A stretch of 55,643 bases of DNA from a virus: positions 1 to 55,643 of the IMG/VR virus record IMGVR_UViG_3300032331_001807; one strand, given 5' to 3'. Positions within the stretch are counted from its first letter, which is position 1, and every line of letters begins with the position of its first letter. The notes under the pieces were generated by a model. That model did not search any database. It saw only the letters and a list, made by a program, of their open reading frames with translations, and had not been told where the DNA came from. Position numbers and translations under genes: made by a program. Shown one piece after another: positions 1-55,643 of this stretch.

Positions 1-369
1 CTCGCCCAAGGCCACGCCCTTCCCGGTCAGTAGGTCGCAGTCCACCAAGTCGTAGGACCGCAGGTGCTCACGGGCACCCTTGAGCCCCGCCGCCGTCGCC
101 GGGAACTGGTTGCCCCACGAGAGTTCTCGCCCTCGCTGGGCGACGCACCGAACGACGGCCTCGTAGGTGAGGTGGTCCACGTCGGACTCCCACTTCGTCC
201 GCAGGACGGCGGAACGGACGAAGCCCCCGTTGAAGCTGGAGTCGATCCACAGCAGCCCCTTGTTCGACGTGACGAGGTACGGAGCCGTGTCGGGGTGGAC
301 AGGTAGCTCCACGAACAGCGGGACACCCTTGCCGGGAGCCGGGACGGAGACGACATGAAGGAGGCTCAC
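1..369 (-). CDS. hypothetical phage protein, C-terminus outside window
   Basis: This reading frame is open from the window edge to a GTG at 369, so 123 residues of its N-terminal part are visible and the stop lies outside. The GTG overlaps the TGA of the upstream gene (GTGA), the usual coupling in this operon. The protein starts SLLHVVSVPAPGKG and contains LLWIDSSFNGGFVRSAVLRTKW; no catalytic motif, signal peptide or membrane segment is seen. It is the last visible gene of the minus-strand recombination operon, so a role in DNA metabolism is possible from context alone. I do not recognise the family. Confidence 0.6.
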   Translation of the reverse strand, partial: MSLLHVVSVPAPGKGVPLFVELPVHPDTAPYLVTSNKGLLWIDSSFNGGFVRSAVLRTKWESDVDHLTYEAVVRCVAQRGRELSWGNQFPATAAGLKGAREHLRSYDLVDCDLLTGKGVALGE

Positions 370-896
370 GACACGGCTCCGAACGTGAGGTTGTAGATGA
401 CGGCGCGGTGGCCCGTGAACGGACCTACGGCGGGGGTGATGACGGCCCCCTCCCCGGTGAAGTAGATGATGTTGTAGGCGGGCTTGGGTGGTTCCGGCGC
501 TTCGGGCTCCTCGATGGGCACCGGGGCCGTGTCATCGAGGGTCCACAACAGCGCCGCCACGTCGGGGTACTCGGCGGCGATGGTCGCCACGTCGGACGTA
601 CTCAAGAACTCCGCGAACTCGGCCTTCACGGACTCCTTGGTGGTGGCACACGCGAACTGCGGGCACTTGGCAGCACGCTCCAGACCCCCGTGCCGTTCGT
701 CGCACGGCACGAAGTCCCCGTCGGAATCCTCCATCACGGTGCAGAACCGCACCTCGGACCCCATCACCGGGAGCTTCACGCGGCGGTTGTTCTCGCAGTT
801 CTCGGGGCGACGAGAGAGGGCCGTGCGAATCTCCCGCTGGAGGTGGCGGTAGGTCACCTGCTGGAGCTTGTGCCGTACCTGCCCTTCGGTCTTCAT
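366..896 (-). CDS. hypothetical cysteine-containing protein (176 aa)
   Basis: ATG at 896 overlaps the TGA of the SbcC-like C-half gene (ATGA). The N-terminal 40 residues are basic and probably helical. The middle holds spaced cysteines (around residues 53, 66, 78 and 83, including CPQFAC), which could bind zinc or an iron-sulfur cluster, but no named family is evident. A proline/glutamate linker (PVPIEEPEAPEPPKP) leads to a short C-terminal segment ending in NLTFGAVS. It sits directly downstream of recombination ATPase and clamp genes. Function unknown. Confidence 0.7.
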   Translation of the reverse strand: MKTEGQVRHKLQQVTYRHLQREIRTALSRRPENCENNRRVKLPVMGSEVRFCTVMEDSDGDFVPCDERHGGLERAAKCPQFACATTKESVKAEFAEFLSTSDVATIAAEYPDVAALLWTLDDTAPVPIEEPEAPEPPKPAYNIIYFTGEGAVITPAVGPFTGHRAVIYNLTFGAVS

Positions 897-1528
897 TGCG
901 TGATCCTCTGGAACGTGCAGAACCCTCTGTCCCGCCGGATACGGTACGCACGGTCCCCGGCGTCTACGAGGGCGGGGTTGTGCGTCACGAGCAGGATGTC
1001 CACGCCCATGCGCTTGCAGAGCACCTTCAGAAACGACGCCATGTTGTGAACGTAGCGGTCGTCGAAGGCAGGGAGCGTCTCGTCGAGGAACAGCACGGGG
1101 CGAAGGCCGCGCCGGAAGATGATGGCCAGCCGTAGCAGGATGCCCTGCACGGTGCTGACCGCCCCGCCGAACCCGTCGAGGGCCATTCCCTCGATCACGT
1201 CGCCGTTCTCCTTGCGCTGGGTGGTGACGAGGTTGACGTTCACCTTGCCCCTCGACACCTCCACGTCGGCCCGCACCGTGAGTTCTTGGTCGTTGAACAC
1301 GGCGCGCACCCCTTCGGTCTGGAGCGACTCAATTGCTCTTACACCTTCGGTGATCTCTCCGTCGATGAGGGTACGGAGGATCACTTCGACGTGGTCGAGC
1401 AACTGCGAGTCGTCCTCGATGCGGGAGACCGAGGCACGGGCATCACGGAGCGATGCCCGCACCCCTTCCCGACGACCTTGGACGAGACGGAGCGACGAGA
1501 CGAGGGATTTTAGGCGTTCTTCAGCCAT
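893..1528 (-). CDS. Rad50/SbcC-like ATPase, C-terminal lobe only
   Basis: This 211-residue protein matches only the C-terminal ATPase lobe of the SbcC/Rad50/gp46 family. After a short coiled coil (about residues 1-45), a conserved region (VRAVFNDQELTVRADV) leads to an ABC-signature-like segment (GFGGAVSTVQGILLRLAII), the Walker B strand (RPVLFLDET) with its catalytic glutamate, and a switch histidine (LLVTHNP). There is no Walker A and no zinc hook. Those are found in the separate gene at 6293-7489, so the ATPase is probably assembled from two polypeptides. It would act with the Mre11-like nuclease at 3879-4856 in DNA end processing. It overlaps the clamp gene by 19 bases. Confidence 0.8.
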   Translation of the reverse strand: MAEERLKSLVSSLRLVQGRREGVRASLRDARASVSRIEDDSQLLDHVEVILRTLIDGEITEGVRAIESLQTEGVRAVFNDQELTVRADVEVSRGKVNVNLVTTQRKENGDVIEGMALDGFGGAVSTVQGILLRLAIIFRRGLRPVLFLDETLPAFDDRYVHNMASFLKVLCKRMGVDILLVTHNPALVDAGDRAYRIRRDRGFCTFQRITQ

Positions 1529-2625
1529 GCGACCGTGGTGAGGTAGGTGTCCCCGTTACGGTCGTCACGGAGGCGGACCCACCCGCCAGCACCCTTCCTC
1601 GACACACCAAGGCTGACCTTGGTGTTGCCGTTCCCGTTGAGGATCTTGGAAAGGTAGGCGTCCGTGACGGCGAACGTCGGCATCTCCGTTACGCCCCCCT
1701 CCTTCTGGTGGAACTCCACGATGGGGATCGTGAGGGGCAGGGGCTTGCCGCTGACCGCGACCATCGAGAGGTGGAGGTTGTTGCCGTCCCGGGTGAAGCG
1801 CACCTTGGGCTCGTCGGTGCGGGCTCCCGACTGGAGGAACTTGACGCCGTCGAGGAGCTCCTCTTGGAAGAGGTCCCACGTCTGGTCGTCCTCCAGCGTC
1901 CAGTCCACCGTGATGTCGGGGAACCTGTGAGCGTACAGGGCCTCACCGAACACCGCCCCGTCCTTGCGACGGAGGAAGCTCGCCCGGTCGGACTCCAGAA
2001 CTTCCACGTCGTCGCCCTTGGCCGTGGCGAGGAACGACAGGACGTTGGGGAGGTCTTTCACGAACACGCGGAGGTTGGACTTCTCCATCCCCGGCACCTT
2101 CACGAAGCTCACCGCCATCTGGTCGGTCGAGAAGAGCACGCCGCCCCGGAACTCGGCCACGCACAGGCTCGGGTTCTTGGACTCTTGGTCGTAGATGAAC
2201 TGCTTGGCGTGCGAGAGCGCCCCGTGGAGGCGGTCGGACAGGATCTTCGCTGTCAGCGTCGCGCCACCCAGCACGTCATCCCAGTACGGGAACAGGGACG
2301 GGTCGAGGGACGAGAAGGTCATCTTCCCACGGGGGGCGGCGAACACCACCTCGGTGTCCGAGACGGACACGTTGAGGGCTTGGTTGTCGCCCACGCTGTC
2401 GAGCAGGACGTGGATGCGCCGCGCCTCGACGGTGAACGTGAGGTCCTCCTCCGTCTTGGTGTGCGGCACGAGGCACGACGAGAACGTCCGCCCGTCGTAG
2501 GAGAGCACCTCCAGACCGCTCTCCCGCGAGCGGAAAACATAGTGGGACGAGATGTCGCTGGAGGAACCCACGGTGGTGCGGACCACCTTGAGCGCGTTGT
2601 TGAGGTCGGTGCTGTTGAGGTTCAC
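1510..2625 (-). CDS. DNA polymerase sliding clamp (beta/DnaN-like)
   Basis: At 371 residues this is the normal length for a bacterial-type beta clamp made of three repeated domains. The opening (MNLNSTDLNNALKVVRTTVG, then SSHYVFRSRESGLEVLSYDGRTFSS) and the alternation of short strands with helices fit DnaN. The ring would tether the replicative polymerase to DNA. The delta and delta-prime clamp-loader genes at 17073-18667 support the call. It lies between the two halves of the split Rad50 locus. The polymerase itself is not in the window. The identification rests on pattern and context rather than on a strict motif. Confidence 0.7.
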   Translation of the reverse strand: MNLNSTDLNNALKVVRTTVGSSSDISSHYVFRSRESGLEVLSYDGRTFSSCLVPHTKTEEDLTFTVEARRIHVLLDSVGDNQALNVSVSDTEVVFAAPRGKMTFSSLDPSLFPYWDDVLGGATLTAKILSDRLHGALSHAKQFIYDQESKNPSLCVAEFRGGVLFSTDQMAVSFVKVPGMEKSNLRVFVKDLPNVLSFLATAKGDDVEVLESDRASFLRRKDGAVFGEALYAHRFPDITVDWTLEDDQTWDLFQEELLDGVKFLQSGARTDEPKVRFTRDGNNLHLSMVAVSGKPLPLTIPIVEFHQKEGGVTEMPTFAVTDAYLSKILNGNGNTKVSLGVSRKGAGGWVRLRDDRNGDTYLTTVAWLKNA

Positions 2626-2629
2626 GGAG

Positions 2630-2908
2630 TCACTTCCTGTTGGTGAAGGGTTCTAGGGCCTTCTCGGCCTCGGTTAGCTTGGACTCCAAGCTCGCGACAG
2701 ACTGCTCCAGAGACGTGCCCAGCTTGGCGAGCACCTCGTCGAGCTTGTCGGGGTCGATGTTCTTCGCCCGACACTTCGCCCGGAGCTCTTCCAGCGAGCG
2801 TTCAGCTTCCTCCAAACGAATGATGAGGCGCTGGCGCTTCGCCGCGAGGTCATCCCGCCGCTTGACCGCGAGGTCAAGACGGGCCTTCAAGTCAGTCTGG
2901 TTGGTCAT
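2630..2908 (-). CDS. small coiled-coil protein (92 aa)
   Basis: The protein is highly charged and almost entirely coiled coil, with heptads such as LEEAERSLEELRAKCRAKNIDP and LEQSVASLESKLTEAEKALE. It has no enzymatic motif. It lies between the clamp and the Cas4/RecB-like nuclease. One possibility is that it supplies part of the coil missing from the split Rad50 halves on either side; this is inference from position and composition. The start ATG at 2908 follows a GGGCGTAA motif by 16 bases and overlaps the end of the upstream nuclease gene. Confidence 0.75.
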   Translation of the reverse strand: MTNQTDLKARLDLAVKRRDDLAAKRQRLIIRLEEAERSLEELRAKCRAKNIDPDKLDEVLAKLGTSLEQSVASLESKLTEAEKALEPFTNRK

Positions 2909-3876
2909 GGCTTGGTGGTGCCCTTTACGCCCGCACCGAACCCGAACTCCACGATCCCGTCCGACGTGGAAATGGTGTGCTCCACCGTGCCCTCCACCAC
3001 CACGGGCAGGGACTTGGACTTGCGTGGCGTCGGTTGATGCGCCGCGTCACACACCGTCTTGTAGTCGCAGAACTTGCACGCCTTGGCCGACGGCGACGGG
3101 TCGAAGAGCTCCTTCTGAAGAGATCGAACGGTCTCCTTGGCCCGGACGCCCAGCGTCTTGAGGTCTTCTCGTGTGAACGGCACCTCCACCAGCCCCGTCC
3201 ACGGGGTGCCCTCGGGATGGTCCTTCGGTGGCGTCCCCTCGGGGTACCGAAAGTACACGAAGGCGAGGCGGTTGGGCAGGGTGTTGTACGCGAGGTAGAA
3301 ACAGAGCGCGTACCACCGAAGCTGGTCGGGGTTGGTGTACTTGCCGGGGGTGAGAGAGTTCTTGCCGTCGAGGATGGTGATCCCTGTGTCCTCGCGGCGC
3401 ACGATCACGTCGGGACGCCCGCCCACGGGCGTGTACTGGTCCACCCATGCGGTCAGGTCCACCTCGCTCTTGGCGTAGGGACCCAAGAGCCTGTTGGCCT
3501 TCATCGTCTTGAGGTAGCCCGTCACCCCCTTCAAGCACACGTCCAGCATTTCCGACTTGGGCGGGGCCTCGTTCCAATCGATGTAGTTCTCGTTGAGGGC
3601 GAAGGTGAACTCGCGGGTCACGAGGTCGATGAGCCGCTGGACGAGAAGCTCGGCCTCGCGCCAGAGCTCGTCGTTGTAAAGGTGCTCGATGGCTCGGGCA
3701 AGGACGATGCCCATCACCGCGTGGTGCTTGCTGTCCTTCTCGGGCTTGGCCTTGGATCGCCCCGGACCGCGCCCAAGGTCGATGGTCCCGTGCCCGTGCC
3801 CCCAGAGAAAAGACCGGGGGCAGAGCTCGTACTGCTCCAGCGAACTCCAGTAAAGGTGGCGTTGAGTCACGGGCAA
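2905..3876 (-). CDS. PD-(D/E)XK nuclease, Cas4/RecB-like, iron-sulfur type
   Basis: A 323-residue nuclease of the PD-(D/E)XK superfamily. Seen directly: an early YELCPR, a GGRPDVIV strand carrying the metal-binding aspartate, ITILDGKNS (the D-x-K catalytic strand), QLRWYAL (motif following the active site), and a C-terminal CKFCDYKTVC cluster. The N-terminal cysteine plus the three at the end is the four-cysteine pattern that holds a 4Fe-4S cluster in Cas4 and AddB. It likely degrades or trims DNA ends in the phage recombination pathway alongside the Mre11-like and RecA genes. No cas1 or CRISPR array is nearby, so a CRISPR role is not supported. Confidence 0.8.
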   Translation of the reverse strand: MPVTQRHLYWSSLEQYELCPRSFLWGHGHGTIDLGRGPGRSKAKPEKDSKHHAVMGIVLARAIEHLYNDELWREAELLVQRLIDLVTREFTFALNENYIDWNEAPPKSEMLDVCLKGVTGYLKTMKANRLLGPYAKSEVDLTAWVDQYTPVGGRPDVIVRREDTGITILDGKNSLTPGKYTNPDQLRWYALCFYLAYNTLPNRLAFVYFRYPEGTPPKDHPEGTPWTGLVEVPFTREDLKTLGVRAKETVRSLQKELFDPSPSAKACKFCDYKTVCDAAHQPTPRKSKSLPVVVEGTVEHTISTSDGIVEFGFGAGVKGTTKP

Positions 3877-3878
3877 CT

Positions 3879-4856
3879 CTACCGCCCGCCTGCCCTCTCG
3901 ATGTAGTCGATGGCCCGCTCACGCACGGAGTCGGGCACCCCGGGGATGTCTCTCACGGCGTCGGTGAGGGACTTCTGGGCGGACGGGGCGAAGGTCTGCG
4001 ACAGGTGCTCGACGAACTCCTCGATCATCGTCTGCTGGAGCTCTTCCTTGTCCCGCTTCAAGAGGTCGAACACCTCGCTGGCCGGGGCGTGAGGGACGGA
4101 GAGTTTCTCGATGGTGAGCCCGCTGGTGTCGAAGCGCAGCACCGCCACGGAGGGAACCCGGTCGAGGGAGTCTTGGGAGAGCGCCCCTCGGGTGAGGCTC
4201 CCGATGTTGACCACGGGCTTCCCACCGGGAGTGTGTTCGATCCCTTGGTCCTTGTGCCAGTGACCGAACGCCCACGCATCTACAACGGAGTACTGGTCGA
4301 GGGTGTCATAGCGAATCACGTCCTCGGCGTCGAACATGGTAGATTGTGTCGGGCTGGCGAGGAGGTGGCCCACCACCATGAGGTAGTCCTCGTCGCCACG
4401 GGTGATCCGGGCGAGGCGGTCGAGCTCGTACTTCACCCCGTGGTACGGGACGCCCACCACCCGCACCTTGACACCGGGGAGGGTGAACACGGCCTCGTGC
4501 TCGTCGTACAGGCGTCGAAACGTCCCGGCCTCGTACAGCACCCCCAGCGGTTGCTGCGGAAGGTAACTGTAGTCCCCGTACACGCAGTCATGGTTGCCCA
4601 CGTTCGCGAACACCGGGCACGGGTAGTCCCGGTGAACCTCGATGGCCCGACGAATGAGGGCGTGAGAGTTCCGGCCCGGAGCCTTGATGTCGAAGAAGTC
4701 CCCACCGTCGATCACGGCGGCGGCACCCACGTCACGGGCGATCTTGCCGATGGCGGTGAGCTTGCGAAGAACCGTGTCGGTCCAGTTGTCGGTGCGGGAG
4801 CGGGGCGTGTGGTCCGACAGGTGAACGTCGGTCCGCCAGACGAGAGTGACGGGCAT
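3879..4856 (-). CDS. Mre11/SbcD-like metallophosphoesterase
   Basis: A calcineurin-like phosphoesterase of 325 residues with the complete set of metal-binding motifs: TDVHLSDH near residue 10, GGDFFD near 52, GNHD near 86, VGHLL near 165 and GHWH near 195. Size and gene company identify it as the Mre11/SbcD/T4 gp47 nuclease subunit, partner of the split Rad50-like genes at 893-1528 and 6293-7489. The listed ATG at 4856 lies 8 bases after a GGGCGTAA motif. A GTG at 4874 would add six residues but would overlap that motif, so I prefer the ATG. Confidence 0.85.
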   Translation of the reverse strand: MPVTLVWRTDVHLSDHTPRSRTDNWTDTVLRKLTAIGKIARDVGAAAVIDGGDFFDIKAPGRNSHALIRRAIEVHRDYPCPVFANVGNHDCVYGDYSYLPQQPLGVLYEAGTFRRLYDEHEAVFTLPGVKVRVVGVPYHGVKYELDRLARITRGDEDYLMVVGHLLASPTQSTMFDAEDVIRYDTLDQYSVVDAWAFGHWHKDQGIEHTPGGKPVVNIGSLTRGALSQDSLDRVPSVAVLRFDTSGLTIEKLSVPHAPASEVFDLLKRDKEELQQTMIEEFVEHLSQTFAPSAQKSLTDAVRDIPGVPDSVRERAIDYIERAGGR

Positions 4857-4887
4857 GGTGGACGTTACGCCCACGTCACCCGTTCAC

Positions 4888-5388
4888 TCACGCCACGAAG
4901 CGTTCAAGGTTGTCCAGAACGAAGTCTTGGTGGAAGAGGACGGCCCTGCTGAAGCTCTTGATGTCCTCGGCGTACCGCTTGAAGTCAGCGCCTTGGGTCG
5001 GACCTTCCGCCTTGTTGAGTCGTTCCGCCTTGTCGGCCTCGGACAGGATGGCCCCGAAGTACTTCTCGACGACGCCCTTGGGATTGCCCCTCCCAGCGAG
5101 GAGCGCCTTGCGAAGCGCGGCCCCGCCCCCCTCAAGGTCGATGAAGGTGGGCATCACGTCGGCCCCGCCTTTCTTGCCCAAGTAGGCGTCGAGGATCTTC
5201 ACGACCTTCGCGCCACGTTGGAGGACATCTGAATCCCGGTCGCCCGTGCTGGTGAACTCGTCGAGAAGCTCACCAAGCTCCGGGCTCACGCCCGCCGTGC
5301 GAGCGCCCAGAAGAGGCAGGAGATGCGGTCGGAGGTCGGGCTGCTGATACGCGAGCCGGATGACCTTGGAGCGAAGGGTGTTGGACAT
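4888..5388 (-). CDS. N-terminally tagged virion-type protein (166 aa)
   Basis: The first 30 residues carry the recurring tag of this genome (LRSKVIRLAYQQP then LRPHLLPLL). The remainder is soluble and helical with the segments VLQRGAKVVKILDAYL and FGAILSEADKAERL and has no known catalytic motif. Six other proteins in the window share the tag on unrelated bodies. By analogy with the capsid-targeting sequences of T4 internal head proteins, it may be packaged in the virion; that is inference. It sits oddly inside the recombination operon, between the Mre11-like gene and a metallopeptidase-like gene. Confidence 0.7.
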   Translation of the reverse strand: MSNTLRSKVIRLAYQQPDLRPHLLPLLGARTAGVSPELGELLDEFTSTGDRDSDVLQRGAKVVKILDAYLGKKGGADVMPTFIDLEGGGAALRKALLAGRGNPKGVVEKYFGAILSEADKAERLNKAEGPTQGADFKRYAEDIKSFSRAVLFHQDFVLDNLERFVA

Positions 5389-5400
5389 GACTGTATCCGT

Positions 5401-6003
5401 TCAGCGAACGGCACCCTTGAGGTCGGGGTAGTTCTTGGTGAGGAAGTCGATGGCGCTGCGGGCCGAGCGGGTCATGTACAGCCCCGCCCCGATGCTCGCC
5501 ATGTGGGACTTGAGAGCCGTCTCGGCGTAGGGCTTGTCCTCGGGCTTGAGGTGGTAGCTCTGGACGAGAGTGTCCAGCACCCACGGGATGCTGTCGGTCG
5601 GGGCTTGGCCCGTGAGCCAGCTACGAACGGCGATCCCACTGGCGTAGGCGTCGGCCTCAAACTGTGCCCGTGCCACCGAGTCCGTGAGGTAGAACCACGC
5701 GAACTCGACGTTGGTGTCGATGAACTGGAGGACGTGCTCGTTCTCGTGGGTGACCACCTCGCAGAGCGAGAGCGGGTTCTCACGGATCGACTTGGGCAGG
5801 TAGATGGTCTTGGCGAGGGTGGTGGCGAAGCGGGTCATGAAGTCGGCCCCGCCCGGGAGCCCACTGGAGAAGTTCGACCCGATGTCCATGCCGAAGGACA
5901 CGGCCTTCATGAGGGTCGAGTCCTCTTTGTTCTCGACGGTCGAGCCGTACTCGACCGAGAGGTGCTCTTGGAGCTTCTTGGCGACGATGGCGAGGTCGGT
6001 CAT
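5401..6003 (-). CDS. putative zinc metallopeptidase-like protein (200 aa)
   Basis: The segment LCEVVTHENEHVLQF contains a HExxH-type zinc site (HENEH), and RAQFEADAYASG follows about 45 residues later and could provide the third, glutamate ligand, as in zincins. The protein has no signal peptide. An SD-like GGAGG lies 10 bases before the ATG. The neighbours are a tagged protein and a lipoprotein, so it may belong to a virion or host-interaction set inserted into the recombination operon. A non-catalytic structural role cannot be excluded. Confidence 0.6.
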   Translation of the reverse strand: MTDLAIVAKKLQEHLSVEYGSTVENKEDSTLMKAVSFGMDIGSNFSSGLPGGADFMTRFATTLAKTIYLPKSIRENPLSLCEVVTHENEHVLQFIDTNVEFAWFYLTDSVARAQFEADAYASGIAVRSWLTGQAPTDSIPWVLDTLVQSYHLKPEDKPYAETALKSHMASIGAGLYMTRSARSAIDFLTKNYPDLKGAVR

Positions 6004-6005
6004 GG

Positions 6006-6281
6006 TCAGTTACCTCCCGAGGTGGTGGGGGCGCAGCGGTCTTGGGGGAGGCAGGCATGGACGCCCGTCGCCGGGTCGAGGCAGCACATGCCGCCCGAGG
6101 CCGAACAGCTACCGACGGTCCCGACGGGACGCCAGAGGTTGCCGCCGCAGACGTAGGGATGGCCGTTGAGGCACGTCGAAGTGCCGTTGACGCACGACCC
6201 GGATTGAGGAGTGACGGTCCCGGTCTGTTGGCAGGGACGGCAGGACATGACGAACAAGACGAGCGGGAGCAGCCTCTTCAT
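6006..6281 (-). CDS. cysteine-rich secreted lipoprotein (91 aa)
   Basis: The N-terminus MKRLLPLVLFVMSC is a short lipoprotein signal peptide with cysteine 14 as the lipidation site. The mature part is cysteine-rich (CVNGTSTCLNGHPYVCGG, then GSCSASGGMCCLDP) and likely disulfide-bonded. Patterns of this type are common in secreted lipoproteins of myxobacteria. A ribosome site (AAAGGTGG) precedes the chosen ATG; an upstream ATG at 6317 lies inside the preceding gene. A phage lipoprotein of this kind might act in superinfection exclusion or host surface change, but nothing in the sequence decides this. Confidence 0.7.
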   Translation of the reverse strand: MKRLLPLVLFVMSCRPCQQTGTVTPQSGSCVNGTSTCLNGHPYVCGGNLWRPVGTVGSCSASGGMCCLDPATGVHACLPQDRCAPTTSGGN

Positions 6282-6292
6282 GCGACCACCTT

Positions 6293-7489
6293 TCAAGCAT
6301 GGCCGCAGATAGGGCAACTACCAGCATCCCCGAGGATCTCCTGCACCTCATGGACGGCTTTCTCGTACTCCTCCGTGGTGCGATGAAGCTCGCGGGTGGT
6401 CTCCGAGAAGGACTTGGCCCGGGAGGCGAGGGCCTCCTGCAACGCTTGGTAGTCGGCCAGCCCCGCGATCCCCTTGGCGATGGCCTCCGGGTCGGGGAGA
6501 GGGACCGCCACGGCGGCACGAAGACCCTCCCCGTGCTCGACCGCCGCCGCGAACGGTTCCATCCTGTCGCGGAGGTCGGTGAGGAGGGCGATGGCGTCTG
6601 ACACCTTGCGGACGCGGGTGGCGTCGGCTTCGTCGGGGACCGTGATGCCAGCCACGGGGGCGAGAACTTCGATGACCCGGGTGACCTCCCCGAGCTTGGC
6701 TTGGAGCTCCCGAGCCTCGTCGAGCGCGGCGAGCCCCGTGCGGATGTCCGCCACCCCGTCGGGCACCCCCACGTCCCGAACGGGACGGAGGTTGGATGCG
6801 GTCAGAGACAGGGAGAGGTGCGCGTCGTGGAGGGCACGGGTCTCGTCGTCTTGGCGACGGAGGTCGGCCACGAGGGCGTCGAGGGCTTCGGCCTCTTGGG
6901 CGAGAGCCTCTACGTCGTCCAGCCCCGCATAGCTGGCATCCTGTGCCTCGTACCGGGCCACGTCTCCGAGGCGGACCTTGAGCTCCGAGGCCAGCGTGCG
7001 CTTGTCGCTCTGGGTGTTCCGCAGGGCCTCGTTGAGCACCCCCACCCGCGTCACGTCGGCTACGGACTCCGCGAGAACGGAACCCGGTTGATCGAGGAGG
7101 AACACCTGCCCGGTGAACTGCTGGGCGAACTGGGGCCACACCTCCCGGCCAGCGGCGGTGATCGGGACCACCCCGAAGGACTCCACCTCCACGGGGACGC
7201 CCGAGCCCACCTTGTCCAGCACCTTGCCGTCCACGGTGTAGCGGTTGACCTTCTCGCCCTTCTCCCACGAGAGTGAGCGCCCGTCACCGAACGTCACGTC
7301 CACTCGGCACTGGTCCTTGCCGTAACGGACGTACTTGGTGCCCCGTGCGTTGGTGAACGCGCCGTGGACGGCCCGGAGCATGGCGCTCTTGCCCGTGTTG
7401 TTCTGGCCCGTGATGACGGTCAGACCCGAGACCTCGATCTCGGCATCCTCGATGGATTGGAAGTCCCGCACCCGGATCTTGACCGTCAT
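6293..7489 (-). CDS. Rad50/SbcC-like ATPase, N-terminal lobe with half zinc hook
   Basis: A 398-residue protein with the N-terminal lobe of the SMC/Rad50 family. FQSIEDAEIEVSGLTVITGQNNTGKSAML contains the Walker A site (about residues 28-36) and a Q-loop-like region (PQFAQQFTGQVFLLDQPGSV) follows. A coiled coil runs from about residue 170 and ends exactly in CPICGHA, the CxxC of a Rad50 zinc hook. The chain stops at the hook, so the returning coil and the Walker B lobe are absent. The lobe is encoded separately at 893-1528. The ATG at 7489 has a good ribosome site (AGGAGCGGGTG) and follows the RecA gene. Confidence 0.85.
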   Translation of the reverse strand: MTVKIRVRDFQSIEDAEIEVSGLTVITGQNNTGKSAMLRAVHGAFTNARGTKYVRYGKDQCRVDVTFGDGRSLSWEKGEKVNRYTVDGKVLDKVGSGVPVEVESFGVVPITAAGREVWPQFAQQFTGQVFLLDQPGSVLAESVADVTRVGVLNEALRNTQSDKRTLASELKVRLGDVARYEAQDASYAGLDDVEALAQEAEALDALVADLRRQDDETRALHDAHLSLSLTASNLRPVRDVGVPDGVADIRTGLAALDEARELQAKLGEVTRVIEVLAPVAGITVPDEADATRVRKVSDAIALLTDLRDRMEPFAAAVEHGEGLRAAVAVPLPDPEAIAKGIAGLADYQALQEALASRAKSFSETTRELHRTTEEYEKAVHEVQEILGDAGSCPICGHA

Positions 7490-7501
7490 CACCCGCTCCT
7501 A

Positions 7502-8722
7502 TCAGTCTTCGCTCTCGACGGCGACAGGAGCCTTTACGCCGGGGACGGAAGAAAGGAGCTCGTCGAGCTCGCCGTCCGTGGTGTCACCCTCCTCGACGAC
7601 GGTGGCGGGGGGGACCTGCATGAGCTTGGGCGTCACCTGCGAGAAGAGGGTCTGGAGGTTCTTGGGGTCTTCGTTGATGGACTTGAGGAGGGCGTCCATG
7701 CCCTGCCCACGGACCTCACCCTTCGGACCCGTCGGCCACGAGTACCACGCCCCGGACTTGTTGATGATCTTGTGGTTGATCGCGAGCTCGACCACCGAGC
7801 GGGTGTTGTCGATGCCCACGCCCGACTTGAGGTAGAACTTGAACTCGTTGTTCACCGAGTCGCTGACCTTGCACTTGTCGAGCTTGAGCATGACGATGGT
7901 TCCCACCACCTTCTCCTCCAGCTTGTTCGTGAGCGGGTCGAACTGCTTGGCCTTCTCCTTCTGGTAGACCCGCAGCTTCATGCGGACGCTGGTGTAGAAC
8001 TTCCACGCATCGCCGCCTTGCGGGGCGCTGTCGGGACCACCGCTCATCGTGTTGATCGTCTTGCGAAGCTGCGAGATGGCGAGGATGGTGGTCTGCGACT
8101 TGGACATCATCGCCTTCACTTGAGGGAGGTACTCGGACCACTTTGAGGCGACGATGCCCACGCGCGTCTGGTCACCGATCTCCGACACCTCCCGGTTGAT
8201 CTGTGCTTCGGGCTTGCCTGCGCCCACGGAGTCGAGAACGATGAGGTCCACGCCCTCGTGGATCATCACGGCCATGATCTTCATCCCGTCCTCCAGCGTG
8301 TCGGGCTGGATGAGACTGAAGCGGGACTCGTCGGAGATGGGCACGCCGAGGGTGCTGGCGTAGCGGGGCTCCACCTCGTGCTCCCAGTCGATGTACGCAA
8401 CGGTGCCGCCCGCCGCACACACGCTGGCGGCGATGGTGAGAGCCAGCGTGGTCTTGCCCGCCGAGTTCTCTCCGTACAACTGGGTGATGCGGCCACGGGG
8501 GATGCCGGGGCACGGGGCGATCCCGTACTTGTTGATCTTCCCGCCGATGGCCCAGTCAACGATGATGCTTCCCGTGGGGATGTGCGGGGTGGACTGCTTG
8601 AGGAGGTCCTCGGAGAGCGGGACCGTGGGGTCTTCCTTGAGGACGGTCTTGATCGCGCCACGGGCGCGGGTGAGAGCGGATGTCTTGGCGGGGGAGGTTG
8701 CGGACTTCTTGGCTGCGGCCAT
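7502..8722 (-). CDS. RecA-family recombinase
   Basis: A 406-residue RecA/UvsX-type recombinase. Walker A is GENSAGKTT (residues 84-92) and Walker B is GVDLIVLDSVGA near 158. A DNA-binding L1/L2-like region follows (SQTTILAISQLRKTINTMSGGPDSAPQGGDAWKFYTSVRM), matching the RecA motif in which the filament contacts DNA. It would catalyse strand exchange in recombination-dependent replication and repair together with SSB, the RuvC-like enzyme and the Mre11/Rad50 complex encoded on either side. Compared with bacterial RecA it has a longer N-terminal extension rich in Ala and Lys and an acidic C-terminal tail, both usual in the family. Confidence 0.9.
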   Translation of the reverse strand: MAAAKKSATSPAKTSALTRARGAIKTVLKEDPTVPLSEDLLKQSTPHIPTGSIIVDWAIGGKINKYGIAPCPGIPRGRITQLYGENSAGKTTLALTIAASVCAAGGTVAYIDWEHEVEPRYASTLGVPISDESRFSLIQPDTLEDGMKIMAVMIHEGVDLIVLDSVGAGKPEAQINREVSEIGDQTRVGIVASKWSEYLPQVKAMMSKSQTTILAISQLRKTINTMSGGPDSAPQGGDAWKFYTSVRMKLRVYQKEKAKQFDPLTNKLEEKVVGTIVMLKLDKCKVSDSVNNEFKFYLKSGVGIDNTRSVVELAINHKIINKSGAWYSWPTGPKGEVRGQGMDALLKSINEDPKNLQTLFSQVTPKLMQVPPATVVEEGDTTDGELDELLSSVPGVKAPVAVESED

Positions 8723-8725
8723 GAG

Positions 8726-9031
8726 CTACTCCTTGGGTTGAGCGGGCGGTTGAGCGGGTTGAAACGAGAGCGTTACGCCCGCGTCGGCGGTCTCCCGCAA
8801 CCAATCTCGGAAGGCCAGCCAGTCACGGGTGTCGAAGTCCATCCCGAGCTTCCCGCCACGGATGCGGTGCTCGTCGTCGATCTCGTCGGCCAACTGACGG
8901 AGCATCTCGTTGGTGAACACCTCCCGGTACTGCTTGATGAGATCTTGGATCAGCCCCGGCATGTAGGTCATGCGTCCAAGGGAGTAGCGCAGGGTGCTGT
9001 GTAGGAGGATCAAAAGGTTATGGGGTTTCAC
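8726..9031 (-). CDS. hypothetical protein between RuvC and RecA (101 aa)
   Basis: A small soluble protein with a charged helical centre (LIQDLIKQYREVFTNEMLRQLADEIDDEH) and a Pro/Gln-rich C-terminus (QPAQPPAQPKE). The start is uncertain. A GTG at 9031 overlaps the end of the RuvC-like gene by 14 bases; an ATG at 8971 would give 81 residues. Neither has a clear ribosome site. A GGGCGTAA motif inside its 3-prime end lies about 50 bases before the RecA start. Function unknown; position suggests a recombination accessory. Confidence 0.55.
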   Translation of the reverse strand: MKPHNLLILLHSTLRYSLGRMTYMPGLIQDLIKQYREVFTNEMLRQLADEIDDEHRIRGGKLGMDFDTRDWLAFRDWLRETADAGVTLSFQPAQPPAQPKE

Positions 9032-9677
9032 GGGAACCAATCTGCGACCAGCGGAAGAACCTGTCCTCTTCACGGTAAATCAGCCCTTTCTTCTCGGTCT
9101 TCCCGGCCTTCTTGCCCCGGGAGTAGGTGTGGACTTCTGCGAACAGCTTACGCTCCTCGGCAGTGAGGTCGGTCTCTGGGAGGCTCCCGTCGAGGTAGGT
9201 CCAGAACCGCCCCGCTAGGCGACCCACCAAGTAGGCGTCAGCCTCGTTGTGGTTGACGTTCTTGCCGCCCCCGAGGTCGTGCTTCACCGCCGCGACCATG
9301 TCGGGCTTCAGCATCTTCCACTTGTCCGGGCGACCGAGGGACTCGCGGGCGTGCGCCTTCACTTGGAGCGGCGAGAAGAACACCACGTCCTTGCGCTCCA
9401 GCTTGAGGGCCTCGTTGGAGTACAGGAACAGCCCGTACATCCCCTCGCTGAACGTCCCGCCGAAGAACGGGCTCTCGATCCCCACCCGGTCGGGGCGCAG
9501 AGAAGTGATGAGCCCCCGCAGCGTGTCCCGCATGAACGTGTAGCGGTCCACGAAGGTCATGTCGGCGGGGGTTGAGTACCGCCCACGGTCAATGCACCGC
9601 GCCTTGCCCGTGGCCGAGGAGTCGTGCAGCGCCCAGCCGTAGTTGGTGAGGGAGGGGTCGAGGCCGAGGATCAGCAT
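9018..9677 (-). CDS. RuvC-like Holliday junction resolvase
   Basis: A 219-residue RNase-H-fold nuclease. The first strand LILGLDPSLTNYGWAL carries the catalytic Asp7, VGIESPFF carries the second acidic residue (Glu68), and NHNEADAYLVGRLAG near residue 147 supplies the last acidic pair, the layout of RuvC and phage resolvases. The C-terminal 40 residues are lysine-rich and could bind DNA. It would resolve branched recombination intermediates before packaging. The ATG has an AGGAG ribosome site 6 bases upstream. A rho-independent-type hairpin at 9699-9725 separates it from the SSB gene. Confidence 0.85.
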   Translation of the reverse strand: MLILGLDPSLTNYGWALHDSSATGKARCIDRGRYSTPADMTFVDRYTFMRDTLRGLITSLRPDRVGIESPFFGGTFSEGMYGLFLYSNEALKLERKDVVFFSPLQVKAHARESLGRPDKWKMLKPDMVAAVKHDLGGGKNVNHNEADAYLVGRLAGRFWTYLDGSLPETDLTAEERKLFAEVHTYSRGKKAGKTEKKGLIYREEDRFFRWSQIGSRETP

Positions 9678-9698
9678 GGCGTCTCCTAGATAGGCGAA

Positions 9699-9725
9699 AG
9701 GCCCGGTGGCGAACCACCGAGCCTT
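9699..9725 (-). terminator. rho-independent-type terminator between SSB and RuvC genes
   Basis: On the minus strand, GGC-CGGTGG arms (with one unpaired base on each side) close a TTCG tetraloop and are followed by CCTTTCG. The extra-stable UUCG loop, GC stem and short U tract fit an intrinsic terminator after the SSB gene. The U tract is short, so read-through into the RuvC operon is likely. Confidence 0.65.
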
Positions 9726-9784
9726 CGTGCGTGATGAGGGTTTAGAGCGGTGCGCTGCCCGCTCGACGGGTCATCACCACCCGA

Positions 9785-10495
9785 TCACTTGAGGATGTCG
9801 TCCAGCATCCCGTCGAAGTCGGCGCTGGTGCTCGACGTGGTGCCGCTGTGGGCGACGGGGGACGCCCCACCCTTGCCCATCTTTTCGCGGATCTGGTCGA
9901 GGGTGAGGTCTTGGGCGAGGTCGCGGGGGAGCTCCTTGGCGACCGCCGTCGCCTCCGCGATGATCGAAGCCGCCCGAGCCGGGTCCTTCTCGACGATCTT
10001 GCGGAACAGGCTCTCACGGCACGGCGAGATGTCGATCTTCTGGAACTGCGTGTCCGTGCAAGCGAGGGTGAGGTCGTGCTCGCCCAGCGGGAACTCCTTG
10101 TGGCGGGCCTCGATGGCGCGGTACTTGTCCACCGACATCACCCACGAGTTGATCTCAAAATCGCCGTTGGCGAACCGGGCCTTGTCGAGGTTGCCCCGGC
10201 TGTCCGTGGGCCACTTGCAGATGATGGTGCCGACGTAGATCTTCGCGTTACCCCCCGCGAGGCGCTCGTACTCCGGGCTCTTGCTGATGAAGTAGCCGAC
10301 GCCTTGGATGTACAGGCGCTTCGCGCCGATGAAGCGCGGGGTCGTGGCGTTGAGGTCGGGCTTGCCCTCCTCCAGACCGGGCCACCAGACGAAGCTGACG
10401 CGGTACGTCTCGCCCTCCTTGGCCTTGAACCGCTTGCCCTTGACTCCGATGTTGGAGTCGTTGACGCCGAAACCGATATCCATGTAGCCACTCAT
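9785..10495 (-). CDS. single-stranded DNA-binding protein-like
   Basis: A 236-residue protein whose N-terminal two thirds are rich in strands and aromatic residues (YRVSFVWWPGLEEG, KRLYIQGVGYFI), followed by a helical part and an acidic tail ending DFDGMLDDILK. The tail resembles the protein-docking tip of SSB and T4 gp32. Its position between a coiled-coil partner with a similar tail (SIDDILNSL) and the resolvase/RecA genes supports a role coating single-stranded DNA. No strict SSB motif is visible, so the call depends on tail and context. A GGGCGTAA motif lies 60 bases upstream. Confidence 0.6.
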   Translation of the reverse strand: MSGYMDIGFGVNDSNIGVKGKRFKAKEGETYRVSFVWWPGLEEGKPDLNATTPRFIGAKRLYIQGVGYFISKSPEYERLAGGNAKIYVGTIICKWPTDSRGNLDKARFANGDFEINSWVMSVDKYRAIEARHKEFPLGEHDLTLACTDTQFQKIDISPCRESLFRKIVEKDPARAASIIAEATAVAKELPRDLAQDLTLDQIREKMGKGGASPVAHSGTTSSTSADFDGMLDDILK

Positions 10496-10589
10496 TGTCG
10501 TTTTCCTTCTTGCGAGCTTGGTCAGTTGGTTGGGGGACAGTGCTCGCAGGGGGTCTTACGCCCGTGGTGGGCACCCCAGCGATTTTTTT

Positions 10590-11381
10590 TCAGAGAGAGT
10601 TCAGAATGTCGTCGATGCTCTGGTCGGTGAAGACAGACTCGTCGGGGTGACGGACGACAGGGACATCGTCGGTCGGGTTGTCGGGCAGGGCGTCCAGTAC
10701 CACATCCGTCGGAGCGGAAGCGTCTCCTTGGAAGTCGGGGAGGGACGCGGGAGCCAAGGGCTCGACCGTGTCGGGGAGCTCCTCCGTCTCCTCCGTGGCT
10801 TCGGACTTCTTGACGAGCTCGCCCAAGAGCGCGTTCACCGAGTCGCCAGCGTGGTCGGGAGCGCGGCGGAACGTCGGGAGAGATCGCCCCCAGCGGCCAC
10901 CAAGAGAGATTTCCTCTTGGCAGACCTTGAGTTGGTCCTTGAGTCGCCCTTGGATGTCCTTGAGGTCAGCCCTCTTGGTGCGGACCACCGTGAGAACCGC
11001 CGCCAAGTCCTCGACACACGCCGTGAGACGGTCGATTTCTTCGGCCTCTGCCCGTAGGCGGTTGGCCGCGATGGCCTCGCGGTCGGTCACGTTGCGCCCC
11101 ATGCGGACCTCGGGGTCGTTGGTGAGGAGCTCACGCATCTGGAGCTTGAAGTCCGCCGACGCGCCCCGGAGCTCCCGCTTGTAGCGATGAAGCGTCTGGG
11201 ACACGTCAAGGAAGATTTTCTCGCACCGGGAGAGCATCCCCCGGCACAGGGCGATCTTCTCGTTCAGACGCTTGGGGCCGAGCTCCAAGGGGTCCGCGTC
11301 GAGCTCCACCTGCATCTCACCGAGGGAGGTGTACAGCCCCTCGATGTGCGAGGGGTCGAGGGCTGGGTCACTTGTTGCCAT
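10590..11381 (-). CDS. coiled-coil protein with SSB-like acidic tail (263 aa)
   Basis: The start ATG at 11381 overlaps the previous gene by 14 bases. Residues 20-170 are predicted coiled coil (LNEKIALCRGMLSRCEKIFLD, LRAEAEEIDRLTACVEDLAAVL). The C-terminal 70 residues are disordered and acidic and end in SIDDILNSL, closely like the end of the neighbouring SSB-like protein. The shared tail suggests both bind the same replication partner. A run of eight A residues follows its stop codon. No family recognised; a helicase-loader or recombination-mediator role would be speculation. Confidence 0.65.
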   Translation of the reverse strand: MATSDPALDPSHIEGLYTSLGEMQVELDADPLELGPKRLNEKIALCRGMLSRCEKIFLDVSQTLHRYKRELRGASADFKLQMRELLTNDPEVRMGRNVTDREAIAANRLRAEAEEIDRLTACVEDLAAVLTVVRTKRADLKDIQGRLKDQLKVCQEEISLGGRWGRSLPTFRRAPDHAGDSVNALLGELVKKSEATEETEELPDTVEPLAPASLPDFQGDASAPTDVVLDALPDNPTDDVPVVRHPDESVFTDQSIDDILNSL

Positions 11382-11757
11382 CACCGAGAGCCTGCACCAG
11401 CATCTTGCTGTAGTTGGCGCGGATGGCCGCGATGGCACTGTCCGCGTAGGACTGCGAGACGTTCCCGCTCGCCGCCGCGTTACGGTACGCAGCGATGTCG
11501 GCCTCGCGGGCGAGGAGGATGCTGGCGACGATGCCCTCCTGCATGGTCATCCCCGTGGCGGACTGGGCCTCCTCGCCCTCGTCCATCGCGTTGACGAGCC
11601 CCTGCCCGCCATCCTCCTGCACGGAGTTCCACGCGGCAGAGAAGCCCACGAAGGTGTCGCCCGCCTTGCCCTTGATGGAACGGGTGGCGACCACCTTCGT
11701 GATCTTCAACCCCGCCTTGACCCTCTGCACCAATGCCCGAAGCTCGTCGTTGCTCAT
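11368..11757 (-). CDS. hypothetical protein (129 aa)
   Basis: A soluble alpha-helical protein (MSNDELRALVQRVKAGLKITKVVATRSIKGKAGD at the start; ASILLAREADIAAYRNAAASGNVSQSYADSAI later). No catalytic or metal motif is evident. It lies between the RecD2-like helicase and the coiled-coil SSB partner, so it is part of the replication operon. The start is preceded by GAGAGGACACACAC. Confidence 0.65.
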   Translation of the reverse strand: MSNDELRALVQRVKAGLKITKVVATRSIKGKAGDTFVGFSAAWNSVQEDGGQGLVNAMDEGEEAQSATGMTMQEGIVASILLAREADIAAYRNAAASGNVSQSYADSAIAAIRANYSKMLVQALGDGNK

Positions 11758-11779
11758 GTGTGTGTCCTCTCACGGACCC

Positions 11780-14098
11780 TTACGCTCGCAGACGGGCCGC
11801 GAACAACGTGTTCCGAGCATCTTCGCGGTTGTTGAGCACCGCACGCTCTATCGCACGGTAGGTGCCCACCAGCAGCACCTTCTTCTTGGCGCGGGTGATG
11901 GCCGTGTAGAAGAGGTTGCGCTGGAGTTGGTGAGAGAAGCTCTCCACCAAGGGCATCACCACCACGTCGTACTCAAGCCCTTGGCAGCGGTGGACCGTCA
12001 CGGCGTAGGCCAGACGGAGAAGTTTGCCAGCCTCGGAGAACGGGATGGAGACCATCACCACGGGCGGGCCGTGGATCTTGATCTGGATGATCTTGGCCTT
12101 CTTGTCGATCCGATTGACCTTGGCCACGTCGCCGTTGAACACTCCGAGCTTGTAGTCGTTCTTGCTGACGATCACCCGGTCGCCTTCACGGAGCACCTCA
12201 CCGTCCACGGTCATCTCGGGGAGCCCGTGCTGGGCGGGGTTGAGGATCGCCCGGAGACGAGTGTTGAGATTGGTGACACCGAGGGTGCCAGCGTGCCGGG
12301 GGGAGAGAACTTGGAAGTTTTCCCGCTGCGTGTACAGCTTCTCGGACAGCTTCAGCACGAGCTTCAGCACCTCCTCCTCGTCAGCCAGCGGGAACAGACG
12401 GAAGTCCGACTGAAGGGGGGCTTCGGGCACGCGCCCGTGGTAGATGTCGTGCGCCGCCGTCACGATGGGTGAGGTATCTGCTTGGCGGAAAATCTCCGTG
12501 AGGGCCACGGTCGGGAACCGCCCCGATGCGAGGAGGTCGCGGAGTACGTTGCCCGCGCCCACCGAGGGTAGCTGCGCGGCGTCTCCGACGAACACCAGTC
12601 GGCAGTCCGGGCTGGTACACGTCAGCACCCGGTAGAGAAGTGCTTGGTCCACCATGCTCGACTCGTCGATGACCACCACTTCGGCGGTGTGAGGGTACTT
12701 GGGTCCGAACCCCCACTCCTCGCCAGAGCCGTCCGACACGGGGGCGTCCCCACGCTCACCTACCACCCCCGCGTAGGTTGACTCACGCCCGTCCTCGACG
12801 GTGATGCCCCGGGCCTCAAACGCCCGGTGGATGGTGCTGGCAGTGACCCCGGTGACGGAGGCGACCCGCTTCGCCGCGATGCCCGTCGGAGCCACGACCA
12901 ACGGAACAATCCCCGCCTCGTGGAGCAGGGTGAGGGCCATGCGGAGGGAGGTCGTTTTGCCCGAGCCCGGGAGGCCCGTGATGATGGACACGGACTCGGT
13001 GAGGGCGTTGAGCACCGCCTCCGTCTGCATGGGGGAGAGGGCGATGCCGAGGTTCGATCCCACCTTGGAGAGGTACTGGACCCCGGCCTCGCGGAGAGTG
13101 ACCCCCGGCACCTCCTCGCCAAGGAGAGACTTCGCGTACTGGGCGGCACGGTCGGGAGGGATGGCAGCGGTGGTGACTCGCTCCAACAGGATGCGAGAGG
13201 ACTCGCACTCCGTCTCGTAGGCCCACGGGTCGTAGATGGCCGTGAGCCCCGGCTGCGTGCGGTCCACCACCACCCGGTCCTCCTCGATGAGAGCCTTGAG
13301 GCCCACGGCGATGTCCCGGTCGGTCATGAGCGGGTCGAGGGGACGCACCGCCCCGAGGAGTTCTCCCGACGACAGGTACAGGTGCCCCATCCCCTTGCTG
13401 GACTTGGCCGCATGGAGCACCGCCCCCTTCACCCGGTTGATGTTCGACGGGGAGCAGTCCAGCCCGAGGCGCTGGGCCACGGTGTCGCAGTCCGAGAACG
13501 TCACCCCGTCAATCTCCAGCAGCGACCACGGGTTGGTGGAGAGAACGTCGCGGGCTTCGTCCCCGAACTGACTCCAGACTTGGCGCACCTTCCCCTGCGG
13601 GAGCCCGAGGTCACCCAAGAAGTCCAGCGTGCGGAACAAAGCCGTGGCCGTGCGCCACTTGTGGACGACGAGCTCCGCGATGAACGTGGTCATCCCCGGG
13701 ACCGCCTTGATCTGCTCCGGGTCCAAGAGGGCGGCGGGCATGTCGCCCTTGAAAGCCTCACGGAGCTTGGCCGCGATGGAACTGCCGATGCCCTGCGACA
13801 CCAGAACCTTCTCGCACGTCACCTCGTCCCACCCGGACTTCAGCACCGGGGCACGGGTGATCTTGAGTTGCCGCCCGTACTTGGGGTGGTCGTCCCAGAC
13901 ACCCTCCCACCCGAACCACGTCCCGACGGCGATCTTCACGCCGGGGATGTCCCCCCGCACGGTGACGATGGACTCGTCCTGCACGGACTCGGCGTCGAGG
14001 GTCATGCGGAGGACGTAGAAGGCTTTGGCCTCGTTTGAGAAGTTGATCGTGTGGACGCGACCCGAAAAATAGGTCGCGGAAGGCTTGGTCGGAGGCAT
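11780..14098 (-). CDS. RecD2-like superfamily 1 DNA helicase
   Basis: A 772-residue helicase of the RecD2/TraA type. The N-terminal OB-like and helix-hairpin-helix regions (IGSSIAAKLREAF, about residues 110-200) precede the motor: GLPGSGKTTSLRMAL (Walker A), AAKRVASVTG, VVVIDESSMVDQALL (Walker B), VFVGDAAQLPSVGAGNVL (motif III), AVTVHRCQGLEYDVVVMP (motif V region) and LFYTAITRAKKKVLLVG (motif VI). It would unwind DNA 5-prime to 3-prime in replication or repair. The ATG at 14098 is preceded by GGGCGTAA 8 bases upstream, the same spacing as at several other starts. Confidence 0.88.
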   Translation of the reverse strand: MPPTKPSATYFSGRVHTINFSNEAKAFYVLRMTLDAESVQDESIVTVRGDIPGVKIAVGTWFGWEGVWDDHPKYGRQLKITRAPVLKSGWDEVTCEKVLVSQGIGSSIAAKLREAFKGDMPAALLDPEQIKAVPGMTTFIAELVVHKWRTATALFRTLDFLGDLGLPQGKVRQVWSQFGDEARDVLSTNPWSLLEIDGVTFSDCDTVAQRLGLDCSPSNINRVKGAVLHAAKSSKGMGHLYLSSGELLGAVRPLDPLMTDRDIAVGLKALIEEDRVVVDRTQPGLTAIYDPWAYETECESSRILLERVTTAAIPPDRAAQYAKSLLGEEVPGVTLREAGVQYLSKVGSNLGIALSPMQTEAVLNALTESVSIITGLPGSGKTTSLRMALTLLHEAGIVPLVVAPTGIAAKRVASVTGVTASTIHRAFEARGITVEDGRESTYAGVVGERGDAPVSDGSGEEWGFGPKYPHTAEVVVIDESSMVDQALLYRVLTCTSPDCRLVFVGDAAQLPSVGAGNVLRDLLASGRFPTVALTEIFRQADTSPIVTAAHDIYHGRVPEAPLQSDFRLFPLADEEEVLKLVLKLSEKLYTQRENFQVLSPRHAGTLGVTNLNTRLRAILNPAQHGLPEMTVDGEVLREGDRVIVSKNDYKLGVFNGDVAKVNRIDKKAKIIQIKIHGPPVVMVSIPFSEAGKLLRLAYAVTVHRCQGLEYDVVVMPLVESFSHQLQRNLFYTAITRAKKKVLLVGTYRAIERAVLNNREDARNTLFAARLRA

Positions 14099-14189
14099 GA
14101 GTGATGTTACGCCCGGTTGGAGAGGCTATAACCGCGCCAGAGTGATGCCCGTCTGGTTGCGGGCGAACATCCACAGACGAGGTAGTTCA

Positions 14190-14957
14190 ATGTCGGATCT
14201 GAAGATCAAGCTCCTGCGTGTTGCCAACAGCCTCCCCAAGGGAGACCCCAAGCGTCGCGCCATCGCCCACCTGTTCCGCGAGGAGGAGGCCGAGACGGCC
14301 CTCCGCACCGCCGCGTCGAAGATGCCCACGGTGCTGGTGCAGGGCTACGATGGGTTCACGAACCAGATTCGTGACCTGTCGGCTGCGGAGACGCACCTCA
14401 AGACCATCCAAGCGGAGATCGACGCGGTGGCGGGCGACCTCCTCAAGCGTCTGAAGGAAGCCGACAAGACCTACAAGGACGCCGTCGAGGCGATCAAGGA
14501 CGCCTACAAGGAGAACTTGGAGGCGCAGGGCAACGTCATCATCGAGCGCAAGACCGCGCTCGTCGAGGCGCAGGCGAAGCTCAAGGTCGTGGCGGTCAAG
14601 GGCACCCTCAACTCCGTGCAGGAGCAGATGCTCGCGGCGGTGACCGAGAAGTACGGCAAGGAAGTGGCCGACTTCATCATGACCACCAACGAGTCGCTCC
14701 AAGAGCAGCACAAGTCGATGCGCGTGTCGCTCGACGGCTTCGTGCTGGAGGCCCGCGAGGCGTCCCCGAGCAAGACCGCTGCCCAGAAGCAGGCGTTCAG
14801 CATCGTGAGCGTCCTGTCGAAGTTCCGCGACTACATCAAGAACGGCTGGGACAAGATCATCCAGATCGCCAAGACGGCGACCGACGTGATCTTCGGCAGC
14901 GGCAAGAAGGTCGAGAAGGCCCACAACGAGTTCATGTCGGCGCTCAAGAGCGTCTGA
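14190..14957 (+). CDS. coiled-coil protein with virion-type N-terminal helix (255 aa)
   Basis: An isolated plus-strand gene in the minus-strand replication block. The N-terminus LKIKLLRVANSLPKGDPKRRAIAHLF is a basic amphipathic helix, similar in style to but distinct from the LRSKVIRLAHQ tag elsewhere in the window. The rest is mostly coiled coil (LKRLKEADKTYKDAVEAIKDAYKE, ERKTALVEAQAKLKVV), with a C-terminal amphipathic segment (YIKNGWDKIIQIAKTATDVIFGSG). It ends at a strong hairpin terminator. I infer a virion or internal head protein; no family was recognised. Confidence 0.75.
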   Translation: MSDLKIKLLRVANSLPKGDPKRRAIAHLFREEEAETALRTAASKMPTVLVQGYDGFTNQIRDLSAAETHLKTIQAEIDAVAGDLLKRLKEADKTYKDAVEAIKDAYKENLEAQGNVIIERKTALVEAQAKLKVVAVKGTLNSVQEQMLAAVTEKYGKEVADFIMTTNESLQEQHKSMRVSLDGFVLEAREASPSKTAAQKQAFSIVSVLSKFRDYIKNGWDKIIQIAKTATDVIFGSGKKVEKAHNEFMSALKSV

Positions 14958-14980
14958 ACCCACCGGGTCGGAACGAAGAG

Positions 14981-15008
14981 GGCCGGGGCACCGCAAGGTG
15001 TCCCGGCC
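14981..15008 (+). terminator. strong intrinsic hairpin terminator
   Basis: GGCCGGGGCACC and GGTGTCCCGGCC form a 12-pair stem, with a single G-T pair at its centre, around a GCAA tetraloop, followed by TTCGTCATTT. It lies between converging genes (plus-strand coiled-coil protein and minus-strand ribonucleotide reductase) and can serve both directions. Confidence 0.8.
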
Positions 15009-15031
15009 TTCGTCATTTCTGGATCAGAGGG

Positions 15032-16957
15032 TCAAATCTCACACACGCCACCGACGCAGGCGGCTTCACGGGCACCGTCGCCCTCGTCACGGGTCTCGTA
15101 GTGGGTGAGCAGGGTGAAGTCCACGGCGGGCATCGTCCGCTGCGACTCGCGGTACTCCTCCTCGGTGATCTCGACGTAGGGGGCGAGGCGGTACTTGGTC
15201 GGGTCGTAGGGGAGGAACGACAGGCCCGTCACCTCGTCAAAGTTCTTCCAGAGCCACTCGCCCACCTCCCGCCACTCCTCCTCGCGGACGTAGACGGTGG
15301 CGGACTGATTGTGGCCCTTGTCGCCACACCACGTCCGCATGATCTGGCGGTACCGCTCCAGTTGCTCCAGCGCCTTCTCGTGCTCGCGGAGCTTGGCACC
15401 GTCGGGGGACTTCACCGGGAAGCGGGCGACCCACACGTCCACGGCGTCGTCCTCCAAGTTCTCCTGCCCGTTCTCCTTGAACAGCGGCACGCCTTGGTCG
15501 CGGACGAGGTGGTACAGCGGGTCCTTCGACGAGATGCGAACGTGGCGGTGGTAGTACTTGGCGTACCGGGTGTGGAACCCCGAGGCGCAGTCCACGAACT
15601 GCGACGAGTTCCCCGAGGGCTTGCCGCAGGTGATCGCCGCAGGGCGGTTCTGCTTGAGGGCGTCCGCCGCGATGAGGGCCGTCGAACGGGCGATGGCGTT
15701 CAAGTACGTCATCGCGTCCTCGTCGCCCGAGAGCGCCGGGTTGTCGCACTGCCCGGTGATGTCCACGCCGAGAAGTCGGTCCTCGTCGCAGAGCTCCTTC
15801 CAAGCAGGACGGAGATACGGGAAGTGCGTGTAGCTGGACTGGATCACGCCGAGCCAAGCCGCCGTGCGGACCTTCTCGGACATCGTCTCCAGCGTGTCGT
15901 GCGGGCGCATCACGGCAGCGGTGAGGTTGCAGAACTGTCCGCCGCCCCCCTCGCCCGTCCACGGGTCGGTCGCCCGCTTGAAGCGCAGGAGGATCTCGCC
16001 GCAGGGGTTGCTACGGAACTCCCCGCCGCGCTTGGCCACGTTCTTCGGGCTGACGATGTAGAAGCCCCGCTCGCCCGAACCCGACTTGGCGAGGGAGTCC
16101 CACTCGCGCCAGAACACCTCCTCGGTGGGGCGGTCGAGGTACACGGCGCTGTTGTTCGCCATGTAACGGATGGACGGGAAGGTGCCCTTCGACCAATCCT
16201 TGGCGTCACGCATCTCGGCGTCGTCCACGTCGCTGAACGAAATGAGGGACGCGCGGCGGAAGCCACCCACCATCACGATCTCCGCGATCATGCACATGAT
16301 GTCGTGCGCCTCGACGGGCTTGAGGCGACGCCCCGCCGCCTTGGCGATGGTCTCCCCGGCGAAGTCCAGCACCCGCTTGAGGGGTTCCGGCCCGCTGGCC
16401 CGCCCGCCCTTGGTGTGGAGGCGTTCGCCCTTCGCCCGGATGAGTGAGTAGTTCCAGTTGACCCGGTGCCCGAGGTGGTACTGCACCATCCCGAAGTACA
16501 CGGCGTCCGCCCAGCCTTCGGTCGAGTCTTGGATGATGTAGTCGATGGTGTCGTTCGTGGGAGCAGCGATCACCGGGAGGTTGTCGGTGAACGTCCGCTC
16601 GACGGAGAAGCCAACGCCCGTCCCCTGCATGAGAATGTAGAGCGCCTCGCTGAACGCCCGGAGGTTGTCCACGGGCAGGAACGAGCAGTTGTACCCGCAC
16701 ACGTTGTCGCGGTCCATCGCAGGACCAGCGCACCACAGCGCCCGCATCGACCCCAGCACGTCGAAGTCGAGGATGGCCTTCTCGGTCTTCTCACGGAGCC
16801 CGTGCGGCACGGGCTTGTCCTTGAAGATGTAGCTGACGTAGCGGTGGACGGTCTCGGGCCACGTCTCGCGGCGCTTCTGGTCCTCCAGCCAGCGCGCGTA
16901 GGTGCGCGTGTACACGAATTCACTCAACAAATTGGGGAAAGGACTCCCATCGAGCAT
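15032..16957 (-). CDS. adenosylcobalamin-dependent (class II) ribonucleotide reductase
   Basis: A 641-residue monomeric class II reductase resembling the Lactobacillus leichmannii triphosphate reductase. Landmarks are GSMRALWCAGPA, a cysteine in GYNCSFLPV, the radical-site block RSNPCGEILLRF, and the C-terminal thiol pair ACVGGVCEI that re-reduces the active site. It makes deoxynucleotides for phage replication and needs cobalamin but no separate small subunit or oxygen. The ATG at 16957 has a GAGGAG ribosome site 7 bases upstream; a longer TTG start at 16981 would overlap that site and is rejected. It precedes clamp-loader genes. Confidence 0.9.
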   Translation of the reverse strand: MLDGSPFPNLLSEFVYTRTYARWLEDQKRRETWPETVHRYVSYIFKDKPVPHGLREKTEKAILDFDVLGSMRALWCAGPAMDRDNVCGYNCSFLPVDNLRAFSEALYILMQGTGVGFSVERTFTDNLPVIAAPTNDTIDYIIQDSTEGWADAVYFGMVQYHLGHRVNWNYSLIRAKGERLHTKGGRASGPEPLKRVLDFAGETIAKAAGRRLKPVEAHDIMCMIAEIVMVGGFRRASLISFSDVDDAEMRDAKDWSKGTFPSIRYMANNSAVYLDRPTEEVFWREWDSLAKSGSGERGFYIVSPKNVAKRGGEFRSNPCGEILLRFKRATDPWTGEGGGGQFCNLTAAVMRPHDTLETMSEKVRTAAWLGVIQSSYTHFPYLRPAWKELCDEDRLLGVDITGQCDNPALSGDEDAMTYLNAIARSTALIAADALKQNRPAAITCGKPSGNSSQFVDCASGFHTRYAKYYHRHVRISSKDPLYHLVRDQGVPLFKENGQENLEDDAVDVWVARFPVKSPDGAKLREHEKALEQLERYRQIMRTWCGDKGHNQSATVYVREEEWREVGEWLWKNFDEVTGLSFLPYDPTKYRLAPYVEITEEEYRESQRTMPAVDFTLLTHYETRDEGDGAREAACVGGVCEI

Positions 16958-17072
16958 GAGTTGACTCCTCACTCGTTCCAAGGCGTTGTAGGTTGGTGGA
17001 GGTGGCGACGCCTCGACCCGGACGCGCCCTCGGGGGGCACATCGGGAGAGGTATCAAAGGGCAAACGGGAGG

Positions 17073-18032
17073 TCAGAGGGCCATGCGGAGAAGGCCCGAT
17101 TCCAGAACGTCCCAAGGGCTGACGGCACCGTCGAACACGGCGGTCTGTGCCTTCGCGATGACGTTCACCAGCCCCCTGCACCCCTCGACCCCCCAAGCTC
17201 TGGCGCAGGGGAGCACCTTGTGCTCCCAGTACCACGGATTCGACCCTACCCGTCCAGCGGCGGTCGCCACGGACATACCCTTGGCGTGCAGGTAGGATGC
17301 TTGGAGCCAGCGGAAGGCCGTGGGGGTGAGCGTCCGTCCGCAGAGCTCAATCGTCGGGTCGCCCTTCTTGGAGTTCTTGTACCGGGCGAGCTCGTCGGAG
17401 ATGAGCTTCGCGTTGCGTGTCCCGAGGGCGTCTGCCACCGAGCCTCCATCGAGCTCCGTGAGCGGGGCGAGCGTGCCCTTGAGGTGGGAGGGCTCCAGCA
17501 GCGTCACGCCGAGGGTCGTGGCGTACCGAACCACTTTGTCCACTTCGTAGGAGACCACCCCGAGGTCGTTGCCCACGAGCTTCACGAGCGCCCTCGCCAG
17601 ACCGTCGGGGAGGTCCACGCCACGGGACTTGGAGAGCTCACGGGCGTACTCGGCGGCGTACTCGTCCAGCTTGTAGAACGGGGGGAGGGTGAAGGTCTTG
17701 GTCTGCGCGGCGGGGAACCCGTCGAGGATGCCCCCCGAAGGCTTGTCGGCCTCGCTCACCAGCAGCAGGGTGAGCAACGGGTTGGGGTCACGGAGGTGGT
17801 CGGCCACGTCCCCCGGGACCAACTTCTCCGGGTGGGTCACGATGGCGAGGGTGGGCTTGGAGGACAGCACCCCCACGAAGCCCATGAGAGACTGCAACCC
17901 GCCCCGGTCGGTGCCGTCCAACGGAACCGTGTCGTACCCCTCTCGGACGAACTTGGCGACGGTCTCGCGGACGAACGTCCTGCGACGGTGAGCGTCGGAC
18001 CCGCCCACCAAGAGTGCCGCAGGGACCTTCAC
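17073..18032 (-). CDS. clamp-loader delta subunit-like (HolA-like)
   Basis: A 319-residue protein starting at a GTG that overlaps the TGA of the delta-prime gene (GTGA). The opening MKVPAALLVGGSDAHRRRTFVRETVAKF, the central strand region (KPTLAIVTHPEKL, LLTLLLVSEADKPSG) and a helical C-terminal collar domain (LARYKNSKKGDPTIEL, AFRWLQASYLHAKGMS) follow the three-domain layout of the bacterial delta subunit. It would open the phage sliding clamp. Sequence divergence is high, and the call leans on order, length and the adjacent delta-prime and distant clamp genes. Confidence 0.65.
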   Translation of the reverse strand: MKVPAALLVGGSDAHRRRTFVRETVAKFVREGYDTVPLDGTDRGGLQSLMGFVGVLSSKPTLAIVTHPEKLVPGDVADHLRDPNPLLTLLLVSEADKPSGGILDGFPAAQTKTFTLPPFYKLDEYAAEYARELSKSRGVDLPDGLARALVKLVGNDLGVVSYEVDKVVRYATTLGVTLLEPSHLKGTLAPLTELDGGSVADALGTRNAKLISDELARYKNSKKGDPTIELCGRTLTPTAFRWLQASYLHAKGMSVATAAGRVGSNPWYWEHKVLPCARAWGVEGCRGLVNVIAKAQTAVFDGAVSPWDVLESGLLRMAL

Positions 18033-18667
18033 GATGCGGCCCGGTGGTCGGCTACGAGGAAGGCCGCGACCATGCGGGCGGGCGTCAAGGGAGACCCGCT
18101 GAACAGCGGTCGGAGGCTCTCCCACAGGGACGTGTGCTTCACGTCGGGGTCGGGCCGGGACAGCTTGGGTGCGAGGGCGTCCACGACGGCGCGGAGCAGG
18201 AGGTCGGAGCTCTCGGCCTCCTTCAGCATCTCGACCACCGTCACCCAGTCCCCCTCGTGGTACGCCGCGAGGAGGGACTCGGCCACGGTGTCGTAGCCCT
18301 CCGTGCGGGCATCCACCCCCGGACAGAACTGGAGGATGCACCGGGAGCGGAGGGTGAGGGACACCCCGCCGAGGTCCCATGCCCAGAGGAACGGGCGCGT
18401 GCCCTCCGGGTCGAACTCCTCGATGGTCTTGAGGAGCACGTCGCTGGTGGCAGGGTTCACCTCGTCCACGGGACCGACGAGCACCGAGGAACGGCCCCCT
18501 CCGACAGCCCGCTGGGACAGCAAGGCCACCAACTCCCGCGCCCCCTCCTTCTTGAGCGAGGAGCCCGTGAAGGGGAGCAGTCGCCCGAAGGCGAGGGCCG
18601 CAGCGTGACCCACGGACTCCGCACCGGGTCCGTGGTAGAGGATGCAGGACGTGGGCGTGTAGGTCAC
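18029..18667 (-). CDS. clamp-loader delta-prime-like subunit (HolB-like)
   Basis: A 212-residue AAA+ domain without a functional P-loop. The segment VDEVNPATSDVLLKTIEEFDPEGTRPFLWAWD followed by LTLRSRCILQF matches the conserved path of delta-prime (A/N-x-LLKTLEE-P then T-x-RSRC, the SRC motif carrying the arginine finger). It is shorter than cellular delta-prime and appears to lack the collar domain. With the delta-like gene downstream it forms a two-gene clamp-loader unit; no gamma/tau-type ATPase is seen in the window. The ATG follows a GGGCGTAA motif by 38 bases. Confidence 0.7.
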   Translation of the reverse strand: MTYTPTSCILYHGPGAESVGHAAALAFGRLLPFTGSSLKKEGARELVALLSQRAVGGGRSSVLVGPVDEVNPATSDVLLKTIEEFDPEGTRPFLWAWDLGGVSLTLRSRCILQFCPGVDARTEGYDTVAESLLAAYHEGDWVTVVEMLKEAESSDLLLRAVVDALAPKLSRPDPDVKHTSLWESLRPLFSGSPLTPARMVAAFLVADHRAAS

Positions 18668-18705
18668 CGGGTCACCGTACAGGGGGCTGGAGGGACACCC
18701 CTCCG

Positions 18706-19164
18706 TTACGCCCCCAGTGCGACCCCGTCATCGCCCAAGGCAACGCTGTAGGAGGAGACCACCATCGGTCGGGTGTACTCGTCGTAACGGACGATCTCAC
18801 AGACGCTCGCCCGGGACACCCCGAGGTGGTCGATGATGTACTGGAGGGCGGCTTTCCCGTCGAAGTCCTTGCAGGAGAACACGTCCAACTGGAAGAACCG
18901 TCGGAGCGTCCATGTGTGGATCGAGACGTGAGAGGTCGAGATGACCACCATCCCGGTGGTGCCCCCTTCGTCTTGAAACCGTCCCCCGGCTTGAACCGCT
19001 GCCAGCTTGGCAGGGTCGAGCTCCACGTCCTTGAACACGGGTCCGTGGATGATCTCCATGTCCAGCCTCTCACAGAGACCGACAAAGAACTCTCGGAGGT
19101 GCTCGTGGGTGAACACCGAGGGGTCACGAACCGAAGCGTCAAGGGTGATGTGCCTACCAGCCAT
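18706..19164 (-). CDS. S-adenosylmethionine decarboxylase-like (SpeD family)
   Basis: A 152-residue protein with the prokaryotic SpeD pattern: GGTTGMVVISTSHVSIHTW (residues 67-85), containing the pyruvoyl-forming Ser78 preceded by Thr instead of the usual Glu, the catalytic His83, and Cys98 in LDVFSCKDF. The enzyme cleaves itself to make a pyruvoyl group and decarboxylates AdoMet for spermidine synthesis. Polyamine genes in phages may aid DNA condensation or host metabolism. The Thr at the cleavage site is unusual, so processing may be altered. No spermidine synthase is adjacent. Confidence 0.8.
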   Translation of the reverse strand: MAGRHITLDASVRDPSVFTHEHLREFFVGLCERLDMEIIHGPVFKDVELDPAKLAAVQAGGRFQDEGGTTGMVVISTSHVSIHTWTLRRFFQLDVFSCKDFDGKAALQYIIDHLGVSRASVCEIVRYDEYTRPMVVSSYSVALGDDGVALGA

Positions 19165-19181
19165 TCCAGTGGTCCTCCCGG

Positions 19182-19505
19182 CTACGAGCCGAAGTCAACC
19201 CACGAGGACCAGACTGATCCTGTGAGGGTGCGTCGCAGATACGCCTCCACGAGGTTCCTCGCGAGGGGGTTCCTCCACCCGAACTGATAGGGAGGGGTCA
19301 CCACCACCAACTCCGCGAGGGATGGGACCACAGCCCCCTCCCAGAAGTCCCCCGGCCAGACGTACCCGTAAGGCTGGAGGTTCACCTCCCGCGAGGGATG
19401 AGCTCTGGAACCCAGAGGGAACGTGGCCAACAGGTCACCCCTCAACAGGCCCCAGCAGTTATCCACCAGCCCTCGGAAGGACAGCAGGGTGTCAGTATCA
19501 CTCAC
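19182..19505 (-). CDS. hypothetical protein (107 aa)
   Basis: A 107-residue protein with many aromatic and proline residues (NLQPYGYVWPGDFWEGAVVPSLAELVVVTPPYQFGWRNP). No motif recognised. The sequence ends close to the SpeD start, so the two probably share a transcript that begins in or upstream of the gene-free region 19506-20276. TPPY here is unlikely to be a methyltransferase motif because the surrounding fold elements are absent. Confidence 0.55.
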   Translation of the reverse strand: MSDTDTLLSFRGLVDNCWGLLRGDLLATFPLGSRAHPSREVNLQPYGYVWPGDFWEGAVVPSLAELVVVTPPYQFGWRNPLARNLVEAYLRRTLTGSVWSSWVDFGS

Positions 19506-20276
19506 GCTACAAGGCAGTCCATAGGACCGTTAGGTACACGTCCCCCTACCTCCCCCTCCTCGGAAGGGTCGGATCGAAGGTCTAGGTCTGTCCCGAGCCG
19601 TCGTAGCTGTTCGTCGGTGTGTGTCTACTACTACTTGAACTGGATGTACTGGAACGACTGGTTGTGGAAGTAGTGGTACGAGGAGTGAGTGAGGGAGGAT
19701 TGAGTGAGGGAGGATTGAGTGTGAGGTGGTGATGGTTGTTGCTGTTGAAATTATTGGTACCAACTACTTCCACCCTTGATCTCCCTTATCTACCTCTCCC
19801 TTACGGTGAGAGTCTGTTCCCTTCTAGCCAACGGGAACGGGAGGATGGATGCAGGGAGAGCTAGTCTTTCGTACCTCTCTCCGGGGGCCTCTTGACGTAG
19901 GCACCTAGCAGCTTGGTCTTCGTCGTGGGGAGGGGAAGGTGGAACCCTTACTCACCGGGAGATTGGGAACGGACCCTACTGGCCTTTACAGGGGCTTGGG
20001 GGTCTGCCTCGTCGGTGTCTACAGGTAGCCTCGTACTCTCACGGGATCGCCGGTAGCTCCAGCTTGACTGTTCATCACAGCCCTCTACGACCTTTCGGTC
20101 TGGAATCCGTCAGACACCCCTGTTGGAGAGGTGCCCGTCTTTCCCCGGGTGATTTTCCACGCAGCCGAAGCTCGTGGGTTCCCAACCGGGAGGGGTTTCC
20201 ACAACCCGTCACCTCCCTCGCAAGGGGGGTGGGGGTGACGATCCGAGGCGGACCTATCACGGGGTCGGTCGGGATG
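19506..20276 (-). ncRNA. gene-free, hairpin-rich region; candidate large structured RNA
   Basis: About 770 bases without a credible coding frame, unlike the packed genome around it. The minus-strand reading shows many local hairpins: GACC-GAAA-GGTC with a GNRA loop (20089-20100), GTCTG/CAGAC nearby, CCCG/CGGG (20134-20149), GTTCCC/GGGAAC (19816-19838), GGAGAG/CTCTCC enclosing a GAAA (19855-19882) and CTCTC/GAGAG (19794-19812). A TTGACA at 20275-20280 could be a -35 element, though the -10 is weak. A 15-bp unit is repeated in tandem at 19686-19720 and a 10-bp palindrome lies at 19754-19763. It could be a large ornate phage RNA (GOLLD/ROOL-like) or an origin/control region; no tRNA or RNase P pattern was recognised. 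Confidence 0.4.
19686..19720. repeat. 15-bp tandem repeat, about 2.3 copies
   Basis: The unit TGAGTGAGGGAGGAT occurs twice back to back (19686-19700 and 19701-19715) and is followed by TGAGT, the start of a third copy. It sits in the gene-free region and could be an iteron-like site or part of the RNA candidate. Confidence 0.8.
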
Positions 20277-20639
20277 TCAACCGGGCGATGAGAGGACGTA
20301 GAGGTGCCAGAGGAACACGGACAGGAACACCACGAACAGCCCGTGGAGGAGACCCTCACGGGTGCGGTGGTCAAGGGTCGCCCGCTCCAAGCACTTCAGC
20401 CCGAACCAGAACAACCAGAACTTGGCCGTCCCGTAGAGCAGGGGTGACACGTTCCAGAGCGAGCGCATGAGGAGGTTCAACTCCGTGTGCCTCCCCCCTG
20501 TGAGCGCACGGGACGTGAGGATGGCGTCGATGAAGTTGAGCCACTTGCACCACTCCTCCAGCCCAGAGATCCCCACGGGCCTCGGCACCCAGTGCCAACT
20601 GGGCCTCGGTGCTGGAGTTTTGTTCTCGTCGTCGTCCAT
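20277..20639 (-). CDS. small membrane protein, DUF5658-like (120 aa)
   Basis: The N-terminus is acidic then Pro-rich and cytosolic (MDDDENKTPAPRPSWHW). WLNFIDAILTSRALTGGRHTELNLLM is the start of a membrane domain in which an Asp-containing first helix and the E-x-N-x-L-M element recall DUF5658 family proteins. Two further hydrophobic helices follow (LLYGTAKFWLFWFGLKCL, LLHGLFVVFLSVFLWHLYVL). A strong ribosome site (GGAGGAGAG) fixes the ATG at 20639. A GGTTAC sequence lies 22 bases upstream. Role unknown; it could modify the host membrane. Confidence 0.7.
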   Translation of the reverse strand: MDDDENKTPAPRPSWHWVPRPVGISGLEEWCKWLNFIDAILTSRALTGGRHTELNLLMRSLWNVSPLLYGTAKFWLFWFGLKCLERATLDHRTREGLLHGLFVVFLSVFLWHLYVLSSPG

Positions 20640-20793
20640 CTCTCCTCCGTGAGACGATAGGGTAACCCGCGAACCACGGGGGAGCCTTCCACGGGCTCGC
20701 CAGAGCCTCCCGAGGAGCCCGGACGGGTGGTAGGGGCAGGGGGGTCGTCGGAGCGACCAGAAGGGGCCGTCCCGCTCGACGGAGAGGGGGGGT

Positions 20794-21429
20794 CTACGGG
20801 AGCTCAACCCACTGGAGGGTCGTGGCGCTGTTCACGAAGGTGACGCCCATGTGCTCGACGCGCTTGCCGCCGTCCCTGTGGGCGTGCCCGAAGAAGTGAT
20901 GGGTCACCCTGTGCGGGCGGTAGGTGAGGGCGCTGGTGATCGGGCCGATGCCCGGGTAGAGCCCGTTGAGGATGCCGTCCGGGGGGCTGTGGGTGAGCAG
21001 CACGTCCGGGTCGCAGTCGAAGCACCGCTGCGTGAGGTCGATGAGCTCCGAGTAGGTGGCCTCCCGGTTCCACTCCCCGGCGATGAGCGGGATGTGGCCG
21101 AACCCAGCGAACTTCAGACCCCCGAAGGTGCAGCCCTCGGGGGTGACCTCGCGGGCGTCCACTCCCTCGCGGCGCAGGAGGGAGGCGAGGTGGGCGTAGT
21201 CATGGTTGCCGGGGACCAACAGCACGGGTGCGCCCAAGAGCCGTCGCCGGATGCTGAACGACTTGTAGCCGAACCAGTTGGTCTGCCAACGCACCTCGAC
21301 CTCTCGGTTGCCACGGGTCTTGTTGGGGAAGAAGTCACCCGTGAGCACCCACAGGTCCGGGGCGATCCCGTTCACCCGGTCGAAAACGTTGTAGTGGCCG
21401 TGGAGGTCCGATGCGTGTGCGACTCTCAT
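20794..21429 (-). CDS. calcineurin-like metallophosphoesterase (211 aa)
   Basis: All signature metal motifs are visible: ASDLHGHY (residues 6-13), LTGDFFP near 34, PGNHDYAHL near 74, LLTHSPPDG near 145 and FGHAHRDGG near 180. It is much shorter than the Mre11-like gene and lacks its capping domain, so it is a stand-alone phosphoesterase, perhaps for nucleotides or a host signal. It overlaps the flavin reductase gene by 4 bases (ATGA) and probably forms an operon with it and the methyltransferase fragment. Confidence 0.85.
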   Translation of the reverse strand: MRVAHASDLHGHYNVFDRVNGIAPDLWVLTGDFFPNKTRGNREVEVRWQTNWFGYKSFSIRRRLLGAPVLLVPGNHDYAHLASLLRREGVDAREVTPEGCTFGGLKFAGFGHIPLIAGEWNREATYSELIDLTQRCFDCDPDVLLTHSPPDGILNGLYPGIGPITSALTYRPHRVTHHFFGHAHRDGGKRVEHMGVTFVNSATTLQWVELP

Positions 21430-22097
21430 AGTCCCAAGGCTTCCACGAAGCGTGTGATCTGCCCCCGGCCAGCGGGTGACACGAGGTGCAGCCCGACGTG
21501 CGGGCGGTTCGATCCATCACCCTGTTCGACGTTGAGGTCGAAGGTGCGCTGCCAGACCATCTGGGCGTCGAGCGGGACGGTGAAGCCCAGCCGGATGAAC
21601 ACTTCTTGGAGGCAGATGGCGACCTTCTGGCCCTCGTAGTGCTGCCCCGCCACGAGCACCCCGGCGAGTTTCCCGGCGAGGGGGTTGGCCTCCCCGTACA
21701 CGGAGGCCCGGTTCTCCAGCGTGTTCATGCGCTCGATCACCCGCTGGAGCAGGGACGAGTGGGACATCCACCGCACGCTCGTCGCCCACAGCACCACGTC
21801 GGCGTCCGCGATCCCGTCGTAGAGGACGGGCATCTCGTCCTCACCGCCGTACTTGGCGGGGTCGTCCACGGAGTTCTTGTGCGCCCAGCAGCGGTACGGA
21901 CCCGCGTCGGGACTCGCACAGTTGCGCCCCCCGCCCGCGTAGCACGAGAGGTTCTGGACGACGTGGAGCTTCGCCGCGTCGAGGAGGGTGACATCGTGCC
22001 CACGGGAGGCGATCACCCGCAGGGATGCCTCTAGCATCATCCCGCTGGCGGACTCTTCAAGGGCGTGCGTGGTGGTCGAAATTCCAAGTACCTTCAT
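21426..22097 (-). CDS. NAD(P)H-dependent FMN reductase-like flavoprotein
   Basis: A 223-residue flavodoxin-fold protein. It starts MKVLGISTTTHALEESASGMMLEASL, the phosphate-binding loop after the first strand of NADPH-dependent FMN reductases. A cysteine-bearing stretch (CYAGGGRNCASPDAGPYRCW) resembles the iron-sulfur flavoprotein branch, and LWATSVRWMSHSSLLQRVIERM is the strand-helix around the flavin ring. It could supply reducing power for nucleotide reduction or modification; the class II reductase in the window needs thiol reductants. Substrate unknown. It overlaps both neighbours by 4 bases. Confidence 0.8.
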   Translation of the reverse strand: MKVLGISTTTHALEESASGMMLEASLRVIASRGHDVTLLDAAKLHVVQNLSCYAGGGRNCASPDAGPYRCWAHKNSVDDPAKYGGEDEMPVLYDGIADADVVLWATSVRWMSHSSLLQRVIERMNTLENRASVYGEANPLAGKLAGVLVAGQHYEGQKVAICLQEVFIRLGFTVPLDAQMVWQRTFDLNVEQGDGSNRPHVGLHLVSPAGRGQITRFVEALGL

Positions 22098-22459
22098 GGC
22101 GTCAACATAGGGTGAACGATAGGCGCGGCGTTGACGACCCGTTCGTTCGCCGCATGGGCGTCGGCCTCGATGGCTTCGCAGTCTTCGAGGGCCGTCACCA
22201 CCCGGAACAGCGGGTGCGACCCGTGCCTACCCAACCCGCCGAAGAACACCAACGAGCCCGTGGGGGTGAGCTTCGGGAGGGCGCGGAGGAAGATGCCCGA
22301 CAACCAATCCGCGAACTCACGGTCGCTCGCCCACTGGTTGTCCCAAGCGGCATCAGCGATTCCGTAGTACGGGGGGTCGGTGAGCAGCAGGTGAACGGTG
22401 CCGTCTTTCAACGTCGGGATGAAGTCCTCGGCCCGTGAAGGTAGAACGTAGGAACCCAT
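22094..22459 (-). CDS. DNA methyltransferase fragment, DPPY half only
   Basis: A 121-residue protein with LLLTDPPYYGIADAAWDNQWASDREFADWL, the catalytic motif IV (DPPY) and following helix of N6-adenine/N4-cytosine methyltransferases, then LPKLTPTGSLVFFGGLGRHGSHPLF. In the beta-type order, a target-recognition domain and the AdoMet-binding motif (F-x-G-x-G) should follow, but the chain stops after about 30 more residues. It is therefore either a truncated remnant or one half of a split enzyme. The ATG at 22459 shares a CATG with the divergent gene at 22458. Confidence 0.65.
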   Translation of the reverse strand: MGSYVLPSRAEDFIPTLKDGTVHLLLTDPPYYGIADAAWDNQWASDREFADWLSGIFLRALPKLTPTGSLVFFGGLGRHGSHPLFRVVTALEDCEAIEADAHAANERVVNAAPIVHPMLTP

Positions 22460-22685
22460 GCCCGACGATACGTCTCGCGTCACCTTCGTGATCCAACTCG
22501 ACAAGCTGAAGTCCTGCGTCCAGTGCAAGGGCAAGGTGACGCTGGGTGAGGTGAAATGGAAACGGGGGCGCGACGAGATGTCGTGCCCCCGTGGGGTGTG
22601 CGCCGGGTGCGGGTGGTTGTACTACTCGATCCCGGCGTTCTCGTACTGGGACTACTTCGTCGGCGGCGGGAAGCGACCGACGTGA
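22458..22685 (+). CDS. zinc-ribbon protein (75 aa)
   Basis: A small protein with two cysteine pairs, SCVQCKGKV and SCPRGVCAGCGWLYY, that form a likely zinc ribbon, and an aromatic C-terminus (YSIPAFSYWDYFVGGGKRP). Its start ATG overlaps, on the opposite strand, the start ATG of the methyltransferase fragment. Any promoter for either gene must therefore lie inside the other. It could be a small DNA- or protein-binding factor. Function unknown. Confidence 0.7.
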   Translation: MPDDTSRVTFVIQLDKLKSCVQCKGKVTLGEVKWKRGRDEMSCPRGVCAGCGWLYYSIPAFSYWDYFVGGGKRPT

Positions 22686-22689
22686 GCCG

Positions 22690-23991
22690 TCACAGACCCA
22701 TCATCTTGCGGTACTTCTTGTTGTACTCGCGACGCGCCGCCGAGCCGTTCGTGCCCGAGTTCGCCGTCCCGTAGCCGCTGTACATGTCCGTGTGCTCGTA
22801 GCAGCCACCCTCGCCGTCGGGGGTGCAGGGAGGCGAGCCCGGACCCGGGGCGGGGTCGTCGTAGTCCTTCGCCTTCGGCTTGTAGCCGGGACCGCCCCAC
22901 GGACGGCCCGCCATGATCTCCTCCGCGACCTGTTCCGCCGAGGGGTGCGCGTCCGCCTGCTTGAGCAGGGGCAGGAGGTGGGGACGGAGCTCCGGGCGCT
23001 GGTGGGCGAGACGGATGACCTTGTTGCGGAGGTCTCGCTCCGCTGCGGTGATGTTGCGTGCCATGATGTTCTTCCTTGCTGCCTTCCTACGAAATGCGTT
23101 GGCGAGAGCGAGAGCCTCTTGGGCGTCAGCGATGAACTTGGGGTACTGCCCGGTGTCGGACATCCTCTTGAAGTTCGCCTCCATCCACTTCTTGAACTTC
23201 CCCTTGATCGCCCCGAACTGCGGGCGACTCATGCCGATGCTATCGGCGTACTCCGTGTCCGAGATGTGCGTACCCTTCACCACCTCGTCGAAGAAGGGAC
23301 GGAACGCATCCCCCTCGTGCTTGGTGAGGGCGGCGGGGATCGCAGTGTCGTGGACCCACTCGGCGTACCCGCGACCGAACGCGCTGTTGGGGTCCTCCAT
23401 CGCGGTCTGCTCCAAGTCCGCGAGCGACGAGAACGCGAGCTCCGACTCGTCCGCCTCCATCCCAGAGGCTCCCCAGCTTTCTTGGCGCTTGCCCCGGCTC
23501 TTCTCGGAGCGGATCACGTCGATGCCCCGCTTGCGGGCGTAGGAAACCACACGGCCAGCCACGTCCCCGAGGGCCTTCTCGGGGTCGGACTTCACGGCCT
23601 CGGGGGTGAAGTGCGTCCCGGCTTGGTAGAAGAAGTTGCCCTTGCCCGAGGAGAGCCCGTTCACGAAGCTCTCTTGGAGGACCTCCTCACCCGTGCCACC
23701 CTTGCCACGCAGCATCGCGTCGATGCCCCGGACCACCGTGTCGTACACGCCCGTGTTGGGCTTCATCCACGGCGAGTGCTTCACGTCCATCGTCGGGTCG
23801 CCGTAGAGCTCCGTGAGCATCTGGGCGATGGCCCGCGTCGGGTTCCGGCCCGACAGGCTGTTGAAGGGCTTGCCGAGCACCCCTTCCAAGAACTGGGCAC
23901 GGGCCAGCATGTCGTCGCTGGCTCCCGCCTTCTTGATGCGCTGGAGGGCTGCGAGGGCCATCCCGAACTTGATGCTCGCCAGACGGTTCAT
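22690..23991 (-). CDS. sigma-70-like region protein fused to a tagged C-terminal part
   Basis: A 433-residue protein. Residues 70-190 look like a degenerate sigma region 2 (VYDTVVRGIDAML, GEEVLQESFVNGLSS, YARKRGIDVIRSEKSRGKR) and residues 240-300 hold a region-4-like helix-turn-helix (DTEYADSIGMSRPQFGAIKGKFKKW). At residue 310 an internal ATG (base 23064) with its own AGGAAG ribosome site begins MARNITAAERDLRNKVIRL, the recurring N-terminal tag, so a second 124-residue product could be made. The C-terminus is Pro/Gly-rich (PAPGPGSPPCTPDGEGG). Two overlapping products or a fusion are both possible. Its role in transcription is inferred from weak similarity. Confidence 0.5.
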   Translation of the reverse strand: MNRLASIKFGMALAALQRIKKAGASDDMLARAQFLEGVLGKPFNSLSGRNPTRAIAQMLTELYGDPTMDVKHSPWMKPNTGVYDTVVRGIDAMLRGKGGTGEEVLQESFVNGLSSGKGNFFYQAGTHFTPEAVKSDPEKALGDVAGRVVSYARKRGIDVIRSEKSRGKRQESWGASGMEADESELAFSSLADLEQTAMEDPNSAFGRGYAEWVHDTAIPAALTKHEGDAFRPFFDEVVKGTHISDTEYADSIGMSRPQFGAIKGKFKKWMEANFKRMSDTGQYPKFIADAQEALALANAFRRKAARKNIMARNITAAERDLRNKVIRLAHQRPELRPHLLPLLKQADAHPSAEQVAEEIMAGRPWGGPGYKPKAKDYDDPAPGPGSPPCTPDGEGGCYEHTDMYSGYGTANSGTNGSAARREYNKKYRKMMGL

Positions 23992-24078
23992 GTAGGTCAA
24001 TCCTCGATGGGGCTGTGACACCGAGCCCGCCGTCACCGGGGGCACACGAGAGCGAGGGTATAAGCCCGCTACCGAGGT

Positions 24079-24092
24079 CGATTCTCGGTTAC
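24079..24092 (+). promoter_or_regulatory. recurring 14-base motif, copy 1
   Basis: CGATTCTCGGTTAC, an exact match to the consensus CGATTCYYGGTTAC shared with the right end of the window. Here the next assigned start (24221) is 128 bases away, unlike the 29-base spacing of most copies. It is followed by a GC-rich hairpin-forming stretch. Confidence 0.55.
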
Positions 24093-24220
24093 ACCCCGGC
24101 CCCCGGCTTCGTGGGGGAGGTGTCCCGGTCGAATCCGCTTGCCAAGGACGACCGATTCCATTATGGTCCCCCCTCGTAACCCAAGGGTCTTTGACCCCAC
24201 GGGACACCACGGGAGCTCTC

Positions 24221-24949
24221 ATGACCACTGCTGTTTTCGGGGGATCTGCTGTCTGTGCGGCCTACCGCGAGGCCGTCGCGAAGGACGAACTCCTCGCGTT
24301 CGCGAAGGGGTCTACGCCTCTGGCGGTCGCGGTGCGGGAGGCTCTCGCACCTGCGCCCAAGCCCGAGCCGAACCTCACGGCTCGATGGCTCGCGGCCAAC
24401 CCCGGGGTCTACCAGACCCTCGTCCACCACATCGGCATGAAGATGCCGTTGTCGAGGAAGCTCGACGTGGTGGAGGATCACGTCCAGACGTTCCTCGCCC
24501 GGATCGTCGAGCGGGACACCCTCGCCCCGTTCCTCCGGGGAGGGAAGTCCGTGCAGATGTCCGTGCTTCGCATCTGGGCCTACCAGAGCGCCAGCACCGA
24601 CTTCCGCCGCTGGGGCGTGGACGCCAGCCTCCGCACGACCCGTGGGGCGAAGACCTCGCGTGAGGTCCAGAAGGGCAAGGCGTTCCGTCCCGTGGTGTCG
24701 CCCACCGCTGCACGGACGATCCCCCAAGAGGGCACCGACCCCGACTACCATGACCCCAACGAGGCGTCGCCCGAGGATGCACTCGCCCGCAAGTCGCGGG
24801 TGGACGTGGTGCGCCGCCACCTCGCTCGACTCGGCAAGAGCGACCTCGTCGCCGCCGTGGACCACCTCCTCGACGGGGGCTCCCTGTCCGACCTCGACGG
24901 GGGCATCGCGGCGCAGTTGACCGCCGCCCTCCGCACCGTCCGGGCGTAA
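24221..24949 (+). CDS. sigma-70-like region 2 protein, putative (242 aa)
   Basis: The protein contains LDVVEDHVQTFLARIVERDTLAPFLRGGKSVQMSVLRIWAYQSASTDFRRWGVDASLRTTRGAKT, a pattern like the helical core region 2 of extracytoplasmic-type sigma factors (acidic helix, then an aromatic R-W-G turn after a helix). A disordered linker (SPTAARTIPQEGTDPDYHDP) leads to a short C-terminal helical part with no clear region 4. It heads a plus-strand operon of small genes that includes the FGE-core cassettes. The ATG is preceded by GGGAGCTCTC. Treat the sigma assignment as tentative. Confidence 0.4.
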   Translation: MTTAVFGGSAVCAAYREAVAKDELLAFAKGSTPLAVAVREALAPAPKPEPNLTARWLAANPGVYQTLVHHIGMKMPLSRKLDVVEDHVQTFLARIVERDTLAPFLRGGKSVQMSVLRIWAYQSASTDFRRWGVDASLRTTRGAKTSREVQKGKAFRPVVSPTAARTIPQEGTDPDYHDPNEASPEDALARKSRVDVVRRHLARLGKSDLVAAVDHLLDGGSLSDLDGGIAAQLTAALRTVRA

Positions 24950-24958
24950 CCCTTCACC

Positions 24959-25132
24959 ATGAAGGTCTGGATCGTGACGGCGGGTTGGAACCGCGAAGAG
25001 ACGTGGATTCTCGGCGTGTTCGCCACGGAGCAGGGTGCCCAAGCGTTCGTGGGAACCCTCCCCGTGGACGGACGTGGCATGTTCGACGGATACGACTTCG
25101 TGCGGGTCCATGCCTACGACGTGACGCTGTGA
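24959..25132 (+). CDS. small hypothetical protein (57 aa)
   Basis: This short gene, absent from usual size cut-offs, reads MKVWIVTAGWNREETWILGV, then AFVGTLPVDGRGMFDGY and ends YDVTL. It is compact, beta-rich and begins 9 bases after a GGGCGTAA that contains the previous stop codon. Its TGA overlaps the GTG of the first FGE-core cassette. It resembles no FGE N-terminal domain, so the cassettes that follow are orphans. Confidence 0.55.
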   Translation: MKVWIVTAGWNREETWILGVFATEQGAQAFVGTLPVDGRGMFDGYDFVRVHAYDVTL

Positions 25133-25317
25133 ACAACCCCAAGCCCAAGCCCAAGCCCAAGCCCGACAACCTCCCCCGCGTGTATCGCGGCGGGTCGTGG
25201 TTCAGCACGTCCGCCACCCTCGTGCGCGCGGCTTCTCGCTACGACTTCACGTCGTCGATCCGTCACTACATCTTCGGGTTTCGCTGTGTGCTGCGGGGAA
25301 GGGAACCCCGAGTATGA
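25129..25317 (+). CDS. stand-alone FGE-sulfatase C-terminal core, cassette A (62 aa)
   Basis: A GTG start overlaps the preceding TGA. After a (KP)-repeat linker (NNPKPKPKPKPDNLP), RVYRGGSWFSTSATLVRAASR and HYIFGFRCVLRGREPRV form the complete C-terminal core of the formylglycine-generating-enzyme fold (RGGSW, R-x-A-x-R, GFRC), and nothing else. In normal proteins this core follows a GNVWEWT segment in the same chain; here it stands alone. The last 21 bases are identical to those of cassette D at 54299-54319, and the next cassette begins in the overlapping ATGA. Confidence 0.75.
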   Translation: MNNPKPKPKPKPDNLPRVYRGGSWFSTSATLVRAASRYDFTSSIRHYIFGFRCVLRGREPRV

Positions 25318-25484
25318 GCCCGATCAAAACCCCGCGTGCCATCCGTGGCACCAGTTGGGCCTATCGCGACCCCGGCGAGGACCGCGCCGAGATTCGCGTC
25401 TGTAACGGCATTGAGGATCGCCTACCCGTCGTGGGCTTCCGTTGCTCGCTGCGGGCAAGGGCACCCGTAGAGGCTGATCCGTGA
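25314..25484 (+). CDS. stand-alone FGE-type core, cassette B (56 aa)
   Basis: ATG overlaps the stop of cassette A (ATGA). The protein PRAIRGTSWAYRDPGEDRAEIRVCNG and LPVVGFRCSLRARAPVEADP retains the R-G-x-S-W opening and GFRC-x-LR ending of the FGE core, with a very different middle. Basic residues (R) replace the usual R-x-A-x-R element, so the fold may be degraded. The stop overlaps the GTG of cassette C, keeping the three translationally coupled. Confidence 0.65.
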   Translation: MSPIKTPRAIRGTSWAYRDPGEDRAEIRVCNGIEDRLPVVGFRCSLRARAPVEADP

Positions 25485-25663
25485 GCAATCCCGCCTCCCT
25501 CCGTAACGGAGGTTGGGCCGAGGAGGAGCCCGAGACCTTTCGGGCGGCTCACCGTCGCCAAGGCGTGCGCGCCTACCGATGCTGGGGAGCACCCTCGTAC
25601 CGTGACGACGAGACCGGGTTCCGCACCGTGCTGACGGCGGCACGGCAACCCGTCCGGGCGTAA
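25481..25663 (+). CDS. stand-alone FGE-type core, cassette C (60 aa)
   Basis: The GTG overlaps the TGA of cassette B. SLRNGGWAEEEPETFRAAHRRQG opens like the R-G-G-x-W element, with FRAAHR matching R-x-A-x-R, and DDETGFRTVLTAARQPVRA ends like GFR-x-x-LR. The most divergent cassette of the left locus. Its TAA lies in a GGGCGTAA motif that precedes the next gene by 8 bases. With A and B it makes a tandem set of three FGE cores without an N-terminal domain. Confidence 0.6.
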   Translation: MSNPASLRNGGWAEEEPETFRAAHRRQGVRAYRCWGAPSYRDDETGFRTVLTAARQPVRA

Positions 25664-25671
25664 CAATCCCC

Positions 25672-26025
25672 GTGACCCCCCTCACCCACGCCAAGAACTC
25701 CGTGAAGCTCCACGGCGGGACGGTGGACGACTACCTCCCGCTGCACTTGTGGATGGATCAAACCAAGCTCCACGTCGCGGACCTCCGACACCGGGTTGTG
25801 CTCCACAACTCATTCGGTATCGGTCTGTGCGAGGAACGCTTCGGCCCGTACCTCACGAACAGCGACGGGAAGAAGGTGCCGACTCGCAAGCTCGCAGAGC
25901 AACACGTCATCGAGGACGTTGGGTTCATCCCGACCCTCGATCAGTCTCTCAAGCACACCCCGATCACCAAGCTGGTAGCCCCGAGGCTACGGAAGGTGAT
26001 CGTCACCCACGACAAGGACGAGTGA
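25672..26025 (+). CDS. DUF6915-like conserved protein (117 aa)
   Basis: A GTG start 8 bases after a GGGCGTAA motif. The sequence HAKNSVKLHGGTVDDYLPLHLWMDQTKLHVADLRHRVVLHN, GIGLCEERFGPYL and EQHVIEDVGFIPTLDQ follows a pattern of histidine-rich small proteins known from many phages and bacteria (DUF6915-like; name from memory). Several histidines (RHR, LHN, EQHV) could bind a metal. No tested function is known to me. It follows the FGE cassettes in the same transcription unit. Confidence 0.65.
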   Translation: MTPLTHAKNSVKLHGGTVDDYLPLHLWMDQTKLHVADLRHRVVLHNSFGIGLCEERFGPYLTNSDGKKVPTRKLAEQHVIEDVGFIPTLDQSLKHTPITKLVAPRLRKVIVTHDKDE

Positions 26026-26026
26026 T

Positions 26027-26560
26027 ATGCCCAGCGTCAAGAAGGTCACCCCCAAGAAGCCCGCCGCGAAGTCCTCCAAGAAGTCCTCCAAGTCCCGCAA
26101 GCCCAAGGTCTTCGGCTACGTCATTGAGGAGACGGTCTTCGACTTCAACGACGAGTACTACTCCACCTACCGGGACGATGCCGCGCAACTCGCCACCAAC
26201 CGGGTGTTCAAGGACAAGGCCGAGGCCGACGAGCTTTGCCGAAACAAGAACCGTGGCCAAGTGGACACCGTCCTCGCCTCCCCCCGTTCGTGGGCTGGGT
26301 ACGGGGAGAGCTTCGGGCAGTACCTCAACGACAACATTCACGACTCTGACGGGACCAAGTTCGTCAAGGTGTGCGACGTGCTGCTCCCCAAGAAGAAGTA
26401 CCCGGACCTCGACCGGGACGACCACAAGGCGTGCGCGGACGAGCTCGACGCCATCGTCGAGTTCGACCTCGACCTCACGGACGCCCAGAGGGACAAGCTC
26501 ATCAAGAACGGCCCGGACATCTTCTCGATCTTCCGGGTGTCGAAAGTCGAGATCGTCTAG
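26027..26560 (+). CDS. lysine-rich-headed hypothetical protein (177 aa)
   Basis: The first 30 residues are almost wholly Lys/Pro/Ser (MPSVKKVTPKKPAAKSSKKSS), a disordered tail that could bind nucleic acid. The rest is an acidic globular domain (YVIEETVFDFNDEYYSTYRDD, EFDLDLTDAQRDKLIKNGPD). The last codon region overlaps by 4 bases the end of the converging gene at 26557, sharing a CTAG. It closes the plus-strand operon that began at 24221. Function unknown. Confidence 0.7.
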   Translation: MPSVKKVTPKKPAAKSSKKSSKSRKPKVFGYVIEETVFDFNDEYYSTYRDDAAQLATNRVFKDKAEADELCRNKNRGQVDTVLASPRSWAGYGESFGQYLNDNIHDSDGTKFVKVCDVLLPKKKYPDLDRDDHKACADELDAIVEFDLDLTDAQRDKLIKNGPDIFSIFRVSKVEIV

Positions 26561-26925
26561 CTCAAGTAGGCGACGATCTCGTACTGCTCATCCCCAAGCT
26601 GGTACCACTGGAACGCCAGCGCCGAGTTGGCGATGTCCGTGGGCGAGAACGAGTCCTCGGGGTTCGTGAGGGCGAGGTCGATCACCATGCGCCCCTGCGG
26701 CTGACGCAGGGGGAAGCTCTGGATCACCTCACCCCACTCGATCCCGTGCGTGGCGAGCACCTCGCTGATGCGGGCGAGGGCCATCCCGGGCGAACGGAAC
26801 CGCCCGTTGCCGTCCATTCCGGCTTTGATGAGCGCGGCGTTGGTCGTGGTCTTGACCTTCGGGTCGAGACGGGCCGAGGCGGCGGACAGGTAACGTGCGG
26901 CGACCCTACGAGAACTCACAGGCAT
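26557..26925 (-). CDS. hypothetical virion-type protein (122 aa)
   Basis: The N-terminus MPVSSRRVAARYLSAASARLDPK is a basic amphipathic helix of the kind that begins several packaged proteins here, though it lacks the LRSKVIRLAHQ tag. The rest contains ALARISEVLATHGIEWGEVIQSFPL and YQLGDEQYEIVAYLS with no recognised motif. It converges on the plus-strand gene at 26027. Function unknown; an internal head protein is one possibility. Confidence 0.6.
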   Translation of the reverse strand: MPVSSRRVAARYLSAASARLDPKVKTTTNAALIKAGMDGNGRFRSPGMALARISEVLATHGIEWGEVIQSFPLRQPQGRMVIDLALTNPEDSFSPTDIANSALAFQWYQLGDEQYEIVAYLS

Positions 26926-27011
26926 GGCTGACTCCTACCCCATTGCGGGGATAGGTGAGGAAACGAAGGGCGGGTTGTTACACTCTCGCCCGCATCTCCA
27001 TGGAGACTTCA

Positions 27012-27590
27012 ATGGAACCCATCATTCGCATCTACCTCGACACCGAAACCACTGGCCTTGACCCGGCGACTGCCGAGGTCATCGAAGTCGCCGTGGTGCG
27101 GGAAGAGGTCGAGTACCCGTACACCCAGCCCGGGACCATCACCTTGTCGTGGTGCCGCAAGGTAGCACCCCAGCACATCGAGACGGCTGAACCCGTCGCG
27201 TTGAAGGTCAACGGGTACACGCCCGAGGCGTGGGCAGACGCCGTGCCCTTCAAGGACATCGCGGAGGAACTGGTGGCGCACCTCAAGGGCGGGACCATCA
27301 TCGGCCACAACCCCAAGTTCGACACGGGGTTCATCACCGCCGAGCTCAAGCGGGCGGGTGTGGAGCCCCGCATCTCGCACCGCACCATCGACACCACCAC
27401 GGTGGCGTTCATGGCGTGGGGCCTCGACGGGAAGCTCAAGCTCTCCCTCGACAACCTCCGCAAGCACCTTGGTCTGTCGAGCGAGGGGGCGCACACGGCG
27501 CTGCAAGACGCCCTCGACTGCCGCGAGGTGTTTTACCGGGCGCTCGCCGCCCGGATGGAGTCCCCGGACTTCAGCCGCGAGGACGACTGA
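27012..27590 (+). CDS. DEDD 3-prime-5-prime exonuclease (DnaQ-like)
   Basis: A 192-residue exonuclease with the three Exo motifs: YLDTETTGLDPATAEVIEVAVV (Exo I, Asp and Glu), IIGHNPKFDTGFI (Exo II, Asp), and HTALQDALDCREVF (Exo III, with the His-x-Asp pair, so DEDDh type). It likely proofreads or degrades DNA or RNA ends. The ATG at 27012 has GGAG at the proper distance; in-frame ATGs at 27000 and 26955 are less well placed. It stands alone on the plus strand between minus-strand genes. Confidence 0.85.
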   Translation: MEPIIRIYLDTETTGLDPATAEVIEVAVVREEVEYPYTQPGTITLSWCRKVAPQHIETAEPVALKVNGYTPEAWADAVPFKDIAEELVAHLKGGTIIGHNPKFDTGFITAELKRAGVEPRISHRTIDTTTVAFMAWGLDGKLKLSLDNLRKHLGLSSEGAHTALQDALDCREVFYRALAARMESPDFSREDD

Positions 27591-27914
27591 CTACATCCCA
27601 ACGGACAGGTTTCGGTCTCTGAACTCGATCCAGCGGATCTCGCGAGCCGCGAGCACCTTGCGGAGGTCCTCCGGGTCCATGCGCCCCGGCAGCGTGAAAT
27701 CCACGCTGTAGCCGAAGCCTCCGAGCCAGACCATCTCGGCCTTCACCCCGAGGGTTTTCTCGATCATCTTCACCAAGTTGAGATAACTGGGCGACAGGTC
27801 GTACAGGTCGATCTCGTCCGCAGCGGTCTTGTCTCGACCGAGCAGCGGGAGAAGTTCACCCCGCAGAGCGGGTTGTTGGTGCGCGAGACGGATGAGCTTG
27901 GAACGAAGTGACAT
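27591..27914 (-). CDS. N-terminally tagged protein (107 aa)
   Basis: It starts LRSKLIRLAHQQP and LRGELLPLLG, the shared tag, then DEIDLYDLSPSYLNLVKMIEKTLG and a beta-rich end (VWLGGFGYSVDFTLPGRM). The ATG is preceded by GGAGGATCAG, a strong ribosome site. Its body shares nothing obvious with the other tagged proteins. It converges on the exonuclease gene, whose stop lies immediately next to its own. Confidence 0.75.
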   Translation of the reverse strand: MSLRSKLIRLAHQQPALRGELLPLLGRDKTAADEIDLYDLSPSYLNLVKMIEKTLGVKAEMVWLGGFGYSVDFTLPGRMDPEDLRKVLAAREIRWIEFRDRNLSVGM

Positions 27915-27943
27915 CTGATCCTCCACCGGGTCCGACTGATAGG

Positions 27944-28741
27944 TCAGTCACCGGGGCGATTGACCATCAACCCGTGCTTGTATCCCGCCGCGAGAAGAGC
28001 CTTCTGGGTGTCCCGACCGGGGATGCCGTCAGCGGGGGAGACACCGAGACGGGTCTGGATGTCCTTCCAGAACGTCACGTCGTCCTTGGTCTCAAGGTTG
28101 AAGCCCTTGTAGCCCGCCCGGAGCAGCGCGTCGAAGATGAAGTCGCCGGGGTCACCCGCGCCACGGTTGGACGTTTGGTTCCTGTGCCCGTACACGCCCA
28201 CCACTTGCTTCGCCATCTCGGCGTTGGCGATGCGGGAGATCACGCCCTTCACGGGCGTGCCGTTCACCGACATGGGCACCTGCCGCTGGATCGGGTGCCC
28301 CCGGTCCGCGAGCTCACGGGTGAGACAGTCGAGGAACTGCACGGCCACGGCGATCTGCCCCTCGTACAGGTCGCCGTTGTCCTCCTGCACGAGCTCGATC
28401 CCGAGGGTGAAGGGGTTCACGCTCGTCGCCTGCCAAGTGTAGAACTTGAGCGGGTCGTTGGAGACGATGATCGTTCCGTCTGTGTCGATGGTGTAGTCCC
28501 ACGACACGTCCCGAGACGTATTCGCTTGGTACTTGGCGTAGGACTCCGCACGGGTGCTGGGCTTGGAGAGACCCGGAAGGAGCTTCCCGACCTTGCCGTG
28601 GACCGTGTGCATCACGATGGCCCGGAGCCACACGGTGCGAGGGTTCACGTCCGTGGTCTTCGGAACCTTCGGGTCGTCCAGCCACGAGACGGTTTCCAGA
28701 CCCGGCGTGGCGACCTTCTCGCCGTTGAGAACGATGGACAT
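27944..28741 (-). CDS. endolysin: N-acetylmuramoyl-L-alanine amidase with peptidoglycan-binding tail
   Basis: A 265-residue lysin. The amidase-2 domain shows a zinc histidine in VMHTVHG, a WDYTIDTDGTI strand turn, TLGIELVQED, and VVGVYGHRNQTSNRGAGDPGDFIF with the second histidine and the DPG turn. The C-terminal 60 residues (FWKDIQTRLGVSPADGIPGRDTQKALLAAGYK) are a peptidoglycan-binding domain 1 repeat. It would cut between muramic acid and the peptide at lysis. There is no signal peptide, so a holin or other export is needed. It lies beside the tail hub gene. Confidence 0.85.
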   Translation of the reverse strand: MSIVLNGEKVATPGLETVSWLDDPKVPKTTDVNPRTVWLRAIVMHTVHGKVGKLLPGLSKPSTRAESYAKYQANTSRDVSWDYTIDTDGTIIVSNDPLKFYTWQATSVNPFTLGIELVQEDNGDLYEGQIAVAVQFLDCLTRELADRGHPIQRQVPMSVNGTPVKGVISRIANAEMAKQVVGVYGHRNQTSNRGAGDPGDFIFDALLRAGYKGFNLETKDDVTFWKDIQTRLGVSPADGIPGRDTQKALLAAGYKHGLMVNRPGD

Positions 28742-28778
28742 GGTGGGCTCCTCTACGAAGTGCCCACCTATAGCCCCG

Positions 28779-31208
28779 TTAGGCAGGGGCGAGCGTCTGC
28801 TTCCGAGGGACGAGGAACGTCGCGTAGGGGATGCCCGTCAGCGGGTCCAAGTCCGACCCGCACACGATGCCGCCGTTGGCGGGGCCGGGACTGGCCAGCT
28901 TCACCCCGAGGGAGCCCGCGACCGTGGCGAGTCCCGACACGGCCCGGATCGTCACGTCGGTCTGCCCGGTGATCGTGACGCCTCCCGTGTTGACCGTCGT
29001 GCTGTGGTTGCCCGTCCCCACGGTGTGCGTGGAGCCCGCCACCGAGTCGAGCTCAAACGAGTTCGCGCCCGCCCGAGCCCGCCACTTCCCTTGGTTGGTC
29101 TCGTAGGTGAGGTTGCCGATGCCGATGACGCTCGTGCTGTGGTCACCCGTCTGGAATTCTTCCTCGCGGTTGCCGAACACCATGCGGTAGCGGTCCACGA
29201 CAGACTGCGTGACGTTGCCCGTGGCGGGTGTGCTGGAGAACGTCACCAGCCGGGACGGCCCACTTGCCGGGTTGCCGTTCTCTGGTCCCGCGTAGTTGAT
29301 GGTCTCCGCGCCCGTCACCACGACGCTGTGCGTCGAGGTGGTCATGGTGACGTTGCCGCCCGAGCGGATCGCCACTTGGTTCTGGGCGTCGATGGACGCC
29401 GCGTTCGTGTTGGAGATGCTGACCGCCTGCGAGGCGGAAAGATTGACGTTGGCGTCCGAGCGCACCACCACGCCCTGCGACCCGTCCACCACCACGCTGG
29501 GGGTGTTGGGATTGAGGTTGTTGGGTGTCGCCGCCTGCGCCGCCGAGTTGGCATTGAGCGCCCCGCCGCCCGAGATCACCACGGCACCCGTGGCGCTCCC
29601 GAGGTTCAGTCCGACATTCCCCGGCCCGGAAGCGCCGTTGATGCTGATGCCCCCCGTGAGGTTGAGGGCGAGCACCCCTCCCACGGTGAGGGCGAGGTCT
29701 CCCGACGTGGCGACTTCTGCCGACACGGGTCCGCCTGCGAGGTACGCCTTGAAGCGCCCGTCCTTGGTGAAGCTCGTGAAGCTCGCTGCCGTGCTCCCGT
29801 TGGGACCGGGCACTTGGGACACCACCCGGAACAGCGTCGCCGCGTGGTCCTTCAACGGCGACGTGAGCGCCGACACCATCGCGGGAGACACGTTGCCCGA
29901 GGGGTCACGGATCTGGGGCTTGAGAGGGACGCCGTAGAGAGGACGGCCCATGAAGCTGTACGGGTCGTTGCCGATGACGGACCCGAGCACCCACTCCAAG
30001 AACGGCTGGCGTCCGAGTCCAAGGGGGCTCCCCGAGGTCGAGGCCGTCGTGGGCAGTCTCTCCGCGTCGAACCCGTCCGTCTGCTCCGTGACCGGGAGAA
30101 CTCCATCCGAGGTGTGCGTCACCTCGACCCGGTACTCCGTGAGGGCCTCGACGGGCGGGGTGTTGATGTCGGCGGAACGGGCGATGGCGTTGTCGAGCGT
30201 GCCGTCGGGCTTGAGACCCACCCGGTACATGGCCTTGCCGCCGTAGACGGTGTTGGACCGCCCCCCGGGCAGTGCCTCGTCTGACCTGTACCCGTTCGTG
30301 TCGATGAGCCCTCCCCACTGGAGGAACACGAACGGGTCGATGCGCGGGGGGACTGACCCGTCACGGTCTTGGACGAAGTCCGAGGCCACGTTGGCACTCG
30401 TCCGGGTGAAAATCTGCCCCGGCGTGAGGAAGCCTTCGGGGTACGGGGAGTCTCCGAACGTGTCCTCGCTACGAGGTGTGGTGTCGTCCGACATCTGCGG
30501 GGACACCGTCCAGTTCCGCCCGTCGCTGAACAGCGTGCTGGGAAGCAATCGGGCTTCCCGGTGGACCATGCCCGAGTACACCCGAGCACCCGCCATCGCT
30601 TGGTACGTCTGGAGGGACCGGGTGACGATGGCTTGGTCGCTGTCTCGGAGACGGATCTCGTTCCCACGACGGTTGGCGAGGAGGACGTTCTCGTCCAGCA
30701 CGAGGTCACTGCCCTGCGCGCTCGACGCGAACACGTTGCCGGGGGCGAGGTGGCGCATCTTGAAACGCACCCGGTCGAACGTGCCCGAGGTCACGACCCG
30801 GTCCCGCACCGAGTCCATGTTCTCGCCCCGCTCCATCGCTTGGTGGGGAATCCACTCGTGCCCCATCCACGCCGCCTGCGGCACCCACCCGAGGATGATC
30901 GGGGACTTGGCGCTGGCCGTGCCCGCGCTCTCCCGAGCTCCCCACCCGACGTAGCAGAGGTCGCCACGTTCTGGGAGAGCCCCGAAGAAGTGACGTTTCC
31001 CGCCACACGGGACGGTGATGTCCACCCCGGTGTACTCGGCCACTTGGGACTCGCCTTGGAGGACGACCAGCGTGACCTTGAGCTCCTCGTACTGGACCTC
31101 CTTCACCCGGGCGATGCCCACGGCCAACGCCGCCCAGTTCGTGGACGGGTTCGTCGCGGAGGCCGAGTTCAAGGCCGAGCGAATCTCGTGGTTGGCTACT
31201 TTGGTCAT
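28779..31208 (-). CDS. tail hub/spike protein (gp5/VgrG-like, 809 aa)
   Basis: An N-terminal portion with an OB-like strand set (AVGIARVKEVQYEELKVTLVVLQGESQ, GDLCYVGWG, SPIILGWVPQ) resembles baseplate hub or spike proteins that punch the cell. The last 250 residues are a long series of short repeats rich in N, S, T, V and G (VNLSASQAVSISNTNAAS, NVTMTTSTHSVVVTG), typical of a triple-stranded beta-helix spike. The adjacent amidase could be its lytic companion. Family assignment is by layout, not by a single motif. Confidence 0.65.
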   Translation of the reverse strand: MTKVANHEIRSALNSASATNPSTNWAALAVGIARVKEVQYEELKVTLVVLQGESQVAEYTGVDITVPCGGKRHFFGALPERGDLCYVGWGARESAGTASAKSPIILGWVPQAAWMGHEWIPHQAMERGENMDSVRDRVVTSGTFDRVRFKMRHLAPGNVFASSAQGSDLVLDENVLLANRRGNEIRLRDSDQAIVTRSLQTYQAMAGARVYSGMVHREARLLPSTLFSDGRNWTVSPQMSDDTTPRSEDTFGDSPYPEGFLTPGQIFTRTSANVASDFVQDRDGSVPPRIDPFVFLQWGGLIDTNGYRSDEALPGGRSNTVYGGKAMYRVGLKPDGTLDNAIARSADINTPPVEALTEYRVEVTHTSDGVLPVTEQTDGFDAERLPTTASTSGSPLGLGRQPFLEWVLGSVIGNDPYSFMGRPLYGVPLKPQIRDPSGNVSPAMVSALTSPLKDHAATLFRVVSQVPGPNGSTAASFTSFTKDGRFKAYLAGGPVSAEVATSGDLALTVGGVLALNLTGGISINGASGPGNVGLNLGSATGAVVISGGGALNANSAAQAATPNNLNPNTPSVVVDGSQGVVVRSDANVNLSASQAVSISNTNAASIDAQNQVAIRSGGNVTMTTSTHSVVVTGAETINYAGPENGNPASGPSRLVTFSSTPATGNVTQSVVDRYRMVFGNREEEFQTGDHSTSVIGIGNLTYETNQGKWRARAGANSFELDSVAGSTHTVGTGNHSTTVNTGGVTITGQTDVTIRAVSGLATVAGSLGVKLASPGPANGGIVCGSDLDPLTGIPYATFLVPRKQTLAPA

Positions 31209-31266
31209 GGCTCACCTTACGGGGACGAAAGACGGGCTAGGGATGCGGCGCAGGCGTAACTGGGAC

Positions 31267-31404
31267 ATGGACTTGAGAGACCGAGAGCGCATCCTCCCTA
31301 GCTGGGATGAGCTCACCCCCGCCGAGCAATGGGAGGCGAGGCTCGCCCCGTTCACCCTGCTCGTCTTCTGTGGCCTGCTCTACCTGTTGTTTGGCGGGGA
31401 ATGA
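31267..31404 (+). CDS. small single-pass membrane protein, possible holin-like (45 aa)
   Basis: A short gene with an acidic-basic head (MDLRDRERILPSWDELTPAEQWEARLA) and one hydrophobic C-terminal helix (PFTLLVFCGLLYLLFGG). It starts 7 bases after a GGCGTAA motif; an upstream ATG at 31243 would add 8 residues. Its TGA overlaps the next ATG (ATGA). The size and single helix would suit a pinholin or membrane anchor, but nothing proves this. Confidence 0.5.
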   Translation: MDLRDRERILPSWDELTPAEQWEARLAPFTLLVFCGLLYLLFGGE

Positions 31405-31997
31405 CCGTGGTCGAAGGCACCTACTACACCCTGTCGAGCGAACAGGTGGCATACCTCCGCACGGTGGTCGAGGGACGCACGGTCGCGGACCTTGGGTGCG
31501 GGAGCGGAGCACTCGCCGTCACGATGGCCAACATGGGGGCCAAGCTCGTCCACGCCGTGGACAAGGCTCCCTGTCCCGTCGAGCACCCGAGGATCGAGCA
31601 CCACCAGAGGATCGAGCACCACCAGAGCTACTTCAAGCACTGGCCCTGTCCCGAGGGCGTCGAGGTGGCAGTGGTGTGCTGGCCCCAGAACTACACGCTC
31701 ATGGGACTCACGGAGATCCTCCGTGCCGTCCCAAACATCGTGTACGTCGGCAAGAACACGGACGGGACGGCGTGCGGGACACCCCCGTTGTTCGCCTACC
31801 TGTCCCGACGCGAGCCCGTGCGGTGTCTACCGCGCCAGACGAACGTGCTCATCCACTACGGGAACGAGCCCCGCCGAGAGCCCACCCTCTACCATGAGGA
31901 GTTCGCCGCCCTCTGGAACGATCATCCCCACCCCTACCTTCCGAGCGACGTTCGACAGGACGTGAGCTCGTGGCTACAACCTTCCACGAGGGCATGA
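31401..31997 (+). CDS. SAM-dependent methyltransferase-like protein (198 aa)
   Basis: VADLGCGSGALAVTMANMGAKLVHAVDKAPC is the AdoMet-binding motif I with motif II of a Rossmann-fold methyltransferase. A later VAVVCWPQNYTLM strand matches post-motif geometry and NIVYVGKNTDG a following strand. The target is unknown. A perfect 18-bp tandem duplication (31590-31607 and 31608-31625) encodes RIEHHQRIEHHQ just after motif II. The ATG overlaps the stop of the small membrane gene. Confidence 0.7.
   Translation: MTVVEGTYYTLSSEQVAYLRTVVEGRTVADLGCGSGALAVTMANMGAKLVHAVDKAPCPVEHPRIEHHQRIEHHQSYFKHWPCPEGVEVAVVCWPQNYTLMGLTEILRAVPNIVYVGKNTDGTACGTPPLFAYLSRREPVRCLPRQTNVLIHYGNEPRREPTLYHEEFAALWNDHPHPYLPSDVRQDVSSWLQPSTRA
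31590..31625 (+). repeat. 18-bp in-frame tandem duplication
   Basis: AGGATCGAGCACCACCAG is repeated exactly twice with no spacer and keeps the frame, doubling RIEHHQ in the methyltransferase-like protein. The lack of any drift points to a recent slippage event. Confidence 0.9.
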
Positions 31998-32000
31998 AAC

Positions 32001-32300
32001 ATGGACTCCTTCACGTTCCTCTTCCAACTCGCCGCGATCACGGACCCGTCGTTCCTCGGTGACGACGACACCGCCACGATTCTCACGATGGAAGCCAACC
32101 GTCTGCGGTGGCCCGACATCCCCGGCAAGGACAAGTCTGCGTTCGCCACGGGGTACATCATGGGCCGCGAGAAGATGGGCCGCGATCCGCACCTCCCAGA
32201 AGGAGAGAACTTGGACTACGACCTCGGGTACGAGCGGGGGATGGCTGTCGGGGAGGGAGCGCCCCGTCCCGAATGGGACAGGGCCGTATCGGTCAACTGA
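32001..32300 (+). CDS. hypothetical protein (99 aa)
   Basis: MDSFTFLFQLAAITDPSFLGDDDTATIL at the start and DKSAFATGYIMGREKMGRDPHLPEGENLDYDLGYERGMAVG later suggest a small alpha-helical protein of a type seen in other phages, with two Gly-Tyr-containing repeats (ATGYIMGREK; LGYERGMAVG). No motif recognised. Probably co-transcribed with the methyltransferase-like gene; the two are separated by three bases. Confidence 0.65.
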   Translation: MDSFTFLFQLAAITDPSFLGDDDTATILTMEANRLRWPDIPGKDKSAFATGYIMGREKMGRDPHLPEGENLDYDLGYERGMAVGEGAPRPEWDRAVSVN

Positions 32301-32303
32301 CGG

Positions 32304-34691
32304 TCAGACCGTCTCTTCGTCGGCGGTCTCGTCGTCCGCCGTCTCGTCGTCCTGCGCCGCCATGAAGTCAGCGGCGATCTTCGCCGCCAGCCTCGACTCG
32401 ACGGTGTGGGCCTTCTTCTTCTGCGCCGGGATGGCGTCGAGCCACTCGTCCTTGGCCTTCTCGGCTTCCGCCTCCGAGCCGTGGGCCGAGTAGACGAACT
32501 TCGACGGCTTTCCGATCACGGACCAGATACCGTCGTCCTCCTCGACCACGAAGTCGGTGTCGGGCTTCGCGGGCTTCTTCTTGGATGCCGCGAGCTTGTC
32601 GATCACCATCTCGTTCGCTTCCGGGGCGACCTCCGCGAGCAGGGCGCTGTACGCGCACTTGCCCTTCTTGGCGTTCGCCGTGAGGTAGCCAGCCACCTTC
32701 ACCGGGTCCGAACCATTCCGGGCGAACAGGTCAGCGGCAATCACTCCCGCCTCGTGGTGCAGGGCGCTGCAAGCATCGAGGCCCAGCTTGGCGGTCTTCT
32801 CGCTGAAGCCGTACAGGCCGTTGCCCGACTTGCCAGCGGTCTTGCCAGCCTTGAGCGCCGCAGCGGGGCCGATGTCCTCCATCGCCTTGAGGAGCATCGA
32901 GGCGGTCTTGCTGCCCGCCTTCGCGGCGTGCTTCTGGAGGAACGCCACCGAGCCCTCGTCCTTGGCGTACAGGTTCGACGCGATGCGCTTGGCGGACTTC
33001 GCCAGCTTGTTCACGCCCGCCGTACACGCGCTCTCGGTGCTCTTCGTGAAGCCCCACTTGCCGCCAGCGGTCACGGCGGCGGTCTTGCCCTTGCCCGCTT
33101 CGTCGATGAGTTCTTCCCGGGCCTTGGCCGCGCCCTTGAACTTGGAGACGAGGTGCTTCGCCGTGGCGCTGTCGTCCGAGATGATCGCCCGGAGGTACGC
33201 CCGGTAGTGAAGGTCGTCCTCGGTCATCCCCTTGTTGGCCTTCATGAGGGCTGTGGCGACGGTCGTCCAGTCGAGGGCGGCGGTGCGGTTGAAGAACAGG
33301 TTGAACGGGACCGTGCCGTCGTCCTCACGGTGCATGACCGATTCGATGTCGGCGGTCTTGCCCTCCATGTCCTTGCGGAGCTTGACGACCGACTCTGGGG
33401 GATCTTCGTTCATCTCCTTGAACTCGGGGCCAACCACCTTGGCGACCTCGTCCACGGTCATCGACTTGCCCTTCTCAAACTTGGTCGTCTTCAGCATTTC
33501 TGCAAAGGCGTCCATCGCGATGAGGGGCTTGGCCTTCTTCTGCATCTCCTCGCGGACCTTCACCACCGACGCGGGCGGGTCTTCGTTCATCTCCTTGAAC
33601 TCGGGACCGACAACGTCAGCCACCTCGTCCACGGTCATCGACTTGCCCGCCGGGAACTTGGCCGTGCGCCCCGGGAAGTAGTCCGAAGCGTCCTGCTGGC
33701 AGTGCTCGCTGCCGGGGTCGCGGTACTTGCAGTGGATGCTCCACGCCGTCGCCCACGCCTGCCCCTCGGAGTAGTCGGGGTTCTTCTTCTTGATCTCCTC
33801 GACATCCTTCTCGACCTCCGGGGGGAGGTTGACGGCGTACTTGAGGATGCTGGCGTAGTCGCTGGCCTTCATGGATGCAGTCACTCCGTAGTCTCGACGA
33901 GTCATGAGAGGTTGGGTGAGGCTCCCGGCCTCTCGTTCGACGCTCTTCTCACGACCCCGGTCGTACCGAGACTTGTCCTTGTGGTAGCCCGCGCCGAGGC
34001 CAGCACCGGGGAGGCCCGCACGGCCCTCGTCCTTCCGGGCTTCCCACTGGACCTTGGACATGGCCTTCGCAGCGTCGGACTTCTCCGTGGGGCGGACAGG
34101 CCCGTGCTGGAGAAACCGGGCCATCCCCTTGTCCTTGAGGGACCGCCGCTCCTTCTTGCCCGCGTCGTGCTCGGATGCCATGACCTGTCTTCCTTTCGGG
34201 GTGACCTCACGCTCGATGGCCATCGCAGGGCGACGGACGAGGTACTTGGGCCACTTCTCGTACCACTTGGCGTAGAACTCGGACTTGGACACCACCCGCA
34301 CGGTCTCGTCCGGGTCGGGGATGTTGGGGTCCGCCACATGGACGTTCCACTCGTCATCCACGTCGAACACCACCGAGGCGTGCGACCACTCCCGCCCCTC
34401 GGGATTCCACGCGATGATGACGGGCGTTCCTGCGTCCGTCCACGCCTTGAGTTGCTTGAGGGTGCAGGGTGAGGTGAGGGTGCCCCGCATCCCGTAGTGC
34501 TGGGCGCAGGCAAGGGCCTGCTCCCACGTCGCCCCCTGCATCGGGCGAGCACCCATCACCCGGTTCACCTCGTCCTCGTCGCACCCGTGCCCGTGTGCTT
34601 GGAGGCACATGGACATCGACGCGGACATGCAGGTGTACTGGGTCCGCTGTCGGACGGGGGTGAGGTCAGCTTTGGCGGTCTTCGCAGCCAT
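32304..34691 (-). CDS. large protein with C39-type cysteine peptidase domain and repeats (795 aa)
   Basis: Residues 10-160 look like a peptidase C39 domain: TPVRQRTQYTCMSASMSMCL (catalytic Cys at 21), ALACAQHYGMRGTL, WSHASVVFDVDDEWNVHVADPN (His and Asp). Next is a Lys/Arg-rich stretch (SEHDAGKKERRSLKDKGMARF). The middle has a near-exact repeat of about 25 residues (KSMTVDEVA-VVGPEFKEMNEDPP, encoded at about 33410-33475 and 33588-33650). The C-terminal third has two related helical units (GKWGFTKSTESACTAG; GLYGFSEKTAKLGLDA). A virion or capsid-associated polyprotein, possibly self-processed, is the best guess. It is the longest protein after the spike. Confidence 0.6.
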   Translation of the reverse strand: MAAKTAKADLTPVRQRTQYTCMSASMSMCLQAHGHGCDEDEVNRVMGARPMQGATWEQALACAQHYGMRGTLTSPCTLKQLKAWTDAGTPVIIAWNPEGREWSHASVVFDVDDEWNVHVADPNIPDPDETVRVVSKSEFYAKWYEKWPKYLVRRPAMAIEREVTPKGRQVMASEHDAGKKERRSLKDKGMARFLQHGPVRPTEKSDAAKAMSKVQWEARKDEGRAGLPGAGLGAGYHKDKSRYDRGREKSVEREAGSLTQPLMTRRDYGVTASMKASDYASILKYAVNLPPEVEKDVEEIKKKNPDYSEGQAWATAWSIHCKYRDPGSEHCQQDASDYFPGRTAKFPAGKSMTVDEVADVVGPEFKEMNEDPPASVVKVREEMQKKAKPLIAMDAFAEMLKTTKFEKGKSMTVDEVAKVVGPEFKEMNEDPPESVVKLRKDMEGKTADIESVMHREDDGTVPFNLFFNRTAALDWTTVATALMKANKGMTEDDLHYRAYLRAIISDDSATAKHLVSKFKGAAKAREELIDEAGKGKTAAVTAGGKWGFTKSTESACTAGVNKLAKSAKRIASNLYAKDEGSVAFLQKHAAKAGSKTASMLLKAMEDIGPAAALKAGKTAGKSGNGLYGFSEKTAKLGLDACSALHHEAGVIAADLFARNGSDPVKVAGYLTANAKKGKCAYSALLAEVAPEANEMVIDKLAASKKKPAKPDTDFVVEEDDGIWSVIGKPSKFVYSAHGSEAEAEKAKDEWLDAIPAQKKKAHTVESRLAAKIAADFMAAQDDETADDETADEETV

Positions 34692-34751
34692 CGCAAGGCG
34701 GCGGGGTATAGGGCGGGAAACGGGTGGGTGCCCTACCTAGCCCGTGATGAG

Positions 34752-35318
34752 CTAGGATATCACCGGCTGAACGTATGCGGCGTAGGCCGGATCGTTCGTG
34801 GCGGGAAAGCCGACAAAAGCCCCGGCGAAGACCTGTGCCCCGGCACCCACGGTGTACGTTGGGAAGGATATCGGCAGGTATCCCAGAGGGACAATCTGCG
34901 AGTACGGGAAAGGCCCGAACCCGCCAATCAAGCTGACGCTTGCGATGTATTGCTGACCCGGAATCAGCGGCACTCCGAGAGGAGCAAAAGCTCCGGTCGT
35001 GGACACCTTCGTCCCAAACATGGACGGCGCAAACGGGATCGTCTCCGATGCGAGGTTGGTGCTACCAACGACGCTCCACAAGTCGAAACGGATGTCGTTG
35101 GGGTCAGTACCGCTGTCGAGAGCAACAAGGTGCTCGATCCCGGTGCAGGATGTTCCGATTGCGGTAAACAGCGTGCCAATCACGATCTGGAAACCGGGAT
35201 TGTAATTCATGTTTCCGACCGGATAGGCCGCGTTCAACGTCGTCAAGTAATCGGTCACCGGGGGCGGTGCGGCGTTCGCCGTGGCGATGGCTGCGGTGGC
35301 TCCGAGCAGGTAGATCAT
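34752..35318 (-). CDS. tail-fibre-associated protein, DUF4082-like (188 aa)
   Basis: A possible signal-like start (MIYLLGATAAIATANAAPPP) precedes a beta-rich domain (GFQIVIGTLFTAIGTSCTG, DIRFDLWSVVGSTN, GQQYIASVSLIGGFGPFPYS) similar in style to carbohydrate-binding or DUF4082 jelly-roll domains. It lies at the end of the fibre block. Base use is less GC-biased than in the replication genes, hinting at separate acquisition. Likely a receptor-binding tip or accessory. Confidence 0.55.
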   Translation of the reverse strand: MIYLLGATAAIATANAAPPPVTDYLTTLNAAYPVGNMNYNPGFQIVIGTLFTAIGTSCTGIEHLVALDSGTDPNDIRFDLWSVVGSTNLASETIPFAPSMFGTKVSTTGAFAPLGVPLIPGQQYIASVSLIGGFGPFPYSQIVPLGYLPISFPTYTVGAGAQVFAGAFVGFPATNDPAYAAYVQPVIS

Positions 35319-35321
35319 CGG

Positions 35322-37280
35322 TCAGTACCCAAGGGTCTCCCAAGAGTTCGCCGCCGATACGCGGACAACGAGAGCCCCCCCGTCCGTGGAGATCGTCGCC
35401 GTCCCGCCCGCCGATCCGTTCAGCGTATCCGTCCCGACCAAGAGGCTGATCGTGATGGGACCGGCACCAGAAGCGTCCCTTGCAGCGTCGAAGACCACCC
35501 ACTGCTTTCCAACATCCCCAGCAACCGGAGAGAACAGCGCCACAGTCTTCGCGCTACCCGCAGTCTCCATGCGGACCAAAGGTGCGCTCGTATCGACGAG
35601 GTTGTACGAAGCCCCACCGTTCACCGCGTCGGGAATCGCCGCGCGGTTGAACTGCGTCGTGTAGAACGTCTGCTGCCCGCCCGAGGCGTTCCAAGTGTTG
35701 TCGCTCGACGTGCTCGCGACCTTCGCCCACGCCGCAGAGCGACGGACGTACAGGGCGTTTTCGTCCGTAGCGTAGGCCAGACAACCATCCGGCGACCCTC
35801 CCGTGAGAACGGGAAGGTTGGCGAACGGGTACGAACCGAGGAACGTCCCTGCCGTGGCAAGGAGGTTCACGGTGGCTGCTCCCAGTACGGTGTACAGGGT
35901 GCCCGCCGCCGCGAGGCCCGACGTGCTGAGGCTCCCCGAGAGGTTCAAGCTGAACGCGGCGCTGCCGGGGAACAGGAACACCTGCGACGGGCCTCCATTG
36001 AGGCCGAACGAGCAATCCTTGACGTTGATGGAGTTCAATCCCGTGGTGTCGCGGAGATTCAACGTCATGTTGAAGGAACACTTCTCAAGGTACGCCTCCG
36101 TGAAGGAGCCATCGAGGCAGAACCCCGCAGACGTGTTCAGTTCGCAACCAATCGCGGTCAACCTCACCTCGAAGGTGCCCGTGGAGAGCGCAGCGGTGCC
36201 GGGATTCGTACTTCTGATAGTGACCCTTTCGAGGCTGATCTCCCACCCGCTGTCCGAGACAGAGATGGGGGCCACAGCACCGCTCACTTGGAAGGCGCAG
36301 TTGGCGATGTACAGGGACGCCGTGGTGGTGGCTCCACCGGGGTTATCGAGGAGTGCGTACCCTTGGACGTACAGCCCCGAGATGACTTGAGTCCCGCTGT
36401 CCGCCGTGCAGGTGATGTTCCCCGTGAGAAGGGTGGACCCAAAACCCCCGCTCGCGACCAGCGAGACGTTCTTGGAGAGGGTGAGGCTTTCCGTATACGA
36501 GCCGGGGAGGACCACCACCGTCGCCGCTGCGAGTCCGCCCGTGATCGCAGCACCCGCTGCGGTGATGGCGTCTTGGATCGCCGTCGCGCCCCGGTACTGG
36601 GCCGTGGAGTTGGAGGTTCCCGCCACGAACGTCGGAGGGCTCACCCACTCCGGGGCCGTCGCTCCGCTGTTGACCGTGAGAACTTGCCCCGCCGTTCCGA
36701 TGCCTCGCCGGGTGACCGTGCCCGCCCCGGTCCCGTAGATGAGGTCTCCCGCCGTCGTGACGGTGCTTGAAGGCACCGCGCCCACGTCGGACGCGCCGAT
36801 GGTGTCCCACTCCGGGGCCGTAGCCCCTCCGTTCACGCGGAGGAACTGGTTGGCCGTCCCGATTGGAAGGTTCGTGACCGTAGAGGCACTGCTCGCGTAC
36901 ATGAGGTCGCCCAACGCCGAGACGGGCAGGGCGTGGACGTGATCTTGGTGCGCCGCCTCCGTGGAGGTGCCCGCAGCAGCCGAGAGGCCCAGAGCGGCTG
37001 GGAGCGTCGTGCTGAACAGGGTCGTCCAAGCGGGGATACCACCGCCAGACACCCCGAGGAACTGACCCGTCGTGCCGATGGGCAGAGCCGCCGGGGTGCT
37101 CGCCCCCGAGGCGTACAGAAGTTGCCCCGTCGCCGTGAAGATCGACGAGTTGATCGGGCTGGACGTGGTCCCCCCATCGTTCAAGACGTAGAGAAACCCG
37201 CCCTGCGTGTAGAGGACGGTCGTACCCGATGCGGGGGTCGCCGGGGTCGAGGCTTCGTCAGTCAGAACGATCTTGGACAT
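35322..37280 (-). CDS. tail-fibre protein with right-handed beta-helix (652 aa)
   Basis: N-terminal fibre repeats are clear: ATGQLLYASGASTPAALPIGTTGQFLGVSGGGIPAWTTL, then GDLMYASSASTVTNLPIGTANQFLRVNGG, then GDLIYGTGAGTVTRRGIGTAGQVLTVNSG. After residue 240 the ladder of short strands (LTLSKNVSLVASGGFGSTLLTGNITCTADSG, VSLERVTIRSTN) is a right-handed beta-helix that ends in a C-terminal knob. Fibres of this type bind host glycans. Codon use is more relaxed than in the replication genes. Confidence 0.8.
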   Translation of the reverse strand: MSKIVLTDEASTPATPASGTTVLYTQGGFLYVLNDGGTTSSPINSSIFTATGQLLYASGASTPAALPIGTTGQFLGVSGGGIPAWTTLFSTTLPAALGLSAAAGTSTEAAHQDHVHALPVSALGDLMYASSASTVTNLPIGTANQFLRVNGGATAPEWDTIGASDVGAVPSSTVTTAGDLIYGTGAGTVTRRGIGTAGQVLTVNSGATAPEWVSPPTFVAGTSNSTAQYRGATAIQDAITAAGAAITGGLAAATVVVLPGSYTESLTLSKNVSLVASGGFGSTLLTGNITCTADSGTQVISGLYVQGYALLDNPGGATTTASLYIANCAFQVSGAVAPISVSDSGWEISLERVTIRSTNPGTAALSTGTFEVRLTAIGCELNTSAGFCLDGSFTEAYLEKCSFNMTLNLRDTTGLNSINVKDCSFGLNGGPSQVFLFPGSAAFSLNLSGSLSTSGLAAAGTLYTVLGAATVNLLATAGTFLGSYPFANLPVLTGGSPDGCLAYATDENALYVRRSAAWAKVASTSSDNTWNASGGQQTFYTTQFNRAAIPDAVNGGASYNLVDTSAPLVRMETAGSAKTVALFSPVAGDVGKQWVVFDAARDASGAGPITISLLVGTDTLNGSAGGTATISTDGGALVVRVSAANSWETLGY

Positions 37281-37354
37281 GGGGTCTCCGTGGGGGTGTC
37301 GCTTCTACGGTGGCGATATAGTGTGTACCGCCCGTTAGTCGGTCACGCGATGCT

Positions 37355-37600
37355 CTAGGTCGTCGTGATTCTGTAGATCGTCGCGCCCGCCGGGACGGGG
37401 AGGCTCGTCGTGCTGCCGTACACCCAAGCGTTCGTGCGGTAGTAGTAGGTCGTCATACCCCCACCTCCACCACCGCCCCCCGGAGTGAACGAGACGGGAG
37501 TGATGGCCGATACCGTCGCGATCCCCGGGCTGTGGCTCCCACCGACGACGTAGCTCGTCGGCGTGATCGCAGGGACGATGCTGATGTTCTCCACCGCCAT
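37355..37600 (-). CDS. small glycine-rich fibre-region protein (81 aa)
   Basis: It contains a run of eight glycines (TPGGGGGGGGMTTYYYRTN) between two repeats of the pattern AITP-x-S (PAITPTSYVV, SAITPVSFTP). The last half is beta-rich (TTSLPVPAGATIYRITTT). The TGATG overlap joins it to the preceding gene. Likely a fibre or linker accessory. Its function is not known. Confidence 0.6.
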   Translation of the reverse strand: MAVENISIVPAITPTSYVVGGSHSPGIATVSAITPVSFTPGGGGGGGGMTTYYYRTNAWVYGSTTSLPVPAGATIYRITTT

Positions 37601-38808
37601 CAGAAGCTCACATAGGTGCCGGGGGTGATGTTCAATCCGGGGGTGGTCGCCCCGTCCCACGGGAGGACGACCGAGGGGTAGTTTGGATCAGTGACGATCT
37701 GAAACACGGCCAAGGTCAAGCCCACGTTCGTCGAGTGCGTGAGCACCTTCGACGTACCGAGCAGGAAGCTCCCCAGCACACCCGTGCGACCGTTCAGCCC
37801 GTCCGTATCGGACACCGCCGTGGTCCACGGACCCGCGTTGTAGCTGATGGGCGAAAGCTGCTTGTTGGGTTGGTACGGAGAATCTTGGTACGGAGGTGCT
37901 CCGATGTACAGGTTCACCGAGTCGAACGAGCGAGGAGGTCCAACGTCGATCAGCCCCAGCGTGCCGCCGTTTTGAGTGCTGTTATATGGGTTGTAGTTGG
38001 GGTAGGCCGTACTTGCGAGAGCCGCCTCCACTTGGTTGAAGATCATCGACACCTGCGGGACCGGGAGGTCGATGCCCGTATCCGGGGTGCCCGTGAAGAA
38101 CCCCGAGAACATGTACTTCCCGTTGTCAACCCACGAGGTCACCGCCGCGAAGTTGTTCTCATCGAACACCATGTGGCAGCGGGTCTGCGCCGAGTAGCCG
38201 TCGATGTTCGTGAAGATCGGGATCATGTCGGCGGTATCGCTCGCACGAGGTCCGTCCGCCGCGTTCGAACGGGGGAGGACGTACCGCTTGGTGGCGTCCC
38301 ACACAGGCCCGGTGCCCGGTGTCGCACCCTTGGTGTCGTTGGCGGCGGCGACGGCCCCCGAGGAGGCGTTCGTCGTGCCCGTCCACGGGGACGTGTCGTT
38401 CCCAGCCCCGTCATCCCCCATCGCCACGGCGATCCCGACGCACTGGGTGTAACCCGGGTTGCTGAAGATGAACGCCGGGGCGACCGTGCTGATGGCCCCG
38501 CTTCCCGCGTACTGGATCAGCAGGTAGATCGAGTGCGTGCGGGTCGTGGTGATGCCCGTCTCGCCCGACTTCTTCCAGCGGAACACCGCGAACGCCCCGT
38601 CACCGAAGCTGGGTGGAGCGTCGAGGTCCCCGGTGCCGCCGCTGCCACGGTTCGCGGCGATGAGCTCCAGCGGCATCGTCCCCGGGCCGTTCAGCGGGTT
38701 CTGGTCGCAGTACTCGTAGAGCTTGGAGTAGATCGCCGTGAAGAAGAAATTGACGCGGGCGGTGATCGCCGCCGTGTCGTACATCTCGATTACGCCGTGA
38801 ACGGTCAT
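37600..38808 (-). CDS. virion structural protein, fibre region (402 aa)
   Basis: A beta-rich protein of 402 residues without low-complexity repeats: VNFFFTAIYSKLYEYCDQNPLNGPG, FAVFRWKKSGETGITTTRTHSIYLLIQYAG, VDNGKYMFSGFFTGTPDTGIDL. The middle (ASDTADMIPIFTNIDGYSAQTRCHMVFDENN) suggests a folded domain. It lies within the fibre operon and overlaps the next gene by one base. I infer a tail or capsid decoration role. Confidence 0.6.
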   Translation of the reverse strand: MTVHGVIEMYDTAAITARVNFFFTAIYSKLYEYCDQNPLNGPGTMPLELIAANRGSGGTGDLDAPPSFGDGAFAVFRWKKSGETGITTTRTHSIYLLIQYAGSGAISTVAPAFIFSNPGYTQCVGIAVAMGDDGAGNDTSPWTGTTNASSGAVAAANDTKGATPGTGPVWDATKRYVLPRSNAADGPRASDTADMIPIFTNIDGYSAQTRCHMVFDENNFAAVTSWVDNGKYMFSGFFTGTPDTGIDLPVPQVSMIFNQVEAALASTAYPNYNPYNSTQNGGTLGLIDVGPPRSFDSVNLYIGAPPYQDSPYQPNKQLSPISYNAGPWTTAVSDTDGLNGRTGVLGSFLLGTSKVLTHSTNVGLTLAVFQIVTDPNYPSVVLPWDGATTPGLNITPGTYVSF

Positions 38809-38830
38809 CGTCTATCTCCGAGTCTCCGGG

Positions 38831-39751
38831 CTACGCCCACGTCACTTGCAACGCCGAGCCATTCACCGTCAGAACGTCGCCCACCGTCCCGCCTGTGACG
38901 GACATCCGCACCTCGTACAGGGTCGGAGCCAGAGGGGATGGGACGGGGGCGCTGTACGAAGCCGGGGAGGTCGTGTTGATCGGACCCAAGCTCACCAATA
39001 GCGAGGGTGCCGCCGTCACGTCCCAGAGCTCGATGGTCCCTGTCTGCGCCGGGGCCGTGCTCACCGCCGCCGTGGCGATGAAGTTCCACGTTGTCGTCCT
39101 GCCCGTGAAGGTGTACGCGGTGTCCACGATGGCACCGGGGGAGCCTCCCACGGCCACCGTCCCGAGCGTCCCGTCCACCGACACGAGTCCCGAGAGCGGG
39201 ATGTACGCCGGGGGGAACGCTGGCATTGCGTGGACGTGTCCCGCATCGCTCACGTCCCCCGTGCTCCCGGCGGATGCTGTCCCGAGGTCTTGCGGGTTGG
39301 AGCTCGACAGTTGGACGACGCCAGCCGCCGACGTGGTGGCGGCATCCACCGAGAGGTTGAGGTCTCCCGAGAGACCTCCACCGCCCGACAGAGGGGAGGT
39401 GGTGTTGACGTTCCGGGTCGTGGGGACTGCGCCCACGTCACTGGCCGAGGGGAACGGGTGAACGTGATCGAGACGGGCCACGTCCGACGAAGACCCCGGC
39501 GCGGCCAAAGACCCAAGGGATGCCGGATTGCTGACCGTGAGGGCAGTCGTCGGAATCGCCCCCACGTCGCCCGCGTTGGGCATCTGGTGGACGTGATCCG
39601 ACGCGCTCGCATTCAGTGCGCTGCCGGGAGCGGGCGACCCCAAGTTCTGTGGGTTGCTCGTGCTGATCGTGCGAAGGCTTCCCGTCCCTTGAGGGCCGTC
39701 CGTCGTGAGCGTGGTGGGCGTGGTCGTGAGTACCGGGTACCGAGTGGTCAT
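38831..39751 (-). CDS. tail-fibre protein with H-x-H repeats (306 aa)
   Basis: Repeated units of about 30 residues: SDHVHQMPNAGDVGAIPTTAL, LDHVHPFPSASDVGAVPTTR, AGHVHAMPAFPPAYIPL. The H-V-H pairs in successive repeats could bind metal along the fibre axis, as in other trimeric fibres. The C-terminal third (VDTAYTFTGRTTTWNFIATAAV) is a beta-sandwich. A clear phage fibre. Confidence 0.8.
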   Translation of the reverse strand: MTTRYPVLTTTPTTLTTDGPQGTGSLRTISTSNPQNLGSPAPGSALNASASDHVHQMPNAGDVGAIPTTALTVSNPASLGSLAAPGSSSDVARLDHVHPFPSASDVGAVPTTRNVNTTSPLSGGGGLSGDLNLSVDAATTSAAGVVQLSSSNPQDLGTASAGSTGDVSDAGHVHAMPAFPPAYIPLSGLVSVDGTLGTVAVGGSPGAIVDTAYTFTGRTTTWNFIATAAVSTAPAQTGTIELWDVTAAPSLLVSLGPINTTSPASYSAPVPSPLAPTLYEVRMSVTGGTVGDVLTVNGSALQVTWA

Positions 39752-39752
39752 G

Positions 39753-40898
39753 TCAGTTCACCAGTGCCGTGCCCGCGAGGTTCCAGCGCACGTTGGTAGC
39801 CGCCGCCCCGGTGACCTTCACCAACACGTTGGGCGCGGTGGCCGTCACCGTCACCGTCCACACGGTTCCCGGGTCCGTGGGAGTGATGACCACGTCCCGA
39901 ACCGTCACCACGCCCGCCGCGTTCGTGACCGTCGCCCACACCTTGAACGCCACCTGCGCGGAGAGGTCCGTCTTGTAGGCGTTGACGGTGAGGTCGTAGA
40001 AGTGCGCCCGGTTCGCCGTCGTGGGGGTGACCGTGAGGGTTTGAGTCACGGCGTTGGTGGTCAGCAACGTCGCCGTGGGGAGCACATCCGTCCAAGGCAC
40101 CGGGGGATCACCGAGGATCACCAAGTCGGCGTTGCCCAGCAACACCATGCTGGCCGAGCCCAAGAACGTGATCGAGTCCGCGACGAGGTACTGGCACCCG
40201 TCGGGGACCGTCACCACTTCCGGGTCGGGGATGACCTTCCGGGTGAGCCCCGGCACCCCGCCGCTACCGCCACCGACGGAGTTCCAGCCCCACGCGCTGC
40301 CGTCGTAGTAGCAGAGGGTGAGGGCGCTCGTGTCCGTCGCCCAGTAGAACACCCCTTGGTAGTACGGACCCGCTGTCGGTCGAGACGCAAGGGTGCCCGA
40401 GAGGGTCGTGCTACCCCACTCCGGGTTGACGACCCCGGCGCGGAGGGACTGACCGAGGGTGCCGAGGGGCAACCGTTCCGAGGTGGTGATCCCACGGAAC
40501 AGGAGGTCGCCCTGCGTCGTGAGGAGGGACTGCGGGATCGCCCCGATGACCGAGGGCGTCACCGGGCTCCACGTCCCGTCGCCCCTCAAGAAGTTGCCAC
40601 GGCTGGCGACGGGCGTCGTGGGGACGAGGCCCCGCTCCCCGCTCTCCGTCGGAGACGCACCCGTGAACGTGCGACCCACCGGGGCTTGGTTGAGGTTCGT
40701 GCCCGAGACGAACTGCGTGGTGACACGCCCCGCGATGAGTAGGGAGTTGAGGCTCCCGTACTCCAGCGAGTTCTGCACGTCGTTGACGTACAGGAGGTCG
40801 CGAGACTCGCCCGGTGCCAGCGGGGCCAACGACGGCAAGTCGGGCACCGCCACAACAGAGGCGGACACGTTCGTGAGTCGGAGGGTTAGGCCGCGCAT
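39753..40898 (-). CDS. tail-fibre protein (381 aa)
   Basis: The N-terminus (LRLTNVSASVVAVPDLPSLAPLAPGESRDLLYVNDVQNSLEYGSLNSLL) is an attachment-like domain. A fibre repeat follows (LTTQGDLLFRGITTSERLPLGTLGQSLRAG) with a typical ASRPTAGPYYQGVFYWATDTSALTLCYYDGSAWGW unit. The C-terminal half is a beta-rich head (TVTPTTANRAHFYDLTVNAYKTDLSAQVAFKVWATV). It ends two bases before the next fibre gene. Confidence 0.75.
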   Translation of the reverse strand: MRGLTLRLTNVSASVVAVPDLPSLAPLAPGESRDLLYVNDVQNSLEYGSLNSLLIAGRVTTQFVSGTNLNQAPVGRTFTGASPTESGERGLVPTTPVASRGNFLRGDGTWSPVTPSVIGAIPQSLLTTQGDLLFRGITTSERLPLGTLGQSLRAGVVNPEWGSTTLSGTLASRPTAGPYYQGVFYWATDTSALTLCYYDGSAWGWNSVGGGSGGVPGLTRKVIPDPEVVTVPDGCQYLVADSITFLGSASMVLLGNADLVILGDPPVPWTDVLPTATLLTTNAVTQTLTVTPTTANRAHFYDLTVNAYKTDLSAQVAFKVWATVTNAAGVVTVRDVVITPTDPGTVWTVTVTATAPNVLVKVTGAAATNVRWNLAGTALVN

Positions 40899-40995
40899 CT
40901 ATATCTCGTGTTCCGAAATGCACCGCGCCCCCCGTACAGCGGGAGCTATACGAGGGGCACCATAGAACCATTAGGGAGCGCGGACTCCCCCGAGG

Positions 40996-41211
40996 TCACA
41001 CCCGCACGGGCGGGGTGCGCGCCGCCGCCGCGTGGATGGCGTCCCACATCGCCCGGTGGTAATCCGGGCCGACCGTCGGGCTGACGCCCACGGGGATCTC
41101 GTAGACGCCGTCCTCGTCCCGCTCGTAGGTCCAGCGGACGAGCTCGACGCCGCCGTTGATGACGAAGGTGGTGGAGTTGATGGCGTAGCGGGTGCGGGGG
41201 TTGTAGCTCAT
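40996..41211 (-). CDS. small hypothetical protein (71 aa)
   Basis: MSYNPRTRYAINSTTFVINGGVELVRWTYERDEDGVYEIPVG at the start and HRAMWDAIHAAAARTPPVRV at the end. The first half is beta-rich and the second helical. No motif recognised. The ATG lies exactly 29 bases from a copy of the recurring GGTTAC-ended motif (41241-41254, minus strand), which supports this start. Confidence 0.6.
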   Translation of the reverse strand: MSYNPRTRYAINSTTFVINGGVELVRWTYERDEDGVYEIPVGVSPTVGPDYHRAMWDAIHAAAARTPPVRV

Positions 41212-41240
41212 GTCATCACCACGGAGGCACCCCCTCACCC

Positions 41241-41254
41241 GTAACCGGGAATCG
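41241..41254 (-). promoter_or_regulatory. recurring 14-base motif, minus copy
   Basis: CGATTCCCGGTTAC on the minus strand, ending 29 bases before the ATG at 41211. A CTCCGTGG stretch follows as in other copies. It is an isolated copy, 8 kb from the main cluster. Confidence 0.7.
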
Positions 41255-42793
41255 TCACTTGGCGAGCACGACACCCGTGAGCAGCACCTCGCACGCCACG
41301 GACATCGCCGCCCGGAGAGACCCCAGCACCACGCCCACGGGGTCTGCCACGGCGGGGGCCTCCCAGAAGTTCTCCACCGACTCCCGCACCGGGCACCAAC
41401 CCACCCACGGGTCGTCCCCCAAGTTGCCCAAGGCGTCGAACGACACGCCCGCCCGAGCACACAGAACCCGTGCAGGCTCCTCCAGCGCCCGTGACAATAC
41501 GCTACCAGCCATGCTGTGACGTAACTCGTCTTGCACGCTAACATAGTGTAGTGTACGGCCAGCCCCCGGAACCACCCCTCCCTTGAGGGTCTCGCGGACG
41601 GCGTGGAGGGTGTCTTCGACTCTCGACCGTCGTTCCACGGCCTCGGCGTTCGTGTAGCCGCCGACCTTGAGGACGCACAGGCCACCGTCCATCGCACCTG
41701 CCCTCTCCCGGTACCTGTCTCGGTCGTAGTCGGAGGTTGTCTCGTCCGCACGTCGAAGGAGCTCTGCTACCCGTGCGGCGATACGGTCTTCCGAATCGGG
41801 GTAGGAGAGGATCTCCGTGCGGTTCTTCTCGACGGTGATCTTCCGGGCGCAGCCGAGCCACTCGGCCTTGAAGTTCTGCACGTTGTCACCCGCGACGGGG
41901 TCCACCAAGAGGCAGTTTGAGACCGCCGCCACGTCCTCCAACCAATCGTGGGTTTCGTAGAGGGAGGGGTTGAGGTAGGTGACGGCGATGCAGGGGAGCA
42001 CCCCCTTGGCGTCGTTCATCACCATCGTCGTGAGGGCGCTCCCACCCAGCCTCGGGCAGAACAGCACGAGCCCGCGCCCCGGCCACTGGGAGGCTTCCTC
42101 CATGAGCGTCTGCACGTCGTCGAACGAGAGCAGGGGCGCGTTGACCACGGCCACCAACGGGCCGTCGAACACCCTCGGCACCCCGTCGCCCTTCGCCATC
42201 GCGACTGCTGCCCATCCCACGTCGAGCACCAGCCCGTCCCGGTAGTCGGCCTCGATGCCCACCCCGTCACCGGGCTGGATCAACACGGTGCCGTTCTCAC
42301 CGACCCGCAGGACGGCGTCCACCACCGTGGAGCTCACCAACTCGTCGCCGTGGGAGGCCATGAGGGCCACGCGGCGCAGGACGGCCTCGTCGGGCTCCCG
42401 GGCCATCTCGGTGATGAGGCTCTCGACGGGGTGGAGATAGTCGCGCAGTTCTTGGACGAGGGCCACCGGGTTCCACGTCCGAGGGGTGTAATGGTCCAGC
42501 GCAGCTTGGACCAGAGCATTTGCCAACAGGATGGTGGTGCTCGTACCATCCCCCGAACTGCCATCCACCACGGAGGTCGCCGCACGAACCAGAGAAACAC
42601 CGAGTCTCTCGTACCCTTGAAAACGTACCTCACGCGCAAGTGATGACCCATCGGTCGTCACCAGCACTCTGCCCTTCTTGTCCACTGCCACCTTGGACCC
42701 GTGTGGCCCGTAGGTGGTCGCTACCAGCTTTGCAAGCTCCGTCATCCCGCGCGTGAGGGACCCCAATGCGCGCTTGCCTTCGATGACCTTCAT
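41255..42793 (-). CDS. GroEL-like chaperonin subunit (512 aa)
   Basis: A phage GroEL. Key sequences: TYGPHGSKVAVDKKGRVLVTTDGSSLAREV (nucleotide site and the Asp52-type residue), GDGTSTTILLANALV (GDGTT loop), and RSRVEDTLHAVRETLKGGVVPGAG (hinge and Asp398-type catalytic residue). The equatorial, intermediate and apical domains are in order. At 512 residues it is shorter than host GroEL (about 548) and lacks the Gly-Gly-Met tail. No groES is adjacent. It would fold phage proteins such as fibres, whose genes are next to it. The chosen ATG is preceded by no strong SD. Confidence 0.88.
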   Translation of the reverse strand: MKVIEGKRALGSLTRGMTELAKLVATTYGPHGSKVAVDKKGRVLVTTDGSSLAREVRFQGYERLGVSLVRAATSVVDGSSGDGTSTTILLANALVQAALDHYTPRTWNPVALVQELRDYLHPVESLITEMAREPDEAVLRRVALMASHGDELVSSTVVDAVLRVGENGTVLIQPGDGVGIEADYRDGLVLDVGWAAVAMAKGDGVPRVFDGPLVAVVNAPLLSFDDVQTLMEEASQWPGRGLVLFCPRLGGSALTTMVMNDAKGVLPCIAVTYLNPSLYETHDWLEDVAAVSNCLLVDPVAGDNVQNFKAEWLGCARKITVEKNRTEILSYPDSEDRIAARVAELLRRADETTSDYDRDRYRERAGAMDGGLCVLKVGGYTNAEAVERRSRVEDTLHAVRETLKGGVVPGAGRTLHYVSVQDELRHSMAGSVLSRALEEPARVLCARAGVSFDALGNLGDDPWVGWCPVRESVENFWEAPAVADPVGVVLGSLRAAMSVACEVLLTGVVLAK

Positions 42794-42847
42794 CACGCGG
42801 ATTTTACCGCACGAGGTCACCGAGGGGAGTGCGAGAAGGACTCCACC

Positions 42848-43333
42848 ATGACTGAATCCATCGTAGCCCTTTGGCTCACGGTGATGCTCTCCTTCGCCCG
42901 CCACGAGCCTCGTGAGCGGTTGGAGACCATCGCCCGTACCGTCGTCGAAGCGACGAGTGACCCGCAGGAGCAAGCTCTCCTGCTGACCATCTCGTTCTAC
43001 GAGACGGGGTTTGGCCGAGCGGGCATTCCCTTTGGCCTCTCGTCGGTGAACCGCCGGGGACACACGCTGGCGGACGACTCCCAGTCGTCCCTGCGTATCC
43101 TCCGACGGTCCTACGCCCGCTGCGAGCGTGGCTTGGCCCAGATCCTCGGGCACTACCACCACGGCAACGGGTGCCGACCAGACCCGTACTCCTACAACGA
43201 GGCCGAGACCGTCCGCCGCATGGTGGGCCTCTACTACCGTCGCGCCTACGCCACCGGGGTCACAGTGTCCCCGGCACCAGTGTTCCTTCGGTACGCCGAC
43301 AATCGGCCCCGACCGGGAGGTAGGCGACGCTGA
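42848..43333 (+). CDS. lytic transglycosylase-like protein (161 aa)
   Basis: A hydrophobic N-terminus (MTESIVALWLTVMLSFARHEPRERLETIA), then ALLLTISFYETGFGRAGIPFGLS, whose E-T-G-F resembles the catalytic Glu region of SLT-type transglycosylases and lysozyme-like domains, followed by a helical part (LRILRRSYARCERGLAQILGHYHHGNG) with the G-N-G turn and Tyr-rich C-terminal (YNEAETVRRMVGLYYRR). Likely cuts the glycan strand during entry or lysis. It ends in a basic tail (RYADNRPRPGGRRR). A strong hairpin terminator follows. Confidence 0.6.
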   Translation: MTESIVALWLTVMLSFARHEPRERLETIARTVVEATSDPQEQALLLTISFYETGFGRAGIPFGLSSVNRRGHTLADDSQSSLRILRRSYARCERGLAQILGHYHHGNGCRPDPYSYNEAETVRRMVGLYYRRAYATGVTVSPAPVFLRYADNRPRPGGRRR

Positions 43334-43343
43334 CGGTAGAAGG

Positions 43344-43382
43344 ACGGCCCCGGGAGCGTGTGTCCCCGGGGCCGTTCGCTTT
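43344..43382 (+). terminator. intrinsic terminator after transglycosylase-like gene
   Basis: ACGGCCCCGGG and CCCGGGGCCGT form a perfect 11-pair stem with a 10-base loop, followed by TCGCTTTCG. It sits between the transglycosylase-like gene and the next plus-strand gene, and inspires a GTG start beyond it at 43399. Confidence 0.8.
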
Positions 43383-43398
43383 CGTAGAGTCCCAGACC

Positions 43399-44085
43399 GT
43401 GCCCAAGGGTGTTCACAAGCGAGGGTTGCTGGAGCGCCCCATCCGAACCTTTGAGGCGTTCGCCGCCAACGACCGCAACATCGGCCACGACTTCTGGCTC
43501 TTCCACGGCATCAACTACCTCTCGGGCAACCCGTTCCCCGGCATCTACCGAGGGGACCAGATTTTCCGAGGGCGGATCTTCACCCACATCATGGACGCGC
43601 ACCTCGACGCGGAGGGAGCCCTCACCCCGCGAGGGCGGGAGTGCCTCGTGTGGGCCAGCACCCTCCCCCGCGAGCTCTACCGGGCGTCCGTGTACGTCAA
43701 GGCGTTCGCCCGGAAGTACAAGCGCGACCCGCTGAAGCCCGACGACCCCTACGTCGAGATGGCCATCGTCGCCGTGGCAGAACTCATGGTCGCGCCGACC
43801 AGCGGGTGGGGCCGGAAAGACCCGCCGACGGCGAGGGAGTACTACTTCCGCCCGTCTCTGCTGTACCACTGGCAGATCGCCCGCGCCGCCAAGAACGTGC
43901 TGCGCCACGACCCCCGCAGTCGCGAGGGGTGGGCGTTCTGGGCCGACCTTCATCGTCGGACCATCGAGAAGTACGGGTTGCCCCCCGGCGTCGAGCCCTT
44001 CCGGCTGGACTACAAGGAGCGGAACAACGGCGGGTACTTGGTGGGGATGGGCGACATCCGAGGCCACAAGACCAAGGTGCGCTAG
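43399..44085 (+). CDS. hypothetical protein (228 aa)
   Basis: The GTG at 43399 is chosen because the in-frame GTG at 43360 lies inside the terminator hairpin. The protein is mostly alpha-helical with many Arg and Trp residues (TFEAFAANDRNIGHDFWLFHGINYLSGNPFPGIYRGDQIF, REYYFRPSLLYHWQIARAAKNVLRHDP). No catalytic motif recognised. Its stop and that of the converging Dps-headed gene share a single CTAG. Function unknown. Confidence 0.65.
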   Translation: MPKGVHKRGLLERPIRTFEAFAANDRNIGHDFWLFHGINYLSGNPFPGIYRGDQIFRGRIFTHIMDAHLDAEGALTPRGRECLVWASTLPRELYRASVYVKAFARKYKRDPLKPDDPYVEMAIVAVAELMVAPTSGWGRKDPPTAREYYFRPSLLYHWQIARAAKNVLRHDPRSREGWAFWADLHRRTIEKYGLPPGVEPFRLDYKERNNGGYLVGMGDIRGHKTKVR

Positions 44086-45284
44086 CGGATCGCCTTGATC
44101 TGATCGTGGGTGGGGTTGAACACCACCTTGAGGCCAGCCTTGCCAGACGTAGGCGAGGTGATCGGGGTGATCTTCACCTTCACCTTGCGAGCCATATCTG
44201 CCTGCTCGCCCGAGATGGTCAGAGCGATCTCGGCGTTGGGCGTGTCGTTGCCTTGGAAGTACTCCGAGTCCATTGCGTACTGCTCCCCGTAATCGTCCGC
44301 GATGCGTTGTTCAAGTGCCTTCTCGACCGCAGCGAGGCCCGCCGCCGTGAACACCTTGTTCTGGTCGAGGACGTAGGCCACTCCACCCTTCGCCGCGTCG
44401 AACAGCGGTGCCATGTACTGGGCTACGTCGTAGGGGACCATCTTGCCCGCCGTGCCCCACGTCAACGGGACGGCCATCGCGTTCCCCTCGTACACGGGCT
44501 TGTAGCCCTTGGGTTGACGCAGTGCAGCGAAGTGGTCGGTGCTGGCCACCCTCACTCCCACCTCTTGGAATCGGGCTTTGACCGGGTCTGGTACGTCTAC
44601 TGGAGAGAGAACCTTCCACCGAAGCAGATCCCTCTCTGGGAGAGTTGTCTGCTTGGCTTTGCTGGGTTTGGTGCTGTCCACCCAGACGATGGTCACGATG
44701 TGCCCCTTGGCCGTGTTGCTCTTGGTCACCGAAGAGGGGATGAACCAGAACTCGTGCCCCGCCGCTTCGTCGGTGAACACCTTCCCCAATTGGGTCTCCA
44801 ACCACGTCTTCGCCGGGGGGAGCGCAGCGGTCTTCGCGCTCGCCGCCTTGGGGCGGTTGCGCTGACGGAGCAGGTACAGCGCCGTCTCGTGAGCGTTCGC
44901 CGTCGCCATGAGGAAGTCGTCGAGGCCGAGGGACATCTCCCCGCTGGCCTTGAGCTCGTCGTAGGCGAGCTTGAGCGCCCGCTGGAGGTGCTCCTCCATG
45001 AGCAGGGCGCACTGGTAGGGGTTGTCCCCCACGCCCGACGCCGCGTGGTTGGCGACGAACTTGTGCGTGTCCGAGAGGAGCGACAGGTTCGTGATCGCGC
45101 CCGGGCCGTAGATCCCGACGATCTTCTCGGCCAGCGTGTCGATCTCCTCGCCCACAGCCTCGTAGAGCTTCTGGAAGAGCAGGTGGTCCCCGTAGAACGG
45201 CTCGCCACGGACCTTCCAGTGGGCGGTCTGGTGCGACCACTGAAGGGCGCGGAGGATGGCGAGAAGTTGCAGCAGGATATTCAT
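44082..45284 (-). CDS. Dps/ferritin-like domain fused to a C-terminal domain (400 aa)
   Basis: The N-terminal 140 residues are a Dps-like four-helix bundle: ALQWSHQTAHWKVRGEPFYGDHLLFQKLYEAVGEEIDTLAEKIVG matches the Dps ferroxidase signature (His, His, then Asp and Glu in D-x-x-A-E-K). The C-terminal 250 residues are unrelated, with a beta-rich part (FWFIPSSVTKSNTAKGHIVTIVWVD) and an end (IALTISGEQADMARKVKVKITPITSPTSGKAGLKVVFN). Dps normally protects DNA; a fusion of this kind is unusual. In a phage it could condense packaged DNA or guard against oxidative defence. Confidence 0.65.
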   Translation of the reverse strand: MNILLQLLAILRALQWSHQTAHWKVRGEPFYGDHLLFQKLYEAVGEEIDTLAEKIVGIYGPGAITNLSLLSDTHKFVANHAASGVGDNPYQCALLMEEHLQRALKLAYDELKASGEMSLGLDDFLMATANAHETALYLLRQRNRPKAASAKTAALPPAKTWLETQLGKVFTDEAAGHEFWFIPSSVTKSNTAKGHIVTIVWVDSTKPSKAKQTTLPERDLLRWKVLSPVDVPDPVKARFQEVGVRVASTDHFAALRQPKGYKPVYEGNAMAVPLTWGTAGKMVPYDVAQYMAPLFDAAKGGVAYVLDQNKVFTAAGLAAVEKALEQRIADDYGEQYAMDSEYFQGNDTPNAEIALTISGEQADMARKVKVKITPITSPTSGKAGLKVVFNPTHDQIKAIR

Positions 45285-45299
45285 GGGTGAGAGGTTCCT

Positions 45300-45581
45300 T
45301 CAGAGTTTGAGGATGTACTTCGCGTAAATGCGGTCGATCTCCTCGTCGGTGGCGTCTTCCAGCACTACGGTGTTGTAACCCTCGACGGCGAGCATGATCT
45401 TGTGCTTCCCGCCACGGACCATCCCATCACCGATCCCTTTGAACCTCTTGAAGATCTCGGCAACCTTCTTCTTTCGGTCCGCAGGGGGCATAGCCGCTTC
45501 CTTCAGGAGAGGGAGAAGGTGGGGGCGGAACTCTGGGCGCTGGTGCGCGAGCCGGATGACCTTGGAACGAAGAGTGCTCAT
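45300..45581 (-). CDS. N-terminally tagged protein (93 aa)
   Basis: It starts LRSKVIRLAHQRPEFRP and HLLPLLKEAAMPP. The body (DRKKKVAEIFKRFKGIGDG, YNTVVLEDATDEEIDRIYAKYILKL) is small and mixed alpha/beta. The ATG lies in GAGCAT context with no clear SD. It is the first of four tagged genes in a row on the minus strand between 45.3 and 48.8 kb. Confidence 0.75.
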   Translation of the reverse strand: MSTLRSKVIRLAHQRPEFRPHLLPLLKEAAMPPADRKKKVAEIFKRFKGIGDGMVRGGKHKIMLAVEGYNTVVLEDATDEEIDRIYAKYILKL

Positions 45582-45596
45582 GTGTTGGGTTTCTTC

Positions 45597-46415
45597 TCAG
45601 CGCAGGACGGATTTGAGGTAGTCGAACCACACGTCGTCCCGCGCCCACTGGGTTGCTTGGCTGTCAATCGCGTCGAGGTCCACGCCCTTGGACTTGACGT
45701 AGGCGTCCACGGCGTCGAGGTTGAGGAGCTTCTCGTAGAGCTTTCCCGTGACGTAGGACTTCATCTGCCGCTCGACGGGAAATCCACCGGGGTCTGCCTT
45801 GAAGCCCAACGGGGTCGCACCCCGCTCCACATCCCGAACCGCCCGGTCCATCACGGGGCGGACCTTCGTGTCGAAGTACTCTCGCACGAGGGCGTCCACG
45901 TCACGCTGGGCGTTGGTCTTGGTCTCCTCGACCCACTGCTCCAGCGCACGGGTGTGGGCATCCTCTTGGGCGCGCATCGCCGTCTCGATGGCCCGGAACT
46001 GGGCACCCGACACACGGTTGAGCTCGCCCTTCTTGTCGAGCTTCACGAGGAGGGCGGTCTGGGACTTGGCCGACCCATACTCCTTCTCGTTGCCGTCCGA
46101 CACCCGCCACATGGCCAGAACTTGATGGTCCGTGTCGTAGGCCCAGAGGTACTTCCACGGGTCGTCGGGTCGAACGTGGATGATGCGAGCCCCTTCCTCG
46201 GCCTCCTCGGGGAGCTCCATGAGGTCGCCCATCAGCCCGCCAGAATGGGTGGACAGGACGTACTTGTCGCCCGCGAGGGTCACCGTGTGCGGGTTGCGCG
46301 GCGCGCGGCCCACGAACGGGATCACGTCCCCCGCCGTCTTGAGGAGGGGCAGGAGGAGAGGACGGAGACCGGGCTGGGCATGGGCGAGGCGGATGACCTT
46401 GGATCGCAGGTTCAC
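45597..46415 (-). CDS. N-terminally tagged protein (272 aa)
   Basis: The tag reads LRSKVIRLAHAQP and LRPLLLPLLKTAGDV. The body has a beta-rich part (VTLAGDKYVLSTHSGGLMGDLMELP, RIIHVRPDDPWKYLWAYDTDHQVLAMWRVSDG) and a long alpha-helical C-terminal (AIETAMRAQEDAHTRALEQWVEETKTNAQRDVDALVREYF). No enzyme motif is obvious. The stop lies two dozen bases before the next tagged gene. Probable virion protein by tag. Confidence 0.7.
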   Translation of the reverse strand: MNLRSKVIRLAHAQPGLRPLLLPLLKTAGDVIPFVGRAPRNPHTVTLAGDKYVLSTHSGGLMGDLMELPEEAEEGARIIHVRPDDPWKYLWAYDTDHQVLAMWRVSDGNEKEYGSAKSQTALLVKLDKKGELNRVSGAQFRAIETAMRAQEDAHTRALEQWVEETKTNAQRDVDALVREYFDTKVRPVMDRAVRDVERGATPLGFKADPGGFPVERQMKSYVTGKLYEKLLNLDAVDAYVKSKGVDLDAIDSQATQWARDDVWFDYLKSVLR

Positions 46416-46428
46416 GGGAGGAGCTCCT

Positions 46429-47337
46429 TCAGCGCCCGTAGAGGCGGTTTTGCTTCTCGTAGAAGCTCTGCTGGTCCTTCGGGCTCAAGCCCTTGAGGTA
46501 GGCCATGTAGCGGGCGATCCCCACCTTCGCGTCCTGCTCGCCGTCTTGCGTGAGGTCTTCGTAGTCGTAGTGACTGCCCACCCAATCCGCGAGCTCACGC
46601 TGGCTCATCTCCGAGAACACGGCAGACACCACGGGCTCGGGACGACTCGGGAGTTCCCGCACCACGTCGCCCATCCACCTGTCTTGGATCGCGTGGTACT
46701 CGGGAACCGGGATCTGCCACGCCTTCTTCGACGGGTTCCACTTCCACCCGTACTTCTTCATGACCGCGACGAACGGGTAGGTGTTGCCGCTCACGGTCAC
46801 TGTGCCCTCGGTCACGTCGTAGCGACCGGGGTAGGTGTGCTCGACCTTGAGCCCCGCCGCCTCCAGCTTGGGCTGCATCCGTTCAAGCCGCTGCCAGTGC
46901 TCGACGACCTCGCGGTCGTCACCGCCACCACCGGGACGGACCCCACGGTTGAACGCCTCTGCCGCCTCGTTGTGCTTCTTGGCGAGGGCTTGCACCACCG
47001 GGAAGGCAGCTTCTTGGAGCTTGCGGTTCTTGTAGAACTCCGCGTTGCGCCGCCCGCCGTACTTGTACAGCGTCGCGTCGATGCTCCAAACCTTGCTGGC
47101 TGAGTTCCAACGGAAGCCCAGACGCTTGAGCTCGTCACGGTAGTCGAACGTCGGCCCAGCGACATCCAGCACCCAAGAGTCTTCCACGGGGTCGGTCCCG
47201 CCGAAGTCCCCAAGGTTGACGTACTTCACCCGGATGAGTTCTTGGGTGACGCGCGCCGCCTTGAGGAGAGGGAGAAGCTGCGGACGGAGAGACGGCTGCT
47301 GGTGGGCCAGACGGATGAGACGGGTGCGGAGGGTCAT
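46429..47337 (-). CDS. N-terminally tagged protein with DUF5710-like repeats (302 aa)
   Basis: Tag LRTRLIRLAHQQP and LRPQLLPLLKAARV. The body has two copies of the pattern in which a strand is followed by K-x-x-G-x-x-W-N-x-x-x-K-x-W-x-I/V: ELKRLGFRWNSASKVWSIDA and VMKKYGWKWNPSKKAWQIPV, as in DUF5710-like domains. A lysine-rich helical part lies between. The 37-bp DNA of the tag region (47254-47290) is identical to that in the gene at 48368. No enzymatic role is known for this domain. Confidence 0.7.
   Translation of the reverse strand: MTLRTRLIRLAHQQPSLRPQLLPLLKAARVTQELIRVKYVNLGDFGGTDPVEDSWVLDVAGPTFDYRDELKRLGFRWNSASKVWSIDATLYKYGGRRNAEFYKNRKLQEAAFPVVQALAKKHNEAAEAFNRGVRPGGGGDDREVVEHWQRLERMQPKLEAAGLKVEHTYPGRYDVTEGTVTVSGNTYPFVAVMKKYGWKWNPSKKAWQIPVPEYHAIQDRWMGDVVRELPSRPEPVVSAVFSEMSQRELADWVGSHYDYEDLTQDGEQDAKVGIARYMAYLKGLSPKDQQSFYEKQNRLYGR
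47254..47290. repeat. 37-bp exact repeat in tag-coding region, copy 1
   Basis: It begins CGCCGCCTTGAGG and ends GCGGACGGAGA and is identical to 48644-48680. It encodes part of the shared N-terminal tag, so the tag is conserved at DNA level and not only in protein. Possible evidence of cassette exchange. Confidence 0.85.
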
Positions 47338-47368
47338 ACCCCCTGCCGGGAATAGACTCTCTACCGGG

Positions 47369-47857
47369 TCACGAGCTCCGGGTCATGGCCCGGGAGTAGT
47401 CCCAAGTGAGCTCCTCGCCAGCTTTGATGCTCCGCATGGCGCGGAACTCGATGGCCGAGAGACCCTGCCGAAGCACACACACGAGGTTGGGTTCCCGCCC
47501 CGTCGTGTCGAAGCGGTCGAAGTTATAGAGGAGCCCCTCGCCAGAAATGATGCACCGCTTCCCGTTCACCCACGGGAACAGGTAGCGGTTCACCGTCGGC
47601 ATGGAGAGGGACTGGAGGGACTCGTCCTCGGGCAACGGCATCACCCAGCACCGCTCGACGGTCACGCCACGCTCGATGTCGTCACGGGCGAACACGCCCC
47701 TGCCACGCTCCCGGCTGATCCACCGGGCGATGATCGGCCACCCGCCCGGAGGTTCCGGCTTCGCCGCCTTGAGGCAATCACCACAGACGAACGCCGCTTT
47801 GTGTTGCCAGTCGTTGGTGGGTGTCGGGCTTTTCAACCCGCAGTCGGGGCAGATCAT
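47369..47857 (-). CDS. SET-domain protein lysine methyltransferase-like (162 aa)
   Basis: An N-terminal zinc ribbon (CPDC at residues 3-6 and CGDC at 25-28) precedes a compact SET domain: RGRGVFARDDIERGVTVE (residues 51-68, AdoMet-binding GxG), LLYNFDRFDTTGREPNLV (residues 109-125, the N-x-x-x-x-P-N knot in a variant form), and AIEFRAMRSIKAGEELTWDYS (residues 136-155, with the catalytic Tyr). Enzymes of this fold methylate lysine. In a phage, it might modify host or virion proteins. Start from ATG at 47857; overlaps the upstream gene by 4 bases. Confidence 0.85.
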   Translation of the reverse strand: MICPDCGLKSPTPTNDWQHKAAFVCGDCLKAAKPEPPGGWPIIARWISRERGRGVFARDDIERGVTVERCWVMPLPEDESLQSLSMPTVNRYLFPWVNGKRCIISGEGLLYNFDRFDTTGREPNLVCVLRQGLSAIEFRAMRSIKAGEELTWDYSRAMTRSS

Positions 47858-48039
47858 AGCTTCCTTCCCAAGACGTGCAGCATCTTGGCTTGCTGGGAGT
47901 CGAGCCTTCGACCCTCACGGAGCGTCTCACGGAGCTTCTGATACTGGACGTGGTCCTCGGGCGGTAGGGAAGCCAGACGCTTCTCGATCCGATCCAACCA
48001 CCGCTCTGCCTTCTCGTTGGAGAACTTGATCTCGGGCAT
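47854..48039 (-). CDS. small basic coiled-coil protein (61 aa)
   Basis: MPEIKFSNEKAERWLDRIEKRLASL and HVQYQKLRETLREGRRLDSQQAKMLHVLGRKL: a helical hairpin rich in Arg and Lys. The TGA overlaps the ATG of the SET gene (ATGA), so the two are translated together. It may be a partner or substrate of the SET protein, by context only. Confidence 0.65.
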   Translation of the reverse strand: MPEIKFSNEKAERWLDRIEKRLASLPPEDHVQYQKLRETLREGRRLDSQQAKMLHVLGRKL

Positions 48040-48040
48040 C

Positions 48041-48319
48041 CTACGGGTGAGGCTCCTTCAGCAGGGCTACCGTACCGACGCGCACCTCACCCCTCGGCAC
48101 CCACTCCCGAATGAACAGGGCCACGAGCTTCCCGTCGGGACGGGCAAGGTGACCGACGCACCCGGACATCATCGTGGCGATGTTCCGGGTCCGCACGAGC
48201 TCCTCGCCCAGCACGTTCCGAAGGTGATCGTTGTAGTCCTCGGGATGGACGACGACGGTCGTACACCCAGAGACGGTAGGGATGAGCCCCCGCAGGAAGT
48301 CCGCGAACTTGGTATCCAT
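48041..48319 (-). CDS. hypothetical protein (92 aa)
   Basis: A mixed alpha/beta protein: LIPTVSGCTTVVVHPEDYNDHLRNVLGEELVR and MMSGCVGHLARPDGKLVALFIREWVPRGEVRVG. No motif recognised. One base separates it from the next gene. In the same transcription unit as the SET gene. Confidence 0.6.
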   Translation of the reverse strand: MDTKFADFLRGLIPTVSGCTTVVVHPEDYNDHLRNVLGEELVRTRNIATMMSGCVGHLARPDGKLVALFIREWVPRGEVRVGTVALLKEPHP

Positions 48320-48367
48320 CTCTCGTCCTCGGTGGGCGAGTTACCGTTCACCGATGAGAGCGTCGGA

Positions 48368-48730
48368 TCACTTGGCGTTGTGGACCGCCGAGATCACCGA
48401 AGCGATGAGATCGTCGTGGAACAGTTCGGCGCTCCCCCCGCTGAAGAACTTGTTGAACTTGCCGCTCTCCCAAAGGGCCTTCTTTACCAAGGCCGCGACA
48501 TTTCGCGACGTGTCCTCCACGATCCCTTGGAGGTCGTTGCTCGCGTTGTCGAGGTTCTCTTGGGCCTCTTCCATGTCCTCCTCGGACGCGGGCACCTTGT
48601 CGAACTCCAGAAGGTACGGGTTGAGCTCTTCGCCCAGATTGCCCGCCGCCTTGAGGAGAGGGAGAAGCTGCGGACGGAGATGCGGCTGCTGGTGAGCCAG
48701 CCGAATGAGGGAGGATCGCAGGGAGCTCAT
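48368..48730 (-). CDS. N-terminally tagged protein (120 aa)
   Basis: Tag LRSSLIRLAHQQP and LRPQLLPLLKAAGNL. The body is alpha-helical and acidic (EEDMEEAQENLDNASNDLQGIVEDTSRNVAALVKKAL) and ends FFSGGSAELFHDDLIASVISAVHNAK. The ATG at 48730 has an AGGGAG ribosome site nearby; a longer upstream frame (to 48835) is rejected because the tag should be at the N-terminus. Part of the tagged cluster. Confidence 0.75.
   Translation of the reverse strand: MSSLRSSLIRLAHQQPHLRPQLLPLLKAAGNLGEELNPYLLEFDKVPASEEDMEEAQENLDNASNDLQGIVEDTSRNVAALVKKALWESGKFNKFFSGGSAELFHDDLIASVISAVHNAK
48644..48680. repeat. 37-bp exact repeat in tag-coding region, copy 2
   Basis: Identical to 47254-47290. Downstream codons also match closely (CGGCTGCTGGTG shared), so gene conversion or recent duplication of the tag segment is likely. 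Confidence 0.85.
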
Positions 48731-48794
48731 GCCCCGCACGGGGCATAGGGTATCTACCGTAGGCGTTTTCGGTAGTAGTCCCATGGATTTTCCC

Positions 48795-49559
48795 TCACAG
48801 TTCGATCTCCTTCTGTCGGTCGAGCTCCCGGCCAATCGCCGCCCTCACCAACGCCCAATCCTCACGGTGGAGGAGGGCGCACGACGCCAGCATCGGGAAG
48901 CCGTTGATCGCACGTCCCCCCATGGAGTCCTTGTAGTAGCCGTAGACCACACCAAGGTCGGACTTCAGCTTGTCGAAGTGGGCGTCCCGCCCCGCCTCCC
49001 ACTCCTTCACCTTGGTCTGGAGGGCGTCGCACTCCTCCCGCCACACCTTCATCCGCCCGCGCCACTCGGCCAGCTTCGCACGGTGCCTTGAGAGGTTCGC
49101 CCGGTGCTCGGTGAGTGCCGCCTCATGGGCAGCGTCCGCAGCACGGTTCGCAGCAGCCTCGGCATCCCGCAGGGCATCCTCGGCACGGGTGAGAGCCTCA
49201 CGGGCAGCTTCTACCTCACTGTCCTCCACCTCGCCCCAGCGGGCACGGAACTCGGCACGGGCGAGAGCCTCGCGGGCTTCCGCCACCGCCGCCTTCAGAC
49301 CCTCGCGCGCCGCACCCACGTCGGGCTCCGGGCGCTTCGGGCGGGTGAACCCGCGCACGGGCTTCGCGGGCTCCTTGGGGAGCTCGGGCTCGTCCACGGG
49401 GTAGGCGAGACCGCCCAGCGCGATGGGCATGAAGACCATGCTGATGAGGTTGTCGGGTACCTGTGCCGACAACAGCACTTGGTTCGCGATTACATCGCGA
49501 ACCAGTTGCTTGAGGTCTTCCTTGGGTTGGCGGGGGATGTCCATTGCAGTCTCCATCAC
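48795..49559 (-). CDS. coiled-coil protein (254 aa)
   Basis: The N-terminal 50 residues (LVRDVIANQVLLSAQVPDNLISMVFMPIALGGLAYP) are hydrophobic and may insert in a membrane. A Pro/Lys linker leads to a long Ala/Glu/Arg coiled coil (REALARAEFRARWGEVEDSEVEAAREALTRAEDALRDAEAAANRAADAAHEAAL) with near-heptad repeats. The end (LGVVYGYYKDSMGGRAINGF) is globular. Start ATG at 49559 or 49544 (five residues shorter); a promoter-like motif at 49584-49597 lies upstream. Function unknown, possibly scaffold or tail-length-related. Confidence 0.65.
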   Translation of the reverse strand: MMETAMDIPRQPKEDLKQLVRDVIANQVLLSAQVPDNLISMVFMPIALGGLAYPVDEPELPKEPAKPVRGFTRPKRPEPDVGAAREGLKAAVAEAREALARAEFRARWGEVEDSEVEAAREALTRAEDALRDAEAAANRAADAAHEAALTEHRANLSRHRAKLAEWRGRMKVWREECDALQTKVKEWEAGRDAHFDKLKSDLGVVYGYYKDSMGGRAINGFPMLASCALLHREDWALVRAAIGRELDRQKEIEL

Positions 49560-49583
49560 CCCAACGGAGACACCGTGGGGCTT

Positions 49584-49597
49584 GTAACCGGGTTACG
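49584..49597 (-). promoter_or_regulatory. recurring 14-base motif, variant
   Basis: CGTAACCCGGTTAC on the minus strand, a weaker form of CGATTCYYGGTTAC. It lies 24 bases from the ATG at 49559, or 39 from the alternative ATG. It overlaps the stop of the sigma region-4 gene. Confidence 0.5.
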
Positions 49598-49859
49598 CCC
49601 GGGACAGAGCCCGTTGGAGCTTCCCCATCGCGTCGGCCTCGACTTGTTGAACGCGCTGACGGGTGACCCCCCACTCGTCGGCCATTTCTTGGAGCGTCGG
49701 GACGGTGTCCCCCTCACCGACGAGATCAGGTAGCACCCGGCGCGTCACGATCTCCCGCTCCCTTGGGCGCAGCTTCCCAAGGGCCTTCCCCACCGCCCGC
49801 TCGATATCGCCCGCGCGCATCTGGTCTTCGATGTCCTGCAACAGCCTCGGGTCTTCCAC
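49593..49859 (-). CDS. sigma-70 region 4 segment (RpoH-like, C-terminal part)
   Basis: An 88-residue protein starting at a GTG. KLRPREREIVTRRVLPDLVGEGDTVPTLQEMADEWGVTRQRVQQVEADAMGKLQRAL is sigma region 4 with the helix-turn-helix that binds the -35 element. It is in the same reading frame as the gene upstream (49863-50375) and is separated from it only by TAG and one ACG codon. The two therefore form one RpoH-like sigma factor interrupted by an amber stop; region 4 could be made by read-through, by restart at the GTG, or as a separate subunit. Confidence 0.8.
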   Translation of the reverse strand: MEDPRLLQDIEDQMRAGDIERAVGKALGKLRPREREIVTRRVLPDLVGEGDTVPTLQEMADEWGVTRQRVQQVEADAMGKLQRALSRA

Positions 49860-49862
49860 CGT

Positions 49863-50375
49863 CTAGTGCCGTGGGATCTTCGCACCCGGGGAGTCCACCC
49901 CCTCACGGTGGTCCCATGTCTCGTCAAGGGAGTCCTCGGGGTGAAGGTACATGGAGGCCGCGACGAAGCAGTCCCAATCCGTGGGGTGCGCCCAGTGGCG
50001 GTTCTCCCGCAGGAAGATCCGCACCGTGCTTGCCTCGCAACTGCCCCCTTCCCGAAGGTGCCGCCGCAACCCGCGACTCAGCCCACGCTGGTTCCGTGTG
50101 CCCGTCATCCCCACCCGGCGGTAGAAATGCACCACCCCCGACAGGTGGTTGCGAATGAGCCGCCCCGCCCAAGTGCTGAAGGCGTACCCCCGGTCGGGGT
50201 CGAAGGTGCGGGCAGCGGCACAGAGCGCCGTCAACGCTTCCTGTTCGATGTCCGACCGCTCAAGGTGGAGGCAGGTGAACCCCCGGGAGATGTCCACCGC
50301 CAAGCCGTAGTGCCGCACGGGGTCCTCCCGGTACGGCCCAAGGCGCGACACGTCCCGGTAGGCGTACTCAGTCAT
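49863..50375 (-). CDS. sigma-70 region 2/3 segment (RpoH-like, N-terminal part)
   Basis: A 170-residue protein with LERSDIEQEALTALCAAARTFDPDRGYAFSTWAGRLIRNHL, the region 2 core that binds RNA polymerase and melts the -10 element, then RNQRGLSRGLRRHLREGG, like the sigma-32 RNL-type segment, and a region 3 part ending HPEDSLDETWDHREGVDSPGAKIPRH. The chain ends at TAG with region 4 continuing in frame. The start ATG overlaps the previous gene by 8 bases. It probably redirects host polymerase to phage promoters. Confidence 0.8.
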   Translation of the reverse strand: MTEYAYRDVSRLGPYREDPVRHYGLAVDISRGFTCLHLERSDIEQEALTALCAAARTFDPDRGYAFSTWAGRLIRNHLSGVVHFYRRVGMTGTRNQRGLSRGLRRHLREGGSCEASTVRIFLRENRHWAHPTDWDCFVAASMYLHPEDSLDETWDHREGVDSPGAKIPRH

Positions 50376-50595
50376 TGATGAACCCGCACCACGGTTCAAA
50401 CAGGGGTGCGGGGAGCGGGAGCCCCAATGCTTCGTGCAGGACCATGCCGCTGTCGGCGGCGTTGGTACCACACGCAGTGCAGGGGGTCAGCCCCACGTCC
50501 CCCTCGCCACACGCGGCGCAGGGGAGGCGCTCACCCGCGAGGATGCGGGCGGTGTCGTGGGCGCGGCCAGCGATGACGATGTCTTCAAGAGTCAT
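50368..50595 (-). CDS. zinc-ribbon protein (75 aa)
   Basis: Two C-x-x-C pairs, LPCAACGEGDVGLTPCTACGTN, form a zinc ribbon in the middle of a 75-residue protein. The N-terminal helix (MTLEDIVIAGRAHDTARILAGE) may dimerise. The 8-base overlap with the sigma gene couples their translation; it could modulate sigma activity, which is inference from order. The ATG lies exactly 29 bases after a copy of the recurring motif. Confidence 0.7.
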   Translation of the reverse strand: MTLEDIVIAGRAHDTARILAGERLPCAACGEGDVGLTPCTACGTNAADSGMVLHEALGLPLPAPLFEPWCGFIND

Positions 50596-50624
50596 GACTG
50601 CACCACGAAGGGCGGTTTGGGGTT

Positions 50625-50638
50625 GTAACCAAGAATCA
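50625..50638 (-). promoter_or_regulatory. recurring 14-base motif, minus copy
   Basis: TGATTCTTGGTTAC on the minus strand, 29 bases before the ATG at 50595. The promoter-like site drives the zinc-ribbon gene and through it the sigma gene. Confidence 0.7.
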
Positions 50639-50815
50639 ACCACCGGGACGTGGGGCGGGAGTCTCGACGGGCGGGGCGATCTCACGCAAGGGGAGCGTGC
50701 GGTTCTGCTCCTCCAAGGCGTCCGCGATGCGCTCCAGCGCCCGCACGAGCCTCGGGAGGGTGCCCTCGTAGTACACCCTCCCCATGAGGGTCTGGAAGAA
50801 GCTAGGCCCGCTCAC
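50636..50815 (-). CDS. small helical protein (59 aa)
   Basis: The GTG at 50815 overlaps the TGA of the previous gene (GTGA). SFFQTLMGRVYYEGTLPRLVRALERIADALEEQNR is an amphipathic helix pair, followed by a Pro-rich end (APPVETPAPRPGG). No motif recognised. The stop lies just inside the next copy of the recurring motif. Confidence 0.6.
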   Translation of the reverse strand: MSGPSFFQTLMGRVYYEGTLPRLVRALERIADALEEQNRTLPLREIAPPVETPAPRPGG

Positions 50816-51162
50816 GACGCCCCCTCCAGTTCGTGGCGCTCGACGTAGAGCAGCACCCGCGTACGCACCGACCCCCCTCGGTCGAAGTCGTCGTCGAACA
50901 GGTACATGGCCATGGCCGGGTACGTCGCCGGGAAGTATGGCTCCTTGCCGTGGCGGTAGGTGGCGAAGTCCACGGGCTGGTCCTCCCACGACCAGTCCCC
51001 ATCGTAGGGGGTGGCGTCTTCGAGGTCACTGGGGTAGCGACCGTCCGCGAGGGCGAACTCGACCCCCAGCATCCTCTCGATGCACTCGGGAGACTCTCCC
51101 GACGCTTGGCGAACCACGAGGGCGACGATCTCGCCCTCGTTCCTCACGAGCTTGCGGTTCAT
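50812..51162 (-). CDS. hypothetical protein (116 aa)
   Basis: MNRKLVRNEGEIVALVVRQASGESPECIERMLG at the N-terminus, an acidic middle (SDLEDATPYDGDWSWEDQPVDF), and AMYLFDDDFDRGGSVRTRVLLYVERHELEG at the end. Small alpha/beta protein. Translationally coupled by 4-base overlaps to both neighbours. Unknown function. Confidence 0.6.
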   Translation of the reverse strand: MNRKLVRNEGEIVALVVRQASGESPECIERMLGVEFALADGRYPSDLEDATPYDGDWSWEDQPVDFATYRHGKEPYFPATYPAMAMYLFDDDFDRGGSVRTRVLLYVERHELEGAS

Positions 51163-51527
51163 GACGCCACGTCCACGCTGGCGTCGAGGGCCGTGCGGCC
51201 CGTGTACCGGGCGATGATCTCGGCCAGCACCACGGCGTCGCCCTCGCTCACGCCCAGCTTGGAGGCGACGTAGCCCGGAGACAGGTACCCGCCCGTGTCC
51301 GCGACGGTCATGCAGGTGCCGTGACCCGCCGTGTAGAGGGCCACGAAGAACGCGCCGTGCCCTGCATAGGCGTTCACGGCGGGCGGGGCACCGTTGAGGT
51401 GCGCCCGCATGTCGGTGACGTGGAGCAAGTACCGGGTGCCGTTCCCCGGCTGGTACTCGATCACGGTCACGGGGGCGGGGGCCGTGTGCTCGGCCTTGGT
51501 GGCCGCTTCGATGGACTTTGTCCTCAT
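51159..51527 (-). CDS. hypothetical protein (122 aa)
   Basis: VTVIEYQPGNGTRYLLHVTDMRA and FFVALYTAGHGTCMTVADTGGYLSPGYVASKLGVSEGDAVVLAEIIARY: an alpha/beta protein with a helix-turn-helix-like end (YVASKLGVSEGDAV). The ATG at 51527 is preceded by GGCGTAA and by GGAGACCCC, a good ribosome site. Motif copy 51570-51583 lies 42 bases upstream. Confidence 0.6.
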   Translation of the reverse strand: MRTKSIEAATKAEHTAPAPVTVIEYQPGNGTRYLLHVTDMRAHLNGAPPAVNAYAGHGAFFVALYTAGHGTCMTVADTGGYLSPGYVASKLGVSEGDAVVLAEIIARYTGRTALDASVDVAS

Positions 51528-51569
51528 GGGGTCTCCTTACGCCTCACCAACGGAGGCACTTGTGGGGGT

Positions 51570-51583
51570 GTAACCAAGAACCG
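51570..51583 (-). promoter_or_regulatory. recurring 14-base motif, variant spacing
   Basis: CGGTTCTTGGTTAC on the minus strand, a variant of the consensus; spacing to the ATG at 51527 is 42 bases instead of 29. A GGGAGTT-free, GCCTCCGT stretch follows. Confidence 0.6.
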
Positions 51584-51586
51584 GGA

Positions 51587-51868
51587 TCACCCTCGGGGGT
51601 TGCGGGCGAAGTGAGCCTTGGACCCGACGACGGGGGCGACCTCCTCCCAATGGGCGCGGCCCACGGGCGAGATGCCCGACGCCGCGATGCGGTCCCGCAG
51701 CGCCCGGATGCTCTCGGGAGCCCGCTCCACCAGCGCCTTGACGGACACCGCATGGTCGTGGCGGAAGCGCCGACCGTCACGGGCAGTCGCCACCACCGAC
51801 CAGAAGGTGGTGACGGCCCCGCCCACGAAACGACAGGTGGGCTCGACGGCGAAGGTAAACGCGGTCAT
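51587..51868 (-). CDS. hypothetical protein (93 aa)
   Basis: MTAFTFAVEPTCRFVGGAVTTFWSVVATARDGRRFRHDHAVSVKALVERAPESIRALRDRI and GISPVGRAHWEEVAPVVGSKAHFARNPRG. Beta-rich start, then helices. No motif recognised. The ATG is exactly 29 bases after the motif copy at 51898-51911, which faces a divergent copy at 51931-51944 for the next gene. Confidence 0.65.
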   Translation of the reverse strand: MTAFTFAVEPTCRFVGGAVTTFWSVVATARDGRRFRHDHAVSVKALVERAPESIRALRDRIAASGISPVGRAHWEEVAPVVGSKAHFARNPRG

Positions 51869-51897
51869 GCCCCCACCACGGAACCGACCCCTCGGCT

Positions 51898-51911
51898 GTA
51901 ACCGGGAATCG
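51898..51911 (-). promoter_or_regulatory. recurring 14-base motif, minus copy (divergent pair)
   Basis: CGATTCCCGGTTAC on the minus strand, 29 bases before the ATG at 51868. Together with 51931-51944 on the plus strand it forms a divergent pair with only 19 bases between them, so one protein bound here could drive both genes. Confidence 0.75.
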
Positions 51912-51930
51912 TCGGGGAGCCCAAGAACTT

Positions 51931-51944
51931 CGATTCTTGGTTAC
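51931..51944 (+). promoter_or_regulatory. recurring 14-base motif, plus copy (divergent pair)
   Basis: CGATTCTTGGTTAC, exact consensus, 29 bases before the ATG at 51974. The 7 bases TTCTTGG also pair with CCAAGAA just upstream, forming a small hairpin over the motif. Confidence 0.75.
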
Positions 51945-51973
51945 GGGGGAACCCCTGTCTCCGTGGTGAGGGC

Positions 51974-52309
51974 ATGACCACCGAAGTCACCCTCACCGAG
52001 TCTGCCCGCGCCTCCTACCGCATTGCCCGTCTCAACGGGGCGGGCATCCAGACCGCGCTGGAGGCAGCGTGGAAGGAGGTGCGGAGGGCCATGAAGCACC
52101 TCCGCGCCCCCTCGGGCATCGAGGCCATCGGGACGCTCAACACGTCCCGTCGCCGCAACTACCGAAGCCCCCTCGGGCAAGCCCTCAACATCCCCGGCTG
52201 CACGGGGTGCTACGGGCAGTACTGCTCTCTCTGGCGGCGGACGGAGACCTCGTGGCGGGAGCGCGAGGAAACCGTGCAGGCTCTCGTGGCCTTCATGGAG
52301 GAGGCGTGA
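51974..52309 (+). CDS. hypothetical protein (111 aa)
   Basis: MTTEVTLTESARASYRIARLNGAGIQTALEAAWKEVRRAMKHLRAPSG is a basic helical part. A small cysteine cluster (GCTGCYGQYC) suggests metal binding. No family recognised. The start follows a promoter-like motif by 29 bases and overlaps the next gene (TGATG). Confidence 0.65.
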   Translation: MTTEVTLTESARASYRIARLNGAGIQTALEAAWKEVRRAMKHLRAPSGIEAIGTLNTSRRRNYRSPLGQALNIPGCTGCYGQYCSLWRRTETSWREREETVQALVAFMEEA

Positions 52310-52503
52310 TGACCCCCCGCGAGCATTCGTGTGTGGGCGGGTACCCGTCCAAGGAGCCGAGTTGGTGGGCGACGGACGGGCGGGGCATCGAGCTCTGCCG
52401 CGTCTGTGACCTGTGCCGGGACGAGAAGCTCGCCCGGTACCGCCCGGAGATCCTCCGTCCCTACGACGAGAGCGACGTGAACGAGCCCATCGAGCCCGAG
52501 TGA
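52309..52503 (+). CDS. small cysteine-rich protein (64 aa)
   Basis: HSCVGGYPSKEP, then ELCRVCDLCRDEKLARYRPEILRPYDESDVNEPIEPE. C-x-x-C-x-x-C like zinc knuckle followed by a conserved YRPEIL-type tail. Translationally coupled to the preceding gene. A structured element at 52523-52568 follows its stop by 20 bases. Confidence 0.65.
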   Translation: MTPREHSCVGGYPSKEPSWWATDGRGIELCRVCDLCRDEKLARYRPEILRPYDESDVNEPIEPE

Positions 52504-52522
52504 GGGCGCGGCCCCGCGAGGG

Positions 52523-52568
52523 GTGGGGCACCCAAGTTCTCCGTGGGAGCCCCACACCAAGAACTTGG
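52523..52568 (+). other. interleaved stems: possible RNA pseudoknot, copy 1
   Basis: GTGGGGC (52523-52529) pairs with GCCCCAC (52549-52555), and CCAAGTTCT (52532-52540), inside that loop, pairs with AGAACTTGG (52560-52568). Crossing stems of 7 and 9 perfect pairs form an H-type pseudoknot or a two-state switch. A similar element follows the gene at 52845-53162. Another GC hairpin (52581-52603) lies just after. Confidence 0.6.
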
Positions 52569-52580
52569 ATGGCAGCGGAA

Positions 52581-52603
52581 GGGGCGGGGGAGCACCCCGC
52601 CCC
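52581..52603. terminator. GC-rich hairpin between converging genes
   Basis: GGGGCGGGG and CCCCGCCCC form 9 perfect pairs around a 5-base loop. There is no T tract. It lies where plus-strand transcription and the minus-strand gene 52611-52751 meet, so it may stop or slow both. Confidence 0.5.
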
Positions 52604-52610
52604 GGGACGG

Positions 52611-52751
52611 TCAACCCTCGGCCACCGCCGCCTTCACCGCCTTGCGGGCGGCTTGACGGGCGCGGGACCGACCCGCCTTGGCCCGACGAGCCACCTCCTT
52701 GCGGGAGGTGGACGCGATGTCGTACTTGGAGCGTGTACCGAGAGGTGCCAT
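52611..52751 (-). CDS. very small basic protein (46 aa)
   Basis: Below usual size limits but with a recurring motif exactly 29 bases upstream of its ATG (52781-52794). It reads MAPLGTRSKYDIASTSRKEV and then RRAKAGRSRARQAARKAVKA, rich in Arg, Lys and Ala like a nucleic-acid-binding or histone-tail-type peptide. It could bind DNA or RNA; no family recognised. Confidence 0.6.
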   Translation of the reverse strand: MAPLGTRSKYDIASTSRKEVARRAKAGRSRARQAARKAVKAAVAEG

Positions 52752-52780
52752 GAACATCCCACGGAGACAGGGGTGACTCC

Positions 52781-52794
52781 GTAACCGAAAATCG
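52781..52794 (-). promoter_or_regulatory. recurring 14-base motif, minus copy (divergent pair)
   Basis: CGATTTTCGGTTAC on the minus strand, 29 bases before the ATG at 52751. It lies 7 bases from the plus copy at 52802-52815, forming a second divergent pair. Confidence 0.7.
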
Positions 52795-52801
52795 ACCGTG
52801 A

Positions 52802-52815
52802 CGAATCTTGGTTAC
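52802..52815 (+). promoter_or_regulatory. recurring 14-base motif, plus copy (divergent pair)
   Basis: CGAATCTTGGTTAC, one base off consensus, 29 bases before the ATG at 52845. CTCTCCGTGGTGAGGGC follows, containing the ribosome site. Confidence 0.7.
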
Positions 52816-52844
52816 GAACCGAGGGTGCTCTCCGTGGTGAGGGC

Positions 52845-53162
52845 ATGAACACCCCGAACGCCCAGATCCAGATCGACGACCCCTGCACCGTCTCCGTCGG
52901 CTCCGACCGATACGGAGCCACGGTCATCTCCGTGGCTCCCAAGCGCATCGTCGTCCAGTACGACGACGCCCGCCAGACGGGCGACTACTTCGGCAACCAG
53001 CAGTGGGAGCACACCCGCAACCCCAACGGGCGGACGGTGACCTTCACCCTCCGCACCCTCAAGGGAGGGCGGCTCTGCTGGGCCGAGGAGGGGCGCTCGT
53101 GGAGGGAGTCCCTGCGCCTCACGGTGGGGGTGCGGGACACCTACCAAGACCCGAGCTTCTAG
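52845..53162 (+). CDS. small beta-rich hypothetical protein (105 aa)
   Basis: MNTPNAQIQIDDPCTVSVGSDRYGATVISVAPKRIVVQYDD suggests an SH3-like or KOW-like barrel start, and the end (TVTFTLRTLKGGRLCWAEEGRSWRESLRLTVGV) is also strand-rich. Possibly nucleic-acid- or protein-binding. The ATG follows the motif by 29 bases. A second pseudoknot-like element lies just after the stop. Confidence 0.6.
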   Translation: MNTPNAQIQIDDPCTVSVGSDRYGATVISVAPKRIVVQYDDARQTGDYFGNQQWEHTRNPNGRTVTFTLRTLKGGRLCWAEEGRSWRESLRLTVGVRDTYQDPSF

Positions 53163-53170
53163 GCCGGGGC

Positions 53171-53242
53171 GGGGGGTGGAGGAACCCCCCCGAGAGGGCA
53201 CCAAGTTCTCGGTGTGAACCCCCCACCCCCCAGAGAGAACTT
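53171..53242 (+). other. interleaved stems: possible RNA pseudoknot, copy 2
   Basis: GGGGGGTGG (53171-53179) can pair with CCACCCCCC (53223-53231), while AAGTTCTC (53203-53210), in its loop, pairs with GAGAACTT (53235-53242), the same topology as 52523-52568. Both share AAGTTCTC, GTG-GA and a C tract in the same order. A competing local hairpin (53171-53190) is possible. Confidence 0.5.
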
Positions 53243-53270
53243 CGGCCCGCCGCCGTGCGGTGTCCACCAT

Positions 53271-53284
53271 CGAACCACGGTTAC
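53271..53284 (+). promoter_or_regulatory. recurring 14-base motif, variant
   Basis: CGAACCACGGTTAC, weaker match, 40 bases before the ATG at 53325. A GGGCGTAA motif lies 9 bases before that ATG, so this start has both upstream signals. Confidence 0.55.
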
Positions 53285-53324
53285 ACAAACGGCCCCGGCT
53301 CCGTTGGGGGCGTAAGGAGTCACC

Positions 53325-54149
53325 ATGAAGATCCAAGTCTGCATCGTCGAGGGACCCAAGGGGGTCTGGCTCGACTACGAGCCCTCCACACCCCTCCCCA
53401 ACACGGATCATCCCGACGAGGTCGCCGGGGTGGTCAACACCATCCGCCTGCCCGAGGGTGTCACCGCCCTGCGGGTACTCACGGCGACGGAGGTGTGGAG
53501 CTTCCACTACCACCCCTCCTACGGGTGCGTCCCGCGCCTCCGCATCGAGGCGGGTGAGGTGGTGATGGAATGGCCGACGAACGCCGAGGTGGGCGGCGTC
53601 TGGACGGTCCACCACGTCCTGCCCGACGGGAACCTCCTGCCCCATTGCTACGTCGAGGGAGCCACGTCCTTCATGATGGGCGACGACGAGAGCCAGACCC
53701 GTCGCAAGGTCGTCGTCGAGGCGGGCTTCATGGCCTTCACCCCGACGACCGTGAGGCAGTGGAACTGGTACGCCACGGACATGGGCAAGGAGCTCAAGCC
53801 CACCACCGTCACGGACAAGTCGGGCGCGACGGTGGACCTGAGCGACCACCCGGTGGTGGAAGTCTCCTACTGGGAATCGTGCGAGTTCGCCAAGTGGGCG
53901 GGCGTCGGCCTCCCCACGGAGGAGGAGTGGGAGCGCGCCGCGCGCGGCAACGACGGGCGCAAGTTTCCGTGGGGCAACGACGCCCCCAAGGATGAGCTCT
54001 GCTGGTCGAGCATTCACTCCCAGAAGGAGCGCACCGCGCCGTGCTTCAACCCGGACGGCACCCCCGCCCGCCCCAAGGGTGCCTCCCCCTACGGGCTGCT
54101 CGACATGAGCGGCAACGTCTGGGAGTGGACCAGCACCGTCCACAAGTGA
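53325..54149 (+). CDS. FGE-sulfatase-domain protein lacking its C-terminal core (274 aa)
   Basis: The first about 100 residues are an unrelated beta-rich part (MKIQVCIVEGPKGVWLDYE, TVHHVLPDGNLLPHCYVE). The rest is a formylglycine-generating-enzyme/sulfatase-modifying fold: TSFMMGDDESQTRRKVVVEAGFMAFTPTTVRQWNWY, DHPVVEVSYWESCEFAKWAGVGLPTEEEWERAARGNDG, FPWGNDAPKDELCWSS, SPYGLLDMSGNVWEWTST. Normal proteins continue to R-x-x-RGGSW...GFRC; this one stops at VHK-TGA, four residues after NVWEWTST begins to end. The missing core is the next gene, whose GTG overlaps this stop. SD TAAGGAG lies before the ATG. Confidence 0.8.
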   Translation: MKIQVCIVEGPKGVWLDYEPSTPLPNTDHPDEVAGVVNTIRLPEGVTALRVLTATEVWSFHYHPSYGCVPRLRIEAGEVVMEWPTNAEVGGVWTVHHVLPDGNLLPHCYVEGATSFMMGDDESQTRRKVVVEAGFMAFTPTTVRQWNWYATDMGKELKPTTVTDKSGATVDLSDHPVVEVSYWESCEFAKWAGVGLPTEEEWERAARGNDGRKFPWGNDAPKDELCWSSIHSQKERTAPCFNPDGTPARPKGASPYGLLDMSGNVWEWTSTVHK

Positions 54150-54319
54150 GACGGGCACAGCCCCCGGACCCCAACCTCCCCCGCGTACTGGTGGGAGGAG
54201 GTTGGGAACTCTCCTACGCCCCGTTCATGCGGCCCGCCGACCGGGGCTCGTACGAGCCCGAGTGGCGCGAGACCGACATTTTTCGCACCCACCTCGCAGG
54301 AAGGGAACCCCGAGTATGA
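54146..54319 (+). CDS. stand-alone FGE C-terminal core, cassette D (57 aa)
   Basis: The GTG overlaps the TGA of the FGE N-terminal gene (GTGA). NLPRVLVGGGWELSYAPFMRPADRG and TDIFRTHLAGREPRV correspond to RVLRGGSW, R-x-A-x-R and GFRC-x-LRGREPRV of the FGE core but with several key residues replaced (V for R, G for S, T for C). Termination-reinitiation or a -1 shift could join it to the N-terminal domain. The last 21 bases equal those of cassette A at 25297-25317. Confidence 0.7.
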   Translation: MRRAQPPDPNLPRVLVGGGWELSYAPFMRPADRGSYEPEWRETDIFRTHLAGREPRV

Positions 54320-54489
54320 AGCCCCCTACCAAGCCCACCGACACCCGCCTCCGCATCCTCCGCGGCGGCTGTTGGTACAACTATGGACCGTCGAGGGTGC
54401 GCGCGGCGTATCGCAACGCGAACGTGCCTGCGCTCCGAAACTTCCACATCGGGTTTCGGTGCGCGCTGCGGGGTAGGGAACCCCGGTGA
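54316..54489 (+). CDS. stand-alone FGE C-terminal core, cassette E (57 aa)
   Basis: ATG overlaps the TGA of cassette D (ATGA). TRLRILRGGCWYNYGPSRVRAAYRNANVPALRN and HIGFRCALRGREPR form an intact FGE core. Relative to cassette A, from the shared Trp to GFRC there is one-for-one alignment. Four AAC codons at aligned positions 2, 14, 16 and 22 are replaced in A by AGC, TAC, TTC and CAC. This is the pattern expected when AAC codons are mutagenised at A, as in diversity-generating retroelements. Confidence 0.75.
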   Translation: MKPPTKPTDTRLRILRGGCWYNYGPSRVRAAYRNANVPALRNFHIGFRCALRGREPR

Positions 54490-54503
54490 CGATTCTCGGT
54501 TAC
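54490..54503 (+). promoter_or_regulatory. recurring 14-base motif, plus copy
   Basis: CGATTCTCGGTTAC, exact consensus, 29 bases before the ATG at 54533, and directly after the stop of cassette E. Confidence 0.75.
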
Positions 54504-54532
54504 AGCCCCGACCCCGTCTCCGTGGTGCTGGC

Positions 54533-54943
54533 ATGACGACCAACATCGAGTGGAAAGACGGGCTGCGGCCCCGTGGCCGCAACGCATGGCTCCTCATCGT
54601 CACCCCGGCGGGTGAGGTCATCCCCTTCAAGGGGACGGACATCCCCGGCACCGTGGTGATCCGTGGCACCTCCTTCCAAAAGAACGGGAAGTGGAGCAAC
54701 ACCACCTACCGTCTGGTGCTCGCCACGGGGGTGAGCCCCATCGCGGGGGTGGACGGCTGGGAGACGGGCACGTTCCGAGAGGGATTGGCCAAGGCCACGG
54801 GGGTGAGCCCCATCGACACTTGGGAAGAGTGCGCCCGGGCGCTTAGGGTCACCTTGGAGTCGGCCAAGCGGTTCCTCACGGCTTGGCGTCCCAAGGCTGC
54901 GGCCCACTTCGACGAGGTCGAGGCCAAGCTGGCCTCCCTGTGA
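54533..54943 (+). CDS. hypothetical protein (136 aa)
   Basis: MTTNIEWKDGLRPRGRNAWLLIVTPAGEVIPFKGTDIPGTVVIRGTSFQKNGKWSNTTYRLVL is beta-rich. Two LATGVSPIAGV/KATGVSPIDTW repeats follow (GVSPI twice), then a helical end (ALRVTLESAKRFLTAWRPKAAAHFDEVEAKLASL). No motif recognised. The start is fixed by the motif at 29-base spacing. Confidence 0.65.
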   Translation: MTTNIEWKDGLRPRGRNAWLLIVTPAGEVIPFKGTDIPGTVVIRGTSFQKNGKWSNTTYRLVLATGVSPIAGVDGWETGTFREGLAKATGVSPIDTWEECARALRVTLESAKRFLTAWRPKAAAHFDEVEAKLASL

Positions 54944-55037
54944 GGTGCCGGGGGGCCACTCACCCCCCGCCGTGGGCGGACAAGAAATCGCTGTCAGCAT
55001 CCCCGCCCCGCCCGCGTCTACAGAGCATGACCACCAA

Positions 55038-55051
55038 CGATTTCCTGTTAC
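55038..55051 (+). promoter_or_regulatory. recurring 14-base motif, plus copy
   Basis: CGATTTCCTGTTAC, 29 bases before the ATG at 55081. An upstream ATGACCACC at 55027 looks like the remnant of an earlier leader copy and is in frame, but the motif lies within it and argues for the 55081 start. Confidence 0.65.
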
Positions 55052-55089
55052 ACCACACCCACCGTCTCCGTGGGGAGAGCATGACCACC
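55047..55089 (+). repeat. 43-bp exact leader repeat, copy 1
   Basis: It runs from GTTACACCACACCC to GCATGACCACC and is identical to 55601-55643. It covers the motif end, the CTCCGTGGGGAG hairpin/ribosome site and the first three codons, so the whole leader is duplicated. Confidence 0.9.
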
Positions 55090-55530
55090 ACCGTCACCGT
55101 CCTCGTAGGCGTCCCCGGCAGCGGCAAGTCTCACCACACGGAGTCCCTCACGGGTGCCGTGGTGGTCAGCGCCGACCACTACTTTGTCGAGTTGGGAGGT
55201 GGCACCTACGCCTTCGACCCGTCGAAGTTGGGAGCGGCCCACGGGCAGTGCCTTCGCAGGTACACGGAAGCCCTGCAACGGGGTGAGAGCCACGTCGTCG
55301 TGGACAACACGAACACGACCAGCTTGGAGATGGCCCCCTACGTCTCGCTGGCCCTCGCCTACGGGTACCGGGTCGAGATCGTCCGGGTGACCTGCGACCC
55401 CGCCGTGGCAGCGGCGCGCAACACCCACGGGGTCCCAGAAGGGGCCATCCGGGCGATGCACGAACGGATCACGGCCACGTTCCAGACCGGGCTCCCGCCC
55501 TTCTGGCCCGTGACCGTGCGGATGGTGTGA
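55081..55530 (+). CDS. P-loop kinase (polynucleotide/NEDD4BP2-like, 149 aa)
   Basis: VTVLVGVPGSGKSHHTESL contains Walker A (residues 10-17). VVVSADHYFVELGGGTYAFDPSKLGAAHGQCLRRYTEAL follows the pattern of the ATP-binding kinase family related to NEDD4-binding protein 2 and T4 polynucleotide kinase, with VVVDNTNTT (Walker B-like) and VRVTCDPAVAAARNTHGVP (lid with Arg). It probably phosphorylates a nucleic-acid 5-prime end or a small molecule. No phosphatase domain is fused. Confidence 0.8.
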   Translation: MTTTVTVLVGVPGSGKSHHTESLTGAVVVSADHYFVELGGGTYAFDPSKLGAAHGQCLRRYTEALQRGESHVVVDNTNTTSLEMAPYVSLALAYGYRVEIVRVTCDPAVAAARNTHGVPEGAIRAMHERITATFQTGLPPFWPVTVRMV

Positions 55531-55591
55531 GGGTCAGCCCGCGTCTACCAGCATAACACGCGCCCCGCTCGTTGACCGTCAGCCCCAGTGA

Positions 55592-55605
55592 CGATTCCCA
55601 GTTAC
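55592..55605 (+). promoter_or_regulatory. recurring 14-base motif, plus copy
   Basis: CGATTCCCAGTTAC, 29 bases before the ATG at 55635. A TTGACC at 55572-55577 lies upstream but its spacing does not fit a standard -10 in the motif. Confidence 0.65.
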
Positions 55606-55643
55606 ACCACACCCACCGTCTCCGTGGGGAGAGCATGACCACC
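55601..55643 (+). repeat. 43-bp exact leader repeat, copy 2 (reaches window edge)
   Basis: Identical to 55047-55089 and cut by the end of the window, so the identity may continue. Confidence 0.9.
55635..55643 (+). CDS. start of next gene, only three codons visible
   Basis: ATG ACC ACC follows the leader at the regular distance, as in the kinase gene. The body lies beyond the window, so nothing about the product can be said. Confidence 0.55.

Follow-up and report, generated by a model that had tools for sequence, protein, structure and literature searches.

Stand-alone FGE-like cores form tandem arrays in a phage clade and may be the separately translated tips of a split DGR target

What are three very short open frames doing in tandem behind an unrelated gene of a virus? 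The question is raised by positions 25129-25663 of a 55,643-nucleotide stretch of viral DNA (IMG/VR record IMGVR_UViG_3300032331_001807), the whole of which we refer to as the window. A preliminary description had taken the three frames, A, B, and C, for orphan cores of the FGE type and, together with two more, D and E, at a second locus, for a mobile or duplicating cassette that could supply alternative tips. The features on which our analysis draws are the following.

24959..25132, + strand: DUF7336 gene, 57 aa (PF24024, E 4.7e-8), with no relation to FGE; the stop codon (TGA) overlaps the start codon (GTG) of core A
25129..25317, + strand: core A, 62 aa, GFRC class (PF03781, E 2.2e-5; independent profile, 5.8e-19)
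25314..25484, + strand: core B, 56 aa, a diverged GFRC core (independent profile, 2.6e-9)
25481..25663, + strand: core C, 60 aa, a GFRT core with an insertion (independent profile, 1.7e-9)
25672..26025, + strand: DUF6915 gene, downstream of core C (PF21866, E 1.6e-35)
53325..54149, + strand: FGE/TvpA-like body, ending in NVWEWTSTVHK and a stop, without the C-terminal core (PF03781, positions 15-193 of 255, E 6e-31)
54146..54319, + strand: core D, GFRT-type (independent profile, 1.0e-15), with a GTGA overlap with the body
54316..54489, + strand: core E, GFRC hypervariable class (PF03781, E 6.6e-7; independent profile, 1.6e-22), with an ATGA overlap with D

A, B, and C are separate open frames whose neighbors share ATGA or GTGA, and the start of A overlaps the stop of the DUF7336 gene by GTGA; the second locus, made up of the body, D, and E, has the same 4-base overlaps. 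The coordinates and overlaps in the preliminary description were reproduced, and the preceding 57-residue protein that it had called unrelated is indeed DUF7336 and not FGE. The R-x-x-RGxSW start ascribed to all three cassettes is exact in A only (B has RGTSW, C RNGGW, and D VGGGW), and the GFRC-type end applies to A and B and not to C, which has GFRT; when aligned, all five cores agree on a W, an R, the FR, and an L-x-x-R end. Within core A, a proline-lysine linker precedes the FGE/CLec core.

The Pfam FGE cut-off (PF03781) is passed by A, E, and the body, and B, C, and D fall short of it alone, being tied to the family only via related cores. An independent core profile was built solely from the cores of three other contigs (G001, G002, and G003; see below). 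Run on the window, it returned exactly A-E, with E values from 1.6e-22 to 2.6e-9 (C at 1.7e-9). The next-best window frame scored 0.063 and a reversed control 0.25, so the window holds five cores and no more, in two loci, as had been described; since all five fall below 3e-9 and nothing else passes, the observation stands well above chance. The same values bear out the earlier assignment of A-C as FGE-type cores. From sequence, each of A-E is predicted to be a free-standing copy of the core that forms the ligand-facing C terminus of an FGE-like protein with a C-type-lectin fold.

The window and the three other contigs each carry one body, which stops just past NVWEW. In an alignment, these four bodies end where 26 other viral FGE-like proteins, encoded on further IMG/VR contigs, run on into the core in one frame, and the bacterial relatives found to have a core like these (two Myxococcales and one Nitrospirota MAG) all carry it within a longer FGE frame. 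We looked for signs that A-C are the eroded tail of one longer gene, an alternative that the preliminary description had raised, and saw none: G001 and G002 also have stand-alone cores behind DUF7336, and a PF03781 search of G001-G003 found no full-length FGE.

The structural model of the body (mean pLDDT 75) has its best match in TvpA (2y3c; Z 10.8, rmsd 3.2, 163 residues aligned), tied with PvdO and FGEs (Z 9.6-10.7), and matches TaqVP (5vf4, Z 5.8) and Mtd (Z 4.9) weakly. Residues 215-247 and the end of the body are poorly modelled, as expected if the core is missing. The N-terminal end of the body carries a further domain of ~90 residues (53325-53600; pLDDT 70-88) that lies mostly outside the structural matches. 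Compared with known structures, the core profile matches those of FGEs. Its match to TvpA, the target protein of a diversity-generating retroelement (DGR) in Treponema, is weak and falls at the C-terminal end of 2y3c (residues 253-291, E 0.013); its match to Mtd is not significant (E 0.58). By way of the core profile (TvpA and FGE structures) and the body model, we thus find a CLec/FGE fold at a C terminus, as is looked for in a DGR target. Modelled alone, the core reaches a low-confidence pLDDT of 50, a result that fits a dependence on the body and can also reflect the poor prediction of small proteins.

With the body as query, we identified three close IMG/VR contigs, G001 (166,764 bases, 87% identical), G002 (265,895 bases, 74%), and G003 (105,516 bases, 47%). 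These relatives hold 54 cores in several arrays (16, 25, and 13, respectively), for a total of 59 with the window. The longest array has seven cores in a row (G001, 65.3-66.6 kb), 34 neighboring core pairs overlap by exactly 4 bases (ATGA or GTGA), and in 14 cases, the first core of an array overlaps the stop of the frame before it. Most arrays are located away from the body, among metabolic or unknown genes, a placement that counts against the split-target reading set out below. An IMG/VR motif search with variable-class cores returned the same contigs only, a tblastn search for cores in the phages collection returned none, and both the body and the cores are absent from the 485-kb relative LR745208.1, which is also present in IMG/VR as a contig.

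The overlaps themselves admit a reading in which ribosomes slip there and join the body and cores into a single chain, and one +1 step at the TGA of the G003 body does open straight into the next core. The body-core frame relation is inconsistent, however (-1 in the window versus +1 in G003), the window junction CACAAGTGAG has no slippery sequence on inspection, and the form of the overlap is the usual one for coupled re-initiation; we regard such frameshifting as very improbable.

Between relatives, the arrays differ at matching loci. In both G001 and G002, the A-C locus has two cores, preceded by DUF7336 as in the window; on its 3' side, DUF6915 is cut down to a short stub in G002 and a 177-aa gene is cut in G001, and because these downstream genes differ, rearrangement seems to have taken place at the array's 3' end. 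At the body locus, D is kept nearly the same in three phages, and the variable cores after it number one in the window, two in G001, and five in G002. One G001 cassette is present at both 9.2 kb and 65.7 kb; the two copies share their variable residues and are 93.5% identical in DNA, flanks included. G002 has mosaic core pairs. From the differences in core number and sequence at matching loci, and from this cassette with identical variable residues at two loci, it follows that the idea of a duplicating, moving cassette holds. The anatomy also fits the alternative tips proposed with it, and the cores may function as such. A four-core GFRT array before a thymidylate kinase gene is nearly identical in G001 (L115:3426-4058) and G002 (L118:5003-5641) and reads as a set of constant cores under ordinary constraint.

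Copies of cassettes across loci, along with DNA common to the cassette ends (GGAAGGGAACCCCGAGTATGA, for example, is shared by A and D), would suit a different role for the cores, that of silent donors forming a DNA archive from which recombination copies sequence into a tip that is expressed, as happens in the antigenic variation of pilin or VlsE. We consider this improbable, given that start codons and the 4-base coupling are kept and that G001-G003 contain no full-length recipient gene. Cassettes that lack their own translation start are likewise not what we found, the 34 pairs having start-stop overlaps.

Neither adenine-targeted variation in one class of core nor the position of C and D (perhaps B) outside that variable class had been mentioned in the preliminary description, and this variation changes the likely mechanism. 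We picked 29 GFRC cores by framework residues only. Their hypervariable columns fall in codons of the AAC type, at bases 1 and 2, and the third base of these codons is nearly fixed as C, in most columns without exception; further variable sites are single bases in AGT, GAA, AGG, ACG, and GAG codons. With the usage of eleven large window genes as the codon expectation, 248 of 256 AAC-type codons end in C (expected 202, z 8.1). At these codons, serine is encoded by AGC in 29/29 cases (26% expected), glycine by GGC in 21/21, and leucine by CTC in 18/18, and K, Q, E, M, or W occurs at none of the 256, as against 42 expected. The rate of difference among GFRC cores is 0.62 at adenine sites and 0.105 at other sites, with values of 0.055 and 0.174 at third positions. 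Owing to the shared ancestry of the cores, the codon counts are not independent events, but 28 of the 29 differ over the stretch compared, and it is which sites vary that matters. The other 30 cores have no adenine signature (z 1.2). The changed bases in the GFRC class comprise 319 A, 178 T, 166 G, and 52 C; as the second base of an AAC-type codon, C hardly occurs.

Variation confined to adenines, by which the variable repeat (VR) of a DGR is recognized, is thus found among the 29 GFRC cores compared mutually, the template itself being unseen, and a DGR-type origin of the GFRC variation is strongly suggested. Ordinary selection acting on residues at the surface of a small protein that has been duplicated, with no targeted mutagenesis involved, agrees with the variable positions being likely to face the ligand in this fold, but it would not confine serine, glycine, and leucine to single codons as above, nor would it remove K, Q, E, M, and W, and its probability is next to negligible. 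In the window, core E fits the signature (8/9 AAC-type codons ending in C, and TGT, GCG, and GTG at single-adenine sites), core A is compatible with it (8/9), and core B is ambiguous (6/9); core C (5/9, with three K/Q/E/M/W codons) and core D do not fit. E would clearly and A probably belong to the variable class, and C and D (perhaps also B) appear to be non-variable copies.

We also searched for the DGR machinery. The reverse transcriptase profile PF00078, which finds Brt of BPP-1 at 9e-19 as a positive control, matched nothing in the window or G001-G003 (all classed as linear and probably fragments) or in the 485-kb core-less relative. Pattern searches for a template repeat in the window and G001-G003, in IMG/VR (two patterns), and in species genomes (one pattern) yielded only cores, one chance match, or nothing. 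Where a homing signal or hairpin would be looked for, at the 3' end of the cores, the sequence is conserved and GC-rich (CGGGG-N7-CCCCG), with predicted folding no better than that of shuffles. Terminase PF03237 had no match in any record, which makes it uninformative as a marker of completeness. Our contig ends within an element whose 53 bases (55591-55643) match 55037-55089 at 96% identity, and owing to this repeat, its end is possibly an assembly break.

The main rival explanation holds that the cores are a fossil library of DGR-diversified repeats, captured long ago and now without an enzyme, that change by duplication, deletion, and recombination. It agrees with the lack of a reverse transcriptase or template in the contigs and IMG/VR and with the copying evident from the two G001 loci and the G002 mosaic pairs. 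The near-identity of the GFRT arrays in G001 and G002 favors it as well, indicating that many cores are not being rewritten. However, third and framework positions of the GFRC cores stay near-identical while their adenine sites differ at the far higher rate given above, which points to recent targeted change, and we judge the fossil library unlikely.

Two further observations concern the phage DNA as a whole. An element like CGATTCTCGGTTACA occurs in twelve copies in the window (at 24079, 41240, 50624, 51569, 51897, 51931, 52780, 52802, 53271, 54490, 55038, and 55592), versus 0.9 expected, and 0 of 100 shuffles reach 12; several copies closely precede start codons, each core operon has one in front of it, and the element is likely to be a phage promoter. 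The window also encodes RecA/UvsX (7502-8722), a RecD2-like helicase (11780-14098), ribonucleotide reductase (15032-16981), and GroEL (41255-43162), a gene content that would be in keeping with a very large phage as the source. Part of one window region has a 69% DNA match to a 485-kb uncultured phage.

The reading that we favor, and think reasonably likely, is that of a split DGR target, in which several tips are translated separately, one of them completes the scaffold, and the GFRC cores are rewritten by a DGR. In this phage clade, the scaffold would be encoded by one gene, that of the body, which is cut short right after NVWEW, and the remainder of the protein by many short genes for cores, each having its own start codon, a linker, and an RGGxW...GFR core. 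We infer that the cores are translated by stop-start coupling (ATGA or GTGA), whether they follow the body or unrelated genes of an operon, and that a single core at a time would complete the body non-covalently, giving one scaffold several interchangeable binding faces. A reverse transcriptase and template repeat, located outside the sequenced parts or acting in trans, would rewrite the GFRC cores, and duplication and recombination would then copy and move the cassettes. More tentatively, the clade might have a split, modular DGR in which the VR is an independent mini-gene that multiplies in tandem, spreads from operon to operon at stop-start junctions, is rewritten in trans, and pairs one scaffold with a library of non-covalent tips that is large and keeps evolving.

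The body belongs to the same sequence family as FGE-sulfatase (PF03781), as do A and E, and here that protein is split in two. In human FGE, a catalytic cysteine pair lies near RGGSW. The motif C-x4-C between RGGxW and GFR is absent from 54 cores checked (five cores, including C, were not parsed by the pattern), and catalysis as in human FGE is therefore unlikely. Among DGR targets, TvpA (2y3c) shares the fold family of the body, has a C-terminal end to which the core aligns, and shows a similar AAC-type adenine variation; the likeness in fold to TaqVP and to Mtd of BPP-1 is weak.

Known DGR targets are near-universally modular, with the VR as the C terminus of a larger, typically multi-domain protein (PMC8144416). 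Multiple VRs per element are common, being found in 28.6% of 948 DGRs, and lie within target open frames, mostly those of several target genes (PMC6642488); diversification of VRs in trans has also been proposed (PMC10907252). In contrast to the known FGE/CLec targets, the VR is here a separate gene of ~57 aa that is repeated up to seven times, with the reverse transcriptase and template unseen, and in contrast to multi-VR DGRs, it takes the form of VR-only mini-genes in tandem, coupled by 4 bases. In the literature searched, of which coverage was partial, we found no precedent for tandem VR-only mini-genes separate from their scaffold.

DGR surveys start from the reverse transcriptase, so contigs that have VR-only mini-genes and no reverse transcriptase would be missed. 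If the cores are exchangeable subunits, one scaffold would provide a phage with a combinatorial set of binding faces, and the presence of cores behind unrelated genes would prompt one to ask whether phage DGRs have a role within the cell as well.

Follow-up and report, generated by a model that had tools for sequence, protein, structure and literature searches.

A peptide of 24–27 residues with the consensus TLRSK[LV]IRLAHQxPxLRPxLLPLLKxA, here called the LRP tag, occurs seven times in a 55.6-kb phage contig, six times at a start codon and once within a protein. We think it somewhat more probable than not that this peptide is a modular docking tag whose cargo is enclosed in the prohead and ejected, where we infer what the tag binds, where the cargo goes, and that it is ejected. 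In the mechanism we propose the tag would be a helix-turn-helix of ~26 residues and would belong to a set of four or more terminal tags that seem equivalent (LRP, LPxG, RVA, and RIARLE); its users would be a group of huge tailed phages with a nearly invariant capsid protein. Joined to accessory proteins, a set that varies, at either terminus or where two domains meet, it would bind an assembly platform built by the phage, most likely the acidic scaffold or core of the prohead; the tagged payload would be packaged together with the DNA and pass by ejection into the next host, like the cargo of the T4 capsid targeting sequence (CTS). There are 10–20 otherwise unrelated tagged proteins per genome.

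Seven copies of the LRP tag in the window

The window, that is, the whole stretch of DNA analysed (G000), is a linear IMG/VR virus record of 55,643 bp. When the peptide pattern LR-x-[KRS]-[VL]-I-R-L-A-[HY]-x-x-P-x-[LF]-R-x-x-L-L-P-L-L was run on the translations of both strands it was found at exactly seven genes, the same as those of the original prediction, and a degenerate DNA pattern of the tag gave seven exact matches in the window compared to 0 in 100 dinucleotide shuffles. The claim of a tag shared by seven otherwise unrelated genes was thus borne out by translation and by DNA pattern (Table 1), as was the internal placement noted for gene 22690. The further claim that the tag is always at a start codon held for six of the seven window copies, which begin 1–3 residues after an ATG or GTG; it did not hold for the seventh, nor for C-terminal and internal copies elsewhere. 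Two further proteins of the window have other N-terminal tags: a variant of the LPxG type in one, and an RVA-type tag in the other. A GroEL gene and a Dps-like gene adjoin the tag cluster in the window.

Table 1. Positions of tagged features (window coordinates unless a locus is named)
Feature	Position	Strand	Protein	Remarks
LRP tag, N-terminal	5302..5376	-	4888-5388, 166 aa	Translation and DNA pattern; homologous tagged protein in contig G009
LRP tag, internal	22954..23031	-	22690-23991, 433 aa, sigma-factor-like (tentative)	Near residue 320
LRP tag, N-terminal	27840..27911	-	27591-27914	Translation and DNA pattern
LRP tag, N-terminal	45495..45572	-	45300-45581, 93 aa	Family in G001 and G002
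LRP tag, N-terminal	46332..46409	-	45597-46415, 272 aa	Translation, DNA pattern, AlphaFold
LRP tag, N-terminal	47254..47331	-	46429-47337, 302 aa	Weak DUF5710 match
LRP tag, N-terminal	48644..48724	-	48368-48730, 120 aa	Family in G001 and G002
Variant N-terminal tag, LPxG type	14190..14954	+	255 aa	MSDLKIKLLRVANSLPKGDPKRRAIAHLF
RVA-type N-terminal tag	26557..26919	-	120 aa	VSSRRVAARYLSA
Double-ended tagged protein	L168 3822-4166		115 aa	Low-complexity middle
Double-ended tagged protein	L219 1525-1923		133 aa	Low-complexity middle
Double-ended tagged protein	L195 22-360		113 aa	Low-complexity middle

Conservation and modularity of the peptide

Over 23 conserved codons the seven window copies had a mean peptide identity of 78%, and at identical residues 53% of codon pairs differed synonymously, compared to the 55% expected for independent codon choice. 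With synonymous codon choice saturated at this peptide identity, the similarity is kept at the protein level and the peptide is under purifying selection. The copies at 47254 and 48644 have in common a near-identical, recent-looking 3' half; a recent DNA duplication as the origin of the window copies is ruled out by the codon saturation. In the first set of 72 distinct tags five residues were invariant (L2, A10, P14, R17, and P22).

No Pfam or PHROG family spans the LRP tag, a PDB sequence search with the tag gave no match, PADLOC gave no matches, and the tag strings were not found in the literature searched. AlphaFold models of two tagged proteins predicted, with low confidence, that the tag forms two short helices beside disordered sequence (for the protein at 45597–46415, helices 3–13 and 15–26 followed by a disordered linker, likewise at low confidence), and structure searches with two low-confidence models returned nothing significant. 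A shared folded domain was ruled out by the unrelated domains that follow the tag, by the tag exchange described below, and by the separate modelled hairpin preceding a disordered linker; the tag is not, as the original prediction had allowed for, part of a known folded domain common to all seven proteins. Sigma factors recur among the weak Foldseek matches (E 0.27 and worse) of the protein with the internal tag, and its sigma-factor label is tentative.

Distribution of the LRP tag

A scan of relatives identified 19 further loci, and searches of whole records found 10–15 tags each in G001, G002, G004, and LR745208.1, an uncultured phage of 485 kb. Wider searches used the DNA pattern of the tag rather than a tag alignment, which was too diverse, and in IMG/VR matched at least 117 stretches, with contigs of 199–497 kb among the matches listed. 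The search of related phages put forward with the original prediction thus showed the tag to be present in dozens of phage contigs, the longest of 497 kb: at least 214 non-redundant LRP copies on more than 100 unrelated proteins, ~163 being N-terminal, ~21 C-terminal, and 28 internal, where most of the records searched were fragments and gene calls outside the supplied ORF lists were made by a simple script. In some proteins both ends bear the tag; several of these are short, with a low-complexity middle (Table 1), and these small double-ended proteins suit a linker in a core or scaffold.

Among 84,980 bacterial and archaeal genomes the LRP pattern was present in two metagenome bins only, the first an Actinomycetota bin with matches on five short contigs, which are probably binned phage, and the second one other bin. 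No LRP tag was found in the plasmids searched, and on these two results a plasmid or host origin of the tag was ruled out. In a tblastn search of 50,697 phage records (E ≤ 10) the sole match to the LRP tag was LR745208.1, and cultured phages had no LRP tag.

Exchange of LRP for other tags

The LRP tag precedes many unrelated cargo families; with the tag masked, we searched the cargo for relatives and compared the motifs that these carry in its place. In 12 cargo families LRP was exchanged for one of two other tags, RVA or LPxG. The RVA tag (xRVAxR[YFH]L) is much shorter than LRP and LPxG, and it occurs at termini and domain junctions; as a 7-residue pattern, some of its 66 occurrences in 1,766 genes will be due to chance (2.35 expected from shuffling). 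The LPxG tag (LIRLASxLPxGSxxRRAIL) was seen in 29 stretches of viral contigs, and in contig L175 several adjacent genes carry it. For instance, a 288-aa protein has LRP in L207 (2413–3276) and LPxG in G003 (116467) at 54% identity, and the proteins L217 4379 (LRP) and L176 1780 (RVA) are 49% identical. The same internal junction of the sigma-like protein has LRP in the window, G001, G002, and LR745208, RVA in L196 (a locus of the 252-kb record G004), and LPxG in L287 and L284, and the tag on the ART-PolyVal protein is LRP in L208 and L226 and RVA in LR745208. Since relatives carry other tags at the same site, we regard LRP, LPxG, and RVA as modular, exchangeable docking tags. The first helix of LRP and that of LPxG follow a common pattern, R..LIRLA...P (58% identity over 12 columns, pairwise P 1.7e-4), so the two tags may have diverged from a single hairpin.

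A fourth tag in phages with the conserved capsid protein

The best 80 of 502 loci matched by the major capsid protein (MCP) were 89–100% identical to the MCP of G001, and of 19 large records picked by MCP nine had LRP. In phages with a nearly identical capsid protein and no LRP we identified a fourth N-terminal tag, RIARLE (MRRSASEIIRxLExRIARLERQ). Two such records, G028 (375 kb) and G033 (312 kb), of which 200 kb each were examined, had MRRSASEIIRNLEMRIARLERQAS-like N-termini on ~21 and 11 proteins, respectively, mostly 11 residues after the start codon, and RVA was present as well. Cultured phages gave no match to the RIARLE tag. No cargo family was seen in which RIARLE was exchanged with another tag, and only its position and its repetition lead us to infer that it is equivalent. 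Phages with MCPs 89–94% identical use different main tags; thus the main tag is lineage-specific and RVA is common to the lineages. Given different main tags on the same capsid, a receptor on the capsid side would have to differ between lineages.

Cargo and genome context

With tags masked, 0 of 44 LRP-tagged genes were present in at least four of five genomes, compared to 13.5 ± 2.7 for length-matched untagged genes; LRP cargo is strictly accessory. Most LRP-tagged proteins are of 90–400 aa with at most one recognised domain, and most cargo is without known function. The domains identified include RNA ligase, 2H-SAK phosphoesterase, RelA/SpoT-like, DUF2958, DUF3846, DUF5710, DUF7007, pentapeptide repeats, ParBc_2 (ParB-like), and ART-PolyVal, in addition to a weak SAM-lyase match. 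None of the core replication and nucleotide enzymes of the tag-bearing phages had the LRP tag.

A head maturation protease and a major head protein were present by PHROG, and the head module of G001 includes the terminase (83362), the portal (87138), the head maturation protease (94836–96242), an acidic protein in the scaffold position (96314–97840; net charge −51), and the MCP (98757). RVA proteins were enriched in this module (22 compared to 8.9 expected in six genomes; 0/10,000 draws) and include a HAD-SAK protein and a Topo IB protein, the latter (G001 89815) nearer to a multi-domain polyvalent architecture than LRP cargo is. LRP genes were not enriched in the head module (6 compared to 9.1 expected). 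Individual LRP genes are located directly after the portal (G004 152515 and L188 5777), between scaffold and MCP (LR745208 398174), and downstream of the MCP (L166, L176, L207, and L261). The suggestion of capsid targeting is therefore upheld in part: the ART-PolyVal cargo, the interchange with RVA, and the few genes in the portal–scaffold–MCP block speak for it, and the missing head enrichment of LRP speaks against it.

The suggestion that protease cleavage follows sorting fared less well: the LRP tag is followed by no uniform cleavage motif, and C-terminal, internal, and double-ended tags argue against a simple removable leader. Tag position 26 was E in 26 of 72 distinct tags, and [LI]xE was found near the tag end in 51% compared to 22% of control windows, a difference confounded by the Leu-rich end. 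The T4-type prohead protease (PF03420) and capsid protein (PF07068) models had no match in 17 records, nor in the controls. All four tags have an R-[VIL]-A tripeptide in common, and [RK][VLI]A occurred 290 times in head-module proteins compared to 147 expected (outside, 560 compared to 473). We treat R-[VIL]-A as a lead only, for recognition by a receptor or protease; as a common protease site of the portal, protease, MCP, scaffold, and all four tags it was not upheld, and the KLAASM of the MCP may be structural.

Interpretation of the tags

A conserved, reused, and exchangeable peptide at protein ends or between domains points to a docking or sorting module with a common partner. The original prediction of a sorting tag on many cargo proteins is thus strongly supported, the tag being modular and swappable, belonging to no common folded domain, and carried by accessory cargo only. 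The evidence that makes the prohead its likeliest destination is circumstantial, and we consider it unlikely that the tags sort proteins not to the virion but to another phage-built intracellular site, such as a replication compartment, a condensate, or a membrane-anchored factory. Modular and exchangeable tags, LRP genes spread over the genome rather than concentrated in the head block, and cargo that also suits intracellular takeover would all agree with such a site; however, the core replication and nucleotide enzymes are without LRP, its replacement on the same cargo, RVA, is enriched in the head module, and PhuZ/tubulin (PF00091) was absent from eight records while 13 control genomes matched. 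Import into a phage nucleus was rejected on this absence of PhuZ from the eight records.

Somewhat less likely still is that the tag serves for generic docking to a single enzyme or chaperone (phage GroEL, RNA polymerase, or a protease adaptor), with the tagged proteins as clients or regulators of the latter. The internal tag of the sigma-like protein, the GroEL and Dps-like genes beside the window cluster, and the two predicted helices, suited to groove binding, are consistent with this; yet the cargo has no theme common to one machine, no single partner gene was identified, and double-ended and C-terminal tags better fit a structural lattice. While the helices are basic, Leu-rich, amphipathic, and near the N-terminus, a shared membrane-targeting amphipathic helix or secretion-like leader is very improbable, as a generic amphipathic helix needs no invariant A10, P14, R17, and P22, the tag also stands at C-termini and inside proteins, and RVA, a motif unrelated to LRP in sequence, takes its place. 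We give just as little credence to an evolutionary residue, either a functionless mobile leader cassette or a recent gene duplication: two window copies have their near-identical 3' half and cargo domains recombine beside the tag, but synonymous sites are saturated with the peptide conserved, and the tag recurs in deeply diverged genomes, where it is not lost but gives way to other tags.

We put at about even the chance that the exchangeable tags form a general, phage-encoded zip-code system for a distinct destination built by the phage, either the prohead core or a new compartment, with LRP, LPxG, and RIARLE as lineage-specific main tags and RVA as the shared one. If so, the list of tagged genes of a genome would be its delivered payload. 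Were the tags packaging labels, one could read from sequence what uncultured huge phages deliver, many host-takeover and counter-defence proteins per lineage, a list for which virion proteomics is otherwise required; the exchangeable tags would also offer a system of cargo loading that can be tested, with placement at either terminus or internally. With another compartment as the destination, the tags would represent a new intracellular sorting system in phages.

Comparison with known systems

The internal proteins of T4 are diverse and have only the CTS in common (PMC3012670). Like the CTS, LRP is a short conserved peptide on unrelated, highly variable accessory proteins, several per genome, and the packaged T4 proteins include the ADP-ribosyltransferase Alt and counter-defence proteins. 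However, LRP is unlike the CTS in sequence and not of the same sequence family, it is a predicted helical hairpin of ~26 residues at N-terminal, C-terminal, and internal sites, there are at least four tags here (three exchanged on the same cargo), and there is no uniform [LI]xE site; LRP phages are uncultured and known from sequence alone. The propeptides of SPN3US, which are removed after AxE, are N-terminal in eight of nine substrates and of 20–254 residues (PMC10052503). Like the LRP tag, the phiKZ/SPN3US propeptides extend the N-termini of proteins in very large phages, namely head proteins and ejected proteins, whereas here one short peptide is shared and has no AxE site.

For the polyvalent proteins of phages and plasmids injection with the DNA has been proposed (Iyer et al. 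2017, PMC5512222), and ART-PolyVal is named for them, its prototype being T4 Alt, a packaged ADP-ribosyltransferase (PMC5512222). The cargo domains overlap (ART-PolyVal, ParB-like), but most tagged proteins are small, single-domain, and united by a terminal peptide rather than by a multi-domain architecture. Nuclear import in Chimallivirus differs by its PhuZ tubulin marker (PF00091), absent from eight tag-phage records. A further comparison is to the encapsulation peptides of bacterial microcompartments and encapsulins, which are not of phage and are unrelated to the LRP tag in sequence. These are short amphipathic helices that recruit cargo to a protein shell, and they sit at either terminus or between domains, a placement that resembles that of LRP.

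Head-module proteins

In the phage record G001, [RK][VIL]A tripeptides are repeated in the N-terminal tails of the portal, head maturation protease and major capsid protein (MCP) (loci L062-L063), and occur also in the acidic protein in the scaffold position (L062-L063). Such tripeptides are over-represented among head-module proteins. In G002, the gene encoding this protease (L083) is split by an intein-like insertion at the SMGC site, and its counterpart in G003 probably carries the same interruption.

Modules adjoining the LRP tag and other repeated elements

Immediately C-terminal of the LRP tag we identified a second module, F[PS]TExAxKKYLKEHPxADxSKHTV, in 11 places, with varied domains behind it. 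A C-terminal domain of the window's Dps-like protein of 400 residues recurs in G002, inserted between tag and cargo, which is a case of domain shuffling adjoining the tag. A fourth recurring N-terminal peptide, MRRSASEIIRNLEMRIARLERQAS, was found in ~21 proteins of G028 and ~11 of G033 (tiles, L375-L394), which are capsid-related phages without the LRP tag. The window also encodes a conserved protein of 795 residues with an N-terminal C39-like peptidase domain, and very short ORFs resembling pieces of a formylglycine-generating-enzyme-like domain (xVxRGGSW...AASR) form a family with many copies per genome.

Positions of features in the window and other phage records
Feature	Record	Position or loci	Strand
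Portal	G001	87138	
Head maturation protease	G001	94836	
Scaffold-position protein	G001	96314	
MCP	G001	98757	
Split protease gene	G002	98098-100824	
Protease gene	G003	44539	
Second module		L208, L147, L175, L168, L209, L237, L256	
Dps-like protein	window	44085-45284	-
Locus with the recurring Dps-like C-terminal domain	G002	20796-21917	
C39-like peptidase protein	window	32307-34691	-
Short formylglycine-generating-enzyme-like ORFs	window	25129-25314	+
	G001	65801-66553	
	G006	12-27 kb	

Conservation of the major capsid protein

Identity to the G001 MCP was 89-100% in the best 80 of 502 loci (L289-L368). The phages sharing this MCP have widely different genomes, with GC contents of 38-65% and sizes of up to 618 kb, and their capsid is unusually conserved.

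Follow-up and report, generated by a model that had tools for sequence, protein, structure and literature searches.

The Question Raised by the Locus

The window analysed here, a whole IMG/VR record of 55,643 bases (G000), carries near its right end a gene whose product begins as a protein of the FGE/C-type-lectin (CLec) fold and stops before its C-terminal core. The question raised by this locus is whether the gene is simply broken or whether a binder of this fold is encoded in pieces. According to the original prediction, the gene at 53325 keeps the FGE fold up to GNVWEWTSTVHK and then stops, and the two overlapping mini-genes that follow each encode the missing C-terminal core. Both statements are confirmed. 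The product of the gene, referred to below as the body, covers positions 15-193 of the 255 positions of the PF03781 profile (108.5 bits); an N-terminal part of about 110 aa, of unknown kind, stands ahead of the FGE/CLec fold. The chain ends after GNVWEWTSTVHK and before the RGGSW...GFR core. Tip E corresponds to PF03781 positions 206-254 with 29.7 bits (cut-off 23.3). Tip D alone has no Pfam match; it is recognised by a tip profile that did not include D as a member. In an alignment, the split point coincides with the loop that joins GNVWEW to RGGSW; several single-chain relatives have only a very short loop here.

Scanning the window with the E core led to a second site, with three tips (A-C) that had been missed at first, giving one body and five tips in the window (Table 1). 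The product of the DUF7336 gene that precedes tip A is perhaps another type of partner with which tips combine.

Table 1. Features of the window, in order of position
Feature	Position	Strand	Description
UvsX-like recombinase gene	7502-8722	-	phrog_97, E 1.7e-56
DUF7336 gene	24959-25132		stop overlaps tip A
Tip A	25129-25317	+	62 aa; overlaps stop of DUF7336 gene; PF03781 positions 207-254, 24.7 bits
Tip B	25314-25484	+	56 aa; ATGA overlap with A; 29.9 bits to tip profile
Tip C	25481-25663	+	60 aa; GTGA overlap with B; longer insert; 21.4 bits, E 1.6e-5 (tip profile)
Body gene	53325-54149	+	274 aa; FGE/C-type-lectin fold up to GNVWEWTSTVHK, then stop; homologs split at same place
Tip D	54146-54319	+	57 aa; GTGA overlap with body at 54146-54149; 32.7 bits to tip profile
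SD-like stretch GGAAGGG for E	54299-54315	+	end of D coding region; same stretch ends tip A at 25297-25313
Tip E	54316-54489	+	57 aa; ATGA overlap with D at 54316-54319; hypervariable group-1 tip, RGGCW...GFRC

Recurrence of the Split in Related Phages

Homologs of the body were found in viral contigs at the loci L003 (87%), L004 (74%) and L005 (47%); in all three, the body breaks off at the same point and tips come next. The records behind them are G001 (167 kb), G002 (266 kb) and G003 (106 kb). A single sample yielded both G001 and G003, each of which is collinear with its own part of G002; within 1.7 kb, G003 matches both ends of G002. The left ends of G001 and G003 (L112 and L121) break in a short repeat of the same GGGTGAGGGGAAGG type, which flanking matches place near 13.0-13.3 kb of G002. 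Judging from these matches, G001-G003 may together represent a single kind of phage, about 266-272 kb in size, in two nearly complete maps, with small gaps possible. The window aligns collinearly with the part of G001 that runs from 62.7 back to 10.5 kb, at a mean identity of 82%. G000, G001, G002 and G003 each hold one body, and the tip profile detects 5, 16, 25 and 11 tips in them, 57 in total.

A second lineage has the same organisation. The body encoded at locus L014 of record G004 (99 kb, 30% GC) has 202 aa, and behind it come 11 tips of 43-79 aa, each starting with ATG; a twelfth tip-like frame in G004 is seen by profile only. There is no blastn match between G004 and G000-G003, and only 3 of 81 ORFs (of at least 100 aa) match, the body among them. 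The L014 tips, searched in viral_contigs, returned only L014 itself. The largest clusters comprise 7 tips in G000-G003 and 11 in L014, with up to 25 tips per record. Thus, homologous split pairs, which the original prediction had proposed to look for in related phages, are present in G001, G002, G003 and G004/L014. Given this recurrence and the 57 tips of G000-G003, the split is not a matter of chance. The observation is confirmed and larger than first noted.

Tip E gave no tblastn match in phages, and in genome_contigs the search for tip relatives returned two weak matches only: a full-length gene (L150) and a locus without a tip-profile match (L151). At 128 of 137 tip-profile loci, many of them from the same contigs, only full-length single-chain genes are present. 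The nine loci with tip-like ORFs comprise the split systems L003, L004, L005, L014 and L153 (the L014 contig again) and two contigs that each appear twice (L029/L194 and L033/L202), whose short ORFs retain GNVWEW and adjoin full-length genes. RNR matches are spread over phages of many hosts.

Tip D deserves separate comment. Its frame is open, it has no GFR, and VGGGW replaces RGGSW, which bears out the earlier remark that D has lost key residues. The D protein is 86-93% identical in three phages, with dS of 0.05-0.10 as compared to 0.26-0.62 for the body. Since dN/dS is 0.6-0.9, on few changes, the similarity of D reads as a recent exchange of DNA rather than as a sign of strong constraint on the gene, and D may be either a working tip or a decaying copy.

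The prevalence of full-length single chains among the tip-profile loci, together with the lost core residues and the dN/dS of D, is what one would expect if a gene had been broken by a sequencing error or had become a pseudogene with D and E as remnants, or if a programmed frameshift joined the pieces into one chain. We regard this explanation as extremely improbable. The same split is present in G000-G003 and in G004, the 57 tips are open, and the core is absent from all five bodies of G000-G004, with free cores in each of these records. A sequencing error at 54146-54149, named at the outset as a way to restore one frame, would have to be shared, and it was rejected because the stop codon of the body differs among the records (TGA in G000 and G002, TAG in G001). 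Programmed frameshifting was rejected as well: relative to the body, D lies in frame -1 and E in frame +1, and the body stops differ as above, so that the suggested fusion of body and tip by frameshift is not supported.

Chaining and Probable Translation of the Tips

In G000-G003, a tip directly follows another in 36 cases, and in 33 of these its start codon shares 4 nt (ATGA or GTGA) with the preceding stop; in the remaining three, the start lies 9 nt after the stop. Among the ten tip joints of L014, the overlap is 1 nt in five and 4 nt in three, and the other two have offsets of +29 and -7. An SD-like motif occurs at 32 of the 36 junctions vs. 4568 of 20,000 random G002 windows (23%). In the window, the tip tail GREPR is encoded by the stretch that holds GGAAGGG, which suggests that the tail of one tip may double as the SD-like stretch for the next. 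Reinitiation, offered as a route by the original prediction, agrees with this stop-start coupling.

A leader of the form GTTACA-N-TCTCC(G/A)TGG lies shortly before gene starts at 54499-54525, 55047-55073, 55601-55627 and 26977-27003 (four matches in the window vs. 0.00 expected in shuffles) and is perhaps a shared promoter or translation leader. After the array, an AAA_33/polynucleotide-kinase-like gene is found at 55081-55530, which matches the PADLOC CARF-AAA model with E 3e-12.

An Adenine-Template Mark in the Hypervariable Codons

Codon usage was counted in group 1, the 28 tips (out of 57) that a motif filter selected; the other 29 were dropped before counting, and 27 of the group-1 cores are distinct. 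In nine hypervariable columns, these 27 cores have 238 codons, of which 230 are NNC and 8 NNT, with no NNA or NNG, whereas NNA and NNG make up 44% of codons in 173 non-overlapping ORFs of G002. A looser set (open frames of at least 400 codons in six frames, some probably antisense) gave 42%. The hypervariable codons change at positions 1 and 2. Serine is encoded by AGC 25 times and never by TCC, while the G002 ORFs use TCC 1321 and AGC 1058 times. At 24 of the 25 sites with three or more bases A is present, and no site reaches 80% A. In codons of the types NCG, GNG, GNA and NGT, mainly one base varies. Changes most often give Tyr, Asp or Ser, the same residues as those reported for BPP-1 bRT on AAC in PMC12875486, and the description of template adenines in the DGR literature, as given in PMC8144416, fits the codon pattern of the tips.

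The A sites were deduced from the tips themselves and not from a template. In a held-out comparison, sites at which A occurs in 18 cores of G002/G003 were examined in the 9 cores of G000/G001, where 553 of 912 comparisons show a difference, as compared to 246 of 3036 at the other sites. When site sets were drawn at random from codon positions 1 and 2, none of 5000 reached the A-site value.

The same mark appears outside this phage kind. In L014, four of the 11 tip cores (5738-7096) have 61-72% GC between flanks of 5-24% GC, the other cores having 28-48%, and 35 of the 40 hypervariable codons of these four cores are NNC in a phage of 30% GC whose neighbouring genes have GC3 of 0.12-0.23. The GC-rich cores may have been written recently from a template of high GC content, or else captured, with drift thereafter. 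No template was seen among the GC islands of G004, one of which overlaps a tRNA-Leu gene. In addition, 15 motif-selected single-chain tips from other phage contigs, some of them nearly identical, have 113 C, 48 T, 3 A and 1 G at the third base (n = 165). Single-chain FGE genes with NNC/NNT hypervariable tips include L173, L178, L180, L182, L185, L195, L205 and others.

Ordinary positive selection combined with a GC-rich codon bias, with no targeted mutator, might produce part of this picture, since variation is expected in binding loops and the genome favours C at the third codon position (0.43). This explanation is very unlikely. It does not account for the lack of NNA and NNG among 238 codons when 44% of genomic codons are of these types, for Ser being encoded only by AGC, for codons of the four types named above varying mainly at one base, or for the recurrence of the mark in the 30% GC phage and the 15 single-chain tips. 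In line with DGR variable repeats, the changes are confined to A sites as deduced from the tips. These codon data strongly indicate that adenine-template mutagenesis, as in DGRs, diversified the tip cores of group 1. One detail departs from the BPP-1 enzyme: the second A of AAC has become C in 1 of 238 codons. According to the accessible part of PMC12875486, bRT has a raised G misincorporation at this position, so that C would be expected there, and the single case counts against a BPP-1-like enzyme.

Search for the Diversification Machinery

A search with PF00078 found no RT in the five records G000-G004, in which small gaps are possible; the BPP-1 Brt control was found with E 9e-19. In 13 further phage records (10 from IMG/VR and the three named Microcystis phages LMM01, MaMV-DL02 and Mic1), nothing exceeded the cut-off, with one 12-bit match in G007. 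With BPP-1 Brt as a phmmer query, the best E values were 0.33 in G000-G003 and 0.23 in G004, and no match was convincing. With BPP-1 Avd, the best E value in G000-G003 was 1.9; this was one query, and Avd is a diverse family. A mask scan for a template repeat on both strands of G000-G003 detected tip copies only, the best having 15 of 23 A. One scan of viral_contigs with template patterns gave no matches, and the others gave matches only in records G001-G004.

Hairpins were sought after the core. On CGGGG, 14 of 28 cores have stems of 5-8 bp with loops of 5-7 nt; there are other or weaker pairings in 7 and none in the remaining 7. In phage DGRs, a GC-rich stem of 7-10 bp with a 4-nt GRNA loop follows the variable repeat, as stated in the consulted portion of PMC3240598, and the 28 tip cores checked do not conform to this rule.

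With RT, Avd and template copy all undetected in the phage records, the writer may have acted in trans or in an ancestor, or it may sit in sequence outside these records. Variable repeats far from the RT are described in bacterial genomes in the available text of PMC7517822 and PMC10907252, where they are best explained by writing in trans. In those remote targets, the RT is in the same genome, whereas the examined phage records have none, so that action in trans would need crossing from the host or another element. One may tentatively suppose that the phages hold only the acceptor half of a DGR, namely the arrays of separately translated variable tips and the one shared body, with the RT and template supplied by the host or a co-resident element, while the tips are stored, shuffled and deployed, many at a time, on the one body. 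This is possible, and we do not consider it the likelier course of events.

Probable Shuffling by Recombination

Identical loop modules occur in 13 of 507 within-genome comparisons as opposed to 2 of 627 between-genome comparisons, with G001 and G003 counted as one genome. Mosaics are seen in which one or two loops are shared and another differs. An identical core is present twice in G001, at the distant loci 9229 and 65664, and gives 3 of the 13 within-genome identities. When G000 or G001 is compared with G002, identity is 53-73% over the body start, rises to 97-98% where the body ends, and is 93-98% in D. Taken together, these comparisons indicate that tips have probably been copied and shuffled within the genome by recombination, presumably by homologous recombination anchored in D and the end of the body. 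The UvsX-like recombinase encoded in the window is a candidate agent.

The same three observations (the repeated core, the loop modules common to tips of a genome, and the anchor-like identity of body end and D) would also suit silent donor cassettes that are copied by recombination into an expressed single-chain gene, as in antigenic variation. We think this rather improbable. No body of G000-G004 carries a fused variable tip, and the start codons, 4-nt overlaps and SD-like motifs are kept, although a silent donor has no need of them.

Predicted Fold and Function

Two structure models were made, both from shallow alignments (28 and 21 rows). The first represents the L014 body with its in-frame first tip, stops being read as Q, and not the chain of the window. 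Its body is mostly well predicted. In the tip, pLDDT stays below 50 at residues 223-253 and improves only towards the end, with a mean of 68 for the block 251-260 and of 93 for the final five residues. The model is nearest to TvpA, a DGR variable protein (Foldseek E 1.4e-9; VIA Z 20.0, rmsd 2.8, 195 aligned, model residues 8..264); relatives of FGE, EgtB, PvdO and PorK are among the other matches listed. The L014 model thus has an FGE-type CLec fold with a variable C-terminal core, the tip loops being poorly modelled.

The second model, of tip E alone (21 rows, including 20 other tips), has pLDDT of 47.8 and pTM of 0.15, i.e., no fold is predicted. Such a model fits the complementation of a body by its tip, without proving it.

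FGE enzymes carry paired catalytic cysteines in the C-terminal core. The tips share the PF03781 profile and the fold with these enzymes; however, their chain is split, and alignment to 2q17 and 6muj shows that the LCHDSYC stretch of 2q17 has no counterpart in the tips, with two cysteines absent. Since the tips lack the cysteine pair, we read the split protein as a probable binder and not an enzyme. PADLOC gave no match for tip E or for the two bodies submitted.

Several clusters of tips, A-C of the window among them, are located at a great distance from any body, which also speaks against the reading that we favour below. It is conceivable that tips act as free mini-proteins with no body, e.g., as decoys on host sensors of the STAND type with FGE/CLec domains or as other small binders; DGR-diversified FGE domains in putative sensors of this type have been published, as the accessible part of PMC10907252 describes. 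This appears unlikely, given that tip E alone has no predicted fold (pLDDT as above) and that a body is also present in each of the five tip-bearing records.

A Proposed Body with Interchangeable Tips

The reading that we favour, and hold to be probable, is that one body accepts many separately translated DGR-type tips that are shuffled by recombination. The C-type-lectin/FGE-fold binder would be encoded in pieces: one gene makes the body, and overlapping genes each make a tip, mostly of 45-60 aa, which, as seen at the level of sequence, carries the variable binding surface and the closing strand. As the anatomy of the arrays suggests, each tip would be translated separately by stop-start coupling, its tail often serving as the Shine-Dalgarno stretch of the next. 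The tips would dock non-covalently on the one body, and an infected cell or virion could then display many binding specificities at once. The cores of group 1 would have been written by adenine-template mutagenesis and later copied and shuffled within the genome by recombination. The original interpretation is partly supported: a choice of tips for one body agrees with the coreless bodies and the free cores of every record, fusion by frameshift does not stand, and the adenine signature had not been seen.

Relation to Known Systems and Implications

TvpA of Treponema denticola (2y3c) and TaqVP (5vf4) resemble the split protein in the fold of the L014 model (Z 20.0 and Z 9.0, respectively), in the C-terminal position of the variable core and in NNC hypervariable codons. 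In these two proteins, body and variable core form one chain, and 2y3c and 5vf4 both align over the body and the tip end of the model, whereas in the split phages the core is a separate, clustered gene, with no RT or template found. Mtd of phage BPP-1 is a CLec protein. The BPP-1 system (mtd, TR, avd, brt) likewise diversifies a CLec binder of a phage at adenine sites; however, its RT, Avd, TR and VR lie side by side, and the first three were not found in the split-tip records. Among titles and abstract openings, from outside most subscription journals and bioRxiv, we found neither a split CLec protein with arrays of free tips nor phage variable repeats written by a host RT.

In the portions of the cited papers that were available, the DGR binders described are changed in place within one chain. 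Adenine-type hypervariability with no detectable RT makes trans-acting or borrowed hypermutation testable by resequencing and host genomics. If the proposed arrangement is true, it would offer a natural split-lectin scaffold for protein engineering. For the phages themselves, one body served by many free tips in parallel would, if true, constitute a combinatorial repertoire inside the phage genome, with 57 tips in four records.
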